This document shows, in pieces, positions 1 through 64,000 of a stretch of 64,000 bases of DNA. The position numbers were made by a program, and so were the translations under genes. This stretch comes from Prochlorococcus marinus CUG1438 (GTDB lineage: Bacteria; Cyanobacteriota; Cyanobacteriia; PCC-6307; Cyanobiaceae): positions 806,001 to 870,000 of the forward strand of contig JAEPLS010000001.1 in NCBI GenBank assembly GCA_017644325.1. The letters run 5' to 3'. The number at the start of each line of letters is the position of its first letter. Positions within the stretch are counted from its first letter, which is position 1. Below the pieces are notes generated by a model that was not told where the DNA came from, did not search any database, and saw only the letters and a list, made by a program, of their open reading frames with translations.

Positions 1-122
1 ATGGTTTAATAAAAGAGGGATGCCCTGCTGATTTCGTAATTCTGGATGCAGAAAGGTGGGCAGACATTTTTTCGAGTACTTTAAATAGAAAAGTATTTAT
101 TAAAGGCAAATTACATCAATAA
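1..122 (+). CDS. Amidohydrolase C-terminus, cytosine deaminase-like (5' truncated by window edge)
   Basis: Only the last 39 codons are present, read in the frame starting at base 3 and ending in TAA at 120-122. The peptide contains EGCPADFVILDAERW, which matches the C-terminal strand of the metal-dependent amidohydrolase superfamily (pattern G-x-x-ADxVxLD), where the segment packs against the composite beta-sandwich domain. Cytosine deaminase (CodA-type) proteins end this way, but dihydroorotase and other relatives share the feature. The metal ligands lie outside the window, so the substrate cannot be judged. Confidence 0.5.
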   Translation, partial: GLIKEGCPADFVILDAERWADIFSSTLNRKVFIKGKLHQ

Positions 123-158
123 TAGATTAAGTTAGATACAAGATAAAAAAATTTATTA

Positions 159-1514
159 ATGTTATCAAATAATCAAAAATTTAAAGATAAATTTAGGGAT
201 ATAAATAACCTAGAAATAATTGAAAGTGAAGCTGAAATTAAAAAACTATCAAAAGATTTTTATAACTACTCTCCAATTCTTACTAAAAAATTAGATGGAT
301 GCATTGCTGATTTAGTTGTAAGACCTAGTGATCATAATGCTGTAAAAAATGTGGCAGAAATTTGTTGGGAATTTTCTATACCTCTTACTTTAAGGGGTTC
401 AGGTACTGGTAATTATGGACAAGCGGTCCCTTTGTTTAGGGGAGTTGTAATGCAGATGAATCACTTTAATAAGTTAGAAGAATTTGATCCTGATACAGGT
501 TTTGTGAAAGTACAGTCTGGATGTTTAATGGGAGAATTGAATAAAGCATTAGAGAAATATGGGAGGGAATTAAGGTTACTTCCTAGTACTTGGAAAAGCG
601 CTACGATTGGAGGATTTGTTGCAGGAGGATCAGGAGGTATTGGATCGATTAGGTGGGGATTTTTAAGAGATCCTGGTAATCTGATAGGCTTAGAGGCAGT
701 AACTATGAATGAAAAACCTGAATTGTTAATTTTTGATGCTGAAGAATCTGAACCTTTGAATCATGCTTATGGGACTAATGGAATAATTACTTCTTTATTA
801 CTTGCTACTGATATCAAACGTAAGTGGTATTCTATGGTTATCCACTGTATTGAATTTGAAAAAACAATAGAAATATTAAAAACTCTTACTAGTGCAGCAC
901 TTGATCTGAAATTAGGAGCAATTTTGGAAGAAGAAATTGTAGAACAAATGCCTACATGGTTTAGAAGTAATTTTAGAGGTCATAAATTATTGATTCAATC
1001 TACTCTTGGAGGAATAAAAACCATAGAGCTGATTTGTAAAAAATTTAAAGTTGAATCTTCCGTTCTTGGAGAAGAAGAAAAACTCATTAATGGAATTTCT
1101 GAAGTTGTTTGGAATCATACAACCCTGCATATGAGGTCGAAAGATAAAAATTGGACATATCTTCAGATGCTTTTGCCCATGAATAATGAACTAGAATTGA
1201 TTTACTTTTTGAAAAAAAAATGGGGTAAAAAAGTTCTTTGGCATATAGAAGCAGTCTCTCAGCAAGGATTACCACGATTAGCTGCTTTGCCTGTACTTAA
1301 GTGGAACGGGGAAGAAGAATTAAATGAAATAATAGAAGATTGTAAGAAACTTGGAGCTTTTATTTTTAATCCCCATGTTTTAACTGTCGAAGGCGGTGGT
1401 CTTGGGGTGGTGGACGCTGATCAAGTAAAAGCAAAACTAAAATTTGATCCTAAAGGGCTTTTAAACCCCGGTAAATTAGAGGGTTGGTCAATAAAAGAAC
1501 AATTTAATATTTAA
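159..1514 (+). CDS. FAD-binding oxidoreductase, GlcD/FAD_binding_4 family
   Basis: The 451-residue protein has the PCMH-type FAD-binding fold. LRGSGTGNYG at about residues 78-87 is the pyrophosphate-binding turn of glycolate-oxidase GlcD and related flavin dehydrogenases, and GGFVAGGSGGIGS at about 151-163 is the second FAD loop. The C-terminus has the family signature FDPKGLLNPGK. No iron-sulfur (GlcF-like) partner lies next to it, so it is a stand-alone soluble oxidase or dehydrogenase whose hydroxy-acid substrate is unknown. It follows the amidohydrolase by 36 bases and its stop overlaps that of folC, which converges from the other strand, by 4 bases. The family assignment is secure; the reaction is not. 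Confidence 0.8.
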   Translation: MLSNNQKFKDKFRDINNLEIIESEAEIKKLSKDFYNYSPILTKKLDGCIADLVVRPSDHNAVKNVAEICWEFSIPLTLRGSGTGNYGQAVPLFRGVVMQMNHFNKLEEFDPDTGFVKVQSGCLMGELNKALEKYGRELRLLPSTWKSATIGGFVAGGSGGIGSIRWGFLRDPGNLIGLEAVTMNEKPELLIFDAEESEPLNHAYGTNGIITSLLLATDIKRKWYSMVIHCIEFEKTIEILKTLTSAALDLKLGAILEEEIVEQMPTWFRSNFRGHKLLIQSTLGGIKTIELICKKFKVESSVLGEEEKLINGISEVVWNHTTLHMRSKDKNWTYLQMLLPMNNELELIYFLKKKWGKKVLWHIEAVSQQGLPRLAALPVLKWNGEEELNEIIEDCKKLGAFIFNPHVLTVEGGGLGVVDADQVKAKLKFDPKGLLNPGKLEGWSIKEQFNI

Positions 1515-2743
1515 CCATTGTGCTTATTTGCAAATTTAATAAATTCAGCTACTAAATAAATAGAACCTGTTAAAACAGGATGATTAGTTGGCCACTTCTT
1601 AAGGGTAAATAAATACTCAATTGCAAATTCAAATTTTTCAAACTCAATTATTTTTTGAGAGTCAATTTCTTTAATATGAGGTAGATCCTTTAATTGCCAA
1701 CTAGGGTGGTTTGGGACTGGCACAAGTAATAATGAATCATTTTTCTCAAGAAGTGTTTTTAATATTGAGTACATATCTTTTTGTCTTTGGACACCTAAAA
1801 TCCAATAAATTCCTTCTTCTTCATTTTGCCAATTGCTTCGCTCGATTGAGAGTGCTTTTGCCGCTGGATAATTATGAGCACAATCTACAAGAATTTTTTT
1901 GTTTGAATAATTTATTATTTCTAACCTTCCATTCCAAGTTGTTTTTTTAAGACCTTCAGATATATATTTTTCTTTAATATTAAATCCAAATTTATTGAGA
2001 GCTTCAATTGCTCCAACGGCGACGGAAGCATTTTGTCTTTGGAAAATTCCTTTTAAACCAAGCTCATAGCTTTTTGAAATTGAATCCTTCCAGATAATTT
2101 CTGCTCCAACCTCTTCCACTTTTTTGTTAATTAAATTTTCAACTTTACTGTTTTGAAAGCATGAGATAACAATTGAGTTTTTTTCAATAACGGCTAATTT
2201 TTCCTTGGCAATTTTCTCAATCGTATCTCCAAGAAATTCTTTATGGTCTAAGCCAATATTCCCAATAGCAATTATTGGTCTTAATTTATGGGCTGTTGTC
2301 GCGTCTAATCGTCCTCCTAATCCAGCTTCAAGAATGAGTAATTCAACTTTTTTATCGTCAAAAAAATTCAGTGCGCAACAAATAATTTTTTCAAAAGGAG
2401 TTAATTCATATTTCGCAAAATTTTCTTCAATCAATGTATAGATTTTTTCAAAATCAGTTTTGTTAATATTTTTTTTATTAACCCTAATCCTCTCACATAC
2501 ATCAAAAAGATGCGGAGAAGTAGTTACTCCAAAAATTTTTTTTGATTCAAAAAGTATACTTTCTAAATATGCTGCGATTGAACCTTTCCCATTGGTTCCA
2601 ATAATTTGTATTGCAGGTATATTTTTGCAAGGATTGCCTAGTTCTTGAAGTGCTTTTTTAATTCTAGATAAACCTAACTTGATATTATCCCTTTCATTTT
2701 TGGGTGACATTAATTCAAAAAATTTTAAATTTGCATTTTTCAA
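1511..2743 (-). CDS. folC: Bifunctional folylpolyglutamate synthase / dihydrofolate synthase
   Basis: FolC adds glutamate to dihydropteroate and folates in the cytoplasm using ATP. The 410-residue protein shows the Mur-ligase-type P-loop GTNGKGS at residues 49-55, TSPHL at 75-79 and EAGLGGRLDATTA starting near residue 139, which are folate ligase signatures. Length is normal for bacterial FolC. It lies 11 bases downstream of argD on the same strand, so the two are probably co-transcribed behind tRNA-Leu. Its 3' end overlaps the flavin oxidase gene by 4 bases. Confidence 0.93.
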   Translation of the reverse strand: MKNANLKFFELMSPKNERDNIKLGLSRIKKALQELGNPCKNIPAIQIIGTNGKGSIAAYLESILFESKKIFGVTTSPHLFDVCERIRVNKKNINKTDFEKIYTLIEENFAKYELTPFEKIICCALNFFDDKKVELLILEAGLGGRLDATTAHKLRPIIAIGNIGLDHKEFLGDTIEKIAKEKLAVIEKNSIVISCFQNSKVENLINKKVEEVGAEIIWKDSISKSYELGLKGIFQRQNASVAVGAIEALNKFGFNIKEKYISEGLKKTTWNGRLEIINYSNKKILVDCAHNYPAAKALSIERSNWQNEEEGIYWILGVQRQKDMYSILKTLLEKNDSLLLVPVPNHPSWQLKDLPHIKEIDSQKIIEFEKFEFAIEYLFTLKKWPTNHPVLTGSIYLVAEFIKFANKHNG

Positions 2744-2754
2744 AATTAAAATCT

Positions 2755-3930
2755 TTATAATTTATCAAAAATTGAATTTAGCTTATCTAAAAGAATATTA
2801 ATTTCTCTTCGAGATATAACTAGTGGTGGAACAATCCTTACAACATTTCCTCCTGCAGGAACTACTAGTAAGCCTTTATCAAAAGCTTCTAATGTAATTA
2901 TTTTTGCATCAGCATAATTTTCATTGATAACAAGACCTTGTATTAAACCTAGTCCTCTTTTACCTCTAATAATATTTGGAAATTTTTTTGACAATTCTTC
3001 AAACCCAGCTCTTAATTGTTGCCCTCTTAGATAAACATTATGGATAAGATTTCTTCTATTTATTTCTTCCAATACAGTTAAGGCAGCTTTACAGGCGAAT
3101 GGGTTCCCTCCAAAAGTGCTTGCATGATCTCCTGGAGTAAAAATGTTAGCTTTTTCTTTTACTAGTAATGCTCCAATTGCATGGCCCCCTCCTAATCCTT
3201 TGGCGAGGGTGAATCCATCAGGTTCAATTCCTAAATTCTCATAACCCCACATTTTTCCAGTTCGACCTACCCCACTTTGGACCTCATCTAAAATGAGAAG
3301 AGAATTATATTTATTACATATATCTCTTAGTTTTTTAAAAAATATTTTACTTCCTGGAATTACCCCCCCCTCTCCTTGTATTGGTTCAACTAATACACCT
3401 GAAATCTTTTGACCATTATTTTTACAATCTTCAAATAATTTTTTTACTGAATCAAAATTGTTAAATTCAAAAAACTTAAACCCTTTTATCATAGGTTCGA
3501 AACCTTGCTGATATTTGGGCTGACCAGTCGCACTCAAGGCTGCCAAAGTTCTACCATGAAAGCTGGATTTTGCCGCTAGAATAATAGACTCTTTACCCTC
3601 ATTTGTTGTATTCCCAAATTTCTTAATTAATTTAATAGCTGATTCATTTGCTTCTGCGCCACTATTGCAGAAAAAAACGCTTTCGGCACAACTCATATTC
3701 GTTAGAGTTCGGCTTAATTGTTCTTGTTCTTCAATGTGGTAGAGATTTGATATGTGTTGAATCTTTTTTAGTTGCGTTGATAGCCTCCTTCTTAAAACTC
3801 TGTCGCTATGACCGAGGCTACAAGTCGCTATACCTGCAACTGCATCAAGATACTTTTTACCTTTTTTATCCCATAGCCAACAGCCTTTTCCTTTTTTAAA
3901 AGATATATCGAATCGACTATAGGTATCCAT
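2755..3930 (-). CDS. argD: Acetylornithine aminotransferase
   Basis: ArgD is a class III PLP aminotransferase of arginine synthesis that converts N-acetylglutamate semialdehyde to N-acetylornithine. The protein of 391 residues starts MDTYSRF. SGAEANESA (about 90-98), LLILDEVQSGVGRTG (about 211-225) and the PLP lysine in TLAKGLGGG (about residue 244) are all present. The reading frame is open upstream to 4011, but that part is the tRNA-Leu gene read as protein, so the ATG at 3928-3930 is the true start. That ATG is only five bases after the tRNA 3' end, so the mature mRNA probably has almost no leader. argF, a later arginine gene, lies far away at 39.2 kb. Confidence 0.95.
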   Translation of the reverse strand: MDTYSRFDISFKKGKGCWLWDKKGKKYLDAVAGIATCSLGHSDRVLRRRLSTQLKKIQHISNLYHIEEQEQLSRTLTNMSCAESVFFCNSGAEANESAIKLIKKFGNTTNEGKESIILAAKSSFHGRTLAALSATGQPKYQQGFEPMIKGFKFFEFNNFDSVKKLFEDCKNNGQKISGVLVEPIQGEGGVIPGSKIFFKKLRDICNKYNSLLILDEVQSGVGRTGKMWGYENLGIEPDGFTLAKGLGGGHAIGALLVKEKANIFTPGDHASTFGGNPFACKAALTVLEEINRRNLIHNVYLRGQQLRAGFEELSKKFPNIIRGKRGLGLIQGLVINENYADAKIITLEAFDKGLLVVPAGGNVVRIVPPLVISRREINILLDKLNSIFDKL

Positions 3931-3935
3931 CAAAG

Positions 3936-4017
3936 TGGGAGCGGTCGGACTTGAACCGACATACCCGAAGGTGCCGCATTTTGAGTGCGGTGCGTCTACC
4001 AATTCCACCACGCTCCC
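3936..4017 (-). tRNA. tRNA-Leu (anticodon CAA)
   Basis: The reverse strand gives an 82-base class II tRNA. The acceptor arms GGGAGCG and CGCTCCC pair perfectly and are followed by discriminator A. The anticodon stem CCGCA/TGCGG encloses loop CTCAAAA, giving anticodon CAA, which reads UUG. A variable arm typical of tRNA-Leu follows, then the T arm with GGTTCAAGTCC. The 3' CCA is not encoded. argD begins five bases downstream on the same strand. Confidence 0.97.
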
Positions 4018-4296
4018 AAGGCTTTTGAAAAATAATGAACTTTTCTATTATAACAAAAATCATTTTATTGACTATGCGCTTGGTAATGGAAGATCCACAA
4101 AATCTCGCTAGTTATTTTTTAAAATCTATTAGATTCATATTTATTGGATTTACTGATAAGAATAAGATAAAAATGAAAATGTAAACACTATTGATACATT
4201 ATTGCGACTAAAAGCAAATGAAAGTCTTTTTTTTTAAGAAGTTTGCTTCATAATTAGTAATATTATGTTATGATAAATTTATATTTAAAAAGAACA

Positions 4297-4404
4297 ATGT
4301 CTAAGACTCAAGCAAAAAAATTATCTTTAAAATTTGCACCTTATCTATTTATTGCGGTAACTGTTTTGACAGCATTTGGGTCTAATAATGGGATTTGGGT
4401 ATGA
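4297..4404 (+). CDS. Small single-span membrane peptide, 35 aa
   Basis: ATG at 4297 opens a 35-codon frame ending TGA at 4402-4404. The peptide has a basic start (MSKTQAKKLSLKF) followed by a hydrophobic stretch APYLFIAVTVLTAFG, so it looks like an N-in single-pass membrane peptide. I do not recognise it: it does not match the small photosystem, cytochrome b6f or NDH subunits I can recall. Support for it being real comes from the next frame, which starts at the overlapping ATGA, and from a TATGAT -10-like hexamer around 4270. It fills part of a gap of over 500 bases between tRNA-Leu and murA. Confidence 0.5.
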   Translation: MSKTQAKKLSLKFAPYLFIAVTVLTAFGSNNGIWV

Positions 4405-4511
4405 ATGGATATAAATTTAGTGGTTTAAATAAATTATGGTCTAGTCGCTTTTTAGTGTTGTTCTTACTTTTTTTAGGCTGTATTTCACTTATCAATATTG
4501 CTTACGTTTAG
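4401..4511 (+). CDS. Small single-span membrane peptide, 36 aa, coupled to the preceding gene
   Basis: ATG at 4401-4403 overlaps the TGA of the preceding small gene in an ATGA arrangement, the usual sign of translational coupling. The 36-residue product starts MNGYKFSGLNKLWSSR and ends in one hydrophobic segment, FLVLFLLFLGCISLINIAYV, preceded by basic residues, which predicts one transmembrane helix with the N-terminus in the cytoplasm. I do not recognise the family. The two peptides could form a membrane hetero-pair, which is inference from coupling only. Confidence 0.45.
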   Translation: MNGYKFSGLNKLWSSRFLVLFLLFLGCISLINIAYV

Positions 4512-4550
4512 GTTAATTTACTGAGTTTAAAAGAATTTAATTGTTGTAAA

Positions 4551-5921
4551 TTAAGCTGCTTTTACTTTTGAGATAGCTTCTGATCTAGGGTCAAGTATAA
4601 TTTCATTCGCTTTAAAATTACTTTTACTTGTCTCTCTAATAATTTCGATACCTAATTTTTTTAGTTTTAATTCAAAATTTTCATAACCTCTATCTAAATG
4701 TTCTAATCCGTAGATCTTACTACTACCTTTTGCGATTATTCCTGCAATTATTAATGCGGCTGATGACCTTAAATCCGAGCCAAATAGATCCATTCCATTT
4801 ATTTTTCTAACACCTTTGATGTGAGCGACGTTTTTGTTGAGTTTTATATTTGCCCCCATTTTATTAAGAAAATTAATATGATTCATTCTGTTTTCGAAAA
4901 TTGTTTCAGTTATCTTTGATTCACCCTTGGCAATAGTCATCAAAACTGTAAATGGTGCCTGCAAATCAGTGGGAAATCCTGGGAAGGGTGCTGTGTCAAT
5001 ATCTACTCCATTAATCTCTTTACCCTTGATTGTTATTGAATTACCATTAATTGTTATTTTACTCCCACTCTCTTTAAGTTTTTTCGTTACCGCTTCAAGA
5101 TGAATAGGAATCACAGGAGAAATTGTTATGGAAGAGAAAGTTGCGGCGGCAGCTATTAGAAAAGTTCCAGCCTCTATTCTGTCTGGAATTACTTTATGAG
5201 TACAACCACCAAGTTTATTAACACCATCAATAATTATTGTTTCTTTACCAGAATCGTAAATTTTTGCTCCCATTTTATTGAGCATTTGGCATAAATCCTG
5301 AATTTCAGGTTCTCTTGCAGCATTCTCAATAGTAGTTCTTCCCTCTGCTAATGATGCAGCCATTATTAAAGTTTCAGTTGCGCCAACACTAGGGCACTTT
5401 AATTTTATATGGGCACCATTTAATTTATTTTTCCTACCTTTTATTTTTGCTTTGACAATTTTTTCTTCAATAATTATTTCGGCTCCAAGTGCTTTAAGCC
5501 CATTTATGTGCTCAACTATTGGTCTTGAACCAATATCGCACCCTCCAGGCAAAGGGACTTTAGCCTTTCCAAATTTAGTTAATAGTGGACCTATACAAAA
5601 GAAACTAGCTCTTAGTCCATTAAAAAGTTCATCTGGAAGTTCCTTGAAAGAAATATTTTTCGAATCTATCTCTAATTTATTTTTTTCAAATAATAAATCA
5701 ACTCCTAAATTTTTAAGGATATTCTCCATCTTTTCAATATCAGTAAGACGAGGAACATTTTCAAGAATTATTTTTTCATTAGTTAGCAATGATGCGGCCA
5801 ATAATACTAATGCAGAATTCTTTGCACCACTTATTTCAACTGTTCCATTTAATTTACCTTGACCAACAACATTTAAGTTTTGCGATTCAGAATATGATTT
5901 ATTTCTGCTTTCCCAAATCAT
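4551..5921 (-). CDS. murA: UDP-N-acetylglucosamine 1-carboxyvinyltransferase
   Basis: MurA transfers enolpyruvate from PEP to UDP-GlcNAc, the first committed step of peptidoglycan synthesis in the cytoplasm. The 456-residue protein carries SGAKNSA at 31-37 (substrate-binding lysine and asparagine) and LPGGCDIGSRP with the catalytic cysteine at about residue 128, so the fosfomycin-sensitive Cys form is expected. It is a little longer than E. coli MurA (about 419) because of a short N-terminal leader before LNVVGQGKLNG and a C-terminal tail. It is divergent from the SpoU methyltransferase gene. Confidence 0.95.
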   Translation of the reverse strand: MIWESRNKSYSESQNLNVVGQGKLNGTVEISGAKNSALVLLAASLLTNEKIILENVPRLTDIEKMENILKNLGVDLLFEKNKLEIDSKNISFKELPDELFNGLRASFFCIGPLLTKFGKAKVPLPGGCDIGSRPIVEHINGLKALGAEIIIEEKIVKAKIKGRKNKLNGAHIKLKCPSVGATETLIMAASLAEGRTTIENAAREPEIQDLCQMLNKMGAKIYDSGKETIIIDGVNKLGGCTHKVIPDRIEAGTFLIAAAATFSSITISPVIPIHLEAVTKKLKESGSKITINGNSITIKGKEINGVDIDTAPFPGFPTDLQAPFTVLMTIAKGESKITETIFENRMNHINFLNKMGANIKLNKNVAHIKGVRKINGMDLFGSDLRSSAALIIAGIIAKGSSKIYGLEHLDRGYENFELKLKKLGIEIIRETSKSNFKANEIILDPRSEAISKVKAA

Positions 5922-5975
5922 TAATACTTAATTTTTTATTAGATTCATGATGACAAAATAAGAATACTTAGTCTA

Positions 5976-6051
5976 CCCCATGTAACGTGGGGAATATTAA
6001 TAAAAAATAAAAAATTTGTTTATTAAAAAAGCAAATAAACTTTTAAAAGTT
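5976..6051. other. Short hairpin and palindrome in the murA/spoU divergent spacer
   Basis: Between the two divergent genes there is a 7-bp hairpin CCCCATG-TAA-CGTGGGG (5976-5992, one G-U type pair) and a perfect 14-bp palindrome AACTTTTAAAAGTT (6038-6051). Both would sit in the promoter and leader region of one or both genes. They could be regulator sites or leader structure. No T-run follows the hairpin on the plus strand, so a terminator is unlikely. Confidence 0.3.
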
Positions 6052-6109
6052 ATTGATCAAAACTTTTACGGAATTAAAATGTAGTTGATAACAAATTTTC
6101 AAATTACTC

Positions 6110-6955
6110 ATAGAAAATACTTTTTTAAAAATAACTAGTAAAAACAATAATCTAGTTAAAAGATTTAGATCATTTAAAAGTGGATCGTCCCCAAAAGATC
6201 AAAACTTTTTTTGCATAGAGGGTACACATCTTATTGAAGAATTGTTGAAGTCTGGAAAAAATCCCTCTAAAATTTTAGTTACCGAAAAATGGCTAAAAAA
6301 GAATCAAAATCTAAGCAAAAAATTTAATCAGTCATTAATAAATACTGTCTCAGAGGATGTTTTGGCATCTGCGATTTCAACAATTAATCCAGATGGTATA
6401 GCAGCCTTGGTAGAGATTTCAGCAATTCCTAATTATCAATTTAATAGAAAAGATGATTTTGTTCTTGTTCTCGACAGGATTCAAGATCCAGGGAATATGG
6501 GTAATCTTTTTAGAACTGCTTTAGCTGCTGGTGTTGATGCAATTTTTTTAGCTGGTGGTGCGCACCCATTAGGCCAAAAGGTGTTAAGGGCATCTTCTGG
6601 TGCGGTTTTTCATTTGCCGTTTTTAAGATTTGATGGAACTGAAGAAGAAATATTAAAAACTTTATTAAATTCTTTATATGAATTGTCAAATCTTGGATTT
6701 AAGATTTTTTCTACTAGTAGCCATAATGAAAGTTCAAAAAACTCTTCAAAACCTTATTGGGAAATTGATTGGACTAAGTCCACTGCATTAATTTTGGGTA
6801 ATGAGGGTCGAGGTATTCATAAAAAAATTCAAGAAGCTTTTAATGAAACAATTACAATTCCGCATAGTAAGCTTGTAGAATCTTTGAATGTGGCTTGTGT
6901 TGCAGTTCCGTTATTACTAGAACGAAAAAGAGTCGCATACACCTCTAATAAATAA
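6110..6955 (+). CDS. SpoU/TrmH-family RNA 2'-O-methyltransferase
   Basis: This SPOUT enzyme methylates a ribose 2'-OH in rRNA or tRNA with SAM. The catalytic part has the three TrmH motifs: DRIQDPGNMGNLFRTA, ALILGNEGRG and IPHSKLVESLNVACVA. The first ordinary start is TTG at 6242, but the family's N-terminal RNA-binding domain (ITSKNNNLVKRFRSF and FFCIEGTHLIEELL) is encoded in the same frame upstream, back to a stop at 6089. There is no ATG, GTG or TTG in that stretch. I place the start at ATA 6110 (ATA-GAA-AAT-ACT), giving about 281 residues, as the best guess. Starting at 6242 would delete the conserved N-domain. lpdA follows after 8 bases. Confidence 0.75.
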   Translation: MENTFLKITSKNNNLVKRFRSFKSGSSPKDQNFFCIEGTHLIEELLKSGKNPSKILVTEKWLKKNQNLSKKFNQSLINTVSEDVLASAISTINPDGIAALVEISAIPNYQFNRKDDFVLVLDRIQDPGNMGNLFRTALAAGVDAIFLAGGAHPLGQKVLRASSGAVFHLPFLRFDGTEEEILKTLLNSLYELSNLGFKIFSTSSHNESSKNSSKPYWEIDWTKSTALILGNEGRGIHKKIQEAFNETITIPHSKLVESLNVACVAVPLLLERKRVAYTSNK

Positions 6956-6963
6956 ATAAAAAA

Positions 6964-8403
6964 GTGACTGATTCAAGTTTTGATTTTGATTTAATCGTAA
7001 TAGGAGCAGGATATGGAGGTTTTGATGCCGCTAAACATGCTGCTGGTAAGGGACTAAAAGTCGCAATTGTAGAATCTTCTGATATGGGAGGTACTTGTGT
7101 TAACAAGGGTTGTGTCCCCTCTAAAGCTCTTTTGGCTGCAAGTGGAAAAGTCAGAGAAATAGCTGATTATGAACATTTAGCTAAATTTGGTATTCATGCT
7201 TCCCCAGTAAGGTTCGAGAGATCAAAAATTGCAGATCATGCAAATAATTTAGTTTTAAATGTTAGAGAAAATTTGACGAAAACTCTTAAAAGAAGTGGAG
7301 TTGAAATTATTTTGGGCATTGGCAGAATTGAAGGAAATCAAAAAGTAGGTGTAAGAGATAAAAACGGAATTGATAAAATTTTCACATGTAAGAATATTGT
7401 TATAGCGACTGGTTCTTCGCCTTTTGTTCCTCGTGGAATAACTTTGGATAATAGGACTGTCTTTACTAGTGATGATGCGGTTAAACTTGAATGGCTTCCA
7501 AGATGGATAGCTATTATTGGAAGCGGATATATAGGATTAGAATTTGCTGATGTTTATACCGCGCTTGGTTGTGAAGTTACCATGATCGAGGCTTTGGAAA
7601 ATATTATGCCAACATTTGATCCTGATATCACAAAAATTGCAAAGAAGAACCTTATTCAAGCAAGAGATATAGACACGAAATCAAATGTCTTTGCGACAAA
7701 AATAACACCTGGATGTCCTGTAAAAATAGAACTCACAGATGCTAAATCTAAGGAAGTTGTAGAAACTTTAGAAGTTGACGCTGTTCTAGTGGCAACTGGC
7801 AGAAGTCCTAATAGTAATAACTTAAATCTTGAGTCGGTTGGGATCGAAACAGTAAGAGGTTTTATTCCTATAGATGATCAAATGAGAGTTAAGAATAGTG
7901 ATGAAATAATACCTAATATTTGGGCTGTTGGAGATGTAACAGGCAAACTAATGCTTGCTCATACAGCTGCAGCGCAAGGAACTATTGCTGTTGATAATAT
8001 TTGCGGTGGTAACGTCGAAATTAACTATAAAAGTATCCCTGCGGCAACCTTTACTCATCCTGAGATAAGTTCAGTTGGTCTTTCTGAAGCCGAAGCTAAG
8101 GAGTTATCTGCGAAAGAAAATTTTAATTTGGGAGTTGTTAAAAGTTTCTTCAAGGCTAATTCAAAAGCGTTGGCTGAATTGGAGAGTGATGGATTATTAA
8201 AGTTGATTTTCAATAAAGATAATGGGAAAGTTTTAGGTGCTCATATTTACGGGTTACATGCAGCTGATTTGATTCAAGAAATTTCGAACGCTATTTCAAG
8301 GAACCAAGATGTAATTGAATTATCTAAAGAAGTTCATACTCATCCTACTCTTAGTGAAGTAGTTGAGGTCGCATATAAACAAGCGGCTTCTCAAATAAAA
8401 TAA
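6964..8403 (+). CDS. lpdA: Dihydrolipoamide dehydrogenase (E3)
   Basis: LpdA reoxidises dihydrolipoamide of the pyruvate dehydrogenase complex (and glycine cleavage system) with NAD+, using FAD and a redox disulfide. The 479-residue protein starts at GTG. It has the FAD-binding GAGYGG near residue 15, the redox-active GTCVNKGCVPSK with Cys45 and Cys50, a second Rossmann motif GSGYIGLEFAD, ATGRSPN, and the C-terminal active-site HTHPTLSEV. pdhA, the E1-alpha partner, is at 17 kb. trpC follows 12 bases downstream. Confidence 0.95.
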   Translation: MTDSSFDFDLIVIGAGYGGFDAAKHAAGKGLKVAIVESSDMGGTCVNKGCVPSKALLAASGKVREIADYEHLAKFGIHASPVRFERSKIADHANNLVLNVRENLTKTLKRSGVEIILGIGRIEGNQKVGVRDKNGIDKIFTCKNIVIATGSSPFVPRGITLDNRTVFTSDDAVKLEWLPRWIAIIGSGYIGLEFADVYTALGCEVTMIEALENIMPTFDPDITKIAKKNLIQARDIDTKSNVFATKITPGCPVKIELTDAKSKEVVETLEVDAVLVATGRSPNSNNLNLESVGIETVRGFIPIDDQMRVKNSDEIIPNIWAVGDVTGKLMLAHTAAAQGTIAVDNICGGNVEINYKSIPAATFTHPEISSVGLSEAEAKELSAKENFNLGVVKSFFKANSKALAELESDGLLKLIFNKDNGKVLGAHIYGLHAADLIQEISNAISRNQDVIELSKEVHTHPTLSEVVEVAYKQAASQIK

Positions 8404-8415
8404 TATCTAAAATTA

Positions 8416-9303
8416 ATGGAGATAAGACGCAGGCCACCAAATCCAACTGTAAGGGTAGAAAATTTAGAATATGCTGTGCCTCATAGAGAAGCACAAGCAA
8501 AAAACATTCTGGAAGAAATTGTATGGCACAAGGATATCGAAATTAAGAATTTTAAAAAAATAGTTTCATTAGAAGATCTAATAAAAAAGATTGAAATACT
8601 TCCTGCACCTAAAGATTTTTATAAAAATATCTTGGGGTCAAAAATAAAACCAGGAGTAATTGCTGAAATAAAAAAAGCTAGTCCGAGTAAAGGAGTTATA
8701 AGAAAAGATTTTAATCCTGAAGATATAGCAATTCGTTATGAAAGATCAGGTGCATCATGTATCTCAGTACTTACTGATAAAAAATTTTTTCAAGGGAGTT
8801 ATGAAATACTCGAAACTGTAAGGAAATCAACTAATCTTCCTCTACTCTGCAAAGATTTTATTATTTCTGCTTATCAGATTTATAAAGCAAGGGTATCTGG
8901 TGCTGATGCAATATTATTAATCGCTGCGATTTTAAGTGATGACGATTTAATTTATCTCAAGAAAATAGCTGATAATTTAAAGATGAGCGTCCTTGTTGAA
9001 GTCCATAATGATGATGAATTAGAAAGGATCCTAAAGTTAAAATCTTTTAATTTGATTGGAATAAATAATAGAGACTTAAAGACTTTTAAAACGGATTTAA
9101 AAACATCAATAGAATTGATGAATATTTATGCAGATATATTTCTAAAACAAAATATTCTTCCGATTAGTGAATCAGGAATTAATTGTGCCGAAGATTTAGA
9201 TTCGCTTAGATCTATTGGAATAAAGGGAGTATTAATTGGTGAAACTTTTATGAGAGAAAGTAATATTGAAAAATCTTTCAAGAAATTATTTAACTCAATT
9301 TAA
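8416..9303 (+). CDS. trpC: Indole-3-glycerol phosphate synthase
   Basis: TrpC closes the indole ring of 1-(o-carboxyphenylamino)-1-deoxyribulose 5-phosphate in tryptophan synthesis. The 295-residue protein is a TIM barrel with the expected [18 protein letters not shown] start of the barrel, [41 protein letters not shown], and the C-terminal phosphate-binding SESGI...[11 protein letters not shown] cyanobacterial N-terminal extension of about 60 residues ([20 protein letters not shown]) precedes the barrel. It is downstream of lpdA with 12 bases between. Confidence 0.95.
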
Positions 9304-9358
9304 TTTTGACTTCGAATCGTGCTATAAAATTGAGTAGACAAAGTTGTATTGAATATAT

Positions 9359-10030
9359 ATGCAGGCTGTAATTTTAACAGGTATTGTTGCAGGATTTGTG
9401 CATGTTGTTAGTGGTGCTGATCATCTAATCGCAATGGCACCAGCAGCGATTAATAATCCCCAGAAAGCTCTTAAAAATAGTTTCTCATGGGGTTTAGGAC
9501 ACTCCTCAGGTGTTCTCTTGTTAGCTTTCCTTGCGATTTTTATTAAGGATATTACGCCATTAAACAAATTTTCCAATATTGCCGAATTCCTAGTTGGAAT
9601 TTCTCTTCTAATTGTTGGAGTATTTGCTATTAAAAATTCTTTTAAATTAAGTATCCATTCTCATTCCCATAAGCATGAGAATGGAATTGCCCATCGTCAC
9701 TTTCATTTTCATGTTAAAGAACAAAAAAATAATAATAAACACTCACATGCTTTAACAGGTTTAGGCTTGCTTCACGGTATAGCTGGAGGTTCGCATTTTC
9801 TTGCAGTTCTTCCTGCTTTAGCATTACCTTTAACAAGTGCTTGCTTATATTTAATTTCATATTTGATTGGTTCACTAACAAGTATGAATCTTTTTACTTG
9901 TTTAATAGCTTTTACCACCTTTAAAGCAAGTCAAAAATTTATTAAAAGATTAATAGCTGTAGCAGGAGGGCTTTCTTTTTCTTTGGGATTATTTTGGATT
10001 CAAAGAAGTGCTTCTGTTTTTTTGAATTAA
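9359..10030 (+). CDS. Nickel-type permease of the UreH/NicO-like group, linked to Ni-SOD
   Basis: The 223-residue protein is an integral membrane protein with about six hydrophobic helices. A metal-binding motif HVVSGADH is in the first helix and a histidine-rich cytoplasmic loop (SIHSHSHKHENG, then AHRHFHFH) is near residues 96-116, followed by a second GLLHGIAGGSHF half-motif. Proteins of this type carry nickel or cobalt. Its 3' end overlaps the 3' end of sodX by 42 bases, and sodN is next to sodX. This neighbourhood, common in marine picocyanobacteria, points to nickel supply for the superoxide dismutase. Direct substrate evidence is absent. Confidence 0.75.
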   Translation: MQAVILTGIVAGFVHVVSGADHLIAMAPAAINNPQKALKNSFSWGLGHSSGVLLLAFLAIFIKDITPLNKFSNIAEFLVGISLLIVGVFAIKNSFKLSIHSHSHKHENGIAHRHFHFHVKEQKNNNKHSHALTGLGLLHGIAGGSHFLAVLPALALPLTSACLYLISYLIGSLTSMNLFTCLIAFTTFKASQKFIKRLIAVAGGLSFSLGLFWIQRSASVFLN

Positions 10031-10384
10031 AAAATTTTTTAATTTAGGAATAATTAATTTAGAGGTGACTATTCCAATTATTTTTTCATTATTGATTAAT
10101 CCAAATTTATTACTATCTTCGCTAAATTCAATATTATCTCCAAGAACCTCAATATTATTTTGATTCACTGTATTTATCCTTTTTATTAGGTTTTTATTTT
10201 TAAGTGGATGATTAAAAATAACTATTTGTCGATTTTTTAGTATTGATTTATTTTTTTTATATTTTTTAAAAAATACAATATCCCCTTCTTTTAGGTAAGG
10301 TAACATCGATTCACCACTAATAATGGCTGTTTTTCTTAAACCTAAAAAAAATAAAATAAAATCAAAAAAACTTTTGAAAATAAT
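9989..10384 (-). CDS. sodX: Ni-SOD maturation peptidase, signal peptidase-like
   Basis: SodX is an S26-type serine peptidase thought to remove the leader of Ni-SOD so that the nickel hook becomes N-terminal. The frame contains GLRKTAIISGESMLPYLKEG. In S26 enzymes the serine just before Met (SGES-M) is the nucleophile, and NRQIVIFNHPLKNKNLIKRI carries the lysine-containing box. The first ATG is at 10306, which is that Met, so an ATG start would remove the catalytic serine. The frame is open up to 10391 but has no ATG, GTG or TTG there, so I place the start at ATT 10384 (131 residues), six bases after the sodN stop. An AUU start with coupling to sodN is inference. Confidence 0.75.
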   Translation of the reverse strand: MIFKSFFDFILFFLGLRKTAIISGESMLPYLKEGDIVFFKKYKKNKSILKNRQIVIFNHPLKNKNLIKRINTVNQNNIEVLGDNIEFSEDSNKFGLINNEKIIGIVTSKLIIPKLKNFLIQKNRSTSLNPK

Positions 10385-10389
10385 TCTGA

Positions 10390-10863
10390 TTAACTAGCTT
10401 TTACAAAAGCGTCTGATCTTCCTTTTGAAGCCCAGAAAATATTATGAATCTTTTCGACATAACTCATGAGTTCTTCAGCTTGAGCTAAGTCAATATTAAC
10501 TTTGCATGCACTGCATAATTTGGCGGCCTTCCAAATGGTTTCATGTAAGTCTGGATAAGTTTCTAAGTGAACTGGTTTAAAGTAATCTGTCCACAAAATT
10601 AGAATTTCTTTCTTTGTTTCTTTTGCTTGCTCTTCTTTAACTGCAACATATCTAGAAAATGTATTACTGTATGTAGCCCACTCTGCTGAATCAGTGCTTG
10701 AAGGAGCTTCTAGTGCAATAAGTTTTTTTGTCATTGATAAAACTGCTTCAGCAGCAACTCTTGTTGATGCTGGATCGTAAACACCACAGGGGCCGTCACA
10801 GTGAGCATGGACTGGCATTGGGGATTTTTTATCTAGAAAAGAATTGATGAATTTAATTAGCAT
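10390..10863 (-). CDS. sodN: Nickel superoxide dismutase precursor
   Basis: Ni-SOD disproportionates superoxide. The 157-residue precursor has a leader of 20 residues (ending SPMPVHA) followed by HCDGPCGVYDP, the nickel hook in which His1, Cys2 and Cys6 of the mature protein bind nickel. The rest is the four-helix bundle with Tyr9. Picocyanobacteria use this enzyme in place of iron SOD, which saves iron. sodX follows directly on the same strand. A -10-like TATACA lies at 10880-10885 on the minus strand, about ten bases upstream of the expected transcript start. Confidence 0.97.
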   Translation of the reverse strand: MLIKFINSFLDKKSPMPVHAHCDGPCGVYDPASTRVAAEAVLSMTKKLIALEAPSSTDSAEWATYSNTFSRYVAVKEEQAKETKKEILILWTDYFKPVHLETYPDLHETIWKAAKLCSACKVNIDLAQAEELMSYVEKIHNIFWASKGRSDAFVKAS

Positions 10864-10879
10864 TTCAAATATTTGGAGT

Positions 10880-10885
10880 TGTATA
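10880..10885 (-). promoter_or_regulatory. Possible -10 element of the sodN promoter
   Basis: TATACA on the minus strand, 17 bases before the sodN ATG, matches five of six bases of TATAAT. No convincing -35 hexamer is seen, which is common in these genomes. Confidence 0.3.
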
Positions 10886-10941
10886 CATTTTACTTGGAGA
10901 TTTACTAAATTGAAAAGTCTTAGATAATTTTCTTACTTAAT

Positions 10942-11514
10942 TTAACTGACTTTTAATAATTCAACTTCAAATATCAATGTTGCATTTGCAGGAATCACAT
11001 TTCCTGCTCCTCTTGAGCCATATCCAAGCTCTGGAGGAATTGTTAATTTTCTTTTTCCTCCAACCTTCATGCCTGCGACTCCCTCGTCCCAACCTTTTAT
11101 TACTCGTCCAGCCCCCAAGGGGAAGGAGAATGGTGCTCTACCGATACTTGTATCAAATTGTGTTCCGTCTTCTAGAGTACCTGTATAATTTACAGTAACT
11201 GTTTGGCCAGCTCTGGCTTCATCACCTTCACCAATAAAGATGTCTGCAATAATTAGACCACTTTCTGTTGTTCTTGAATTATTGTCTGATTGTGTTTCGT
11301 CTGCCATAGCAAATAAAATAGGATTTGGATCTGATGGGTCTAATTCAAATAAATTATTATTTGAAACATTCGTTGATTGTACAACAGGTGCTTCTTGAGA
11401 TAATTCATTTTCGGATTCAATAGCATTAACAATTTGAGGAGAATTAAATTGACTGAAAAGAGTTAATGAAACGCAAAAAACAAAAACTGCAAAGCTAATA
11501 AAAACTTCTTTCAC
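10942..11514 (-). CDS. FKBP-type peptidyl-prolyl cis-trans isomerase, exported
   Basis: The 190-residue protein starts at GTG and has a hydrophobic N-terminal segment ([17 protein letters not shown]) that acts as a signal peptide or anchor, then a low-complexity linker. The FKBP domain covers about residues 85-190. Visible motifs are [35 protein letters not shown] and [20 protein letters not shown], with the usual active-site aromatic and Asp residues. It should catalyse prolyl isomerisation in the periplasm or thylakoid lumen. It stands on the same strand as sodN with a 78-base gap. Confidence 0.9.
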
Positions 11515-11601
11515 TTAAATCTTGAAAACTACTAGATCCAATACTACAGAATAAAGGTACAATAAATGGATGATTTTAAATTTAATTTCTAAAAATTTAG
11601 A

Positions 11602-13089
11602 TTGTTAATTCCAAATCAAATCAAAAGTTTAAGACAATATTTATATCCGTGTTTAGGTGGCATATCTGGGGGTATTTCTGTTGCAACTAATTTTTGGCTG
11701 ATTCTTATGCCGATATCTTTATTTATTTTATGGAAAGGCAGTGAAAGAAGAATAGCAAATTTTTGGTGGGGGTTTTTCTATATTTTTATAAGTCATTCAT
11801 GGCTTTATGATCTTCATCCATTAACATGGCTAGGTTTTTCATGGCTTTCAAGTTTAGCAATTAGCATTTCAATATTATTAGTTTGTTCTTTTTTAGGTGG
11901 GCTTTTAGTTTATTTATGGGGGCTTGTAGTTGAAATAATTCTCTGGAGAGAAGATGTTTTTAAAATGAATATTATACCCTTAATCGTAAAAGTATTTTTT
12001 TTATCTTTAACTTGGGGTATTGGTGAATTATTACTTTCTCAAACACCTTTTTTTTGGATAGGTATAGGAGAGAGCCTTGTCCCAGGTGATATTTATCTTG
12101 CTGGTTTGTCAAGATGGATTGGTGCAAGTGGCTTATGCGTATTACAAATATTTATTGGATTTTGGATTTTTTTAATTCACGGTAAATGGAGAAGAAAACT
12201 TAAATTTAAAAAAACATTAATTTTTGGACTTTTGGTTATTATTTTTTTACATTTATTTGGAGGTTTAACAACTCAAATAAAAAGAAATCATGAATATCCA
12301 GTGGCGATTTGGCAAACCAACATACCAACAAGAGAAAAATTAAAAATAGATGATGAATATATCAAAGAAAAAATATCTGTCGCTCAAAATTACGCTTTAG
12401 CAAATAAAGCAAAACTTCTTGTTGCTCCTGAAGGAACACTATCTAATAACTTTTATTTATCTAAAGGCATTAAGGTTAATACTCTGGCAGGAGGTTTCAG
12501 GAATTTCGATAATGAGTTAAGAAGTTCTTTACTCGGATTTCAAATTGGAGATAAATCTTTTACCTCTTTCATAGATAAAAATAGACTTGTTCCATTAGGT
12601 GAAAAAATACCTAGATTACTGAATAGTTTTTCAAGAGGATTATCTGCAGTAGGAGGAATTCAACCAGGCTCTGATTCAAGATTTTTTAATCCTAAATTTA
12701 CACCCCCATTAGCAGTAGCTATCTGTTACGAAATTAGTGATGGAGTAAAAATAAGAAAGGCTTTCAATAGCGGTGCAAAACTAATAGTGACTGTAGCAAA
12801 TTTAGATCCCTATCCAATTAAGCTGTATAATCAATTCCTATCTCTGTCTAGACTAAGAAGTATCGAAAATAAGAAAAATAATTTACTTGTATCAAACACA
12901 GGCCCTTCGGGGTTAGTTCAGGATGATGGAAAAATAATTCAAATGCTAGATTTAAATGTTGAGCAAAATGAAATAGTGTTCCCTAATTTTTCATCCGAAA
13001 AGACTTTCTACACAAAATTTGGAGATAAACCTATTTTGTTTTTGTTTATATTTTTTATGGGATTAAATATTTTTTGGAAAATTAATTAA
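11602..13089 (+). CDS. lnt: Apolipoprotein N-acyltransferase
   Basis: Lnt adds the third acyl chain to the N-terminal cysteine of lipoproteins in the cytoplasmic membrane. The 495-residue protein starts at TTG. It has about six hydrophobic helices in its first 230 residues and one more at the C-terminus ([13 protein letters not shown]). The nitrilase-like domain between shows the catalytic Glu in LLVAPEGTL, the Lys region [13 protein letters not shown] and the Cys in AICYEISDG. Its 3' end overlaps that of mnmA by 8 bases. Confidence 0.9.
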
Positions 13090-14239
13090 TTAGTCCACCC
13101 CCTAATAAAATTTCTCCTTTATAAAAAACTGCAGCTTGTCCTGGCGTTACCGAACTTTGACTTTCTTCAAAAACCAATTTAAATATTTTCGTTGGATTAT
13201 CTGAATTTTTTAAGGGAATTAAAGTTCCTTTTACTGGATTACTTCTATACCTAATTTGTGCTTCTACTTCTATCTCTTGATTAGGTTCTTCGATTGAAAC
13301 CCAGTTAACCTTATTAATTGTTGCTTCTTTTTTAAAAAGATCACTTTTATTTGCTACAAATACTACGTTTTTTTCTCTATCTAAACTCTTAACATATAGT
13401 GGTTCCGGCCAAGCAATACCCAAACCCTTCCTTTGACCGACTGTAAAGTGCTGGATACCATTATGAGTTCCCAGAACTTTTCCATTTACATGTATGATTT
13501 CTCCTTCTTTGGGTTCAATGTGCTTATCAATAAATCTCTGCATCGATCCATAGTGCTCAACCAAACATAGATCTTGACTTTCTGGTTTTTCTGCAGTCCT
13601 TAGGCCTAATCTCAGAGCTTCTTTTCTTGTCTCTTCTTTTTTCATTTCACCAAGAGGAAATTCTAATCTGCTTAGTACTTCTTGTGAAAGACTATAAAGA
13701 AAATAGCTTTGGTCTTTATTTTCATCAGCACCTCTGAGAAGAAGGAATTTCTTAAATTTCAAATCTGCGCAACTATGAATTTCAGCAGTAGATAATTTTT
13801 TAATCCTTGCGTAATGACCAGTCGCAATATGAGTAAACTCTTTTTTGTTTATTGCGTAATTAAGCATCTCTTCAAACTTCACGTTCTTGTTGCACATAGA
13901 ACATGGAAGGGGAGTAAATCCTTTCTCATAGCTTTCAGTAGTTTTTTTTATTACTTCTTTTTCAAAAATTTCTCTTGAATCTATTATTTGATGATGAATT
14001 CCTAAATCTTCACAAAGGCCAGCAGCATCAACTAAACCTTCAGAACAACAAGAACCTTGTCCTTTCATTAACCATAGAGTTAGTCCTTCAACATTCCAGC
14101 CACTTTCAACAAGCAGAGCGGCTGTAAGTGAACTATCTACACCACCAGAAAGGCCTACAATGATGTTTTTATTCTTATTGGTTTTATTATTAGTAGAAAA
14201 ACAGTTCTCTAATTTTTTATCCTTTTGTGTTTTTAACAT
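13082..14239 (-). CDS. mnmA: tRNA-specific 2-thiouridylase
   Basis: MnmA puts the 2-thio group on the wobble uridine of tRNA-Lys, -Glu and -Gln, using ATP and relayed sulfur. The 385-residue protein has the PP-loop SGGVDSS at 31-37. The catalytic cysteines are Cys116 (in [12 protein letters not shown]) and Cys225 (in SQDLCLVEH). [16 protein letters not shown] and the C-terminal [10 protein letters not shown] domain are typical. It is divergent from the NAD(P)HX repair gene, with a 45-base spacer. Confidence 0.95.
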
Positions 14240-14284
14240 GGAAGTTGAATTTTTGAACAGTACTTAGATTACTCAGTACTAATT

Positions 14285-15850
14285 ATGAATGAAATTGGTT
14301 GGCCAACAATTGATTCAAAACATTTGATTGTTGATTCAAAGCAAATGTTGATACTAGAGAAAGAAATGTTTTCAGATGGGATGCCCCAAGAAGCACTTAT
14401 GGAGAAAGCTGGGATCCAAATTAGTTTATGGCTACAAAAAAGGAAGCCTCTTCTTAAGCACGGAATAACTATCGCAATAGGTCCTGGACATAATGGTGGG
14501 GACGGCGCAGTAATAGCGAGAGAGCTTTTCTTGAAAGGATATTTAGTCAAGGTATGGTGCCCATTTCCTATTAAAAAAACATTAACAAATAAACACATTA
14601 ATTATCTTACATCTATTGGTGTCACAAAATTAGTAGAGCCTCCTAATGCAGATGGTAAAGAGCTCTGGATTGATGCGGTTTTTGGCAATAATCAGATAAG
14701 AAAGGTTGATGAAAAATTAATTAAATTATTTAATCAAAAATTTCATAACAAGTCAGGCAAGATAGTAAGTATTGATGTTCCTACGGGATTATGTCCTAAT
14801 AGGGGAAAGCCATTCTTTGATAATGCAGTAAAAGCAAACTTCACTTTAGTTATTGGTCTTAATAAGATTGGTTTAATTCAAGATACTGCGCTTCCTTTCA
14901 TTGGAGAATTGCATCATATCGATATAGGTCTACATAGTAGTACCTTATCTAAGGTCGAAAAAAAATTTTTAAAAGTTACTTTTAAAGACTTAGCAAATCT
15001 AGATTTACCTTCTCTTCCAAAAAATTTCCATAAATACAGAAGAGGAAGAACACTACTAATTTCTGGAAGTCAAAAATATCCAGGAGCTGCATATTTGGCT
15101 TTAAGAGGGGCTATATCAAGTGGTGCAGGCTGTATCTCTGCGGTACTTCCTGAACAAGTTGCTACATCTATTTGGCAAGTTGCCCCAGAAATAGTTCTTA
15201 AAGGAGCTATGCAATCTAATCAAATGGGAAGTGCCTCTTTATTCAGTGCATTAAAGAATATTGATTTAAGTGCATATGATTCATTAGCAGTAGGCCCAGG
15301 GATAGGTATAGATAATGATGATTGGCAAAAATCACAGGATTACCTTATTGGTTTTGAGGGGTTATTGATTTTGGACGCCGATGCACTCAATAGAATTTCG
15401 GTATCTAAACTAGGATCAAAATTCTTCCTTGAGAGAAAATTCAAAACATGGATTACACCTCATAGCAAAGAATTTTTTAGGTTATTCCCACATATAAAAT
15501 GTGAAACAAATGTTGGGTTAGCTCTAAAAGCGGCAAAAGAATTTAATATTAGTGTTTTATTGAAGGGGGCTAACAGCATAGTTGCTGACGATAATACAGC
15601 ATGGCAACTTTTCGGAACCGATTCTCAGACAGCGAGAGCTGGGTTAGGTGATCTTTTACTTGGATTTGTTGCTGGTAGTGCTGCGATTGATTTAACATGT
15701 CATAAAAGTATAACAACTGATTTTCTTGCGAAATATGTACTTTTACATTCATTTGCCGCATCAAAGTGCAAAAAGGGGTCAAATGCATCTGCTATTGGAG
15801 ATGCATTATCAAGATTGATGAGAAAAAGGAAAACGAGGCAAATATCTTGA
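14285..15850 (+). CDS. nnrD: Bifunctional NAD(P)HX epimerase / ADP(ATP)-dependent NAD(P)HX dehydratase
   Basis: This metabolite-repair enzyme reverses hydration of NADH and NADPH. The 521-residue protein joins an N-terminal YjeF_N epimerase domain (IAIGPGHNGGDGAVIAREL near residues 58-78, then VSIDVPTGL) to a C-terminal YjeF/ribokinase-like dehydratase domain (AVGPGIGID, LILDADALN, and ARAGLGDLLLGFVAG carrying the catalytic Asp). The full two-domain length matches bacterial enzymes. It is followed by a 141-base spacer that must hold the sigma factor promoter. Confidence 0.92.
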   Translation: MNEIGWPTIDSKHLIVDSKQMLILEKEMFSDGMPQEALMEKAGIQISLWLQKRKPLLKHGITIAIGPGHNGGDGAVIARELFLKGYLVKVWCPFPIKKTLTNKHINYLTSIGVTKLVEPPNADGKELWIDAVFGNNQIRKVDEKLIKLFNQKFHNKSGKIVSIDVPTGLCPNRGKPFFDNAVKANFTLVIGLNKIGLIQDTALPFIGELHHIDIGLHSSTLSKVEKKFLKVTFKDLANLDLPSLPKNFHKYRRGRTLLISGSQKYPGAAYLALRGAISSGAGCISAVLPEQVATSIWQVAPEIVLKGAMQSNQMGSASLFSALKNIDLSAYDSLAVGPGIGIDNDDWQKSQDYLIGFEGLLILDADALNRISVSKLGSKFFLERKFKTWITPHSKEFFRLFPHIKCETNVGLALKAAKEFNISVLLKGANSIVADDNTAWQLFGTDSQTARAGLGDLLLGFVAGSAAIDLTCHKSITTDFLAKYVLLHSFAASKCKKGSNASAIGDALSRLMRKRKTRQIS

Positions 15851-15991
15851 AAGAAACAATTTAATAGAGTTATTTTTAGTTTTAAACACATAAACTTACA
15901 AATGTTACGTGAAATCTGAAGCGCGCATTAAATATTTGGCTATTTCTTCAAAAGTGTAGGAAAGTTTTAGTACCTCAATTTAGGTAAAAAT

Positions 15992-16933
15992 ATGGTTTCG
16001 TCTATCCCAGCGCAAGCTGAACCACAAAAGAGAAGAGGTAATGATCCAATAAGTTGGTATCTACAAAACATTGGTAGGGTTCCCCTCTTAACCCCTGCTG
16101 AGGAAATCGAATTGGGTAATCAAGTTCAAAAAATGATGGTCCTTACAGAAGATGGCCAAGTTAATGAAAAAATTAAAGAATTTACAACACAGCAAAAAAG
16201 AACAATAAAGATTGGAAGAAGAGCAAAAGAGAGAATGATGAAAGCTAATTTAAGATTAGTTGTTAGTGTTGCAAAAAAATACCAAGGTAAAGGTCTTGAA
16301 CTTCTTGATCTTGTTCAAGAAGGATCTCTCGGTCTTGAGAGGGCTGTTGAAAAATTCGATCCTACAAGAGGATACAAGTTTTCCACGTATGCTTTTTGGT
16401 GGATTCGTCAGAGTATGACAAGAGCAATTGCTTGTCAATCACGAACTATTCGTTTGCCTGTACATTTAAGTGAAAGATTAGCATCTATAAGAAAAGTTAG
16501 TAGAGATTTAGCTCATAAACTTGGTGCTATGCCAAGCCGAATTGAGATTGCAGAAGCAATGGAAATTGATGTGGAAGAATTAGATTCTGTTTTAAGGCAA
16601 GCCTTATCAACAAGTAGTTTAGATGCTCCTGTTAATGGGGATGATGGCAGAAGCTTTTTAGGTGATTTGATCGCAGATAGTAATAACGAAGAGCCTTTAG
16701 ATCAAGTTGAACAAAAAATGCATCAAGAACAACTTGGTAAGTGGTTAAGCCATCTAAGTGAACAAGAACAGCATGTAATTAAATTAAGGTTTGGACTTGA
16801 TGCTAATGAGAGACATACCCTCGCTGAAATAGGAAGATTATTAGAAGTTTCTAGGGAGAGAGTGAGACAAGTTGAACTTAAGGCATTAAGAAAATTAAGA
16901 AATTTAACTAGAAAATTACCCAGTAGTATTTAA
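15992..16933 (+). CDS. RNA polymerase sigma-70 family factor, group 2 type
   Basis: The 313-residue protein has sigma region 1.2 (DPISWYLQNIGRVPLLT, about 18-34), region 2 with DLVQEGSLGLERAVEKFD (about 106-123) and YKFSTYAFWWIRQSMTRAI (-10 recognition and melting, about 128-146), region 3, and the helix-turn-helix of region 4 (HTLAEIGRLLEVSRERVRQV). The lack of a long acidic region 1.1 separates it from the primary sigma, so it is probably one of the group 2 alternative sigma factors used by cyanobacteria in light, circadian or stress responses. Its stop codon touches the pdhA stop from the other strand. Confidence 0.9.
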   Translation: MVSSIPAQAEPQKRRGNDPISWYLQNIGRVPLLTPAEEIELGNQVQKMMVLTEDGQVNEKIKEFTTQQKRTIKIGRRAKERMMKANLRLVVSVAKKYQGKGLELLDLVQEGSLGLERAVEKFDPTRGYKFSTYAFWWIRQSMTRAIACQSRTIRLPVHLSERLASIRKVSRDLAHKLGAMPSRIEIAEAMEIDVEELDSVLRQALSTSSLDAPVNGDDGRSFLGDLIADSNNEEPLDQVEQKMHQEQLGKWLSHLSEQEQHVIKLRFGLDANERHTLAEIGRLLEVSRERVRQVELKALRKLRNLTRKLPSSI

Positions 16934-17971
16934 CTAATCTTCCGCCCATATATATTTTGTTAACTCGTCAGAGGGAGGTTCAGGTGCTTCTAGAGCATTT
17001 TTAACGGATTCTGATATCTCCGAATCTATTTTCTTTTCAATATTTTTTAATTCTTCTTGCGTTGCAAATTTACCATCAATAATTTCTTGAGCTAATTTCT
17101 TAATAGGATCTCTTTTCCCCCAAAATTCCTTCTCCTTCTCAGACCTTAATTCATCAGGATCTGCAAGAGAATGGCCTCTATATCGATATGTTAAACATTC
17201 TAGAAGAGTCGGCCCCTCGCCTGCTCTTGCACGTTCAATTGCTCTTTGAGCCGCACCTCTAACTGCTAATACATCCATCCCATCAACTTCTTCACCATGC
17301 ATTCCGAAAGCGGAGGCTTTTCTCCAGATTTCAGGATTGCTAGTCGCTCTATCATGCGCCATACCAATAGCCCATTTATTATTTTCAACAACAAAAATTA
17401 TTGGTAATTTCCATAATTGGGCCATATTTAAACATTCAAAAAACTGTCCGTTATTGCATGTCCCATCTCCAAAGAATGCTGCAGTTACAGCGTCACTACT
17501 ATTATTGCCAGCAACTTCCCTTTTGTATTTACTTGAGAAGGCCGATCCTAAAGCCACTGGAATACCTTCTCCAATAAAGGCATAACCTCCTAATAAGTGA
17601 TGCTCTCTTGAAAATAAGTGCATAGATCCGCCTCGACCTTTACTACAACCTGTTGCTTTACCGAAAAGCTCACTCATCACTTCAAAAGAGGGAACACCTG
17701 CACTAAGTGCGTGGACATGATCGCGGTAGGTACTACAAAACCAATCGTGTTTTTTTTTCATTGCGCCAATTACACCTGTGCTAATTGCTTCTTGACCGTT
17801 ATATAAATGAACGAAACCAAACATTTTCCCTCTGTAATACATCTCTGCACACTTATCTTCAAATCTGCGTCCAAGTATCATATCTTCATAAAGAAATAAA
17901 CCGGTTTCTCGATCTAAATCCGCTTTTTTTGTATCTTGAAGATTTGAAATTCTCTCTACGTGTGTTTCCAA
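16934..17971 (-). CDS. pdhA: Pyruvate dehydrogenase E1 component, alpha subunit
   Basis: PdhA with PdhB decarboxylates pyruvate on thiamine diphosphate. The 345-residue protein has the TPP/Mg motif [20 protein letters not shown] beginning near residue 168 and ending with [22 protein letters not shown] (about 55-66), [21 protein letters not shown] and YRYRGHS (phosphorylation-loop equivalent) are typical of E1-alpha. Length matches plant-plastid and cyanobacterial forms. The E3 gene lpdA is at 7 kb. The beta subunit is not in the window. Confidence 0.95.
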
Positions 17972-18120
17972 GAAAATACCTTAATGAAGTTTTGATTTGA
18001 TAACATTCTAAGACGTGAAGGTCGATTTTCATGATTTTTTTTAAAAACTCTGTAAAGCCATATGAAAAAAATTTTTTAACTTGATAAAATTTATCTAAGA
18101 ATTTTCAATAGGATAATTGT

Positions 18121-20238
18121 TTGGAACTTCCCTTAGATCATTTTCGTTTAATTGGCGTAAGCCCCTCTGCATCATCTGAGGAAATATTAAGAGCTTTTCA
18201 ATTACGTTTAGATAAAACCCCTGATGAAGGGTTTACTTATGAAGTTTTAACCCAAAGATCAGAATTGCTTCGCTTAACTGCTGATTTGCTTACAGACCCA
18301 GAAAGCAGAAGAAAATACGAAAATATGCTTCTTAATGGAGCCTCAGGATTGGAGTTTCCTTCAAATAGAGAAGTGGCAGGATTGATTCTTCTTTGGGAAT
18401 CAGGTTCCTCAAAAGAAGCTTTTAAAATTGCAAGAAAAGCCTTGCAGCCCCCACAAACCCCAGCTTTAGGAAGTAGTAGAGAAGCTGATTTAACTTTATT
18501 GGCTGCTTTAACTGCAAGAGACTCTGCAATTCAAGAACAACAACTTAGATCCTATTCAAATGCGGCAGACTTTTTACATGAGGGTATACAACTTCTGCAA
18601 AGAATGGGAAAGCTTGTTGAAATGAGGAAAAGTCTTGAGGAAGACTTGGTTTCTCTGCTCCCTTACAGAATCCTAGACTTACTTAGTCGGGATTTAAGTG
18701 ATAAGGAGTCTCATAAAAAAGGTTTAAGTATGTTGGAAAATTTAATAATTAAGAGAGGTGGTTTGGAAGGTAGTAATAAATCTGAATATGGAAATTATCT
18801 AAATCAGCAAGAATTTGAAGTTTTTTTTCAACAAATTAAGCCATATTTAACTGTTCAAGAACAGATAGATCTGTTTCTTGAATTACAAAAAAGAGGATCA
18901 TTTGAAGCCGGATTTTTAGCTTTTCTATCCTTGATAGCAATTGGTTTTTCTAGAAGAAAGCCAGAAAAATTATTTGAAGCAAGAAAAATTTTAAAAAAAA
19001 TCAATTTACCAGGGCTTGATTCAATGCCTTTAAATGGTTGTTTAGATTTGTTATTAGCTGATATTGATCAAGCCTATGCAAGGTTTTTAAGTAGCACAGA
19101 TGAAAACTTACAAAATTGGCTAAATGATTATCGGGGAGACAAATTAGAGGCGATATGTGTTTTTTGTAAAAACTGGTTAGAAAATGATGTTTTAGTGGGT
19201 TATCGTGATATTGACGTAAAAGAGGTGAATCTTGATTCATGGTTTGAAGATAGAGAAATTCAAGAATTTATCGAAAAATTAGAAAAAAAATCAAATAAAA
19301 TTAGTATTAATTCAAGACTTTATAATCAAAATAATTCCATAAACGAATCTTATCAAAATTCAGAAGGGATAAAATCTTCGAAGAGAAAAGGATATGAAGA
19401 TGAAAATAGTTTGCCTTGGCCTGGAGGTATTAAGGTACAAGATGAAACGCAGATTACTCAAGAAAATATCTTTGAGGAAAAAGCTCTCAAAACTAAATCA
19501 TTAGATTTTTATAGTTACTTAATTGAAAAAATTGCAGAATTTAAGTTTAGTATTGGAGAATTTTTAGAAAACAAAGGAATTTTCAAGTCTCCATACTTTA
19601 CTTATTTCTATGCTTTTTTGATTTTATTTGGGGTTGGTATAGGCATCGGACTGCTTAGAAATAGTTTAAATAAATCTAATCAAGACAATACAACGATAGT
19701 GAAACCATCAAAAATTGCAAATAAAGATAAAGAACTAATTAAAGAAAATATAGTTCAAGAAAATAAAAAAATAGCTTCAAATCAATCAAATCAAACTGAA
19801 TCTATCAGTTCAGGTAAAGTCGAAAATATGTCCCTGCAGGTCATAGCAATTACCAAAGCTTCACCTTCAATAGAAGAAATAAAATATTTAATAGATACAT
19901 GGTTATCAAATAAGAGCAATTATATGGCAGGGAAAAAAGAAATTAATCTTTCCAAAATTGTTAAAGATGGCCTGATAAAAAGGACTATTGATGAAAGGCA
20001 AAAAGATATACAAAAAGGTTTATATAAAGAAATTAGCTCAAGAATAGATAAGATAGTTTTGAAATCACAAACTTCTTCGAGAATAGTTGCTGAAGCTGAA
20101 TTGGAATATAAAGAGAAAATTTTAAAAAACTCGGGTGAGTTAGTTAATGAGACTATAATAAATCCCTTAAAAGTTAAATACATATTAGGTTTTTCTAATA
20201 AATCATGGAAATTAGCTGATTTCGTAAGTGGCTTGTAA
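18121..20238 (+). CDS. ftn2: Cell division protein Ftn2/ZipN (ARC6 homologue)
   Basis: Ftn2/ZipN is the cyanobacterial FtsZ-ring anchor, homologous to plant ARC6. The 705-residue protein starts at TTG with LPLDHFRLIGVSPSASSEEI, a J-like domain over about residues 3-70, then a long helical region. One transmembrane helix is at about residues 492-513 (FTYFYAFLILFGVGIGIGLL). The C-terminal domain of about 110 residues (from EEIKYLIDTWLSNKSNYMAG to WKLADF) is the ARC6-like IMS/DUF4101 fold that would face the periplasm. A lysine- and asparagine-rich linker joins them. ffh follows 47 bases downstream. Confidence 0.9.
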   Translation: MELPLDHFRLIGVSPSASSEEILRAFQLRLDKTPDEGFTYEVLTQRSELLRLTADLLTDPESRRKYENMLLNGASGLEFPSNREVAGLILLWESGSSKEAFKIARKALQPPQTPALGSSREADLTLLAALTARDSAIQEQQLRSYSNAADFLHEGIQLLQRMGKLVEMRKSLEEDLVSLLPYRILDLLSRDLSDKESHKKGLSMLENLIIKRGGLEGSNKSEYGNYLNQQEFEVFFQQIKPYLTVQEQIDLFLELQKRGSFEAGFLAFLSLIAIGFSRRKPEKLFEARKILKKINLPGLDSMPLNGCLDLLLADIDQAYARFLSSTDENLQNWLNDYRGDKLEAICVFCKNWLENDVLVGYRDIDVKEVNLDSWFEDREIQEFIEKLEKKSNKISINSRLYNQNNSINESYQNSEGIKSSKRKGYEDENSLPWPGGIKVQDETQITQENIFEEKALKTKSLDFYSYLIEKIAEFKFSIGEFLENKGIFKSPYFTYFYAFLILFGVGIGIGLLRNSLNKSNQDNTTIVKPSKIANKDKELIKENIVQENKKIASNQSNQTESISSGKVENMSLQVIAITKASPSIEEIKYLIDTWLSNKSNYMAGKKEINLSKIVKDGLIKRTIDERQKDIQKGLYKEISSRIDKIVLKSQTSSRIVAEAELEYKEKILKNSGELVNETIINPLKVKYILGFSNKSWKLADFVSGL

Positions 20239-20285
20239 TTATAAACTTCGGGATCATCTATAATAATTAAAAATACTTTTAAATA

Positions 20286-21809
20286 ATGTTTGATGAACTA
20301 TCATCACGCTTTGAAGACGCAGTAAAAGGTTTAAGAGGCGAAGCAAAGATTAGTGAAAACAATATCAATAGTGCCTTGAAAGAGGTGAAAAGAGCATTAC
20401 TCGATGCGGATGTTAGTTTATCAGTAGTAAAAGATTTTATTTCAGATGTTAAAGATAAAGCTGTCGGTGAAGAGGTAGTAAGGGGTGTAAACCCAGGTCA
20501 AAAATTTATAGAAGTTGTAAATAAAGAGTTGATTAATATTATGGGGAATGAAAATTCTCCATTAGAAGAAAATGAAAATAGTCCTACCGTTATTTTAATG
20601 GCTGGACTTCAGGGAGCTGGTAAAACAACTGCAACAGGAAAATTAGGTCTTCACCTGAAGGAAAAAGATAAAAAAGTTCTTTTGGTTGCAGCAGATATTT
20701 ATAGACCAGCAGCTGTTGATCAACTTAAAACACTAGGAAGTCAATACGACTTAGAAGTTTTTTCGGCCGAAGGAAAAAATTGTAAACCAGAAGAGATAGC
20801 AAAGGATGCACTGAATTATGCGAGTGAAAATAATTTTGATTCGATCATTATTGATACTGCAGGAAGATTGCAAATTGATGAATCAATGATGAGTGAAATG
20901 GTTCGAATAAAAGAAGTTTCTAATCCTGATGAGGTTTTGCTTGTTGTTGATTCAATGATTGGGCAAGAAGCTGCTGACTTGACAAAATCATTTCATGAAA
21001 AAGTAGGAATCTCTGGAGCGATACTAACCAAGTTGGATGGAGATTCAAGAGGAGGTGCCGCTTTATCAATAAGAAAAATAAGTGGCAAACCAATAAAATT
21101 TATTGGAGTAGGAGAAAAAATAGAGGCATTGCAACCATTCCATCCAGAGAGAATGGCTAGCAGAATCTTAGGTATGGGTGATGTATTGACACTTGTTGAA
21201 AAAGCCCAAAAAGAAGTAGAGCTTGCTGATGCAGAAGCAATGCAAAAGAAACTTCAAGAAGCAACATTTGATTTTAATGATTTTGTTAAGCAAATGAGAT
21301 TAATTAAAAGGATGGGATCGCTTGGAGGGTTGATAAAACTAATTCCTGGAATGAATAAAATTGATGATGGGATGATTAAAAATGGAGAAGATCAACTAAA
21401 GAAAATAGAATCAATGATCTCTTCAATGACTCTCGAAGAGAAACAAAAACCAGAGGTTCTCGCAGCTCAGCCTTCAAGAAGACAAAGAATCGCTAAGGGG
21501 AGTGGCTATGAAGCAAAAGATGTTGATAAAGTGTTAGCTGATTTTCAAAGAATGAGAGGTTTCATGAAACAAATGGCAAATGGAGGAATGCCAGGAATGG
21601 GAGGAATGCCAGGAATGGGAGGAATGGGAGGAATGCCAGGAATGGGAGGAATGCCAGGAATGGGAGGAATGGGAGGAATGCCAGGAATGGGAGGAATGGG
21701 AGGAATGCCAGGAATGGGAGGAATGCCAGGAATGGGAGGAATGGGTAGTAATAAACCTATGAAGAAACAAAAAACTAATAAAAAGAAAAAAGGTTTTGCG
21801 GATTTATAG
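20286..21809 (+). CDS. ffh: Signal recognition particle GTPase Ffh
   Basis: Ffh binds 4.5S RNA and signal peptides and targets nascent membrane proteins to FtsY. The 507-residue protein has the N domain, the P-loop GLQGAGKTT at 107-115, DTAGRL, TKLDGDSRGG and a C-terminal M domain. The M domain ends in a tail of 18 tripeptides GM(P/G) between about residues 434 and 487, then a lysine-rich end. Methionine-rich tails fit signal-peptide binding, but the length and regularity here are marked. rpsP follows after 55 bases. Confidence 0.96.
   Translation: MFDELSSRFEDAVKGLRGEAKISENNINSALKEVKRALLDADVSLSVVKDFISDVKDKAVGEEVVRGVNPGQKFIEVVNKELINIMGNENSPLEENENSPTVILMAGLQGAGKTTATGKLGLHLKEKDKKVLLVAADIYRPAAVDQLKTLGSQYDLEVFSAEGKNCKPEEIAKDALNYASENNFDSIIIDTAGRLQIDESMMSEMVRIKEVSNPDEVLLVVDSMIGQEAADLTKSFHEKVGISGAILTKLDGDSRGGAALSIRKISGKPIKFIGVGEKIEALQPFHPERMASRILGMGDVLTLVEKAQKEVELADAEAMQKKLQEATFDFNDFVKQMRLIKRMGSLGGLIKLIPGMNKIDDGMIKNGEDQLKKIESMISSMTLEEKQKPEVLAAQPSRRQRIAKGSGYEAKDVDKVLADFQRMRGFMKQMANGGMPGMGGMPGMGGMGGMPGMGGMPGMGGMGGMPGMGGMGGMPGMGGMPGMGGMGSNKPMKKQKTNKKKKGFADL
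21585..21746 (+). repeat. Tandem 9-bp repeat coding for the Ffh Met-Gly tail
   Basis: The stretch consists of 18 units of 9 bases, GGAATGCCA or GGAATGGGA, in mixed order with very few base differences. Each unit encodes Gly-Met-Pro or Gly-Met-Gly. The near-identical DNA, beyond what the protein needs, suggests growth by slippage or unequal exchange. Copy-number change keeps the frame because the unit is a multiple of three. Confidence 0.9.
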
Positions 21810-21864
21810 TTTCTAAATTCTTACCTTTAAATGATATTATTATTAAAAACTCACTAAATTTAAG

Positions 21865-22230
21865 ATGATTAAATTGCGCCTTAAGCGCTTTGGTAAGAAA
21901 AAAGAGGCAAGTTTCAGAATTGTTGCATGCAATAGTACTTCCAGAAGAGATGGTAGACCTCTACAGGAATTAGGTTTTTATAACCCAAGAACTAAAGAAA
22001 CTAGACTTGACACGGAGGCCTTAAGAACAAGACTTACACAAGGTGCTCAGCCAACTAATGTTGTTAGAACCTTACTAGAGAAAGGAGGATTATTGGAAAA
22101 AGTAGAGAGACCTTCTATTGCTATAGGTAAGGCAAAGTTAGAAAAGGAAAAATTAGCAAAGGCTAAAACTAAAGACGAAGAAGGTGATAGTAGTAAAGCT
22201 GAAAGCGAAAGTAATCAAGCAGAAAGCTAG
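21865..22230 (+). CDS. rpsP: 30S ribosomal protein S16
   Basis: The protein starts [20 protein letters not shown] and continues [16 protein letters not shown], which are S16 signatures. The core is about 85 residues. The remaining 35 or so form a charged tail rich in Lys, Glu and Ala, then Ser and Glu, so the total of 121 residues exceeds that of E. coli S16 (82). The ffh-rpsP-phoH order suggests an operon of translation and targeting genes. Confidence 0.95.
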
Positions 22231-22266
22231 TTCTTTGATAAATTTTTATTCTTATAAAATAACTAA

Positions 22267-23223
22267 ATGAAGGAAGTTTCCAAAACTGGTCACTTCACAA
22301 TAGATTTGCCAAGCTCTGATGCTGCTACAGCATTATCAGGACCTGGAAATTCCTTTTTAAAAAAGTTTGAGTCTTTAACGGGAGTCTCTTTAACTATAAG
22401 AGGCTTACAACTTGAGATGAACGGTGTCATATCTAAGATTGAGAGAGCGTCAGCATTAGTCGAGCTGACAAGACCAATATGGGAACAAGGTTTAGAAGTT
22501 CCTGAGGTAGATCTTAAAGCGGCTTTAAGTTCTTTAAATATAGGAGAGTCATCTTCACATGCTGAACTTGCCAAAAAAGTTCTTGCGCGTTCCAAAGAAG
22601 GGAGATATTTAAGACCAAGAACTATCAAGCAAAAAGAATATGTTGAATCAATTGAGAACTTTGATCTTACTTTTGCAATTGGTCCGGCTGGAACTGGTAA
22701 AACATTTTTAGCAACTGTTTGCGCAGCAAGACTATTGAACGAGAAAAAAATTGAAAAAATCATTCTAACCAGACCAGCTGTAGAAGCAGGAGAAAGTTTA
22801 GGATTTCTGCCTGGCGATCTGCAACAAAAAGTAGATCCATATTTAAGACCCTTGTTTGATTCTTTACATAGTATTTTTGGATTTGATAGAACAAATTCCT
22901 TAATTGATAAAGGAACTATTGAAGTGGCTCCTTTAGCATTCATGAGAGGCAGAACCTTAGATAAATCCTTAGTTATCTTAGATGAAGCGCAGAACACAAC
23001 TTGTTCTCAAATGAGAATGTTTTTAACAAGATTAGGTGAAAGATCGAAAATGGTTGTAAATGGAGACATAACTCAAATCGATTTAAAAAAAGATCAGGAA
23101 AGTGGCCTTATCGAAGCCGCAAGGATATTCACTGAAACTGAAGGTATAAAATTTTGTTATTTGACTGTTGAAGATGTAGTACGTCATCCTTTAGTTCAGA
23201 AAATTATTGAGGCTTATAAATAA
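22267..23223 (+). CDS. phoH: PhoH-like ATPase
   Basis: The 318-residue protein has an N-terminal region with a KH-like fold, then a P-loop ATPase domain with Walker A GPAGTGKT at about 139-146 and Walker B VILDEAQNTTCSQMRMFLTR. LTRPAVEAGESLGFLPGD and KMVVNGDITQIDL are family signatures. PhoH proteins are NTPases linked to RNA metabolism and, in some bacteria, phosphate stress; the exact role here is unknown. No Pho-box is evident in the 36-base gap before it. Confidence 0.93.
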   Translation: MKEVSKTGHFTIDLPSSDAATALSGPGNSFLKKFESLTGVSLTIRGLQLEMNGVISKIERASALVELTRPIWEQGLEVPEVDLKAALSSLNIGESSSHAELAKKVLARSKEGRYLRPRTIKQKEYVESIENFDLTFAIGPAGTGKTFLATVCAARLLNEKKIEKIILTRPAVEAGESLGFLPGDLQQKVDPYLRPLFDSLHSIFGFDRTNSLIDKGTIEVAPLAFMRGRTLDKSLVILDEAQNTTCSQMRMFLTRLGERSKMVVNGDITQIDLKKDQESGLIEAARIFTETEGIKFCYLTVEDVVRHPLVQKIIEAYK

Positions 23224-23296
23224 CCGAATTACTCTGGAGATCCGTACCCTGAAATTTTAAAAATCAAGTAGAATAGAATCATAATTAATAAAAAAA

Positions 23297-24034
23297 ATGC
23301 CAGCAAGTAGTAATTTCAATCAAGCTATTCGTGAAGCACAAAATAGCTCAATTATTGGGCCTAACGTTGTTCAAAAAGCTTTACCTTACGTTGGTGGAGG
23401 TATGGTTCTAACTTCTTTGGGTGTTCTAGCGGGTGTCTCACTCATAGCAACAAATCCTGGGCTTTTCCAACCTCTTTCAATTCTTGCTTTAATTGCGGAA
23501 TTTATTTTGTTTTTTATTGCCACAAGCGCTGCAAATAATGCAAATAATACAAAAGCCTTACCTTTACTAACAGGATTTAGTTTATTAACAGGATTCACCT
23601 TAAGTGGAATAGTTGCTTTAGCAATAGGAACAATTGGGATTGGTTCTGTCGGAACAGCCGCCTTGGCTACAGGTATAACTTTTGTTATTGCCTCTTATAC
23701 AGGCCAAAGGATGAGTGATAGCGTCGGCCAAGCACTTAGTGGGGTAGTTGGACTTGGGTTAATAGGACTTCTCATAGCAATGTTTGTTCAATTAATTGGT
23801 GGATTCTTCGCTCCTGGAGTTTTCGGAGGTTCAGGGCTTGAATTGATAATTGCAGGATTTGGTACTGTTTTGTTTGTTGCAATGTCTTTTGTAGATTTCT
23901 ACATAATGCCTAGAAGATACAATGATGATCAATACCTGGCAGGAGCTTTAGGTATGTATCTAACTTATATAAATCTTTTCGTTTTTATATTAAGATTAAT
24001 GATTGCCCTTCAAGGCGGTGGAAGAAGAGATTAA
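23297..24034 (+). CDS. Bax inhibitor-1 / YccA-like membrane protein
   Basis: The 245-residue protein is almost entirely hydrophobic, with six or seven predicted helices. It resembles the BI-1 family: an N-terminal amphipathic part (NFNQAIREAQNSSIIGPNVVQKAL), glycine-rich helices, and the C-terminal YLAGALGMYLTYINLFVFILRLM, which corresponds to the LY.D..NLF..LL motif of YccA/YbhL. Proteins of this family act as membrane calcium-leak channels or interact with FtsH; no function can be read directly here. A strong terminator follows. Confidence 0.8.
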   Translation: MPASSNFNQAIREAQNSSIIGPNVVQKALPYVGGGMVLTSLGVLAGVSLIATNPGLFQPLSILALIAEFILFFIATSAANNANNTKALPLLTGFSLLTGFTLSGIVALAIGTIGIGSVGTAALATGITFVIASYTGQRMSDSVGQALSGVVGLGLIGLLIAMFVQLIGGFFAPGVFGGSGLELIIAGFGTVLFVAMSFVDFYIMPRRYNDDQYLAGALGMYLTYINLFVFILRLMIALQGGGRRD

Positions 24035-24057
24035 AAAACTTTTTCAATTCATATTAC

Positions 24058-24086
24058 AAAGCGTAGAATTTTTTCTACGCTTTTTT
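24058..24086. terminator. Bidirectional rho-independent terminator
   Basis: AAAGCGTAGAA (24058-24068) and TTCTACGCTTT (24073-24083) pair perfectly over 11 bp with a TTTT loop, and T residues follow to 24086. The A-rich left side gives a U tract on the minus strand as well. It lies between two convergent genes, at the very end of the minus-strand one, so it can serve both. Confidence 0.88.
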
Positions 24087-24612
24087 ATTGTGCGATATCA
24101 AGAAATTGTTTTTTTATAAAATCCTTCTGCTCTGAGTCATATTTTATCGAATTATCAAAACTATTTCCCATATTATCTAGGTCTCTAAGGAATTGATTAA
24201 TAGTCTTCGTAACCAACTTTGTTTCTAGCAGTCTCAAAATAGCTTTACATCTATCTGAAATGTTTTCTGATGTTTTCTGATATTCATGATTATTATCTCT
24301 TCGATGAATAATAATTTGGGCGGAACTCATTATTAAATTTTTTACTATTATTTCCGCTACAGCATCCCCACCTTCGTTCAGTTTGAAAATTAGTGAAAAA
24401 GGAAGTTTATCTAACAATAAACAATTTTTATCTGATAAGGCGTATGCAAAAAATCCTCTTAGCCCATTTTTTTTCTTAATTAGTTCTGCAATCCTATCTG
24501 CTAAAACCTCTTCGCTAAGTAAATCTTCTCCCCACTCTTTACACCATTGTGCTGATATATTTATTGCCTGAGTAAAAGAAGCTTCTTTTAAATTTATGGT
24601 TTTTTTTTCCAT
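24085..24612 (-). CDS. Conserved-looking hypothetical protein, 175 aa
   Basis: I do not recognise a family. The 175-residue protein starts MEKKTINLKEASFTQAINIS, is soluble, and has mixed charged helices with ISAQWCKEWGEDLLSEEVLADRIAEL and a central ADIHRRDN-like basic segment (IIIHRRDNNHE). There is no signal peptide or membrane segment. It converges on the BI-1 gene and starts 38 bases from the divergent era start, so the two may share a promoter region. Its good codon pattern and length make it a real gene. It may be one of the picocyanobacterial core proteins of unknown role, which is inference. Confidence 0.75.
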   Translation of the reverse strand: MEKKTINLKEASFTQAINISAQWCKEWGEDLLSEEVLADRIAELIKKKNGLRGFFAYALSDKNCLLLDKLPFSLIFKLNEGGDAVAEIIVKNLIMSSAQIIIHRRDNNHEYQKTSENISDRCKAILRLLETKLVTKTINQFLRDLDNMGNSFDNSIKYDSEQKDFIKKQFLDIAQ

Positions 24613-24650
24613 TTTTGATCAGAATTTTATTATTGATGTATTAAAAGTCT

Positions 24651-25562
24651 TTGAACAATTATAGATCTGGGTTTGTAACTTTACTAGGAAGGCCAAATGT
24701 GGGTAAATCTACTTTAATAAATAAGTTGATTGGAGAAAAAATAACAATTACTTCTCCAATAGCACAAACTACTAGAAATAAATTAAAAGGAATACTTACT
24801 ACAAACAATGGGCAAATAATTTTTGTCGATACACCAGGTGTTCATAAACCTCATCATCGTCTTGGAGAGATATTAGTAAAAAACGCAAAATCTGCAATTA
24901 ATGGGGTTGATATGGTGATTTTTGTAATTGATTCAAGTGAAGAACCTGGCAGAGGTGATGAATATATATTGAACTTTTTAGTCGGAAATAAAACTGAGTT
25001 TATTGTTGCATTAAATAAGTGGGATTTGGTTAATAAAGAATTTAGGAATCAACGATTAGATCAATATAGAAGATTTTTTGGAGTTAATAGAAATTTTCAG
25101 ATTGTAAGTGCTTCTAAAGGAGAAGGATGTTCTGAACTGGTAGATATGGTACTTAACTTTCTTCCGGAGGGGCCAAAACTTTATGAGGAAGAGACGATAT
25201 GCGACCAACCATTAGATAACTTGTTGTCTGATTTAGTAAGGGAGCAGGTATTAATAAATACAAGAGAAGAAGTACCTCATAGCGTTGCAGTCAAGATAGA
25301 AAAGATAGAGGAAATGAAAAGAAAAAATGGAAAAAGTTTTACAGCTATTTTGGCTACCATTATCGTTGAAAGATCATCTCAAAAAGGTATTCTTATTGGA
25401 AAGAAAGGTTCAATGTTAAAAATTATTGGTCAGTCATCAAGATCAAATATGTCAACATTAATTGATGGTCCAGTTCATTTGGAGTTGTTTGTGAAAGTTG
25501 TTCCAAATTGGAGAAAAAAAGAATCAAGGCTTATTGAGTTTGGTTATGAGGAAGATTTCTAG
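24651..25562 (+). CDS. era: GTPase Era
   Basis: Era binds the 3' end of 16S rRNA and helps 30S assembly. The 303-residue protein starts at TTG. It has G1 GRPNVGKST at 13-21, DTPGVH, NKWD, and a C-terminal KH domain with GILIGKKGSMLKIIG. Its stop is directly followed by the ATG of the trmD-ispF gene, so the two are in one operon. Confidence 0.95.
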   Translation: MNNYRSGFVTLLGRPNVGKSTLINKLIGEKITITSPIAQTTRNKLKGILTTNNGQIIFVDTPGVHKPHHRLGEILVKNAKSAINGVDMVIFVIDSSEEPGRGDEYILNFLVGNKTEFIVALNKWDLVNKEFRNQRLDQYRRFFGVNRNFQIVSASKGEGCSELVDMVLNFLPEGPKLYEEETICDQPLDNLLSDLVREQVLINTREEVPHSVAVKIEKIEEMKRKNGKSFTAILATIIVERSSQKGILIGKKGSMLKIIGQSSRSNMSTLIDGPVHLELFVKVVPNWRKKESRLIEFGYEEDF

Positions 25563-26783
25563 ATGAGTAGTTTCAATTTTGATGTAATTACATTATTCCC
25601 AAAAGCTTTTGAACTATTAAATAATTTAGGAGTTATAACAAAGGCTCTAGATAAGAATCTAATTAATGTGAAATTACATGATTTAAGAGGATTTGGCGAG
25701 GGTTCATATAGGCAAGTTGACGATAAGCCTTATGGAGGAGGAGCAGGAATGGTTTTGAAACCAGAACCTATTTTTAAGGCGTATGAATCAATTAAAAAGT
25801 CATCTAAAAGTAAAACTTTGTTGATGACCCCTCAGGGTAAAGTCTTAAAGCAGGAATATCTTACGAGATGGTCAGCTTTGGATCAAATTATCATTATTTG
25901 TGGTCAATATGAAGGTTTTGATGAAAGGATTAGATGTTTAGCTGATGAAGAGATATCGATAGGTGATTATGTGCTTTCAGGAGGTGAAATACCTGCTATC
26001 TCAGTAATTAATGGTTTGACTAGATTATTACCAGGGACTCTTGGTGATCCAGACTCCTTAGTGGATGAAAGTCATAATTCTTCTTTATTAGAATATCCTC
26101 ACTACACGAGGCCATTAATTTTTAAGGATATGAAAGTACCAGATGTTTTAGTTAGTGGTAACCATGAAGAGATTAAATCCTGGAGAAGGCAAAAAAGTAT
26201 TGAAAGAACATTGGAGAGAAGAAGTGATTTGATTTCAAATGAAAACTATAAAAAATCGCCACAAAGTAAGACAATAATAAAAGAGTCTAATCAATTTATG
26301 AATTTCAGAATAGGTAATGGATACGATATTCACAGACTAGTAAAGGATAGAGATTTAATTATTGGTGGTGTAAAATTGCACCATCCGGATAAATTAGGAT
26401 TAGATGGTCATAGTGATGCTGATGTTTTAAGTCATTCAATAATGGATGCATTATTGGGCGCACTTTCTCTAGGCGATATTGGAAAGTATTTCCCACCATC
26501 TGATGAAAAGTGGAAAAATGCTAATAGCTTGTTGTTGTTATCAAAAGTAATTGAATTGATAAGACAAGATGGTTGGGAAATAAATAATATTGATAGTGTT
26601 CTTATAGCTGAAAGGCCAAAAATCATGTCGCATATTAAACTTATGAAAAAAAATATATCTGAAACCTTAAATATCAATGAGAATTTAATTGGGATTAAAG
26701 CAACCACGAATGAAAAAATGGGCCCAGAAGGAAGAGAAGAGGGTATAAGTTGCCATTCAGTAGTGCTATTGGAGAAAAAATGA
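25563..26783 (+). CDS. trmD-ispF: Fused tRNA (guanine-37-N1)-methyltransferase and MECDP synthase
   Basis: One 406-codon frame joins two complete enzymes. Residues 1-245 are TrmD, with the knotted SAM site ([35 protein letters not shown]) and LEYPHYTRP; it makes m1G37 in tRNA. Residues 246-406 are IspF of the MEP isoprenoid pathway, starting [14 protein letters not shown], with metal ligands Asp255 and His257, [10 protein letters not shown] and the C-terminal [17 protein letters not shown]. The linker [14 protein letters not shown] has no stop. IspF could also be made from its own ATG at 26298. Such fusion is not the usual arrangement of these enzymes, so either a true fusion or a lost stop is possible. 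Confidence 0.9.
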
Positions 26784-27226
26784 AATTAAATTTAAATTTG
26801 AAAAAAAATTTCCAACGATTTTATTTAGCATTAATATGCTTAATAGTTTTAATTTTTCAGTCTGATATTCCTAACTTAAAAGCTCTTCCTATGGATAATT
26901 ATCAAAGTGAAATGGTCATAGAGGAATTAAGACTTAAAGTCCCTGCCGATGCAAAAGCAACATGGTTGAATGCTGAAAAAGAAATATGGGAGCCATGGTT
27001 ATCTTCTCAAGATGGTTTTTTAGGGAGACAATTGTTTTGGGATAAAGAAAAAGAAGAAGCTTTAATATTGGTAAATTGGAAAAGTAAAAAATTATGGAAA
27101 AATATACCAATGTCAGAAGTAAATATAGTCCAACAAAAATTTGAAGATAATGTTAAGACTGCTCTAAATGTAAAAGTAAATCCTTTTAAATTAATTTATG
27201 AGGGAGAATTAGATAAGCAAGGATGA
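26780..27226 (+). CDS. TIGR03792-like cyanobacterial protein with signal peptide
   Basis: The start is the ATG at 26780, which overlaps the trmD-ispF stop as ATGA; an upstream in-frame codon at 26750 would add ten residues that only copy ispF sequence. The 148-residue protein has a hydrophobic signal segment ([19 protein letters not shown]). The mature part, with [20 protein letters not shown] and [20 protein letters not shown], resembles the uncharacterised cyanobacterial TIGR03792 family, which looks like a small ferredoxin-like (ABM-type) domain. Function is unknown. It overlaps larB by another ATGA. Confidence 0.75.
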
Positions 27227-27879
27227 ATTCTGACATAAGATTTGATTTCCAAAGAAGAGAGAGGCTTGGACTCATTGAAGCCATTTGGGGTCAAGACAAG
27301 AGTATCGACCAATTAAAGAGATTATCTGAAAGCGTATTAAGTAAAAATGAGGTTGTTTTCATTACAAGGATTAATAGTGAAAAGGCTAATTATCTTTTAG
27401 ATTTGTATGATGATTCACGATTCTATGAAGAAGCAAGATGCTTAATAATTGGGAAAAATCTGAATAAAATAAATACAAATAAAAAAGTTGCCATAATTTC
27501 AGGAGGCTCAAGTGATGTGCCTGTAACACTTGAAGCTCAATTGGCTCTTGAAATTTATGGAGTTAATTGTCAATCTTTTATAGATGTTGGAGTGGCAGGA
27601 CTGCATCGATTAATCAGTCAGTTAGAAGAGATTAATAAATGTGATGTATTGATAGTTTGTGCTGGAATGGAGGGAGCTTTGGCAACTGTTGTTGGAGGAT
27701 TGTTGGCACAACCGATAATTGCAGTACCTGTATCTGTCGGATATGGAGTTAGCAAAAATGGAGAAAGTGCTTTAAATAGTATGTTATCAAGCTGTTCGCC
27801 AGGTATTGCAGTTATGAATATAGATAATGGTTACGGAGCAGCAATGGCCGCTCTAAGAATTATTAATAGTTTTTCTTAA
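27223..27879 (+). CDS. larB: LarB-like / AIR carboxylase-family protein
   Basis: The 218-residue protein has a C-terminal PurE-type domain with VAIISGGSSDVPVTLEAQLALE, DVGVAGLHRL and VCAGMEGALATVVGGL, and an N-terminal basic region (FDFQRRERLGLIEAIWGQ), which is the LarB pattern. LarB carboxylates nicotinic acid adenine dinucleotide in nickel-pincer cofactor synthesis, but cyanobacteria carry LarB genes widely without lactate racemase, so its role here is uncertain. It starts within the stop of the previous gene (ATGA). LarC or LarE genes are not in the window. Confidence 0.8.
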   Translation: MNSDIRFDFQRRERLGLIEAIWGQDKSIDQLKRLSESVLSKNEVVFITRINSEKANYLLDLYDDSRFYEEARCLIIGKNLNKINTNKKVAIISGGSSDVPVTLEAQLALEIYGVNCQSFIDVGVAGLHRLISQLEEINKCDVLIVCAGMEGALATVVGGLLAQPIIAVPVSVGYGVSKNGESALNSMLSSCSPGIAVMNIDNGYGAAMAALRIINSFS

Positions 27880-27883
27880 ATAT

Positions 27884-28015
27884 TTACTTTTTTTCGATTT
27901 CTAATAGGTTTTCTATCCATAAATTGAGTTGTTTTGAAAGCATTCCTTCCTCTCTCATTTTTATCGCTTTAATCACAACTTCAGTGTTTACCCACTCTGG
28001 AAATCTTTTAGGCAT
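27884..28015 (-). CDS. Small hypothetical protein, 43 aa
   Basis: The minus strand from ATG at 28015 to TAA at 27884 encodes 43 residues starting MPKRFPEWVNTEVVIKAIKM and ending in LNLWIENLLEIEKK. It is soluble, helical in composition and without cysteines. I do not recognise it. The clear ATG, sensible composition and close fit to the gap downstream of thiS support a real gene of the short picocyanobacterial type. It converges on larB with a 4-base gap. Confidence 0.5.
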   Translation of the reverse strand: MPKRFPEWVNTEVVIKAIKMREEGMLSKQLNLWIENLLEIEKK

Positions 28016-28082
28016 TTATGTTTATATTCAGTAATTTTAATTTGGTACAAATTTTTATAAAAACAAGACCTAAGTAACAAAT

Positions 28083-28250
28083 TTAATCTTTTAAGTTTGA
28101 TTTGGTTCCTAATCTGGATAATTCAGAAGAGGTATGTTCACTTTCTACATTTTTTAATCTTTCTATTAACTCAGAAAGATCTTTATGAGCTAACTCCCCA
28201 TTTTGCTCCCATTTAAGAGATCTTGAATTATTATCAATTTTTTCTTTCAT
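28083..28250 (-). CDS. Small hypothetical protein, 55 aa
   Basis: The minus strand from ATG at 28250 to TAA at 28083 encodes 55 residues: MKEKIDNNSRSLKWEQNGEL, then AHKDLSELIERLKNVE, then a polar C-terminus. One amphipathic helix is likely and there is no membrane segment. It is not recognised. It lies on the same strand downstream of thiS by 112 bases and before the 43-residue gene, so all could be read from the ribF-thiE-thiS transcript. Confidence 0.5.
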   Translation of the reverse strand: MKEKIDNNSRSLKWEQNGELAHKDLSELIERLKNVESEHTSSELSRLGTKSNLKD

Positions 28251-28362
28251 TGGTTTAAATGATTAATAAAAATATAAAACGAAAACAAAAAAAAATTGGT
28301 TAATGTTTCAAGCTTAAACTTAAAAAATTATGAAGATTTTTAATAAGTAAAGATTTTATCTC

Positions 28363-28572
28363 TTATCCACCCCCAACTATTGAAACGATTTCTAAATTAT
28401 CACCATCTTTAAGTTTCACTGTTTCCCATTTTAATGAATTAATAATTAGATTATTTAACTCGACAACAATTGTGTTGGGTTTATATCCCATTAAATTTAG
28501 TGCCGTGGAAAGTAGAGCATTTCCTTGATCAAGTTCTAATTTTTTTTCTTCTCCGTTTACCTTAATTTTCAT
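28363..28572 (-). CDS. thiS: Sulfur carrier protein ThiS
   Basis: ThiS is the ubiquitin-like sulfur donor for the thiazole of thiamine. The 69-residue protein starts MKIKVNGEEKKLELDQGNAL and ends VSIVGGG, with the C-terminal Gly-Gly pair that becomes a thiocarboxylate. A third glycine follows the usual terminal pair position. Its start overlaps the end of thiE by 11 bases, which indicates coupled translation. Confidence 0.92.
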   Translation of the reverse strand: MKIKVNGEEKKLELDQGNALLSTALNLMGYKPNTIVVELNNLIINSLKWETVKLKDGDNLEIVSIVGGG

Positions 28573-29617
28573 GAGATAACTTTTTTAAAATCATAATAGC
28601 GTCTCCTTTAGGATCTTCAGAATTCATTAATTGTGAAACTAGGGCAAATTTTTTAATGCCATTACTTTTTAGATATGAAATATTATTTGTCTTAATTCCT
28701 CCGATAGCAAACCAAGGAATGATTAAATCTTTTGTTAATGTTTTGATCTTTTCGATCCCTAAAGGTTTTTTATTTTTTTTCGTGGCGGTTTCAAATACTG
28801 GTCCTATTCCTATGTAATCACAACCATCTTTAAGAGCATTAGAAATATCAATTTCATTATTTGCGCTAATTCCAATTAATTTTGAATATCCTAATAATTT
28901 TCTCGCGGTTTTTAAATCTAAATCATCTTGACCCAAATGAACACCATCCGCATTTGATTGCAGAGCTATATCAACCCTATCGTTAACTATAAACAACGAA
29001 TTATACCTTTTACATAGATTTTTAATCTGAATTGCTTGTTGAAGATGATCTTTATCAGTTCCAGTTTTAAATCTATATTGAATTATTTTTACTCCTGCAA
29101 TTAATATTGCCTCAATAATTTCCAATAAGTTTTCCTTGTAATCTGTGATGACGTATAAATCATTTTCTTTTAATATTTTCTCCGATTTTTTATATTTACT
29201 TAATCTTAATAATTCAATTTCTAGAGTATAAATTTCATATCTGATTTCTGAAGCAATTTTTGAAAGCTCAAAATTATGTTGCCTTGAAAATTCTTCTATG
29301 ACCCTTAGCGCTTCTTGAACTCTTCCTGCATTAGAACTTATTATTTGATCAGGCGAATTTCTTTTATTTTGTTCTTGATGAGTTAATCCTTTGCATTCGT
29401 CTTCAATAAAATTTCTTGATTGCTTATAGACTTCCAAATGATTCTTTCCTAAAATTTGCCTAAAATTTTTTATCCTCTTAACAAAATCATTTTCCCCTAA
29501 CCCAAATCTAGCCCAATCTTCAAGAACTCTCAAGCCTTCTCTTGCTCTATCAAGATTCGCGTCGATAATTTGATATATTCGGAAATCTTTAGCTTCTTTA
29601 CGATTGTAATTCTGCAT
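28562..29617 (-). CDS. thiE: Thiamine-phosphate synthase, cyanobacterial two-domain form
   Basis: ThiE joins the pyrimidine and thiazole phosphates to thiamine phosphate. The C-terminal TIM barrel (about residues 150-345) has LYVITD, KIIQYRFKTG, LFIVNDRVDIALQSNADGVH, GQDDLDL and IGIGPVFETATK. The first 140 residues, with DANLDRAREGLRVLEDWARF, form the extra domain of cyanobacterial ThiE, which resembles a duplicated helical regulatory unit of unknown role. At 351 residues it is about 140 longer than E. coli ThiE. ribF ends 7 bases upstream. Confidence 0.94.
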   Translation of the reverse strand: MQNYNRKEAKDFRIYQIIDANLDRAREGLRVLEDWARFGLGENDFVKRIKNFRQILGKNHLEVYKQSRNFIEDECKGLTHQEQNKRNSPDQIISSNAGRVQEALRVIEEFSRQHNFELSKIASEIRYEIYTLEIELLRLSKYKKSEKILKENDLYVITDYKENLLEIIEAILIAGVKIIQYRFKTGTDKDHLQQAIQIKNLCKRYNSLFIVNDRVDIALQSNADGVHLGQDDLDLKTARKLLGYSKLIGISANNEIDISNALKDGCDYIGIGPVFETATKKNKKPLGIEKIKTLTKDLIIPWFAIGGIKTNNISYLKSNGIKKFALVSQLMNSEDPKGDAIMILKKLSHEN

Positions 29618-29624
29618 TTGAAAT

Positions 29625-30548
29625 TTATTTTTTGTCAGTTTTAAAAATTCTTAGGGCATTTTCTCTATCTTTTTTAATTTGATTAGAGAGTTGATCTATA
29701 TTCTCGAATTGGATTTGAGATCTCAGTTTTTCAATTGGTTCAACAGATAAATTTAAACCATATAGATTAATATCTTTATCTATAAGATGGACTTCAACTG
29801 CAGATGGAAGTAAAGGATTTATTGTTGGTTGAGAGCCAAGATTCATAACAGATTCAATCTTTTGATTGGAATTTTCTATAGTTGTCCAAGCCGCGTAGAC
29901 ACCTTCTCCAGGTAAAAATTTTCTGCCATCTATTTCAAGATTAGCTGTGGGCCACCCTATATTTTTCCCAATACCTTTACCCTGAACAACCTTTCCTTTA
30001 AAACTATAAGGCCTATTAAGAATTTTGAACGAATTCTTAAGATCACTTTTCTGTAATAAATCTCTTATTCTGCTGCTACTGATTCTACCTTCTTTGTCTT
30101 CTAAAATCGGAGTAATTTTTAGCTTTATATCCATATCTTTAATCGTTTCTTTAATAGTATTTATATCTCCGCTTCTTCTAAACCCAAATTTAAAATTAGC
30201 ACCTACAGAAATGCTTTTTGCTTGTAATTGATTTATTAAGATATCTCTTATGAACCTTTCTGCACTTAATTCGGATAGTTCCTTATTAAAAGGAATCATA
30301 ACTAATTGTTTAATTCCTAGATCTTCAAGAATAGGTAGTTTTTCACCAGGGAGATCAAGTCTAAGGCGTGTTTCTTTATAAAGAACTTCTCTGGGATGAG
30401 GCCAGAAGCTAGCAATCGTGGGAGTATATTGATTTTCTTCAACAACACTTTTTATTAATTTTCTGTGGCCAGCATGTAGCCCATCAAAACTTCCAATAGC
30501 TATTGAAGTAGGATTCTTAATTTCAGATGGCGATATTAAAGAGATCAA
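29625..30548 (-). CDS. ribF: Bifunctional riboflavin kinase / FMN adenylyltransferase
   Basis: RibF makes FMN and then FAD. The 307-residue protein has the N-terminal nucleotidyltransferase domain with SFDGLHAGHRKLI (the HxGH box), then VGANFKFGFRRSGD and ISSSRIRDLL. The C-terminal flavokinase domain has GKGIGKNIGWPTANLE and PGEGVYAAW. It heads the ribF-thiE-thiS cluster. ribD, an earlier riboflavin gene, is at 36 kb. Confidence 0.94.
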   Translation of the reverse strand: MISLISPSEIKNPTSIAIGSFDGLHAGHRKLIKSVVEENQYTPTIASFWPHPREVLYKETRLRLDLPGEKLPILEDLGIKQLVMIPFNKELSELSAERFIRDILINQLQAKSISVGANFKFGFRRSGDINTIKETIKDMDIKLKITPILEDKEGRISSSRIRDLLQKSDLKNSFKILNRPYSFKGKVVQGKGIGKNIGWPTANLEIDGRKFLPGEGVYAAWTTIENSNQKIESVMNLGSQPTINPLLPSAVEVHLIDKDINLYGLNLSVEPIEKLRSQIQFENIDQLSNQIKKDRENALRIFKTDKK

Positions 30549-30615
30549 AAGATTACGTGCAATTTTATGATTTTGATGGCAAATTTGAATAGATTATAGT
30601 TATTCAATCAAATGA

Positions 30616-31149
30616 ATGTCTGACAAAATTGATTTTCAGTCGCTTTCATTTGGAATGCGGCGCATTGGATGGATACGCTTTTGGATTCAATCTATTTTAG
30701 GTGTTGTTGTCGCTGCTGTTTTGCTTTTTTCAAATGTTGTAAATAATAGCGAAGGACAGCTTGGCTTAACTCCTGGTCTATCACTTACAACAATATCCCT
30801 AATTTTACTACTTTTTAGTCTTTGGCAAGGTTGGTTAATAGTTAGAACTGGTAGGGCAATTGCAAGCAACGCAAGACCCTCCAGAGGGCAAACAAGCAAA
30901 TTAATTAAAAGAGGTTTGGTTGTTGATTTATTAGGAATTTTGTTTGGATTAATTGGATATCAAGCACTCATGGGTGCCCTATTCATACAAGCATCCTCTC
31001 AAACAACGGGACAATTAATAACAGCGACTTCTGATATCCCAATAACCGGGCTTGAGATTTTATCTGTACTAAGTAATACACAAGTTATTGCTGCCCACTT
31101 CTTGGGACTTTGCTTCTCGTTATGGCTTTTAAGAAGGATTTACAAATGA
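30616..31149 (+). CDS. DUF3611 membrane protein
   Basis: The 177-residue protein has four hydrophobic segments and an N-terminal [19 protein letters not shown], which fits the DUF3611 family of cyanobacteria and plant plastids. Other matching parts are [20 protein letters not shown] and the C-terminal [15 protein letters not shown]. Plastid members have been placed in the envelope or thylakoid; the function is unknown. It is divergent from ribF and its end overlaps surE by 21 bases. Confidence 0.82.
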
Positions 31150-31938
31150 ATTGTTTATTTTAGGCAATAACTCTAGACCTCCTCTCCAAAATAAATCTGG
31201 CTCAACGGGTGTAAGAGATATTTTATTTTCTTGTATTTGAGATACGTCACTAGGCCAATTTCTTGGACCATAACCTTTTGATTTGAGGTCTAAAACCACC
31301 TCCCCAGCTAACCAATAATAATCGTCACCTCTTGGATCGGCTCTTTTAGAGAATTGATTTTTATATTTTCTGATTGATAATCTTGTCCAAGATAACTCTT
31401 TTATTTTGTTTTTCTCACAGGGAGGGATATTCAGGTTTAATAGTAGTGAAGATGGCCAACTATCTTCAAGTGCTTGTTCTGCAATATTCATTGCAATTTC
31501 TCCAGCAAATTCAAAATTCTTCCATTTAAAACTTGCAACACTTATTGCCATTGAGGGAACATTTTCTAAAGTACCCTCCATTGCTGCAGCGACAGTGCCT
31601 GAACAAAAAATATCTGTCCCTAAATTTGGTCCATGATTTATTCCAGATAGAAGCAGATCAGGTTTGCTATCTAGAAGTTCAGATAGCGCTAATTTAACGC
31701 AATCAGCAGGCGTTCCTGAACATCCCCAAGCTTTTATCCCTTCTCCAAATAATTCGTCCGCTCTTTCAACTCTTAAGGGAGATTGCAAAGTAAGTCCATG
31801 ACCTGTAGCTGATCTTTCTTGGTTAGGACATACTACTGTTACCTTATTTCCTCTTTTTTGTGCAGATTTTGCTAATGCTCTTATCCCCTCTGCAAAAACA
31901 CCATCATCATTACTAATTAATATGTTTAAAGGTTTCAT
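31129..31938 (-). CDS. surE: 5'/3'-nucleotidase SurE
   Basis: SurE removes phosphate from nucleoside monophosphates. The 269-residue protein starts [19 protein letters not shown], in which the paired Asp residues bind the metal. [53 protein letters not shown] and the C-terminal DYYWLAGE region are diagnostic. It is divergent from pheS with a 69-base spacer. Confidence 0.95.
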
Positions 31939-32007
31939 TAATCATTAAATTTTAATTATGGACGATATTTAAGTAAGATAAAAATAATACTTATTTTTAC
32001 TATATCA

Positions 32008-33018
32008 GTGAGTCAAATTGAATCATTAAGTCAAATTGAGGAAAAACTAAATAATCTTTCTCAAACAGCAAAAAATAATATAGATGATGCTAATACTCAA
32101 GAAGAACTTGATCAATTGAGAGTCTCACTTCTGGGAAAAAAAGGAGATTTATCCATTATCCTCAAAATAATGGGTCAACTATCTCCTACTGATAGACCAA
32201 TTGTTGGTCAGAAGGCAAATTCAATTAAGACAAGCTTGCAAAATCTAATAACCAAAAGAAAAAATCAATTAAATATTGAAGCCTTAGATCAGCAGATTAA
32301 AAATGAAAAAATTGATGTAACAATCCCTTCAATTGGTACACTGCCTGGAAGTAAACATCCTTTAATTTCAACCCAAGATGAGATAATAGATATTTTTTGC
32401 GGTTTAGGTTATGCAGTTGAGAGCGGGCCCGAAATAGAGACTGATTTTTATAATTTTGAGTCCCTAAACATACCCAAAAATCATCCTGCGAGAGATATGC
32501 AGGATACTTTTTACTTAGATGAAAATCGACTCTTAAGGACCCATACTTCTCCTGTTCAAATAAGGTACTTAGAAAATCATCAGCCCCCAGTAAGAATTAT
32601 CGCCCCTGGGAGAGTGTATAGAAGAGATGCTGTAGATTCTACTCACTCTCCCATATTTAATCAGGTTGAGGTTTTATGTATTGATCAAGACATTAACTTT
32701 AGTCATTTGAGAGGAACAATACTTACTTTCTTGAAGACGTTTTTTGGTGATATACCTGTAAGGTTTAGAGCTAGTTACTTTCCATTTACTGAGCCTTCAG
32801 CGGAAGTTGACGTGCAATGGAAAGGCAAATGGCTAGAAGTAATGGGTTGCGGAATGGTAGATCCCAAGGTCTTAGAAAAATTGGGAATAGATCCTGAGAA
32901 ATGGACTGGATTTGCAGCAGGATTAGGAGTTGAGAGATTTTGTATGGTAAGACACCAGATTGATGATATTAGAAAATTTTATACAAATGATCTTAGATTT
33001 TTAGAGCAGTTCAAATAG
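32008..33018 (+). CDS. pheS: Phenylalanyl-tRNA synthetase alpha subunit
   Basis: PheS with PheT charges tRNA-Phe. The 336-residue protein starts at GTG, has the N-terminal coiled coil (about residues 1-85), then class II motif 1 region [20 protein letters not shown], motif 2 [20 protein letters not shown] and motif 3 [16 protein letters not shown]. Length is standard. pheT is not adjacent, as is usual in cyanobacteria. Confidence 0.95.
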
Positions 33019-33085
33019 AATCGAATTTTTAAATTAGGATTGTATAACAAATTAGTTTAAGATAGTCCTAGTTTTAATTTTTTGA

Positions 33086-33994
33086 TTGGTACGTAAAGCA
33101 GGACTAATCGTTAATGACGGAAAAGATTTAGCTGTTCAAACTGCAACTTCTGTTCAAAAAAAATTGGAAAAATCCAATTTTGAAGTTGTAAGAGTAAGTA
33201 GCTCTGGAGGTATGGTTGGGTTTGCTAATCCTGATCAACACGTCCGGCCATTGGGATATGCAAATTGTGTCCCAGAAGGTTTTGATTCGTCAATAGAATT
33301 TGCTATTGTCCTTGGTGGAGATGGTACTGTCTTATCTGCTGCTAGACAAACAGCTCCTGCAAATATTCCTATCCTCACCATCAATACAGGACATTTAGGT
33401 TTTCTTGCTGAAGCTTATTTATCTAACTTAGATGAAGCAATTGATAAAATTATAAATGGAAATTGGGATATTGAGGAAAGAACTTGTTTTATAATTAGTG
33501 TAATGAGAAATGATCAGAGAAGATGGGAGTCTCTCTGTCTCAATGAGATGGCACTTCATAGGGAACCCCTTACAAGTATGTGTCATTTTGAGATTTCTAT
33601 TGGTAGACATGCTCCTGTTGATATTTCAGCTGATGGGGTAATTTTATCTACTCCAACTGGCTCAACTGCATATTCTCTGAGTGCAGGAGGACCTGTCATA
33701 ACCCCTGATTGTCCAGTTGTGCAACTCACTCCAATTGCGCCACATTCTCTAGCATCGAGAGCATTGGTCTTTAATGATTCAGAGCCAGTGACTGTTTTCC
33801 CAGCAACTCCAGAAAGATTAGTAATGGTTGTTGATGGAAATGCTGGTTGTTATATCTGGCCTGAAGATAGAGTTTTGATTAGAAAAAGTAAACACTCAGT
33901 AAAGTTTATTAGACTCGAAGATCATGAATTCTTCCAAGTTTTAAGGAATAAATTAGGTTGGGGATTGCCTCATGTGGCAAAACCTAATAAATAA
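33086..33994 (+). CDS. nadK: NAD kinase
   Basis: NadK phosphorylates NAD to NADP. The 302-residue protein starts at TTG, with [11 protein letters not shown] near residues 79-89 (catalytic Asp), [23 protein letters not shown] and [18 protein letters not shown]. Cyanobacteria usually keep two NAD kinases, and this has the [20 protein letters not shown] insert seen in one of the cyanobacterial types. It follows pheS after 67 bases and converges on cobL. Confidence 0.93.
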
Positions 33995-34007
33995 TAAATA
34001 TTTCAAT

Positions 34008-35282
34008 TTATTTTTTCCCTTTTAATAAAAAGACAGGATTGTTTGGTTCTAATCTAATTCCATCTGCAATACTTAAGCTTTTATAAGTCTGAATTAAATT
34101 TAAATTTGTTTTAAAATTTTTATCTTCTAATTCCTTTTTCAATTCCTCAATGGTTTGAATATCTATTATTGGGATAACGATAATATCTCCGATATGCATA
34201 TCTTTGGCCAATTTATTAATAATTAGAAGTTTAGTTGTTTTATCACATCCTCCGATCACCAATCTATTAGGTTTTTTTATAGATCTAAGATTTTGTCTTT
34301 TAAGGATAGTGTTTATGTCTTCCTCTAGAATCAATTTTGGTTTAACTCCCAGCCTTTTTGAGTTTTCTAAAATTAATTGTTTCGAGCCAATTCTTTTATC
34401 GATACAAAATAAATCTAATTTAGATCTTAATTTTAATGACTCTAAACCAATTGACCCACATCCTGCACCTATATCCCAAATAACACCAGTTTCTGGGAGC
34501 TCTAGATCAGCTAAGATTTGAATGCGAACTTCCCTTTTGGTTAACAAGTTTGGCCTATCTTCAAATGTGTTAAAAAAAATGTCACTGATTCCAAAAAGCG
34601 GCAAATTACTTCTCGAATATTTATCTTTTGTTTTTGCAAGAACACCAATGTTCAAACTCGATATATTAGATGGAAAAGATTCTTTTAGATTCAATTTCCT
34701 TATATTTTCATTATCGAAACCTATCTCTTCACAAAGCCAAAAATCATAAACATCAATAAGATTTAGTTCAAATAAGTTTTTCTGGATAATTTCTAAACTT
34801 TTGTTATTTGAATCTGTAATTATGGCTAAACTTGCAGGCTTGGTTTTAAGTACCTCAACTAACTTAGTTGAATCTCTTCCATGCATACTTATACTGATTG
34901 TATTTTGCCAAGGTATCTTTAACTTACTAAATGCTAATTGAACGCAAGTATTTGAAGGGTAGAAACTTAGCTCATCTTTTGAAAAATTTTCAAGGAGAAT
35001 TCTTCCAATTCCAAACCATAGAGGATCTCCTCTTGAAATTAAAATAACGTCAGTTTTTTGTTTTCTAAGCCAGTTAATGAGTTCGTCATTACTTTTGCTC
35101 TTAAAAAATACCTGCTTTTGTTTTAAATCATTTTCTTTCCATGATTTTATTTTTTCAAAATATGAATTAGGTACTGCGATGTTAACTGTTTTTATAAATA
35201 GATTTTGTAATTTAAAAGGTAAATCTTCAAATTTAAAAGAATTAATCCCTATTACATGAATTTTTCTATTAACTGCAATCAT
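34008..35282 (-). CDS. cobL: Precorrin-6Y C5,15-methyltransferase (decarboxylating), CbiE-CbiT fusion
   Basis: CobL methylates C5 and C15 and removes the acetate side chain in corrin synthesis. The 424-residue protein fuses a CbiE tetrapyrrole methylase domain (about 1-210, with VILISRGDPLWFGIGRI) and a CbiT class I methyltransferase domain (about 230-420, with VIWDIGAGCGSIGLESLKL). The CbiE part is rather diverged, but the fusion order is correct. Picocyanobacteria make pseudocobalamin, which fits. Confidence 0.88.
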   Translation of the reverse strand: MIAVNRKIHVIGINSFKFEDLPFKLQNLFIKTVNIAVPNSYFEKIKSWKENDLKQKQVFFKSKSNDELINWLRKQKTDVILISRGDPLWFGIGRILLENFSKDELSFYPSNTCVQLAFSKLKIPWQNTISISMHGRDSTKLVEVLKTKPASLAIITDSNNKSLEIIQKNLFELNLIDVYDFWLCEEIGFDNENIRKLNLKESFPSNISSLNIGVLAKTKDKYSRSNLPLFGISDIFFNTFEDRPNLLTKREVRIQILADLELPETGVIWDIGAGCGSIGLESLKLRSKLDLFCIDKRIGSKQLILENSKRLGVKPKLILEEDINTILKRQNLRSIKKPNRLVIGGCDKTTKLLIINKLAKDMHIGDIIVIPIIDIQTIEELKKELEDKNFKTNLNLIQTYKSLSIADGIRLEPNNPVFLLKGKK

Positions 35283-35365
35283 AAATACTTAAGTATGAGA
35301 ACCTATTCTATTTGAATGTTTTATTAAAATATCCTATTATTATCTGAGTTATCAAAATGAAGTAA

Positions 35366-35617
35366 TTGTCTGACAGGAGAAAGAGATTGCATGATTTATT
35401 ATTAAATCTAATAAATAAGGACAGTGAATTCGAATTTATTGAAGAAGATTCTAACGATTTAACATCTAGCTATTCTGAGAAAGATACTTTGAATTTATCT
35501 CGAGTTATAGAAAAAAATCGTAAAATAATCAAAAGATACCAAGCAATTGTCCGAACGGCAGTAACTCTTGATGCACTAATGGATTCAGAAAATGAAGAAA
35601 ATTACAAAATCAAATAA
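35366..35617 (+). CDS. Small hypothetical protein, 83 aa
   Basis: The frame starts at TTG 35366, just downstream of a short AT-rich spacer, and encodes 83 charged residues (SDRRKRLHDLLLNLINKD, acidic middle, then VIEKNRKIIKRYQAIVRTAV). It is probably helical and cytoplasmic. I do not recognise the family. It overlaps the DUF3122 gene by 26 bases in a different frame, suggesting coupled expression. Confidence 0.6.
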   Translation: MSDRRKRLHDLLLNLINKDSEFEFIEEDSNDLTSSYSEKDTLNLSRVIEKNRKIIKRYQAIVRTAVTLDALMDSENEENYKIK

Positions 35618-36092
35618 AAATATACTTTCAATATTATTATTAAAATTATTTTTAATCCTGTCCTTTATTTTTTATCCTTTAAAAGTTTTTGCAGAAATTG
35701 CAGAGACAGAAATTAATGGAGACTTGATAAGTGCTAGTAGTGAGTTTTTAAGGGATTTGGACTTTGAAACTTGGCAGTTGGTGGCTTATAAATCACCTCT
35801 TTTGGAAGACGAATTAATTTTAAGAGTTATAGGATATCCAGGAAATCTCAGGATTGATCATCCCACAGGTTTAAACGTTGAATCTGGAAGAAAACAGTGG
35901 TTATTAGAAGATAAAACATTACTTAATGTCGAATTGGCAAATGACGGCAGACAAGCCGCTGCAGAATTTGATCTTGATGAGCTTGTTCAAAATATTGATA
36001 AAAATAGACCATTAAGATTGTCCTTGTCGGGTGTATTTTCTGAGTTACCTGTTCCTCCTTTCGTTGTTAAAGAATGGAGATCACTGAAATGA
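35592..36092 (+). CDS. DUF3122 secreted protein
   Basis: The 166-residue protein has a basic start and hydrophobic segment (ILSILLLKLFLILSFIF) ending in KVFA at about residue 34, a clear signal peptide. The mature part, with ISASSEFLRDLDFETWQLVA, ELILRVIGYPGNLRIDHPTG and PVPPFVVKEW, fits the cyanobacterial DUF3122 family. Function is unknown; it probably acts in the periplasm or thylakoid lumen. ribD follows after 13 bases. Confidence 0.78.
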   Translation: MKKITKSNKNILSILLLKLFLILSFIFYPLKVFAEIAETEINGDLISASSEFLRDLDFETWQLVAYKSPLLEDELILRVIGYPGNLRIDHPTGLNVESGRKQWLLEDKTLLNVELANDGRQAAAEFDLDELVQNIDKNRPLRLSLSGVFSELPVPPFVVKEWRSLK

Positions 36093-36105
36093 TTTTTAAA
36101 CTAAT

Positions 36106-37200
36106 ATGTCTAAAAAAAATGTAAGCCATATAAAATGGATGAAAAGAGCTATTTGTTTAGCATCATTGGGAAAAAATACAACAAGCCCGAATCCCAAAGT
36201 GGGAGCTGTAATTCTCGATAAAAATGGAAAACTTATTTCAGAGGGATTCCATTTAAAAGCAGGAATGCCGCATGCGGAAGCAATGGCTTTTGAAAATTTA
36301 AAAGATGATCCTAGAGGTGGATCAATGTACGTCAATCTAGAGCCTTGTTGTCACCAAGGTAAAACTCCTCCTTGCGTAGATGCAGTTATTTCTTCAGGTA
36401 TTAAATACATATATATATCTATCAAAGACCCTGATAAAAGAGTTTCGGGGAAAGGTATTGAGCTGCTTAAAGCAGCTGGGATTAAGGTTCATTTAGGAAT
36501 ATGTGAAAAAGAATCTTTAGATTTAAATAAGTCATTTATTCATAGGATTACTACTGAACGCACTTATGGAGTTTTAAAATGGGCAATGAGTATTGATGGA
36601 CGGATAGCTCTTCAAAATGGACAAAGTAAATGGATAACAAACCAAGAATCCAGATCACTTGTTCATAAATATCGATCTGAATTTGATGCAATAATTATTG
36701 GTGGAAATACATTAAGAAAAGATTCGCCGATTTTGACTACTAGAGGTCATAAAAGTCCTGAACCATTAAGAGTTGTCTTCACTAAGACTTTAGATCTGCC
36801 AAAGAAATCAAATCTGTGGGATTGTAGTGTAGCTAAAACTCTAGTTGTCTATGATGCCTCCTCTGCAAATGAGCAATATCTTAATAGGATTCCAAAATGT
36901 GTTGAGGTTGAAAAGTTACCCTCAGATAACCCAGAATTACTCTCCAAATTATTAGCTAAAAGAGGATGTAATAAAGCTCTTTGGGAATGTGGACCTCTTT
37001 TGGCTACTTCAGCTATCAAAGCAAGTTGTATTCAGGAGATAAAGGCTTTTATCGCGCCAAACATTCTAGGAGGAGAAAACTCTATGAATCCACTTGGGGA
37101 TTTTGAATTTAAAGATATGGATGAAGTTATTAAATTAAGAGATTCTGAGGTTACTTTTATTGGCAATGATATTTGCGTTCAGACTTATTTAAAAAATTAA
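36106..37200 (+). CDS. ribD: Bifunctional riboflavin deaminase-reductase
   Basis: RibD deaminates and then reduces the pyrimidine intermediate of riboflavin synthesis. The 364-residue protein has the zinc deaminase domain (SPNPKVGAVI, HAEAMAFENL, NLEPCCHQGKTPPC) in the first 145 residues and the reductase domain after it (LKWAMSIDGRIAL, DAIIIGGNTLRKDSP, LWECGPLLATSAI). Length is normal. Confidence 0.95.
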   Translation: MSKKNVSHIKWMKRAICLASLGKNTTSPNPKVGAVILDKNGKLISEGFHLKAGMPHAEAMAFENLKDDPRGGSMYVNLEPCCHQGKTPPCVDAVISSGIKYIYISIKDPDKRVSGKGIELLKAAGIKVHLGICEKESLDLNKSFIHRITTERTYGVLKWAMSIDGRIALQNGQSKWITNQESRSLVHKYRSEFDAIIIGGNTLRKDSPILTTRGHKSPEPLRVVFTKTLDLPKKSNLWDCSVAKTLVVYDASSANEQYLNRIPKCVEVEKLPSDNPELLSKLLAKRGCNKALWECGPLLATSAIKASCIQEIKAFIAPNILGGENSMNPLGDFEFKDMDEVIKLRDSEVTFIGNDICVQTYLKN

Positions 37201-37230
37201 TTTTCACTTATGTAGTTAATGGGTTAAATT

Positions 37231-37240
37231 ACCGTACGGT
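37231..37240. other. Palindrome upstream of ftsH
   Basis: ACCGTACGGT is a perfect 10-bp palindrome in the 113-base spacer between ribD and ftsH, GC-rich against an AT-rich background. It could be an operator for ftsH, which stress-type systems control. No matching regulator is known to me. Confidence 0.25.
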
Positions 37241-37287
37241 TCTCACCCAAAAAAATTAATGCAGATACGGAAGCTCTTTGTTTAGTT

Positions 37288-37293
37288 TATAAT
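37288..37293 (+). promoter_or_regulatory. Likely -10 element of the ftsH promoter
   Basis: TATAAT, a perfect match, lies 20 bases before the ftsH ATG, which would give a leader of about ten to fifteen bases. There is no clear -35 hexamer. Confidence 0.45.
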
Positions 37294-37313
37294 AAGTTCA
37301 AAATGCAAAAACT

Positions 37314-39176
37314 ATGCCAATAAGACAAGACGATAATCAACCTAGTAAAAGATTTGGAATTATAAATATTATTTTGATAGGTGTCGGAGCATTACTTCTA
37401 TTTAGTAGCCTTTTTCCTAATCAAAACATGCAAATACCGAGAGTCCCCTACTCTTTATTTATAGATCAGGTTAATGATGGAGAGGTCAAGAGAGCTTATA
37501 TTACTCAAGAACAAATTAGATATGAACTTAAAGGAGCTGAAGAAGGTTCCCCATCTGTTTTAGCCACAACTCCAATCTTTGATATGGATCTTCCCCAAAG
37601 GTTAGAAAATAAAGGAGTAGAATTCGCTGCTGCGCCCCCTAAAAAACCTAACTTCTTCTCAACTATTCTAAGCTGGGTGGTACCTCCTTTGATATTCATC
37701 CTTGTTTTGCAATTCTTTGCAAGAAGAAGTATGGGAGGAGGAGGTGCTCAAGGTGCTTTAAGTTTTACCAAAAGTAAAGCAAAAGTTTATGTCCCAGATG
37801 ACGAATCAAAAGTTACTTTCGCTGATGTTGCAGGAGTTGACGAGGCTAAAGATGAGTTAACAGAAATAGTTGATTTTTTAAAAAAACCTGAAAGATATAC
37901 AGATATTGGAGCAAGAATTCCCAAAGGTGTTCTTTTGGTCGGTCCTCCTGGAACTGGAAAAACTCTTCTATCTAAAGCAGTTGCAGGCGAAGCAGAAGTT
38001 CCTTTCTTTATTATTTCTGGATCAGAATTTGTAGAACTTTTTGTAGGAGCTGGTGCTGCGAGAGTAAGAGACTTATTCGAACAGGCTAAGAAGAAAGCAC
38101 CATGTATTATTTTTATTGATGAATTAGACGCAATTGGTAAAAGTCGTTCTGGTTCAATGGGGGTAGTTGGCGGTAATGATGAAAGAGAACAAACTTTAAA
38201 CCAACTTCTCACGGAAATGGATGGATTTGCTTCTGCAGATAAGCCAGTTATAGTTCTTGCGGCAACCAACCAACCAGAAGTCTTAGATGCTGCTTTACTA
38301 AGGCCAGGAAGATTCGACAGACAAGTTTTGGTAGATAGACCTGATTTATCAGGAAGAAAAACAATTCTTGAAATATACACAAAAAAGGTAAAACTAGCAG
38401 AATCTATTGATTTAGAGTCTATAGCTCAAGCTACTAGTGGGTTTGCAGGTGCAGATCTAGCAAATATGGTTAATGAAGCGGCTTTGCTTGCTGCAAGAGC
38501 AAAAAGAAAAAGTGTTGAACAACAAGACCTTAGCGAAGCTATAGAGAGAGTTGTTGCTGGTCTTGAGAAAAAAAGTAGAGTACTTCAAGATGAAGAGAAG
38601 AAGGTTGTTGCGTACCATGAGGTTGGTCATGCAATTGTTGGACATCTTATGCCAGGAGGTTCGAAAGTTGCTAAAATTTCAATTGTCCCAAGGGGTATGA
38701 GTGCACTAGGTTATACACTACAACTTCCCACAGAAGAAAGATTTCTTAACTCTAAAGAGGAATTAAAAGGACAAATAGCAACACTTCTTGGGGGTAGATC
38801 AGCGGAAGAAGTGGTTTTTGGTAAAATCACAACTGGAGCTTCTAACGATCTCCAAAGAGCAACTGATATTGCGGAACAAATGGTTGGTACCTTTGGAATG
38901 AGCGAGATTTTAGGCCCTCTAGCCTATGATAAACAAGGAGGCGGGCAATTCTTAGGTAATGGGAATAACCCAAGACGATCAGTAAGTGATGCTACTGCTC
39001 AAGCTATAGACAAAGAAGTCAGGGATTTAGTAGATGATGCTCACGAGACAGCTTTAAATATTTTGAGGAATAATTTGCATTTATTAGAATCAATTTCTCA
39101 AAAAATACTCAAAGAAGAAGTCATAGAAGGTGAGGATCTTAAAAATCTCTTAGCTGAAAGTAAAATGCCTGCATAG
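37314..39176 (+). CDS. ftsH: ATP-dependent zinc metalloprotease FtsH
   Basis: FtsH is a membrane AAA protease for protein quality control, in cyanobacteria including photosystem II repair. The 620-residue protein has two N-terminal membrane segments (about 16-33 and 118-137), Walker A GPPGTGKT beginning at residue 210, DELDAIGKSR, the SRH ATNQPEVLDAALLRPGRFDR, and the zinc site HEVGH at 435-439. It is one of the several FtsH paralogues expected in this group; which one is not decided here. Confidence 0.95.
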   Translation: MPIRQDDNQPSKRFGIINIILIGVGALLLFSSLFPNQNMQIPRVPYSLFIDQVNDGEVKRAYITQEQIRYELKGAEEGSPSVLATTPIFDMDLPQRLENKGVEFAAAPPKKPNFFSTILSWVVPPLIFILVLQFFARRSMGGGGAQGALSFTKSKAKVYVPDDESKVTFADVAGVDEAKDELTEIVDFLKKPERYTDIGARIPKGVLLVGPPGTGKTLLSKAVAGEAEVPFFIISGSEFVELFVGAGAARVRDLFEQAKKKAPCIIFIDELDAIGKSRSGSMGVVGGNDEREQTLNQLLTEMDGFASADKPVIVLAATNQPEVLDAALLRPGRFDRQVLVDRPDLSGRKTILEIYTKKVKLAESIDLESIAQATSGFAGADLANMVNEAALLAARAKRKSVEQQDLSEAIERVVAGLEKKSRVLQDEEKKVVAYHEVGHAIVGHLMPGGSKVAKISIVPRGMSALGYTLQLPTEERFLNSKEELKGQIATLLGGRSAEEVVFGKITTGASNDLQRATDIAEQMVGTFGMSEILGPLAYDKQGGGQFLGNGNNPRRSVSDATAQAIDKEVRDLVDDAHETALNILRNNLHLLESISQKILKEEVIEGEDLKNLLAESKMPA

Positions 39177-39201
39177 TAGAATTTAACTCTTCTTAATTAA
39201 A

Positions 39202-40134
39202 TTGATGCTAAAACCAAACAAGCTGGTTAATCCAAATTTTTTATCAAGTTTGGATGCCTCAACGGAAGAAGTTTTTTATTTATTGAGCCTTGCGGAAAAA
39301 TTTAAAAATAAAGATCTTAATATTGAACTAAAAGATAAAGTTTTAGGTCTAATTTTTGATAAGTCTTCTACTAGAACCAGAGTTAGTTTTCAAGTTGCTA
39401 TGTCAAGACTTGGTGGTACAACTATTGATTTAAATCCAACTACCTCTCAAATTGGTAGAGGCGAGCCCATAAAAGATACTGCAAGAGTTCTAAGCAGGTA
39501 TTGTGACGTGATAGCGATAAGAACTTTTCAGCATTCAGATTTAGAAGAGTATGCGAAGTGGTCCTCTAAACCTGTTATAAATGCCCTCACCGATTTGGAA
39601 CATCCTTGTCAAGCTTTGGCAGACTTTATGACAATTAAAGAGGAATTTATTGATCTTAGTAATGTAGTTTTAACATTTATTGGTGATGGTAATAATGTTG
39701 CAAATTCCCTTATTTTATGTGGAGCTTTAGTAGGAGCGGAAGTGAGAATTGCTTGCCCAAAAGGATACGAACCAAATAATGATGTTATAAAAAGAGCTTT
39801 AGAGATAAATAAAAATAAAAAAGATTCTTTAAAAATTATCAATGACCCTTATAAAGCTGTAATTGGATCAAATGTCTTGTACACAGACGTTTGGTCTTCA
39901 ATGGGTGAAGAAAATCAGAAAGAAGAAAAAGATAAAGATTTTGAGGGCTTTACTATTAATCATGATTTATTGAAGAAAGCTACAAAAGATGCAATTGTTT
40001 TACATTGTCTTCCAGCGTATAGAGAAAAAGAAATAACGAGTGAAATATTTGAAAGTAAGAATAATCGTATTTTCGAACAAGCAGAAAATAGACTTCATAT
40101 TCAACAAGCTCTATTGGCTTCCCTTCTTGCTTAG
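39202..40134 (+). CDS. argF: Ornithine carbamoyltransferase
   Basis: ArgF makes citrulline from ornithine and carbamoyl phosphate. The 310-residue protein has the carbamoyl-phosphate loop SSTRTRVSF near residues 54-62, HPCQALADFMT, DGNNVANSL and HCLPAYREKE. A TTG at 39202 precedes an ATG at 39205, and either may be used; the ATG is likely. It is 25 bases downstream of ftsH, and its stop is 25 bases before the first LexA box. Confidence 0.95.
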   Translation: MMLKPNKLVNPNFLSSLDASTEEVFYLLSLAEKFKNKDLNIELKDKVLGLIFDKSSTRTRVSFQVAMSRLGGTTIDLNPTTSQIGRGEPIKDTARVLSRYCDVIAIRTFQHSDLEEYAKWSSKPVINALTDLEHPCQALADFMTIKEEFIDLSNVVLTFIGDGNNVANSLILCGALVGAEVRIACPKGYEPNNDVIKRALEINKNKKDSLKIINDPYKAVIGSNVLYTDVWSSMGEENQKEEKDKDFEGFTINHDLLKKATKDAIVLHCLPAYREKEITSEIFESKNNRIFEQAENRLHIQQALLASLLA

Positions 40135-40158
40135 AACTTGCAAGTATTCTATTTAAAG

Positions 40159-40172
40159 GGTACAAATGTATT
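40159..40172 (+). promoter_or_regulatory. Second LexA-like box (one mismatch)
   Basis: GGTACAAATGTATT fits the cyanobacterial LexA consensus RGTACNNNDGTWCB except for T in place of C at position 13. It lies 16 bases upstream of the perfect box, so the two occupy the same DNA face within about one and a half turns. Confidence 0.55.
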
Positions 40173-40174
40173 AG

Positions 40175-40188
40175 AGTACATATGTTCC
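40175..40188 (+). promoter_or_regulatory. LexA box, perfect match to cyanobacterial consensus
   Basis: AGTACATATGTTCC matches RGTACNNNDGTWCB at every position. It sits just before TTG 40189, an in-frame start for lexA, and would repress lexA itself. A weak -10 (TATTCT at 40145-40150) upstream would place the boxes in the first transcribed bases. Confidence 0.8.
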
Positions 40189-40809
40189 TTGGTTAATTAT
40201 TCAGACGAAAAACTTACTGAGGCTCAAAATGAGCTTTATCAGTGGATAAAAGATTATGTAAGTAATTTTAAGCATAGCCCTTCAATAAGGCAAATGATGA
40301 GCGCTATGGGTTTAAAATCACCAGCACCAATTCAAAGTAGGCTTAAACATCTGCAAGATAAGGGCTTTATTTCTTGGCAGGAAGGCAAAGCGAGGACTCT
40401 TAAATTAGTTGATGAGATTATTGAAGGTATTCCAATTAAAGGATCTGTAGCCGCAGGGGGGTTAATTGAAACCTTTTCAGATGTTCAAGAAAATCTTGAC
40501 ATTACAGAAGTCTTTAAGAAAAAGGATATTTTTGCACTTAATGTTAATGGAGATTCAATGATTGATGCATGTATAGCTGATGGAGATATGGTATTGATGG
40601 AACCTATAAGAGATTCTTATTCTATTAAAAATGGAACAATTGTAAGTGCGTTGGTTCCAGGCTTGGGTTCAACATTAAAGTACTTTTTTAAAAGGGGGGG
40701 TAAAGTATTTCTGGAGGCGGCTAATCCAGCTTATGAACCTATCGATATTACTAATATAGAAGAAATTCTCTTCCAAGGAAAACTTTTAGCAGTTTGGCGA
40801 AAAGTTTAG
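40189..40809 (+). CDS. lexA: SOS repressor LexA
   Basis: LexA represses DNA-damage genes and cuts itself when RecA is activated. The winged-helix domain begins EKLTEAQNELYQWIKDYV, with HSPSIRQMMSAMGLKSPAPI. The cleavage site is Ala-Gly in SVAAGGLIE, the nucleophile Ser is in NVNGDSMID and the general-base Lys in GSTLKYFF; all three are present, unlike some cyanobacterial LexA proteins. The frame is open to TTG 40138, but two LexA boxes lie in that extra stretch, so I place the start at TTG 40189, giving 206 residues. No ATG is in frame. Confidence 0.88.
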   Translation: MVNYSDEKLTEAQNELYQWIKDYVSNFKHSPSIRQMMSAMGLKSPAPIQSRLKHLQDKGFISWQEGKARTLKLVDEIIEGIPIKGSVAAGGLIETFSDVQENLDITEVFKKKDIFALNVNGDSMIDACIADGDMVLMEPIRDSYSIKNGTIVSALVPGLGSTLKYFFKRGGKVFLEAANPAYEPIDITNIEEILFQGKLLAVWRKV

Positions 40810-41007
40810 TTGACATTTTTTTACTTAATTCTAAGTTTTAATCTTTAGTCCTAATCTTTAAAAATACTATGGTGATTTTAAATTGTTAGGAAAAATATTT
40901 TGTGATTTAACTAAAGTAATAAATTTTTAGCTTTAAAACTTTCTTACTTTCTCAGTTAGTGAAAAGAGTAAAAATAATAGTTTTTTTTTGAAATACAAAA
41001 TTTATTT

Positions 41008-42123
41008 TTAAATCTTCTCTAGTGATTCTTCAAAAATACTATTGTGTCTGAGAATCCATTTTTTTATATCAAAAAACTCAGTTGCTCTAATTCTTGATGC
41101 CTCTGACATATTTATTTTGTTTTCTATTATTTCTTTCATCCCATTTGAGATTTCATATTTTCCTGGTACTTTATTTTTTTTCCAATTTCCTGATACCTTT
41201 AGCCCTACTCCGGAATTTTTATCAACTAATTCTGGGGTGCCTCCGCTTTTTGAATATAAAATTGGCAATCCACAAGCCATTGCTTCTATCACTGCAGTAG
41301 GACAATTATCTTGATAAGACATGGTTATATATGCATCTGCCTGTTGGTAAATTTTAGGAGCATCTTTTTGTGTAAAGTTTTTTAGAAAATTAATATGTTC
41401 TGATAAATTAAGCTCATTTATTTTAGAAAATAAATATTTCTCATCTTCAATATATCCTGCAATTTTAAGACATATATTTTTGTTTTCCCTTAATGTTTCT
41501 TTCAAAGCATATAGAAGAGATGTAATACGATAATTACTTTTTTTCCTGATATTACCTGTAACTAAAAATGTGAAACGCGAATTATTAGAATCCTTCGTAG
41601 GAACAAAAAAGGATGTATCAACTGCATTATATAAAACTTCTCCTTTACCCATTCTTTTGCCGAGGAACTTTTCGGAAGTCCTTTTGCAGAAATATGATTG
41701 CCATAATACATAGTCAGCAAGGTGATATATTTTGGACATTCTAAGATTTTGTTTCTGCCAATCACCTTCAAACCATGCAGGATAAAAAACCCCATTTTGA
41801 TTAAGAATCACAGGCAATGATTTCTTCTTGATTAAATTAATCGCGGAATTATTTAAGTAAATTGAATTTGATAAAAGGTAAATTATGTTGAAATTAAATC
41901 TATGTTCTGGGAAAAAATTATTTAATTTTTGTATTTTTACCATTGGTCCTCCTTTATCACCTTGCCTTGCTCCTGCGTAGAATAATTTAGGGTACTTTTT
42001 TGAAAAATTTATCAAGCAATTTAAAAATATTTGAAAAGTAATGTATCTTTTCCATAAAAAAATAGTTAGCTTTTTATGGAACTGCCTCTTTAAAATCTTT
42101 TTTAAAATAGTTGTATTGTCCAA
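41008..42123 (-). CDS. Glycosyltransferase, GT4-like (GT-B fold)
   Basis: The 371-residue protein has an N-terminal part with IYLLSNSIYL and a C-terminal nucleotide-sugar domain with FLVTGNIRKKSNYRI, ICLKIAGYIEDEKYL, DAYITMSYQDNCPTAVIEAM and ACGLPILYSKSGGTPEL, the retaining GT4 EX7E-type region. It is likely to add a sugar to a polysaccharide or LPS precursor at the inner face of the membrane. Donor and acceptor cannot be read. It is the first gene of the surface-polysaccharide island and is transcribed towards lexA. Confidence 0.82.
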   Translation of the reverse strand: MDNTTILKKILKRQFHKKLTIFLWKRYITFQIFLNCLINFSKKYPKLFYAGARQGDKGGPMVKIQKLNNFFPEHRFNFNIIYLLSNSIYLNNSAINLIKKKSLPVILNQNGVFYPAWFEGDWQKQNLRMSKIYHLADYVLWQSYFCKRTSEKFLGKRMGKGEVLYNAVDTSFFVPTKDSNNSRFTFLVTGNIRKKSNYRITSLLYALKETLRENKNICLKIAGYIEDEKYLFSKINELNLSEHINFLKNFTQKDAPKIYQQADAYITMSYQDNCPTAVIEAMACGLPILYSKSGGTPELVDKNSGVGLKVSGNWKKNKVPGKYEISNGMKEIIENKINMSEASRIRATEFFDIKKWILRHNSIFEESLEKI

Positions 42124-42223
42124 AATTTATATTATACGATTTTCCTTATAAGGTTACTTATATTTTAGATCATAGGAAGTTTATATTAACCATCTATTTT
42201 GATTCTAATGTTTATAGATTTAT

Positions 42224-43615
42224 TTAAGGGCGAAGAATATCTAATTCTCTTGGTAAAAAACCCTTCAAGTCAAAAAAGAAGCCATTATGATCGATAATTT
42301 CTTCCCAATCATTTTTTTCTAATTTAAGATATTCTTGATGTGCTACGGTGCAAATTACAACATTATATTTGATATTAATTGGTACTTCATTTGAGACTTT
42401 AATTCCATAAGTTTTCATGAATTCTTTGCAGTCAGCAAGAGGGTCTACAACTGTTAGGTTTGTTTTGTATTTTTGAAAATTTTTAATTATATCTATAACT
42501 TTTGTGTTTCTTATATCGGAACAATTCTCCTTAAAAGTTATTCCAAGAATAAGAATTTCAGCCTTGTCGATATTTATACCCCTTCTGAAGATTTCAAGTA
42601 TTACTTGTTCAGTAACCCATTTACCCATATTGTCATTAATTTTTCTTCCGGCCAATACAATTTCTGGACAATAACCTAATAATTTGGCTTTATAAGTCAA
42701 ATAATAAGGATCTACCCCTATACAATGTCCTCCTACTAAACCAGGTTTAAATGGAAGAAAATTCCATTTACTTGAAGCTGCATCAATAACATCTAAAGTA
42801 TCTATTCCCATTAATTTGAAAATAATTGCAAATTCGTTTACTAAAGCAATATTTATATCTCTTTGAGTATTCTCAATAATTTTGGCTGCTTCAGCAACTC
42901 TAATACTATTGGCTTGATATATTCCTGCTTTAATTATTGACCCATAGAGATTTTTTATCCAATTTGAAGATTCAAGAGTATTACCGCTAGTGATTTTTTT
43001 GATATCTACTAAAGTATGTTTTTTGTCACCAGGATTTATTCTTTCAGGGCTGTATCCAAAAGCAAAGTCTAGGATATTTTCTTCGGAACCAATTTTTAGG
43101 TCTAACTGTTTTTTAATGATAGGAATACAAATTTCTTCTGTAGTCCCAGGAAAAACTGTACTCTCAAATATTATGATAGGTAATACTTTTTTTTCTTTTT
43201 TATTTAAATTGCGTTGCTTGATTTTTAATGCTTTACCAACAGTAAGGCACGCTTTCTTTAAGGGATCCAAATCAGGCTCTTTCAAATCATTAATTGGAGT
43301 TGGTACAGAAATAATAAATACATCGGCAGTTGATAGAGAGAATATATCTGAAGTCAAATCGTGGAATTTTATATTTGAAAGAACTTTATTAGAAATCTCA
43401 TTTGTTTTATCAATTCCTTTCTTTAATTCCTCTAATCGATCTTGATTAATATCAAAACCTATTATTTTTCTATCTAGAAAGTCTCCAGTTATATAGCAGT
43501 CTTTTTTCTTGGCCAATTCAATTGCCAAAGGAAGCCCTACATAACCTAAGCCAATAACAGCTATTGTACATTTATTTTTATCAGGGAAATGGTTTAATTT
43601 TTTTTTATTAGACAT
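42224..43615 (-). CDS. UDP-N-acetylglucosamine 6-dehydrogenase (TviB/WbpO-like)
   Basis: This is a nucleotide-sugar 6-dehydrogenase, 463 residues. The Rossmann motif IAVIGLGYVGLPLAIELAKK starts near residue 18, then VPTPINDLKEPDL, IFESTVFPGTTEE, the central INIALVNEFAIIF, the active-site Cys in GLVGGHCIGVDPYY, and ILILGITFKENCSDIRNTK. The DINQDRLEELKKGIDKT pattern is closer to Vi antigen TviB and WbpO (UDP-GlcNAc or UDP-GalNAc uronate) than to UDP-glucose dehydrogenase. The 4-epimerase gene upstream overlaps it by 8 bases. Confidence 0.85.
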   Translation of the reverse strand: MSNKKKLNHFPDKNKCTIAVIGLGYVGLPLAIELAKKKDCYITGDFLDRKIIGFDINQDRLEELKKGIDKTNEISNKVLSNIKFHDLTSDIFSLSTADVFIISVPTPINDLKEPDLDPLKKACLTVGKALKIKQRNLNKKEKKVLPIIIFESTVFPGTTEEICIPIIKKQLDLKIGSEENILDFAFGYSPERINPGDKKHTLVDIKKITSGNTLESSNWIKNLYGSIIKAGIYQANSIRVAEAAKIIENTQRDINIALVNEFAIIFKLMGIDTLDVIDAASSKWNFLPFKPGLVGGHCIGVDPYYLTYKAKLLGYCPEIVLAGRKINDNMGKWVTEQVILEIFRRGINIDKAEILILGITFKENCSDIRNTKVIDIIKNFQKYKTNLTVVDPLADCKEFMKTYGIKVSNEVPINIKYNVVICTVAHQEYLKLEKNDWEEIIDHNGFFFDLKGFLPRELDILRP

Positions 43616-44630
43616 TATAAAAATCTCTATACCATTTTATAAACTTCTTAATGCCCTCTCTAATTGGTGTATTAGGTTTGAAGTTTATCCATTCTTCTAA
43701 TTTAGTAGAGTCAGATTCAGTAGCTGCTACATCTCCTTGTTGCATTGGGAGTAAAAGCTTTTTAGCTTTTATCCCTAATTCATCTTCAATAGCTTCTATG
43801 TATTCCATTAGCTTTGTAGGATTTGAGTTTCCGATATTAAAAATTTTATGTGGAGCCCAGCTATTAGAAGGGTTTGGGTCGCTGGTATTAAATGATTTAT
43901 CGGCAGTCGCAGGCTTTTTCAGAAGTCTTATTAAACTTTCAACAATATCATCTATATATGTGAAATCTCTTATCATTTCACCTTTATTAAAAACTTTTAT
44001 TGGTTCATTATTTATTATTGATTTTGTAAATAAAAAAAGTGCCATATCTGGCCTTCCCCATGGACCATATACTGTAAAAAATCTTAATCCAGTAGCAGGA
44101 ATATTATAAAGATGGCTATATGCATGAGCCATTAGTTCATTCGATTTTTTTGTAGCTGCATAAAGACTAACTGGATGATCTACACTTAATCTCTCAGAGA
44201 ACGGCATGTTAGTATTACCTCCATATACTGAGCTACTACTCGCATATAATAAATGTTCTACCTTTGTATGCCTACAGCCTTCAAGTATATGACTAAATCC
44301 AACAAGATTTGACTCAATATATTCAGATGGATTTTCAATGGAATATCTTACCCCCGCTTGAGCAGCTAAATTGACTACTTTTGTGGGTAAGAATTTTTTA
44401 AACATCTCATCTATCTTTAATTTATCTCGTAGATCACCTTTTATAAAGGTAAATTTAGTTCCTGTCTTTTTTGAATTAATTTCTAATTGCTTTAATCTTG
44501 CTTTTTTTAGAGTTGGATCATAATAAGAATTTAAATTGTCATAGCCCACTAGATTAATACCCTCTTCTAGAATCCTCTTACCTAGATGAAAACCAATAAA
44601 ACCACCTACACCTGTAAGAAGAATCGTCAT
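43608..44630 (-). CDS. NAD-dependent nucleotide-sugar uronate 4-epimerase
   Basis: The 340-residue SDR protein starts MTILLTGVGGFIGFHLGKRI (the NAD-binding GxxGxxG) and has SSSSVYGG, then YAATKKSNELM (catalytic YxxxK), and RFFTVYGPWGRPDMALF. This is the pattern of UDP-glucuronate 4-epimerase and its relatives. Coupling to the TviB-like dehydrogenase (8-base overlap) suggests that it epimerises a UDP-HexNAc uronate to its galacto form, by analogy with TviB/TviC; the substrate is inference. Confidence 0.85.
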   Translation of the reverse strand: MTILLTGVGGFIGFHLGKRILEEGINLVGYDNLNSYYDPTLKKARLKQLEINSKKTGTKFTFIKGDLRDKLKIDEMFKKFLPTKVVNLAAQAGVRYSIENPSEYIESNLVGFSHILEGCRHTKVEHLLYASSSSVYGGNTNMPFSERLSVDHPVSLYAATKKSNELMAHAYSHLYNIPATGLRFFTVYGPWGRPDMALFLFTKSIINNEPIKVFNKGEMIRDFTYIDDIVESLIRLLKKPATADKSFNTSDPNPSNSWAPHKIFNIGNSNPTKLMEYIEAIEDELGIKAKKLLLPMQQGDVAATESDSTKLEEWINFKPNTPIREGIKKFIKWYRDFYNV

Positions 44631-44690
44631 ATTTATCTAATTAGGAAATATAATTCTAAACTCTTATAGTTATAAAACATAATTTGGTAT

Positions 44691-45842
44691 TTATTTTTCA
44701 CTTAATTCTTTAAGAGCAGGTAAATAAACTTTTTCCCAATGCATGTCTGCAACAACTTTCCAATCGGCTTTCATTACATCTGATCGAGCTTGCTTGATTA
44801 AATTATCTTTGGATTGATTACTTAGTATTTTAATACTTTTTTTAGCAATTTCTTCAGGTTCAAAACTTTGTACAAGAGCGCCATTTATATTATCTACTAA
44901 AAAATCACTTGCCATGCCGACATTTGTTGAGACCAATGGCACCCCACTTGCCATAGATTCAACAATTCCTTTTGGCCCACCCTCCTCTCTTGAGGAAATA
45001 ATATAAAGATCTAATGCATGATAATAATCAACAATTTCTTCATAACAATTTAAAAAGATATGTTTAAATTTAATGCGTCTATCTTTTAATTGATTTTTAA
45101 CGTAACCTCTCGCAGGTCCTGTCAAAAGAACTACTACAGGAAATTCTTTAGAAATCAAATCTACTGAATTTATAAATAAATCGGGCCCTTTTATATATTT
45201 TGGTAAGTTGCCATCTGACCAACCAATTCCATCTTTTTGAAATGATCCAATGACAATCTCATGATCTTTAAAACCCAGTTTTTTTCTAATTCTCTTTTTT
45301 TTTGTAATTGAAGGGACCGAAAATAAATTAGTATCAACGCCTATTGGTATGAGAGTTAATTTTGAATTTGGTATGCCCCAATTTTTTAATCTTTTCAAGA
45401 TTAGGGTAGAGGCTGTAATAACTCTATATAAAGAATCTTTTGTTTCAATAAAGTCATCTAAATGTTTACTTGCAGTTGTGCCATCTTCATATTTTCCATG
45501 AAAGAATGAAACCACATATTTATTTCTAGTAGAAATGAATCCCGACCAGTCAACCCACATGTATTGTGATCCAAAGTGAATTACTTTCTTTTTGGAGTTA
45601 ATTAACGGTATGTTGCTCAGTTCAATTAGGTTCTCTCCATATTTTTTATTAAGAGATTTTTTCATATAAATACCATCCCATTTAATGGACCAATTAGCTT
45701 TCTCTACAACAAAGTTAATTTTTGAATTATTTCTTTTTTTTGAATTAAATTTTCTTGATAAATAATGAAAAAAAAGTTTAAGAAAATTAAATATTTTTCT
45801 TATTGATTTATTCTTTCTTATTGTTTGAATATATATTTTCAT
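44691..45842 (-). CDS. Glycosyltransferase, GT4-like
   Basis: The 383-residue protein has a lysine- and arginine-rich N-terminus, then a GT-B structure: VDWSGFISTRNKYVVSFFHG (acceptor side), TLIPIGVDTNLF, and a donor domain with PVVVLLTGPARGY, DLYIISSREEGGPKGIVESM and GVPLVSTNVGMASD. The E-x7-E region (EEGGPKGIVE) matches GT4. Its product is probably part of the surface polysaccharide. Neighbours on both sides are sugar-nucleotide genes. Confidence 0.82.
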   Translation of the reverse strand: MKIYIQTIRKNKSIRKIFNFLKLFFHYLSRKFNSKKRNNSKINFVVEKANWSIKWDGIYMKKSLNKKYGENLIELSNIPLINSKKKVIHFGSQYMWVDWSGFISTRNKYVVSFFHGKYEDGTTASKHLDDFIETKDSLYRVITASTLILKRLKNWGIPNSKLTLIPIGVDTNLFSVPSITKKKRIRKKLGFKDHEIVIGSFQKDGIGWSDGNLPKYIKGPDLFINSVDLISKEFPVVVLLTGPARGYVKNQLKDRRIKFKHIFLNCYEEIVDYYHALDLYIISSREEGGPKGIVESMASGVPLVSTNVGMASDFLVDNINGALVQSFEPEEIAKKSIKILSNQSKDNLIKQARSDVMKADWKVVADMHWEKVYLPALKELSEK

Positions 45843-45947
45843 ATAAGTTTCTAACCGTAGGAATTAATTTTATTTTTTTTATATTCCATCACTAAAATTA
45901 TAAATTATTTAATGAATAATAAAATAGCTTTTAGAAAATAATCTTTA

Positions 45948-47387
45948 TTATGAAATACGACCATAATTATCTTCAAATCTTTCAATATCATCTTCACCTA
46001 AGTAAGACCCGCTTTGAACCTCTATAAGCTTTAGAGGTATTTTACCTGGATTAGATAATCTATGTTTAGATCCTAAAGGTATATAGGAGCTTTGATTTTC
46101 ATGAAGAGTGATTTCCTTTTCATCAATTTCAACTTTTGCTGTTCCACTTACAACAATCCAGTGTTCAGATCTATGGTGATGCATTTGAAGTGAAAGCTTT
46201 TCCCCAGGTTTTACATTTATTAATTTGACTTGCCATCTTTCTTCATCAACAATAGATTCATAAAATCCCCATGGTCTATAAATCTTTTTGTGATCCTGAC
46301 CTTCTGGTATGGATTCTTTCTTTAGAACTTCTACTATATTTTTTACTTCCTGAGACTCTTTCTTTCTCGCGACTAAAATAGCATCGCTGGTCTCAATAAT
46401 AATTAAATCTTCAATTCCTAAAGTTGTAATTAATCTTTTTTCACTTCTTAAATAACAATTTCTAGTATTTTTTGCTAGTACATTCCCTTTAATTACATTT
46501 CCATGTTCGTCTTTTTGAGAGATTTCCCAAACTGAATTCCAACTTCCAATATCAGTCCATCCTGCATTAAGAGGTAGAACTGTCCCTAAATGAGTCTTTT
46601 CCATAACAGCAAAGTCTATTGAAATATTAGGACATTTAGAGAAATCATTTTTATTTAATCTTTGAAAATCTAAATCAAAAAGATTATCTTTTAAGGCATT
46701 ACCACAATGTTCAATGATTTCAGGAGAATATAGTTTTATTTCATCTAGGATTGTTTTTGCATGAAATAAGAACATACCACTATTCCAAGTATATCTTTTA
46801 TCAGTTATAAATTGTTTGGCTTTTTTAAAATCTGGTTTTTCTACAAAACAATCGATTTTCGAACCTAAATTTAAAGTATTATTTATTGGATTTTCAGATT
46901 TTATATAGCCATAACCTGTCTCAGGTGATTTGGGTACAATCCCAAATGCTACTAATCTTCTCTGATTTACATAATCTAATCCTGCTTCTATTACTTTTAA
47001 GAATTCTTTTGTATCTTCTATCATATGATCTGAGGATAAAATTAATAAGATTGGATTTTCTTCTAACTCAAGAGATTTTATTGCGGCTAAAGTAATTGCA
47101 GGTGCTGTATTTCTTCCAAATGGCTCAAGAATTATCGCCCTGGGTTTAATATTAATTTCTCTCATTTGTTCTGCAACTAGGAATCTATGTTCTTCGTTGC
47201 AAATTACTATAGGTTCTTTGGCTATATTTGAATTATTAATTCTCTCCTGAGTAAGTTGTAATAATGATTTATTTGAATTAGAGCTTAAAGATAAAAATTG
47301 TTTTGGAAAACTTTTCCTTGAAAGTGGCCATAACCTAGTTCCTGAACCACCACATAAAATAACAGGAATTATTGTATTACTAGTCAT
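45948..47387 (-). CDS. manC: Mannose-1-phosphate guanylyltransferase / mannose-6-phosphate isomerase
   Basis: The 479-residue protein makes GDP-mannose and, by its second domain, interconverts fructose and mannose 6-phosphates. The nucleotidyltransferase domain begins VILCGGSGTRLWPLSRKSFP and has DHMIEDTKEF and FVEKPDF. The C-terminal cupin, about residues 363-479, has RPWGFYESIV, LQMHHHRSEHWIVVSGTAKV and YIPLGSKHRLSNPG with metal-binding histidines. GDP-mannose from it would feed gmd and fcl at the right end of the window. Confidence 0.93.
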   Translation of the reverse strand: MTSNTIIPVILCGGSGTRLWPLSRKSFPKQFLSLSSNSNKSLLQLTQERINNSNIAKEPIVICNEEHRFLVAEQMREINIKPRAIILEPFGRNTAPAITLAAIKSLELEENPILLILSSDHMIEDTKEFLKVIEAGLDYVNQRRLVAFGIVPKSPETGYGYIKSENPINNTLNLGSKIDCFVEKPDFKKAKQFITDKRYTWNSGMFLFHAKTILDEIKLYSPEIIEHCGNALKDNLFDLDFQRLNKNDFSKCPNISIDFAVMEKTHLGTVLPLNAGWTDIGSWNSVWEISQKDEHGNVIKGNVLAKNTRNCYLRSEKRLITTLGIEDLIIIETSDAILVARKKESQEVKNIVEVLKKESIPEGQDHKKIYRPWGFYESIVDEERWQVKLINVKPGEKLSLQMHHHRSEHWIVVSGTAKVEIDEKEITLHENQSSYIPLGSKHRLSNPGKIPLKLIEVQSGSYLGEDDIERFEDNYGRIS

Positions 47388-47580
47388 AAGTATATATTAA
47401 TCTAATCAGGCATTTATATTTTATCTTATTTGTTCTATTTCTTATTTTTACACTATTTATTTATTAACTCAAATGATTTTAAAATTACTTTTTAAACTAT
47501 TTAGTATTCTTTAGGTTTAATATTAATTAAAATTAATAATGAATTTTCTAAAATAAACTTACAAAAAGCTTTTATCAATA

Positions 47581-48537
47581 ATGGCATTTTTTAAAGAATT
47601 ATATGATGCTTATCGACAGGGATTAAACATCAATAAATATATTCAGCAAAAGAATAATCTATCATCAGACTCTAAAATTTCATCTTTGGAAGCAATATCA
47701 TATAGTTATGACTTGCAAGCAGGATCATATACAAGATCATTCTATAAAGATTATGAAAGATCAAAAAAATTTGTTGAATATATAATTAAACATATTGAAG
47801 ATCTTGATTTATTTAAAATTTTAAATAAAAAATCTAATGAGCTAACTATTTGTGACTTTGGGACTGGAGAGGCAACTAATTATTCTTTATTAATTAATTC
47901 TTTTCAAAAAAAAGGATTTGATGTAATGCCTTTCGGTATGGATATATCGTTATCACGATTATCTATAGCTATGCATCTTTTATCAATTGAATGTCAAAAC
48001 AAAAATTCATCTTTTTTCCTAGGTGATTTGACCTCTATCCCATTGGCTGAGAATTCGTTAGATGTTAGTTTCACAATGCATGCAATTGAACCTAATTTAG
48101 GGAAAGAAGAAATTATTTTAAACGAGTTAATAAGAGTAACTAGAAATTTTATTGTATTAGCAGAACCAATTTATGAGACTGCTACTAAAGAACAAGCAAC
48201 AAGAATGAGAGAATTTAATTATATAAAAAACTTAAAAACTAAACTTTATGAAAATAATTTAGTAGAAGTAATTCATGATTCTTTATTCCCTATCGAACTT
48301 GTATCAAATCCAAAAAATAGAACAACTTTATTAATAGCTAAGAAAAAGCAAACTCACTATTTAGATCTTAACCAAAGCAAAAATATATATAATTGTCCAA
48401 TTGAAAAAATAAATTTAACAAAAACCAATAATTTTTGGATATCTAAATTAGGTTCATGTTATCCAGAAATTAACTCTATTCCTATACTTCTTTCTTCCAA
48501 AGCATTACCTTATTATCATGCAATAAAATTAATTTGA
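47581..48537 (+). CDS. SAM-dependent methyltransferase with a degenerate Trm112-like C-terminus
   Basis: The 318-residue protein has a class I methyltransferase core: LTICDFGTGEATNYSLL (motif I), FGMDISLSRLSIAMHL, FFLGDLTSIPLAENSLDV and EIILNELIRVTRNFIVLAEP. The C-terminal 45 residues (YNCPIEKINL, then CYPEINSIPILLSS) resemble the Trm112-type zinc ribbon that ends ...YPxxxGIPxLL, with two of the usual four cysteines lost. It is transcribed away from manC. Role in a surface glycan is suggested by location only. Confidence 0.7.
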   Translation: MAFFKELYDAYRQGLNINKYIQQKNNLSSDSKISSLEAISYSYDLQAGSYTRSFYKDYERSKKFVEYIIKHIEDLDLFKILNKKSNELTICDFGTGEATNYSLLINSFQKKGFDVMPFGMDISLSRLSIAMHLLSIECQNKNSSFFLGDLTSIPLAENSLDVSFTMHAIEPNLGKEEIILNELIRVTRNFIVLAEPIYETATKEQATRMREFNYIKNLKTKLYENNLVEVIHDSLFPIELVSNPKNRTTLLIAKKKQTHYLDLNQSKNIYNCPIEKINLTKTNNFWISKLGSCYPEINSIPILLSSKALPYYHAIKLI

Positions 48538-48702
48538 AAATTAATAGAGCCTTATTTATTTGAGAATATAATTTTAAAATAATCTTCATCTCATTGGTGC
48601 AGTCAATTTTAATTCAAATTATTATTTAAAAATAATGTTGTATTTTTTGGATTTTGTATTCTGATTAATTTGATAGATTAGCTATCTTGTAAACTACAAA
48701 CC

Positions 48703-48758
48703 TATATCAGTCTTATAATTAGATTTTTGAACTTAATCTAATCTAATTTACTGATATA
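48703..48758. repeat. Nested inverted repeat at the 3' side of tRNA-Ala
   Basis: TATATCAGT (48703-48711) and ACTGATATA (48750-48758) are perfect inverted arms. Inside them ATTAGAT (48718-48724) is complementary to ATCTAAT, which occurs twice (48736-48742 and 48741-48747). The element starts 15 bases downstream of the tRNA 3' end. It may end the tRNA transcript or be a site for DNA exchange. No T-run follows. Confidence 0.5.
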
Positions 48759-48772
48759 AGTTAAATAATAAG

Positions 48773-48845
48773 TGGAGCCAAGCGGATTTGAACCGCTGAC
48801 CCCCTGCATGCCATGCAGGTGCTCTACCAACTGAGCTATGGCCCC
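48773..48845 (-). tRNA. tRNA-Ala (anticodon GGC)
   Basis: The minus strand gives a 73-base tRNA. Acceptor arms GGGGCCA and TGGCTCC pair, followed by discriminator A. The anticodon stem CCTGC/GCAGG encloses ATGGCAT, giving anticodon GGC, which reads GCC. The T arm has GGTTCAAATCC. The 3' CCA is not encoded. It is a lone tRNA inside the polysaccharide island. Confidence 0.97.
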
Positions 48846-49305
48846 AGACCTCGAAACGTCATTAATATTATCAATCTAGAAATTTTTCTCTTGACGTCTC
48901 TAGTTCTTATAGTACTTTATAGCGTTTGATTATTGAAATTTGCACCTTAAAATGCTTGAAGAGATTTACAAGTATCCGTATTATTTATTGAGCCGTTATC
49001 AAGAAATTCCTCACCTACTTAAAATTTAGATTGTTCATTAATGGATTATGAAAGGAATTAAAATAGATGGAAACTTTTGAAAAGAGTCTCTTTTAGATAT
49101 TTTTTTGGCTAAAAAAGTCTAGTTTTTTTAGATATTTATTTTGTTGCTGAAAATAAAGATTACATTTGAGAGATTTAAAGAAACTTGCAAATCTAATTCT
49201 TGAGAGAAATACTAATTATCAAAAGCAATAGAATTATTTTGCTTTGGAAAAATTGAAATTATAAAAATTATTGAGCACGTTAAAAATCCTTTTATAATAT
49301 CTGAA
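48846..49305. other. Long gene-free stretch beside tRNA-Ala
   Basis: About 460 bases hold no convincing gene on either strand. The longest ATG-started frame is 25 codons (48952-49029). The part next to 48846 must contain the tRNA-Ala promoter. The rest could be worn-down remains of island genes or an unrecognised short RNA. I see no repeat array or clear terminator. Confidence 0.5.
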
Positions 49306-50022
49306 TTATTTTCTTAATGATCTTTTGAAGAGAAATTCTGCCAACTCTAGATCAAAAGGATCATCAATGTTGATGACCTCTCTATTAATTAAGATAGCGT
49401 GGCAAGACTCATCTAAAATCGTTTTTTCTTCTATTAATTTTTTTCTTGTCAATGCATAACAAATACCATTTCTGTAAAAATAAGGAGGTATTTTTTGTCT
49501 TGGGACGTAAGAATTATCATTTGGTAAGTAGAACCCTATTTTCCCATCATTTTTAATTTCTAGAGCTTTTTGAGGTCTATAATGAGCGGGCATTAAACTG
49601 ACTGTTGCAACTGCTGGGTAATCATTTTTTATTAATTCAGTAAGACATAACTCAATATCTTTTGGAACTCTAAGTGGACTTGTGGGCTCAAGCAAAATCG
49701 AGATATCAAATTTCTTTTTCAGAATCTTTTCAGAAGTTATCCATGCATGAGTCCACATATCAACAGATGAAGCATTATCGGTTCCAAGAATTTCGGGACG
49801 TATGAAAGGGACCTCTAATCCACAATCTCTAGCTTCAGAAGCCATTTCTTTATCATCAGTTGAGATGATGGAATAGTCTAAAAAAGGAAGAGCTTTGCAG
49901 ATTTCTGAAGCATGTTTTATGAGAGATTTCCCAGAAATTTTCCTTAAATTTTTTCTCGGTATTCCTTTACTTCCTCCTCTTGCGGGAACAACCGCAAGAA
50001 TACTTTTACCAAATAGTGTCAT
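49306..50022 (-). CDS. neuA: Acylneuraminate cytidylyltransferase (NeuA/LegF-like)
   Basis: The 238-residue enzyme activates a nonulosonic acid with CTP to the CMP-sugar. It starts with ILAVVPARGGSKGIPRKNLR, the CMP-NeuAc synthetase signature, then DYSIISTDDKEMA, FDISILLEPTSPLR and YRNGICYALTR. It carries only the cytidylyltransferase domain. With the 2-epimerase, NulO synthase and aminotransferase genes nearby it completes the last activation step. Whether the sugar is sialic, legionaminic or another nonulosonic acid cannot be told from this gene. Confidence 0.88.
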   Translation of the reverse strand: MTLFGKSILAVVPARGGSKGIPRKNLRKISGKSLIKHASEICKALPFLDYSIISTDDKEMASEARDCGLEVPFIRPEILGTDNASSVDMWTHAWITSEKILKKKFDISILLEPTSPLRVPKDIELCLTELIKNDYPAVATVSLMPAHYRPQKALEIKNDGKIGFYLPNDNSYVPRQKIPPYFYRNGICYALTRKKLIEEKTILDESCHAILINREVINIDDPFDLELAEFLFKRSLRK

Positions 50023-50083
50023 ATTTTCATTTTATTATTAATTAGTAAAAATCTGATTGCATTTATATATTTATTTCTGAATA

Positions 50084-50881
50084 TTATTCAAGTTCAGCTA
50101 GTACCGAATACGCTATAGGAAATGATGTATATTTTCTTACTTTATTGGTATAATTTTGTTTTAAAGATGACCAATATTTAGTTTTAATAATATTATTTAA
50201 GTTTTTAATTTCATGAATTAAATCATCAGGTAGGTCATATTGAATAACTTGATCTATGGTGTAAATAAGAGATTCAACTGGAGACTTTGAAGTATTCACC
50301 TCTATAACTTTGAAACCACTACTCTCGAGAGAATATCTAATTCCATCTGCTGTAAATCTTAAAAAGTCATCAGGTTGTTGGTGATTTTCCCTTAAGGTGG
50401 CATCAAATATATACAAACGACCTTTTTCATTTAAAGCTTGCCTGCATATTTTAAATAGATCAAAGGGATTGGGATAATGATGAAGAACATTTGGAATAAA
50501 AATATAATCATATTTATTTTTTACAGATAAGATTTCCTTGATGTTATCTACGTTTATAGAGAAATCTGACTTTTTCATTCTACTTTTGGTAAGAGGTAGA
50601 AAATCTAGCTTATCAAGCTGTGCATTTTGCCTAATAGCCTCAGAGGAGTTTGGAGGGACATAATTATAGATAACAAGATCACCCACATAGAAAAGACTTG
50701 AAAAAATTGAAAACTCATCATAGATATAGCATCTTTCTAACAGTGCTGATCTTTTATTGGTAGTAATATTTTTTATAACTTTAATAATGTCATTAAAAAG
50801 AAGTTCATAATGCGGCCATTTAGTAAGGTCGTAAAGATTCTGAGTTAATTCATTTACAATTAATTGTTGTTCTTCTTTCAT
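50084..50881 (-). CDS. SAM-dependent methyltransferase, type 11-like
   Basis: The 265-residue protein has the class I methyltransferase features YDYIFIPNVLHHYPNPFDLF, ALNEKGRLYIFDATLREN and a final GIRYSLESSGFKVIEV strand. The SAM motif I is weak (VGDLVIYNYVPP). Its last gene neighbour upstream, the PhyH oxygenase, ends exactly where this one starts (50,881/50,882), so the two are translationally linked. It may methylate a sugar or another island product; this is inference. Confidence 0.7.
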   Translation of the reverse strand: MKEEQQLIVNELTQNLYDLTKWPHYELLFNDIIKVIKNITTNKRSALLERCYIYDEFSIFSSLFYVGDLVIYNYVPPNSSEAIRQNAQLDKLDFLPLTKSRMKKSDFSINVDNIKEILSVKNKYDYIFIPNVLHHYPNPFDLFKICRQALNEKGRLYIFDATLRENHQQPDDFLRFTADGIRYSLESSGFKVIEVNTSKSPVESLIYTIDQVIQYDLPDDLIHEIKNLNNIIKTKYWSSLKQNYTNKVRKYTSFPIAYSVLAELE

Positions 50882-51673
50882 TTATTTTTTGGTATTTTGA
50901 GATTTGGAAACTCTTTCTCTATTCCTTTTGATCATGTTTGCATACCATTCAAGATGCCCTTCCTTCATGGTTTCGTTCAGAGCATGAAATTGCAATCTTA
51001 CAACTAAACTTCTTTCTGCTGTATATGGTACTTCATCGGCAAAATGAACACTTCGCGCATGATGAATTGTGCAATCTCCTGGAGAATAATCAGGATCAAA
51101 AGTTTTATAAGGAATTGAATTAGGCTTTGCAACAGCTAGAGAAAACCCACTTGCATCTGATGGCTCATGTTCCAATTCATATGTATATGGATTCTTGTAG
51201 TATTTCAATCCTCCCATACTTGCAAACTCATTATTAATAGGAATATAAAATGTAAGAGCTTTTGCATTTTTCAATCCATAATATGCATTATCTTGATGGG
51301 GAGGTATTGGTGTACCTTTTGCACATCTGGAGTGAATTTCTACACTTTTGAGATAAACGCTCGTTCCAATTAAATGTTGAGCAACCTTAAAAATATCAGA
51401 AGTAACAAATTTTCCAAATAAAGAATGATTCTCTTTAAGAGGATATTCAAAATATTTTATATATTTTTTATTATCTACCAGATCAACTGTTAAACCTCTA
51501 TTATCCTCTTCATAAAGATCAATTATTTTTTCTTCATTTTTATAAATATATTCGCAAGCCTCTTTGCAGATATTTTTGCTAACTATACTAGTTACCTTTA
51601 TAGAAGAATATTCTAGAAAACTTCTTCTAGATTGATCATCGAATATATTTTCAATAGAGAAACATTGTTCCAC
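50882..51673 (-). CDS. Phytanoyl-CoA dioxygenase family (PhyH) oxygenase
   Basis: The 263-residue protein fits the Fe(II)/2-oxoglutarate PhyH family. IPPHQDNAYYGL gives the His-x-Asp iron ligands and CTIHHARSVHFADE gives the distal His, with SLVVRLQFHA supplying the 2-oxoglutarate arginine region. It should hydroxylate a small substrate. It sits in the nonulosonic acid block and is read directly into the methyltransferase, so together they could add an O-methyl group to a hydroxylated sugar or lipid; the substrate is unknown. Confidence 0.75.
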   Translation of the reverse strand: MEQCFSIENIFDDQSRRSFLEYSSIKVTSIVSKNICKEACEYIYKNEEKIIDLYEEDNRGLTVDLVDNKKYIKYFEYPLKENHSLFGKFVTSDIFKVAQHLIGTSVYLKSVEIHSRCAKGTPIPPHQDNAYYGLKNAKALTFYIPINNEFASMGGLKYYKNPYTYELEHEPSDASGFSLAVAKPNSIPYKTFDPDYSPGDCTIHHARSVHFADEVPYTAERSLVVRLQFHALNETMKEGHLEWYANMIKRNRERVSKSQNTKK

Positions 51674-51857
51674 TTTTAGAATTCTTTATTAATAGATTAT
51701 ATTTTATATTACATGATTTTTTAATAAATTCTCTCCTTGATAAAACAAACTTAAAAAGCACAAAAAAATACAACTGAAAGTAAATATTTCTTTCTTAATT
51801 ATTTTATGATTTTTTTCTTTGAATTTATTTTTAAATAATACTCTGTAAATTTAATTT

Positions 51858-53036
51858 TTAATGTATATCATGAAATTTTTTCTTTAGAATAGAATTTAAA
51901 TCTTTATCGAGATCAAATTCTTCTATTATCTCTAAAATTTTATTACTAGCTGAACCATTGCCATATGGATTAATTGTTTTCTTTAGTGAATACTGAAATT
52001 CCTTAGAATAAAGCTTTATTATCGATTTAATAAGATCTTTTTCATCTGGCTTACAATCAATAATACTTGAGGCTTTTAATCTTCCTTTTTGTCTGTCACC
52101 AATATTAATAGTTCCTTTAAAGAAACTTGGAACCTCAATTAAGCCACTAGATGAGTTTCCAATAACACCATCTACAATTTTTAAACATGATAGATACCTA
52201 AGTTGACCTAAAGACTTAAAGTAAATCGAATTTCTATTTGATTTACAAAATTCTTTGATTGATTTAATTATTATTCTTCCGTTGGTATCAGCATTGGGCA
52301 TTGTAAAGATAAAATTTATATCTTTAAATTTTTCAATAGCTTTTAGTATTTGTTCAATTTGAGCTTCACTAGTATTTTGCTCTAACGTTACTGGATGAAA
52401 AGTTACTAATAAGTTCTTATCCCAAAATTTCACTCCTAGATTTTGCTCTAGCTTTTCTTTAGACAAAAGTTTCATTTTATTAATACTGTCAATTCCTAAA
52501 CCACCTACTTCAAAAACAAATTGAGGATTCTCACCTAATTGCAAAACCCTTCTCTTGTAATCTTTTGCCGCGACAAAATGAAAATGAGACATTTTGGTAA
52601 TACTATGTCTAATTGCTTCATCAATTACCCCTTCTGTGGATTCGCCTCCATGAATATGCGCAATTGGTGTTCGTGAAATCATTGCCGCTATTGCCGCCGA
52701 ATAAATTTCATATCTATCTCCAAGTAAAACTAATAAATCTGGTTTATGACATTCAAATTTATCCGCAAAACCTATTAGACCTAGGCCAATTGATTTTGAA
52801 ATTGCAGTTGGAGTATCTGAACTTAATAACATTTCAACCTTATCGCTAATCAAATATCCATCAGACTTTATTTCATTTACTGTTAATCCAAATTCTGGAG
52901 ATAAGTGTGATCCTGTAACAATTAAAATTAAATCTAAATCTTTTGACTCATGAATTCCTCTTATTATCCATCTTAATAATCCATATTCTGCCCTAGTTCC
53001 AGTTACTACACAGATTTTTTTTCTTTTATTTACCAT
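51858..53036 (-). CDS. neuC: UDP-N-acetylglucosamine 2-epimerase (hydrolysing), NeuC/LegG-like
   Basis: The 392-residue enzyme hydrolyses UDP and epimerises C2, giving a free ManNAc-type sugar. It begins KICVVTGTRAEYGLLRWII, a NeuC hallmark, then LVLLGDRYEIYSAAIAAMI, IAHIHGGESTEGVIDEAIRH and NSSSGLIEVPSFFKGTINIG. The start overlaps the NulO synthase end by 7 bases. In legionaminic acid synthesis the LegG type acts on a 2,4-diamino-trideoxy UDP or GDP-sugar; the aminotransferase and dehydratase nearby favour that type over plain NeuC. Confidence 0.88.
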   Translation of the reverse strand: MVNKRKKICVVTGTRAEYGLLRWIIRGIHESKDLDLILIVTGSHLSPEFGLTVNEIKSDGYLISDKVEMLLSSDTPTAISKSIGLGLIGFADKFECHKPDLLVLLGDRYEIYSAAIAAMISRTPIAHIHGGESTEGVIDEAIRHSITKMSHFHFVAAKDYKRRVLQLGENPQFVFEVGGLGIDSINKMKLLSKEKLEQNLGVKFWDKNLLVTFHPVTLEQNTSEAQIEQILKAIEKFKDINFIFTMPNADTNGRIIIKSIKEFCKSNRNSIYFKSLGQLRYLSCLKIVDGVIGNSSSGLIEVPSFFKGTINIGDRQKGRLKASSIIDCKPDEKDLIKSIIKLYSKEFQYSLKKTINPYGNGSASNKILEIIEEFDLDKDLNSILKKKFHDIH

Positions 53037-54034
53037 TTTATTAAATTATCTTTTTTAAAGTTATGGCGCGAAGTTTTACCAATTAATTCATCCCATAGAA
53101 GAGGAGATATCCCTGTCCCTGGCCTCTTTACACATAAATTTTCTGAATTAAAAACATCACCAATATTAATATTCTGTTTAGCAACAATAGATTTTCTTGC
53201 TACTTTCCGATTTTCTAATTCTTGATTTGATGGTTTTTTTATATTGCTGCCTAACGCAATCTCAACTCTCCTAATATTTTTTACCATTTCGGCAAATTTA
53301 TTAGGTTCTATACTGGCTTTATGGTCCGGTCCTGGTAGCGTTCTGTCAATAGTAAGATGCTTCTCAATTATGACTGCTCCTAAGGCAACTGCTGCTACAG
53401 CAATATCAATCCCTTCAGTATGATCTGAATACCCTACTTTAACCCCAAATGCAGATTTTATTGTATTCATTGCTTTTAAATTTACAGTTTCTATTGAAGC
53501 AGGATACTCGGTAGAACAATGCAAAATAGTTATAAGATCTTTATTGGTACCATATTTATTTATTTCTTCTAGTGCAATTTCAATCTCTCCAAGAGTAGAC
53601 ATCCCTGTTGATAAAATTATAGGTTTTTTAATAGCAGCAATTTTTCTAATCAAAGGTAGATTAGTAATTTCACCAGAGGGAATTTTATTTCTTTTTAAGG
53701 AAAATTTTTTTAGTAATGAGAGACTTGCTAAATCAAAAGATGTAGAAAGAAATTCAATATTTTTTTCATTACAATGTTCAATCAACTCATGATGGTCACT
53801 CTCGCTAAGTTTTAAATTGTTCAACATATCTAGTTGAGATACTTGATTGCCAATATTACTTTTTTGGTATTCTGCTAGTGGAGCATAATCTGTTGAAAGT
53901 TCACTAGGTAAAAAAGTTTGAAATTTAACAATATCAGCACCAGCATTATATGCAGCATCAATTAATTTATGTGCAAGTTTAATATCACCATTATGATTTA
54001 CTCCAGCTTCTGCAATTATCAAAGTTTTAGACAT
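53030..54034 (-). CDS. neuB: Nonulosonic acid synthase (NeuB/LegI-like)
   Basis: The 334-residue enzyme condenses PEP with a ManNAc-type sugar to a nine-carbon acid. It begins LIIAEAGVNHNGDIKLAHKL, then FQTFLPSELSTDYAPLAEYQ, LSTSFDLASLSLL, IILSTGMSTLGEIE, LGAVIIEKHLTIDRTLPGPD (metal and PEP site). The C-terminal SAF (antifreeze-like) domain covers about residues 275-334. Full length is normal. It is coupled to neuC by overlap. Confidence 0.92.
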   Translation of the reverse strand: MSKTLIIAEAGVNHNGDIKLAHKLIDAAYNAGADIVKFQTFLPSELSTDYAPLAEYQKSNIGNQVSQLDMLNNLKLSESDHHELIEHCNEKNIEFLSTSFDLASLSLLKKFSLKRNKIPSGEITNLPLIRKIAAIKKPIILSTGMSTLGEIEIALEEINKYGTNKDLITILHCSTEYPASIETVNLKAMNTIKSAFGVKVGYSDHTEGIDIAVAAVALGAVIIEKHLTIDRTLPGPDHKASIEPNKFAEMVKNIRRVEIALGSNIKKPSNQELENRKVARKSIVAKQNINIGDVFNSENLCVKRPGTGISPLLWDELIGKTSRHNFKKDNLIKW

Positions 54035-54131
54035 TTTTATTTGGTGAAAATCTTTCTTAGGAATAATTAATAATTTAGACCTATATTTTACAATACATCG
54101 TTTTTTGAGGCTTCAGCTGGCAATTTTTTCT

Positions 54132-55349
54132 TTAGTTTTGATTTTTCATTAGCGTAAGTTGAGGACTGCTTGGAAGACTTATGAGCCTAGCCTCTTGATC
54201 TTCTGCTACTTTTAACTTACTTCTTGGCGAATCTTTGTACATTTCTAATGTATGTAAAAGCTTCCAGACTGGCCTAAGTAGAATTTTTTCTGAATGTGCT
54301 TTTCTTAATAGGCTCTCCCTTTTTAATAATGCATTTTCTCTTTTCTTATCAAGAAATCTTAAATTTATTAACCAATTATTCTTTATGTTTTTGGTTTGAT
54401 CTTCTATTATTTCGATTCCTTCAATGTTTAATAAATTTTTTTTATATGTCTGAAATAAATTCTTTTTTAATTCTAATTTTTCATTTATTGATTCAAGTTG
54501 AGATACTCCAAGCGCTGCATTAATGTTTGGCATTCTATCATTCCAGCCTATTTCAGTATGATTAAATTCCCATGGATGACTTGCTTTTGCTGTAGTAGAG
54601 AGATATCTAGATTTTTCTGCAACTTGTTTGTTATTAGTTATTAAAATCCCTCCTCCTCCTGTAGTAATAATTTTATTTCCATTAAATGAAAAAACACCTA
54701 TCTCTCCATTTAAACCGCAATGTGTATATTCTCCATTTTTAAAATGCCTACTCCCAAGTGCTTCTGCAGCATCTTCGACTATGGGCAACCCCCAGTGATC
54801 AGCAACTTTTTTTATTTCTATGATGTCCGCTGGGATTCCAAATATATGAACTGGCATAATTGCAGTTATTCTTCTTCCTGTTTTTTTATTAATTACAAAT
54901 CCAGATTTTTTTTTGGCGATACTCTCTAATCTTCTTTGGAGGCTTCTATGACACATTCCAAGATTCTCTTTATTGATATCAACAAAATGTGGTATTGCCC
55001 CAAGATGTGAAACTGCATTGGCTGTTGCTACAAAAGTTAAAGGTGGAATTATTACTTCATCTAAAGGTTTGACTCCAATCGAGTGGAGTGCCAATCTTAA
55101 ACCTACTGAACCATTAGTTACTGCTATGGCATATTCCGCACCAGTAAATTCACATATCTTTTTTTCTAATCTTGAAATCCATTCTCCTGCTGAGCTAACC
55201 CATCCACTATCAATACAATCCTTTATGTAGGATAAGGCATTTGTGCCTTGGAAATAAGGCTCATGCAAACCAATATATTCATTAGAATTATTGTGTTTAA
55301 TAGAAAGTTTAATCGCTTCAAATAATTCCTCAGTATATTTTCCCATCAT
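54132..55349 (-). CDS. DegT/DnrJ/EryC1 aminotransferase, LegC-like
   Basis: The 405-residue PLP enzyme puts an amino group on a 4-keto sugar nucleotide. LEKKICEFTGAEYAIAVTNG, VIIPPLTFVATANAVSHLGA, VEDAAEALGSRHFKNGEYTH and the PLP lysine in FSFNGNKIITTGGGG are all present. A 50-residue N-terminal extension (MGKYTEELFEAIK and onwards) is typical of LegC-type enzymes. It is directly downstream of the 4,6-dehydratase (55349/55350), so together they would give the 4-amino-4,6-dideoxy sugar. Confidence 0.85.
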   Translation of the reverse strand: MMGKYTEELFEAIKLSIKHNNSNEYIGLHEPYFQGTNALSYIKDCIDSGWVSSAGEWISRLEKKICEFTGAEYAIAVTNGSVGLRLALHSIGVKPLDEVIIPPLTFVATANAVSHLGAIPHFVDINKENLGMCHRSLQRRLESIAKKKSGFVINKKTGRRITAIMPVHIFGIPADIIEIKKVADHWGLPIVEDAAEALGSRHFKNGEYTHCGLNGEIGVFSFNGNKIITTGGGGILITNNKQVAEKSRYLSTTAKASHPWEFNHTEIGWNDRMPNINAALGVSQLESINEKLELKKNLFQTYKKNLLNIEGIEIIEDQTKNIKNNWLINLRFLDKKRENALLKRESLLRKAHSEKILLRPVWKLLHTLEMYKDSPRSKLKVAEDQEARLISLPSSPQLTLMKNQN

Positions 55350-56354
55350 TTAAATTTCATACATATTAGGCTTGTATTTAGACAAGTTTTTATGATCACT
55401 AAACCAATTAGAAGTTATCTTTAAACCTTTTTTAAAACCATTTAATCCAGAAAATTTTGGCTTCCAGTCGGTAATTTTTTTTATTAAAGTATTATCACCG
55501 TAGAGTCTTTTGACTTCAGAATCTTTAGGCCTCAATCTTATATTATCAGTTTCAATTTCAATGGTCGTATTCATTACTTCAGCAATCATTTTTGCTGTTT
55601 CGCCAATTGAGATTTCGAAATTACTCGCAACATTTAAAACTTTGCCTATAGACTCTGAACTTTTTGAAATAGATAAATAAGCTTTACATGTATCTTCAAC
55701 GAAATTGAAATCTCTTGTAGGATTTATTGAACCTAGTTTTATTTTTCTTTTCCCAGAAGCTATTTGAGTAATGATTGTGGGGATAACAGCTCTGGCACTT
55801 TGTCTAGGCCCATATGTATTAAAAGGTCTTATAACTGAAATTGGTGTTTGGAAACTTCTCCAAAAACTTAATGCCATTTGATCAGCACCAATTTTACTCG
55901 CTGCATATGGAGATTGACCTACGAGTGGATGATTTTCAGATATTGGAACAAACTGCGCAGTTCCATATGTTTCTGAAGTCGAAGTATGGATTACTCTATC
56001 TACATTAAATTCTTTAGCAGCCTGAATAACATTTAACGTACCATGAATGTTTGTGTCTATATAACTAGATGGTGAAATATAGCTATAAGGTATAGCAATT
56101 AAAGCCGCTAGATGATAAATTTCATTGCAACCTTTTACTTCTCTTCTTACTAATTCTGGATCTCTAATATCTCCTAAACAAACTTCTACTTCATTTTTAA
56201 TTTCCTCGGAAACTGAATCGAGCCAACCCCAATTACTTGTGGAGTTATAAAAACAAAAAGCTTTTACACTGTATCCTGATTTAATTAAAAGCTCTACAAG
56301 ATGAGATCCAATAAATCCATCAGCTCCTGTAACTAAAACTTTTTTACTATTCAT
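55350..56354 (-). CDS. NAD-dependent sugar-nucleotide 4,6-dehydratase (LegB-like)
   Basis: The 334-residue extended SDR starts KVLVTGADGFIGSHLVELL, has STSETYGTAQFVPISENHP, the catalytic SPYAASKIGADQMAL, IRPFNTYGPRQSARAVIPT and TRDFNFVEDTCKAYLSI. In LegB-type enzymes this dehydrates GDP- or UDP-GlcNAc. The 4-keto product is the aminotransferase substrate. No gap separates it from that gene. Confidence 0.83.
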   Translation of the reverse strand: MNSKKVLVTGADGFIGSHLVELLIKSGYSVKAFCFYNSTSNWGWLDSVSEEIKNEVEVCLGDIRDPELVRREVKGCNEIYHLAALIAIPYSYISPSSYIDTNIHGTLNVIQAAKEFNVDRVIHTSTSETYGTAQFVPISENHPLVGQSPYAASKIGADQMALSFWRSFQTPISVIRPFNTYGPRQSARAVIPTIITQIASGKRKIKLGSINPTRDFNFVEDTCKAYLSISKSSESIGKVLNVASNFEISIGETAKMIAEVMNTTIEIETDNIRLRPKDSEVKRLYGDNTLIKKITDWKPKFSGLNGFKKGLKITSNWFSDHKNLSKYKPNMYEI

Positions 56355-56483
56355 CGTTTCTTAAATATATTGACATAAAAAATACTTTAAAACTATATTC
56401 TCTATCCTAATTTATTGATACAAACTAATTTGTATCGTACAATAAAACGTTAAATTTGTTTTGAGATTTTTATTGATTTTCAA

Positions 56484-57191
56484 TTATAAATCATCAAGTT
56501 TTAAATAAAAATTAAGTCCATGAAGATTAATTCTTGGCGGATATTCTTTAATGTAAGTTGCTCGAATGATACGATTAAGTTCTTTTTCTGAAATATTAAT
56601 TGAGACTGTTTGAAGTGTATCTAACTCTTTTAATAATCTGGCATTACCTTTCCACTTTTCATCTTTGGATAAGCCAATCTTATCATTGATAACATTGTCT
56701 CCAAAAGTATTGATTTCTTTTATGAAGTCAGAGCATAAATTAAAAAGTTCTTTATGGGTTCTCGATAATAAAGTTGGCAAATCATCAAGAGAATCAACTG
56801 GAAATCTTCTAACTTCAAGTATCTCCCCATTATCAATTTTTTCATTCATAATATGAGCTGTAACACCAAAAACCTTGACATCATCGTATAAAGCAAAATT
56901 GATACAGCCGCTCCCAGGATATTCTGGAGGCCCCGGGTGAAAATTTACTGCTGCTACTTTTGCTTTTTCGATAAGTGTTTTTGGTAAGATCATTAAACTT
57001 CTAAAACAAAGAATAAAATCACCCTCCCATTTAAGAATATCCTTTGGTAATTTTTGACCTCTTTTACTTGATTGAACAAAAGTTACATCAAAACCAAAGT
57101 TTTTAAGTTGATTAAAAATAGATTTGGATAAATTACATTTTGTTCTTCCAAAAAATAAAATACGTTTTGAATTTACTTTGTCATTTTTCAT
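56484..57191 (-). CDS. Formyltransferase-family protein within the nonulosonic acid block
   Basis: The 235-residue protein resembles the methionyl-tRNA and sugar formyltransferase family: KRILFFGRTKCNLSKSIFNQ at the start, FILCFRSLMILPKTLIEKAK, AVNFHPGPPEYPGSGCINFA (with the catalytic Asn and His) and VFGVTAHIMNEKIDNGEIL (Asp in DNGEIL). It lacks the C-terminal domain of methionyl-tRNA formyltransferase. No acetyltransferase of the LegH type is visible nearby, so I infer that it N-formylates the 4-amino sugar or a later intermediate. 10-formyl-THF is the expected donor. Confidence 0.8.
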   Translation of the reverse strand: MKNDKVNSKRILFFGRTKCNLSKSIFNQLKNFGFDVTFVQSSKRGQKLPKDILKWEGDFILCFRSLMILPKTLIEKAKVAAVNFHPGPPEYPGSGCINFALYDDVKVFGVTAHIMNEKIDNGEILEVRRFPVDSLDDLPTLLSRTHKELFNLCSDFIKEINTFGDNVINDKIGLSKDEKWKGNARLLKELDTLQTVSINISEKELNRIIRATYIKEYPPRINLHGLNFYLKLDDL

Positions 57192-57264
57192 TTATATATT
57201 ATTTAAGAGTTTTTAATAAATAAAAAGTTATAATTTTATATTCTATCGCTAATTACTTTTAGGA

Positions 57265-57296
57265 AAAATACTTTTAAAACTTTATTAAAGTATTTT
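57265..57296. repeat. Inverted repeat in the divergent spacer 57192-57463
   Basis: AAAATACTTT (57265-57274) and AAAGTATTTT (57287-57296) form a perfect 10-bp inverted repeat with a 12-base loop. It lies between two divergent island genes, so it is more likely an operator than a terminator. The AT-rich composition raises the chance of coincidence. The rest of this 272-base spacer shows nothing recognisable. Confidence 0.35.
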
Positions 57297-57463
57297 ACCT
57301 GTTATCAATATTATGGGAGGTTAAATTGATTTGAAAATCTTTCTTGTGAATTAATATTATCTCTGTAAACTTAAATTAATCTTTAATTTGTAATACTATA
57401 TATAAATATAATTTTAGAAAAAAAAGTGAATATTAATAGGATATGATTATGTTTTAAATTATT

Positions 57464-58522
57464 TTGGTCAAAATGGATATGCATCCCTATTTCCTAAGGC
57501 CTGAAGCAACTTTAAGAGAAGCTTTTAAAACAATTGAAAATAATCGTGGAAATATTGCACTTATTGTTGATCCTGATGATAAGTTGATGGGTTTAGTAAC
57601 TGATGGAAATGTAAGAAGAGGACTATTAAATGGACTTGATTTAGACGCAAAAGTGTTGAATGTAATGACAGAAAAAATGATATTTCTTAAAAGCAGTCTT
57701 CACTCTTTGAAAGCTACAGCAGAAGCTTTAATGATAAAACATGATATTCAGCAAATCCCAGTAATAAATGAAAAAGGCATTGTAATAGATCTATTGCTTA
57801 GAAAGGATTTTAACAACCATTTTATTAGTCAATTACCTTATGTAGTTATCATGGCAGGAGGTTTAGGTTCAAGACTCCTACCTTTAACGAAGGAAACTCC
57901 TAAACCCATGCTAAAAATAGGCGAGACTCCGATGATGGAGATTGTCCTATCTCAATGTATACGTTCAGGATTAAAAAATTTTTATTTCGCAGTAAATCAC
58001 CTGAAAGATCAGATTATTGAATACTTTGGAGATGGTACAAAATGGGGCGTTTCAATAAAATACCTAGAGGAAGAACAACCTTTAGGAACAGCAGGGGCTT
58101 TAAAACTTCTACCAAATAACTTAGATAAACCACTTTTAGTTTTGAACGGTGATGTCTTGACAGATTTAAATATAAATAACCTTATTAAATTTCATATTGA
58201 ACATGATTCTCTGGCAACAATATGTGTAAGAGAATATTTGGAAAGCATACCTTTTGGAGTTGTCAGCCTAGATGGAGAAAAAGTCTTAGAAATCAAAGAA
58301 AAACCATCATTTAAACATTATGTTAATGGGGGAGTATATGTATTAAATCCTGAAATTACGAAATTAATTTCTCCTGGTTTAAAAGTTGATATGCCAGATT
58401 TAATAAATTTCGCAAGAGGTGAAAACTATAAAATAAGTGCATATCCCATACATGAATATTGGTTAGATGTGGGTATACCTGAAACATTTAAACAAGCAAA
58501 AAAGGATTGGAAAGATTTATAA
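57464..58522 (+). CDS. Sugar-1-phosphate nucleotidyltransferase with N-terminal CBS domains (PtmE-like)
   Basis: The 352-residue protein has a CBS pair in its first 115 residues (PEATLREAFKTIENNRGNIA, LVTDGNVRRGLL, IQQIPVINEKGIVIDLLLRK) followed by a nucleotidyltransferase domain: VVIMAGGLGSRLLPLTKETP, PMLKIGETPMMEIVLSQC, LLVLNGDVLTDLNI. PtmE of Campylobacter, a glucosamine-1-phosphate guanylyltransferase of the legionaminic acid route, has this domain order. Start is TTG 57464 or ATG 57473; the latter may be real. It reads divergently from the other nonulosonic acid genes. Confidence 0.85.
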   Translation: MVKMDMHPYFLRPEATLREAFKTIENNRGNIALIVDPDDKLMGLVTDGNVRRGLLNGLDLDAKVLNVMTEKMIFLKSSLHSLKATAEALMIKHDIQQIPVINEKGIVIDLLLRKDFNNHFISQLPYVVIMAGGLGSRLLPLTKETPKPMLKIGETPMMEIVLSQCIRSGLKNFYFAVNHLKDQIIEYFGDGTKWGVSIKYLEEEQPLGTAGALKLLPNNLDKPLLVLNGDVLTDLNINNLIKFHIEHDSLATICVREYLESIPFGVVSLDGEKVLEIKEKPSFKHYVNGGVYVLNPEITKLISPGLKVDMPDLINFARGENYKISAYPIHEYWLDVGIPETFKQAKKDWKDL

Positions 58523-58637
58523 ATATAAATTATTTTTTTTGAAAGATTTTTTCGAAAAAAGTTCTCATTATTAGTTGGTAACATCTATATCCTTATTTAT
58601 AGTATTCTTAAGCAATAGCTTGAGGAAATAAAAAATC

Positions 58638-59996
58638 ATGAAAGATAAAGTTCTGATTTTTTTTGACAATGATATTGTTGTCAGGGCTTTTTACCAATCT
58701 GAAACTTTTAAAATATTAGAAAGAAATTTCCAAGTAGATTATGTTTTCCCTGTCGATGAATCTTCTGAAAAAAAATATTTGAATATCAACTTTGATATTT
58801 TTTCTAATAAAAAAATTCATTTTGTGAATATAAAAAGAAATAGAATGGGAATGTGGTATCACCTATTCATTGCGCAATTATTGTTTTATCACAGAGGTAA
58901 AAGCACATACAAAGCAACTCTTGAGACAAAAGTAAAACTGGAATTAACCCCTAAGTTGGTTATTTTGATGAGGTTTTTATCTAAAAGGGGAATTTTCCCT
59001 ATTTTTAAATTCTTTTTTAGAAAGATATTGGGTAATAGCAAGGAGATTGAAAAACTATTAAAAGAACAAAATCCTTTATGCGTGATCTATCCTTCAGTTC
59101 TTACCGGTCCATTTATTTGTGAGTTGCCAAGAGAAGCAAAGAAATTAAATATAAAATCAATTGTCTGTATGAATTCATGGGATAATCCAATGTCAAAAGC
59201 TATTCCAAATGATTATCCAGATTATTTAATTGTTTGGGGAGAAGATAGTAAGAATCAATCTGCAGATTTATTAGGAATACCGGAAAAAACCATACGTAAA
59301 TTTGGAGCGGCCCAGTTTCAGATTTATAAAGAAAAATCGACCTTGTCTAAAACTATGCTTCAGAAAAAATTTGACGTACCAAATGATAAAAGGATCATAT
59401 TATATGCAGGAGTTGGTGAAAGTGAAATAGAAACTAAAATTTTAGATTTATTAGAAAATGCAATAGAAAAAGATTTTTTACAAGATACACATATTATTTA
59501 TAGACCTCATCCATGGCGCGGAAAACTTGTTGGAAGTGAATTAAATTTTTTTGAGATGCAATATAAACATATAACAATGGATCCTCATATGAAGGATTTT
59601 TATCTGAATGCAATATTTAATAATAATAGAAAGTTTTTTATGATTGATTACTCCATAACAAGAGATTTACTCGAACTGGTTGATGGTGTTGTTTCTCCAA
59701 GATCTACAGTTTTATTAGAGGCTGCAATTCTCGGAAAAATACCATTTGTTATTTTCCCTGAACAAAATAAAAGATTTAATAAAAAAAACATTCATTTTCA
59801 AAATTTTTGTAAATTAAGTGATGTTATCACTTGTTTTAGTTGGTCTGATTTTGATAGCAAGATTAAGGTTTTCAGTAGAAATCTGAATAACTCATCCATT
59901 TCAGAAAACTTGAAAAATGATGTTAACTATATAGTTGATATGAGAGGCTTAAGCTATGGAGAACGATTAAACTCTTTAGTTGAAAGTATTTTGTAA
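58638..59996 (+). CDS. GT-B-like surface carbohydrate protein, 452 aa
   Basis: I do not recognise a named family with certainty. The protein starts KDKVLIFFDNDIVVRAFYQS, has a hydrophobic and basic N-terminal half, and a C-terminal half with the GT-B type features KRIILYAGVGESE, THIIYRPHPWRGK (RPHP box) and DGVVSPRSTVLLEAAILGKI-PFVIFPEQ. Such elements occur in CDP-glycerol glycerophosphotransferase-like and polysialic-acid-type transferases. Its place directly after the PtmE-like gene suggests a transferase acting on the nonulosonic acid or its acceptor. Confidence 0.55.
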   Translation: MKDKVLIFFDNDIVVRAFYQSETFKILERNFQVDYVFPVDESSEKKYLNINFDIFSNKKIHFVNIKRNRMGMWYHLFIAQLLFYHRGKSTYKATLETKVKLELTPKLVILMRFLSKRGIFPIFKFFFRKILGNSKEIEKLLKEQNPLCVIYPSVLTGPFICELPREAKKLNIKSIVCMNSWDNPMSKAIPNDYPDYLIVWGEDSKNQSADLLGIPEKTIRKFGAAQFQIYKEKSTLSKTMLQKKFDVPNDKRIILYAGVGESEIETKILDLLENAIEKDFLQDTHIIYRPHPWRGKLVGSELNFFEMQYKHITMDPHMKDFYLNAIFNNNRKFFMIDYSITRDLLELVDGVVSPRSTVLLEAAILGKIPFVIFPEQNKRFNKKNIHFQNFCKLSDVITCFSWSDFDSKIKVFSRNLNNSSISENLKNDVNYIVDMRGLSYGERLNSLVESIL

Positions 59997-60105
59997 TAAT
60001 GAAAAAATAAGATAATTATATTAGCCGAATTTAATAAAATTTTTTATTTTTTCTATCTTTATGTTATCTTGATTATTCATAATCTATTATGAGAAAGTAT
60101 TATAT

Positions 60106-60128
60106 AAAAGCCTTAGAAGCTTTTTTTT
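60106..60128 (+). terminator. Probable rho-independent terminator
   Basis: AAAAGC (60106-60111) pairs with GCTTTT (60119-60124) around loop CTTAGAA, and an unbroken run of T continues to 60128. It lies 110 bases after the 452-residue gene. The stem is short and AT-rich. Confidence 0.45.
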
Positions 60129-60190
60129 ATTACTTATCTGAGATGATGCATTTGAGATTATTCTAGTATTCAAAGATCACAGCATAAAGA

Positions 60191-61162
60191 ATGTATTTGA
60201 ACTCTAAAAATAATTTTTACCACGGCATAATGTTTCATCATTTTCACGACAATGAGATTCATCCTAAAGGCCAAGGGTCCATAAATAAAGATGAATTTTA
60301 TAAAATAATAAATTTTGTTGGAAGAAAAAATATCTTAGATGCTGAAGTATTTTTTGATAAATTCATGAAGAATAATCTCAAAGATTCAGATGTTTGTTTT
60401 ACTTTCGATGACGCTATTAAATGCCAAATAGATATTGCCCTACCTGTATTAGAAGATCTTAATATTAAGAGCTTCTTTTTTGTCTACACTTCAATTTTTG
60501 AAGGTAATCCAGATAATTTAGAATACTTTAGATATTTTAGGATGAACTATTTCCCCAATATTGATTCGTTTTATGATTGTTTTTATGATGTTTTAGATGA
60601 AGATTTGGAAAATTTTTTTAAACTAAGTATTAATAAAATTAAATCAATAAAAATTAGATCTCCGCATTATTCAACTGCAGATATAAAATTTAGACTAGTG
60701 AGAGATTCTTATTTAACAAAAACAAAATATGAAAAAATTATGTTTTCTATGTTTAAGCAAAAAGGATTTAATTATAAAGATTTTACTGAAAAACTTTTTT
60801 TCCAAAAGAATGATTTAAAAAAACTTGATCAACTTGGCCATTCTATAGGTTTACATTCGCATAATCATCCAACTCTTATAGAAAATCTTAGTTTTGAGGA
60901 ACAAAAAAAAGAATACGAAGCATGTTTGTCTTCAATATCTAAAATTTTAGAGAAGCCAAAGAAAGAAATTAAATACATGTCTCATCCTTGTGGTAGTTAC
61001 AATGGTGATACCCTTATGATTTTAAAAGAGCTTGGAATTAAATTAGGCTTTAAACAGATAATGGAGATAGAAAAAGAAAGAGGTATGTCTAAAGTTAATA
61101 ATTCTCCTTTAGAAATAGCAAGACAAAATCATTCAAAAATACATAAGGAAATAAATAAATGA
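60191..61162 (+). CDS. Polysaccharide deacetylase (NodB-like) family protein
   Basis: The 323-residue protein shows NodB homology motifs: DVCFTFDDAIKCQIDIALPV (the TFDD metal and base motif), SIGLHSHNHPTLIENLSFEE (HxxxH ligand motif) and MSHPCGSYNGDTL (motif 3). It has no signal peptide, so it acts in the cytoplasm, perhaps removing an N-acetyl or N-formyl group from a sugar nucleotide. It starts GIMFHHFHDNEIHPKGQGSI. Its stop overlaps the start of the second formyltransferase by ATGA, so the two work on related substrates. Confidence 0.8.
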   Translation: MYLNSKNNFYHGIMFHHFHDNEIHPKGQGSINKDEFYKIINFVGRKNILDAEVFFDKFMKNNLKDSDVCFTFDDAIKCQIDIALPVLEDLNIKSFFFVYTSIFEGNPDNLEYFRYFRMNYFPNIDSFYDCFYDVLDEDLENFFKLSINKIKSIKIRSPHYSTADIKFRLVRDSYLTKTKYEKIMFSMFKQKGFNYKDFTEKLFFQKNDLKKLDQLGHSIGLHSHNHPTLIENLSFEEQKKEYEACLSSISKILEKPKKEIKYMSHPCGSYNGDTLMILKELGIKLGFKQIMEIEKERGMSKVNNSPLEIARQNHSKIHKEINK

Positions 61163-61935
61163 GAATTACACTTTTCACCGCAAACAAAAACAGGCATAAC
61201 TACCTCATAAATCTTTTAGCCGAGGTTTGCGAAGAATTATTTGTCGTTCAAGAGTGTGGAACAATTATGCCGGTCCCAAATAATTATTATCAATCTCCAA
61301 TAATGGAAAAATATTTTGAAAATGTTCTAAAAGCTCAAGAAAAACTTTTTGGAAATTCCTATGTAAATAATAAAAATAGGAATATTAAAACTTTACCTAT
61401 GCTTTATGGAGATTTAAATCAATGTTCAATTAATTTTCTAGAAGATTTTTTAGAGAGTGATATTTTTATTGTCTTTGGTTCTAGTTATATAAAGGGTGAT
61501 CTTATTAATTTTTTAATTAAAAAAAAAGCTATAAATATCCATGCAGGAATATCCCCCTATTACAGAGGAAGTGCATGCAATTTTTGGGCTTTATATGATG
61601 ATAATCCTCATTTAGTAGGTGCAACAATACATTTACTTTCAAAAGGTTTAGATAGCGGACCCATTTTGTATCATGCTATTTCAAAAGTAATAGAAGATCC
61701 TTTTATATTCACAATGGCAAGTATAAAATCTGCTTTTCATTCTATTGCCCATAGAATTAAAGATGAAACTATTTTGAAAATAAAACCCATAACTCAAGAT
61801 AAAAGCAAGCAGTTAAGATATTCAAAAAAAAGTGAATTTAATGAAGAAATAATAGAAAATTATTTTAAAAAAGGTATCGACTTAAAAAAAATGGAATATA
61901 AAACATCTATCTTCAAAGATCCATATATCTTATAA
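61159..61935 (+). CDS. Second formyltransferase-family protein
   Basis: The 258-residue protein has FIVFGSSYIKGDLINFLIKK, AINIHAGISPYYRGSACNFW (Asn and His of the formyltransferase active site) and GATIHLLSKGLDSGPILYH (catalytic Asp). It begins MRITLFTANKNRHNYLINLL. It is coupled to the NodB-type gene by ATGA. A deacylase followed by a formyltransferase would swap an acyl group for formyl on an amino sugar. This reading is inference. Confidence 0.8.
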   Translation: MRITLFTANKNRHNYLINLLAEVCEELFVVQECGTIMPVPNNYYQSPIMEKYFENVLKAQEKLFGNSYVNNKNRNIKTLPMLYGDLNQCSINFLEDFLESDIFIVFGSSYIKGDLINFLIKKKAINIHAGISPYYRGSACNFWALYDDNPHLVGATIHLLSKGLDSGPILYHAISKVIEDPFIFTMASIKSAFHSIAHRIKDETILKIKPITQDKSKQLRYSKKSEFNEEIIENYFKKGIDLKKMEYKTSIFKDPYIL

Positions 61936-61998
61936 ATATCCTGCTATTTTGGTCATGATATTTGTTGTAATTTAAAAATTATAAAATTCTTTAAAAAT

Positions 61999-63021
61999 TT
62001 ATATTCTTATGCTCTCATTATCTATTTCTTTCTCAAAGTGCTTTAAGGTTAAGCTAATTCCTTTTTGAAGATTTGTCTTAGCTTCCCAACCAAGATTATT
62101 AATTTTTTTTGTGTCTAATTTTTTTCTTGGTGTACCATCGGGCATTTTTTGATCCCAAACTATTTCTCCTTCAAATTCAATTGTGTTTGCTATCACATTA
62201 GCTAATTCCTTTATGCTTACTTCAAACTTGCTTCCAACGTTTAACCAATAAATTTGATCCCCTTCGTTATCTAATGGGAGTAATTTTGTCTCTCTATTCC
62301 AAATCCCTAAAATAAACAGGCAAGCTTCTGCAAGATCATCAACATATAAAAATTCTCTTAAAGGGTTCCCTGACCCCCAACAAGTAACCTTTTTTAAATT
62401 ATTTTTTTTGCCATCATAGAATTTTCTTATTAATGCTGGTATAACATGGCTATTCATTTTGTGATAATTATCTCCTGGACCATAAAGATTAGATGGCATT
62501 AGAGCAATAGCATTGAAATTATGTTGTTTTCTTAATGCCTGACAAAGCTTGATTCCTGCTATCTTAGCTAGCGCATAAAACTCGTTAGTTTTCTCTAGAG
62601 TATCTGTAAGTAAATACTCTTCTTTTATAGGCTGTTTTGCAAACTTTGGATAGATACAACTGCTTCCCAAGAAAATAAGACATTTAACTTCAAATTGCCA
62701 TGATACCTCAATCAAGTTTGTCTGAATCTTTAGGTTTTCGAGCAAAAAGTCATATGGTTGGTTGTTATTAGCAAAAATTCCTCCAACTTTCGCTGCAGCT
62801 ATAATTACAATTGTTGGTTTGTTTTCTTTGTACCAATTCCTAACAGAATAATAATTTTCAAGATCTAATTCCTTTCTTGTTGGAGTTAATAAATTTCCTT
62901 CTTTGTTGGTGTCATCATAGCCAGCTTTTATTAATTCTCGTTTTATTGCACTCCCTACCATACCAGTTGATCCGGCAATAAATATTCTTTCATTTAAATT
63001 AAATTTATATTTCATAATCAA
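61999..63021 (-). CDS. fcl: GDP-L-fucose synthase
   Basis: Fcl epimerises and reduces GDP-4-keto-6-deoxymannose to GDP-L-fucose with NADPH. The 340-residue protein has FIAGSTGMVGSAIKRELIKA, IIAAAKVGGIFANNNQPYDF, GSSCIYPKFAKQPIKEEYLL, the catalytic YALAKIAGIKLCQALRK and PSNLYGPGDNYHKMNSHVIP. It follows gmd by 19 bases on the same strand, and manC is in the same island, so the whole GDP-fucose path is present. Confidence 0.95.
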   Translation of the reverse strand: MIMKYKFNLNERIFIAGSTGMVGSAIKRELIKAGYDDTNKEGNLLTPTRKELDLENYYSVRNWYKENKPTIVIIAAAKVGGIFANNNQPYDFLLENLKIQTNLIEVSWQFEVKCLIFLGSSCIYPKFAKQPIKEEYLLTDTLEKTNEFYALAKIAGIKLCQALRKQHNFNAIALMPSNLYGPGDNYHKMNSHVIPALIRKFYDGKKNNLKKVTCWGSGNPLREFLYVDDLAEACLFILGIWNRETKLLPLDNEGDQIYWLNVGSKFEVSIKELANVIANTIEFEGEIVWDQKMPDGTPRKKLDTKKINNLGWEAKTNLQKGISLTLKHFEKEIDNESIRI

Positions 63022-63040
63022 TATTTAATCAACAAACAAG

Positions 63041-64000
63041 TCATTTATTCTTTTCAATTAAGGCTAGTTTTCTATCCTGACAAATCATCTCTGAGACTAA
63101 TTCTTCAAGCGTTATTTTGGGTTTCCAGCCCAAATGTTTTTTTGCTTTTCTCGAATCACCCAATAACTCTTCAACTTCAGTAGGTCTATAGTATCTTTCA
63201 TCAATTCTAATAACTATATCGCCAGTATCTTCTCTTATCCCTACCTCTTTTTTGCCTTGACCTTCCCACCTAATTCCTTTGTCGCTGGGTTTCTTACACC
63301 AACCTAGTTCGAAAGCAGCTAATTCACAAAACCTTTTTACAGTTTCCATTCTCCCAGTTGCAATAACATAATCTTCTGGCTTTTCTTGTTGCAACATCAA
63401 CCATTGAACTTCAACATAATCTTTAGCATGTCCCCAATCTCTCTTTGCATTCAAGTTTCCTAGGAATAGACAACTATCAATACCTAGATCAATTCTCGAG
63501 AGACCTCTTGTTATTTTTCTCGTAACAAATGTTTCCCCTCGCCTTGGACTCTCGTGATTAAAAAGAATCCCATTACATGCAAAAATGTTATATGCATCTC
63601 TATAATTTTTTGTTATCCAATAAGCATATAATTTTGCCACTGCATAAGGACTTCTTGGATTAAAGGGAGTGTTTTCGTTCTGCGGGGATTCTTTTATATC
63701 TCCGTATAATTCACTAGTACTAGCCTGATAAAACCTTGTCTTTTTTTCTAGTTCTAATATCCTTATTGCCTCTAGAATTCTAAGAGTTCCGATAGCATCA
63801 CTATTAGCAGTATATTCAGGAGTTTCAAAACTTACTGCAACATGACTTTGAGCTCCTAAATTATAAATCTCATCAGGATTTACCTGCTTTATGATTCTAA
63901 TTAGATTAGTACTGTCTGTTAGATCTCCATAGTGAAGTATAAAATTTGTACTTGATATATGTGGGTCTTGATAAATATGATCAATTCGATCCGTATTAAA
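63041..64000 (-). CDS. gmd: GDP-mannose 4,6-dehydratase (N-terminus cut off by the window edge)
   Basis: Gmd makes GDP-4-keto-6-deoxymannose. The frame runs open from the edge at 64000 to 63041 (320 codons counting the stop). It reads [53 protein letters not shown] (YxxxK catalytic), [20 protein letters not shown] and [17 protein letters not shown], all GMD signatures. The first in-frame GTG at 63640 is only the Val of the active-site SPYAVAK and is not the start; the true start lies beyond the window. Confidence 0.96.

Follow-up and report, generated by a model that had tools for sequence, protein, structure and literature searches.

A putative sugar N-formyltransferase as candidate substitute for LegH in a legionaminic acid-type gene cluster of Prochlorococcus marinus CUG1438

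The gene cluster

The DNA examined here (the window) is a stretch of 64,000 nt from Prochlorococcus marinus CUG1438 (GCA_017644325.1, contig JAEPLS010000001.1, positions 806,001-870,000 of the forward strand), which has a genome of 1.63 Mb. Positions 49306-58522 of the window carry a nonulosonic acid cluster of the legionaminic acid (Leg) type, and all genes that a previous sequence-only reading had named in this interval are open frames at the coordinates given for them. On the minus strand lie genes for a LegF/NeuA-type CMP-nonulosonate cytidylyltransferase (49306-50022), the hydrolysing 2-epimerase LegG/NeuC (51858-53036), the nonulosonic acid synthase LegI/NeuB (53030-54034), the aminotransferase LegC (54132-55349), the 4,6-dehydratase LegB (55350-56354) and a sugar N-formyltransferase, FT1 (56484-57191), which is the candidate substitute for LegH. 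The spacing is operon-like, with legB and legC abutting (55350/55349) and an overlap of 7 bases between neuB and neuC. FT1 is located before legB at a distance of 129 bases, because of which co-transcription of the two genes is putative. It does not occupy the gap between legC and neuB (54035-54131, 97 bases), which is empty here; in many of the related clusters, this is where NeuD or a formyltransferase is encoded.

Two genes absent from the earlier list also fall within the interval, both on the minus strand. The first (50084-50881) specifies a methyltransferase-like protein (PF08242, 24.2 bits, below cut-off). The product of the second (50882-51673) has no Pfam or NCBIfam match of its own; it is considered PhyH-like (2-oxoglutarate oxygenase type) on the basis of a homologue in locus L059, likewise in a Leg cluster, that matches PhyH, and in the PDB it weakly matches SnoN (E 0.006).

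The plus-strand gene at 57464-58522, which we take to be of the PtmE type, combines CBS (PF00571) and nucleotidyltransferase (NTP_transferase, PF00483) domains. It had been described as standing at the front of the cluster: the gene is indeed present, but the wording is loose, since it is divergent from FT1 and on the plus strand. On the same strand are a polysaccharide deacetylase gene (60191-61162; PF01522, 64.1 bits) and, adjoining it, a second formyltransferase gene, FT3 (61159-61935; PF00551, 36.2 bits). Besides FT1, two formyltransferase genes are thus present within 17 kb, FT3 and L016:8226-8942, the latter outside the window. A scan for promoters and terminators gave matches that were no more numerous than in shuffled sequences.

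Assignment of the pathway

The cluster is a genuine and intact one of the Leg type. Four of its proteins exceed the curated NCBIfam cut-offs: LegB (TIGR04180, 521.6 bits; cut-off 475), LegC (TIGR04181, 485.3; 420), NeuC_NnaA (TIGR03568, 486.2; 235.9) and NeuB_NnaB (TIGR03569, 485.7; 399.65). The NeuA-type protein matches Pfam CTP_transf_3 (PF02348) with 57.8 bits (cut-off 22.6), and its best NCBIfam model, PseF, gives 114.3 bits, below the cut-off of 205.7. A pseudaminic acid route was rejected, as LegB reaches only 71.0 bits with the PseB model (cut-off 407.75), LegC 208.7 with PseC (423.5) and the NeuB-type protein 275.5 with PseI, also below cut-off. A neuraminic acid route as the whole story was ruled out because both LegB and LegC are over cut-off. 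The best PDB match of LegG/NeuC is a GDP/UDP-N,N'-diacetylbacillosamine 2-epimerase (E 4e-101), so that a 4-N-acyl sugar nucleotide is its expected substrate.

A PtmE-type nucleotidyltransferase has a role in the legionaminic acid pathway of Campylobacter jejuni, and GDP may be the nucleotide carrier in CUG1438 as well. Queries with SDR and MocA proteins from relatives detected no PtmA- or PtmF-type oxidoreductases in positions 43601-64000 of the window.

The formyltransferase FT1

FT1 (235 residues) carries a Formyl_trans_N domain (PF00551, 58.5 bits; cut-off 26.1) with an intact Asn-His-Asp triad; N83, H85 and D120 are invariant across FT1 and 14 relatives. Its best sequence-profile match is WbkC, a GDP-perosamine 4-N-formyltransferase (E 1e-16), and a Foldseek search with the predicted model (pLDDT 92.4) also gave WbkC as best match (E 1e-15). 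In a VIA fold comparison, the top 13 rows (Z 20.8 to 19.0) were all sugar N-formyltransferases, and wherever a title gives the substrate or position, the enzyme is a 4-N one. QdtF, FdtF and WlaRD, which are 3-N enzymes, rank lower (Z 18.0 to 17.1), with 10-formyl-THF dehydrogenase and ArnA ranking in between (18.6 to 18.0). The model of FT1 most resembles the 4-N-formyltransferases that act on 4-amino-4,6-dideoxy sugar nucleotides, the type of compound that LegC produces.

FT1 shares 26-35 % identity with the formyltransferases that fill the legC-neuB position in relatives, which are 53-63 % alike among themselves. FT1 belongs to a different formyltransferase subfamily than these.

Search for LegH elsewhere in the genome

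The absence of LegH, noted previously for the cluster, was also seen when the rest of the genome was searched: it contains no NeuD over cut-off, no PF13480 and no PF13302 protein. Among the families searched, no LegH was found, the exception being a single hexapeptide protein that is weakly related. Three weak NeuD matches were inspected, and the open frames of the sugar island were scanned in part against Pfam. Two of the matches were rejected, being read as LpxA- and CysE-like from their sequences and neighbours. The third, a WbbJ-like hexapeptide acetyltransferase (L016:13609-14196), lies some 20 kb distant within the sugar island and was the only match when NeuD and FemX-like queries were run against the window plus 55 kb flanks. 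It scores 61.3 bits with the NeuD model (cut-off 160.8) and 82.6 with WbbJ (cut-off 243). Five GNATs (PF00583) are encoded in the genome, all outside the sugar island.

The acyltransferase gene in related Leg clusters

A set of 53 LegB loci was compared, 31 of which were counted as complete clusters; the other 22 had no LegC, NeuB or NeuC at the identity thresholds that we chose (37, 40 and 30 %, respectively). Just outside the count are L106 (with a formyltransferase but no LegC at threshold), L070 (with a FemX-like protein, NeuB being slightly under threshold) and L132 (LegC at 36-37 % and no acyltransferase locally). In L069, legB and legC were missed by ORF calling and located by tblastn, as was the formyltransferase of L060, which is frameshifted.

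The candidate acyltransferase in the complete clusters is NeuD in 19, a catalytic-type formyltransferase in six and a FemX-like protein in three, while three have none. NeuD and a catalytic-type formyltransferase never occur together (0 of 31; Fisher one-sided 0.0013, or 0.0032 without the window, the relatives not being independent samples). Over whole genomes, NeuD exceeded its cut-off in none of the eight formyltransferase genomes and in all three genomes without a local acyltransferase (Fisher 0.006). Two of the eight, G120 and G588, have a NeuD-like match below cut-off (113 bits, and 105 bits with stops); these genomes are only 74 and 77 % complete, respectively.

An exchange at one position can be seen in two genomes of the same genus, G786 and G822, the nine shared cluster proteins of which are 89-96 % identical: one of them has a formyltransferase gene after legC, and the other has the gene for NeuD there. 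The two also differ in that G786 has two additional ORFs between legB and legC and its second formyltransferase ORF is shorter, while the gene before legB is 58 % identical between them. The earlier proposal that a formyltransferase replaces LegH gains support from this exchange and from the mutual exclusion in the 31 clusters. All three classes of protein are present within the genus of the window itself.

The L063 protein, a false match as a formyltransferase, is of the FemX-like class. A sequence match to FemX (E 7e-4) was obtained; the structural model is poor (pLDDT 53.6), with weak fold matches to FemX (TM near 0.3), and the relatives in L070 and L131 match Pfam FemAB below cut-off. A PIG-L deacetylase and formyltransferase pair was discarded as a marker of NeuD clusters: it occurs with NeuD in L055, L059 and L149 and also with a catalytic-type formyltransferase in L060, L106 and L148.

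Proposed pathway and alternatives

The carbon that LegC aminates, C4 of the sugar, is C7 in the finished nonulosonic acid, and C7, as the sequence-only reading had it, is therefore the right position for the acyl group. The reading that we favour, with a probability of roughly 60 %, is a legionaminic-type pathway in which N-formylation by FT1 takes the place of LegH as the third step. Following the order of steps in the legionaminic pathway (PMC6137143), LegB would convert NDP-GlcNAc to the 4-keto-6-deoxy sugar and LegC would place an amine on C4, after which FT1 would transfer a formyl group from N10-formyl-tetrahydrofolate to this amine. LegG would then remove the nucleotide and invert C2, LegI would add pyruvate, and activation by LegF would yield CMP-5-N-acetyl-7-N-formyl-legionaminic acid or a close stereoisomer. 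With one enzyme of the pathway exchanged for another, formyl is expected where most relatives have acetyl.

FT1 could instead act on another surface sugar and merely adjoin the Leg genes, the C7 amine being free or acylated otherwise, but this we regard as unlikely. It would fit the location of FT1 5' of legB, away from the usual position, and the fact that most FT1-family genes found sit outside nonulosonate clusters: in a pattern-limited scan yielding 14 loci, only L112 had nonulosonate genes near FT1. Relatives in Pseudoalteromonas adjoin genes for a DegT aminotransferase and, as read from the sequence of L118, a sugar-phosphate transferase, and the one other genome with a clear FT1 relative among 266 of the genus (its own included) has none of the query-set genes beside it. 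The WbbJ-like protein of the same island could in principle acetylate the LegC amine, but O-acetyltransferases are its closest matches, and of the NeuD model it covers just the C-terminal quarter. Also at odds with another substrate is that LegC is the sole DegT aminotransferase found in the island; another full-length one is located far off, beside a photolyase-like gene. The nearest relative of FT1 (64 % identity), in a Magnetovibrio MAG, adjoins SDR and amidotransferase genes and pieces of NeuA, and the same MAG has LegC, NeuC, NeuB and PtmE on a contig ending inside NeuA, without a NeuD match at E 1e-25. Moreover, a candidate acyltransferase from one of the three classes is present in all 34 genomes examined. 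Among phages, FT1 relatives were seen in 15 records (<40 % identity, partial cover), and none were found in viral contigs.

That FT3 rather than FT1 substitutes for LegH, FT1 having another role, seems improbable. FT3 has the complete Asn-His-Asp triad, lies 4 kb from FT1 and is located downstream of the PtmE-type gene, with which it shares the strand, but two genes separate it from ptmE, and its pairing with the polysaccharide deacetylase suggests that the amine it uses arises by de-N-acetylation. The formyl group might also be on N5, with C7 acylated otherwise, as in Halorubrum sp. PV6, for which legB, legC, legF, legG and legI together with a predicted formyltransferase gene, and 5-N-formyl-legionaminic acid detected by mass spectrometry, are described (PMC6137143). 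A deacetylase gene does lie 3 kb from FT1 in the window, but it abuts FT3. Halorubrum differs in retaining a NeuD homologue beside its formyltransferase, with LegH assigned to another gene (PMC6137143), whereas no NeuD is over cut-off in CUG1438; as NeuD and catalytic-type formyltransferases are also mutually exclusive, formylation at N5 is very improbable here. FT1 acting on the product of LegC is thus preferred.

Comparison with known systems

A parallel is known in PseJ, which replaces PseH in the route to pseudaminic acid, and a formyl-for-acetyl exchange in CUG1438 would thus add a variant to a type of replacement already known. PseJ of Anoxybacillus kamchatkensis (PDB 6ci2, 6ci4, 6edk; 217 residues) matches FT1 in fold (VIA Z 16.6) and in sequence profile (E 3e-10), although 4-N enzymes such as WbkC fit better and the LegB and LegC of the window fall well short of the cut-offs for PseB and PseC. 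WbkC (5vyr-5vyu), about 18 % identical to FT1 over the fold, acts on a GDP-4-amino-4,6-dideoxy sugar according to the PDB names; this sugar enters an O-polysaccharide and not a nonulosonic acid (PMC5981137). The GDP-linked CMP-legionaminic acid pathway of C. jejuni (cited in PMC7439481 and PMC6137143) has the same order of steps as proposed here, but in the window a formyltransferase is in the cluster and no LegH-type N-acetyltransferase is over cut-off. In Geobacillus PSS1, the formyltransferase gene fmt3 replaces the acetyltransferase gene fdtC, which its authors read as formyl for acetyl, albeit in a dTDP-sugar of flagellin glycans and not in a nonulosonic acid (PMC5109656).

Significance

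Marine picocyanobacteria have their envelope genes in variable islands, on which phages and grazers presumably exert selection (PMC2984593). By titles and abstract openings, the open-licence literature yielded no study of legionaminic or other nonulosonic acids in cyanobacteria or Prochlorococcus. If the proposed pathway is correct, one exchangeable gene alters the acyl group of a sialic acid-like sugar in abundant ocean bacteria, and the N-acyl groups of nonulosonic acids could be predicted from gene content by rule. For cyanobacterial Leg clusters in general, we see an even chance that one exchangeable gene with three unrelated alternatives (NeuD for acetyl, a formyltransferase for formyl and possibly a FemX-like protein for aminoacyl) determines the N-acyl group at C7. 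These alternatives would be swapped between strains while the rest of the pathway is almost unchanged; in the window, the gene would then have been recruited separately, from a different formyltransferase subfamily. Because G786 and G822 differ naturally at this position, the idea of acyl exchange can be tested directly.

Legionaminic acid genes in the window and the search for LegH

The window (G000:C1:806001-870000) with the cluster belongs to a 1.63-Mb genome of four contigs. On the minus strand it reads in the order FT1 (a formyltransferase gene, 57191-56484), legB, legC, neuB/legI, neuC/legG, a PhyH-like gene, a methyltransferase-like gene and neuA/legF; the PtmE-type gene is divergent, on the plus strand. 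LegB, LegC, NeuC and NeuB exceeded their curated cut-offs. The NeuC protein had GDP/UDP-N,N'-diacetylbacillosamine 2-epimerase as its nearest solved relative (E 4e-101), with UDP-GlcNAc 2-epimerase/kinase far behind (3e-42), which favours its being LegG rather than a sialic acid NeuC. The PhyH-like and methyltransferase-like genes (50084-51673) sit within the cluster, and a PhyH homologue is also present in the legionaminic acid cluster of another genome (L059, 6684-7475, in G052), hinting at further decoration of the product.

The sequence-only reading had proposed that FT1 replaces the N-acetyltransferase LegH and places a formyl group on C7. A genome-wide search agreed with this, as no LegH was found over cut-off with NeuD (TIGR03570; nine weak matches, the best reaching 53.3 bits where 160.8 are required), while PF13480 and PF13302 gave zero matches in the genome; all five PF00583 matches lay outside the sugar island. 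The rival acetyltransferase to be weighed against FT1 would be a hexapeptide protein of 195 residues (L016:13609-14196), which is located in the sugar island at about 20 kb from the cluster and was among the weak NeuD matches. It scored 82.6 with WbbJ and 61.3 with NeuD, neither reaching the cut-off, and it is devoid of the N-terminal part of NeuD. The genome encodes two full-length DegT aminotransferases, namely LegC and one at C1:133441 that adjoins a photolyase-like gene.

Acyltransferase classes in legionaminic acid clusters

Three overlapping genome sets, drawn from the family (400), the genus (266) and the phylum (386), were searched for LegB. Matches over the cut-off and lower ones down to 395 bits yielded 53 loci including the window, 31 of which carried LegB, LegC, NeuB and NeuC at the thresholds used here and were counted as complete. 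The candidate acyltransferase in these was NeuD in 19, a formyltransferase with the Asn-x-His motif in 6 (the window, L049, L052, L060, L064 and L148) and a FemX-like protein in 3 (L063, L131 and L153), while 3 had none (L057, L072 and L138). NeuD directly followed legC in 15 of its 19 clusters and was located elsewhere in the cluster in L059, L141, L142 and L146. The formyltransferase gene was placed between legC and neuB in L049, L052, L060, L064 and L148; several genes of L060 are broken by frameshifts. Weak NeuD-profile matches before legB in L148 (53 bits) and L149 (37 bits) were left out of the counts, and L057 was scored as having none, its FT1-family gene (37 %) lying some 4 kb beyond neuB amid unrelated genes.

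NeuD and a catalytic-type formyltransferase occurred together in none of the 31 clusters (Fisher one-sided 0.0013; 0.0032 without the window), P values that are guides only because the compared genomes have a common ancestry. NeuD was also searched throughout 34 genomes, being those with the 31 complete clusters plus G588 (L106), G926 (Magnetovibrio) and G398 (L070). It was over the cut-off in 19/19 NeuD-cluster genomes, by construction, in 0/8 formyltransferase genomes and in 0/4 FemX-like genomes. The genomes without a local acyltransferase form the informative group because the missing NeuD was found elsewhere in each of them (3/3; P 0.006 versus the formyltransferase genomes, likewise a guide). 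NeuD-like matches below the cut-off, of 113 and 105 bits, came from two of the formyltransferase genomes, whose completeness is 74 and 77 %.

Exchange is visible between the genomes G786 (L148) and G822 (L149), which belong to the same genus and are each 99 % complete. Identity between the two is 89-96 % for LegB, LegC, NeuB, NeuC, the second formyltransferase, PIG-L, PtmE, SDR and the MocA-type protein, whereas the gene after legC encodes a formyltransferase of 292 residues in L148 and a NeuD of 192 residues in L149. Judged from this gene comparison, the difference is a natural swap. The loci also differ in that L148 has two additional ORFs separating legB from legC and a shorter second-formyltransferase ORF, and the gene before legB is just 58 % identical. 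In the window's own genus, the cluster contains NeuD in five genomes, a formyltransferase in the window and G588, and a FemX-like protein in G422 and G398; in another genus (g34), formyltransferase clusters were present in G213, G260 and G317 and a FemX-like one in G301. No description of this three-way exchange in cyanobacteria was found in searches of one open-licence library.

The FemX-like family occupies the acyltransferase place at L063:11778-12830, L070:1237-2268, L131:8144-9151 and L153:11630-12589. These four members had no Pfam match over the cut-off; the profile of the family is similar to FemX (E 7e-4), an enzyme that transfers amino acids, which hints that some legionaminic acid clusters add an aminoacyl group.

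Fold and origin of FT1

FT1 contains PF00551, and its residues N83, H85 and D120 are invariant across FT1 and 14 relatives. Its structure was modelled confidently (pLDDT 92.4, pTM 0.88). WbkC came out on top both in a PDB profile search (E 1e-16) and in Foldseek with the model (E 1e-15). The best 13 rows obtained with VIA (Z 20.8 to 19.0, differences within 1 being ties) were all sugar N-formyltransferases; where a title named a substrate or position, this was 4-N, Qui4N or perosamine. Lower rows contained 10-formyl-THF dehydrogenase and ArnA (18.6 to 18.0), 3-N enzymes (18.0 to 17.1) and PseJ (16.6), an enzyme of the pseudaminic pathway with a solved structure in the PDB. The ranking of the modelled fold is compatible with a C4 amine as the substrate of FT1, a shared fold being no proof of substrate.

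Formyltransferases encoded between legC and neuB have about 300 residues; that of L052 shares 53-63 % identity with four others including L106, and ArnA is nearest to their profile. FT1 has 235 residues, precedes legB and is 26-35 % identical to the tested members of that group. A relative occurs in G504, of the window's genus, and scanning 84,980 genomes by pattern gave 14 FT1-family loci. The nearest relative (64 %) is from a Magnetovibrio MAG, where it follows SDR, WbuX, HisF and HisH and is flanked by two NeuA pieces. LegC (483 bits), NeuC, NeuB, PtmE and a MocA-type protein are encoded, along with the initial part of NeuA, at the end of a contig of this MAG; the gene adjoining LegC is not LegB by score (53.6 vs 475), and NeuD had no match in the MAG at E 1e-25. 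The queries used revealed no nonulosonate genes near FT1 at the other FT1-family loci, the neighbours having been partly read at 8 of the 14. In two Pseudoalteromonas loci, the FT1-family gene comes after a DegT aminotransferase. Given its subfamily, its position and the neighbourhoods of its relatives, the preferred reading is that FT1 stems from a second and independent event in which a legionaminic acid cluster recruited a 4-N-type formyltransferase. The rivals of FT1 for the N-acylation step of the cluster would be FT3 (61159-61935) and the WbbJ-like hexapeptide protein.

Judged by reading of the sequences, a small protein of about 115-130 residues adjoins FT1-family genes of several bacteria, in L113, L117, L118 (fused) and L123 (by position and length).

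In Halorubrum, N-formyl-legionaminic acid has been reported and, as in the window, a formyltransferase gene accompanies legionaminic genes; unlike in the window, it lies beside NeuD, and the formyl group was assigned to N5 (PMC6137143). For Geobacillus, PMC5109656 infers that formyl has taken the place of acetyl on a different sugar.

Other nonulosonate and formyltransferase genes

In L067, L071, L073, L139 and L140, a divergent NeuB and a protein weakly like NeuC come after LegB, LegC being absent in between, and the product may be a nonulosonic acid that has no amine at C7. A second nonulosonate-type group lies outside the window at L016:6163-12287 (G000:C1:876163-882287). It encodes a CapD-like SDR, a NeuA-like protein, a formyltransferase (FT2) with Met in place of the catalytic Asn, a PIG-L deacetylase, a glycosyltransferase, a NeuB under both the NeuB and the PseI cut-off, and an RmlD-like SDR, the NeuA-like and glycosyltransferase labels being by reading.

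A formyltransferase-like protein followed by a PIG-L deacetylase is found in L055, L059, L060, L106, L148 and L149. Its catalytic Asn is replaced by Gly, with His and Asp retained, in L055, L059, L106 and L149; Gly and Arg are present in the frameshifted copy of L060, and the catalytic stretch is missing from the L148 ORF. As the pair is present with either C7 enzyme, it may remodel N5. A polysaccharide deacetylase adjoins FT3 in the window (60191-61935), so that a formyltransferase is paired with an enzyme that exposes an amine three times in about 26 kb (polysaccharide deacetylase-FT3, LegC-FT1 and PIG-L-FT2).
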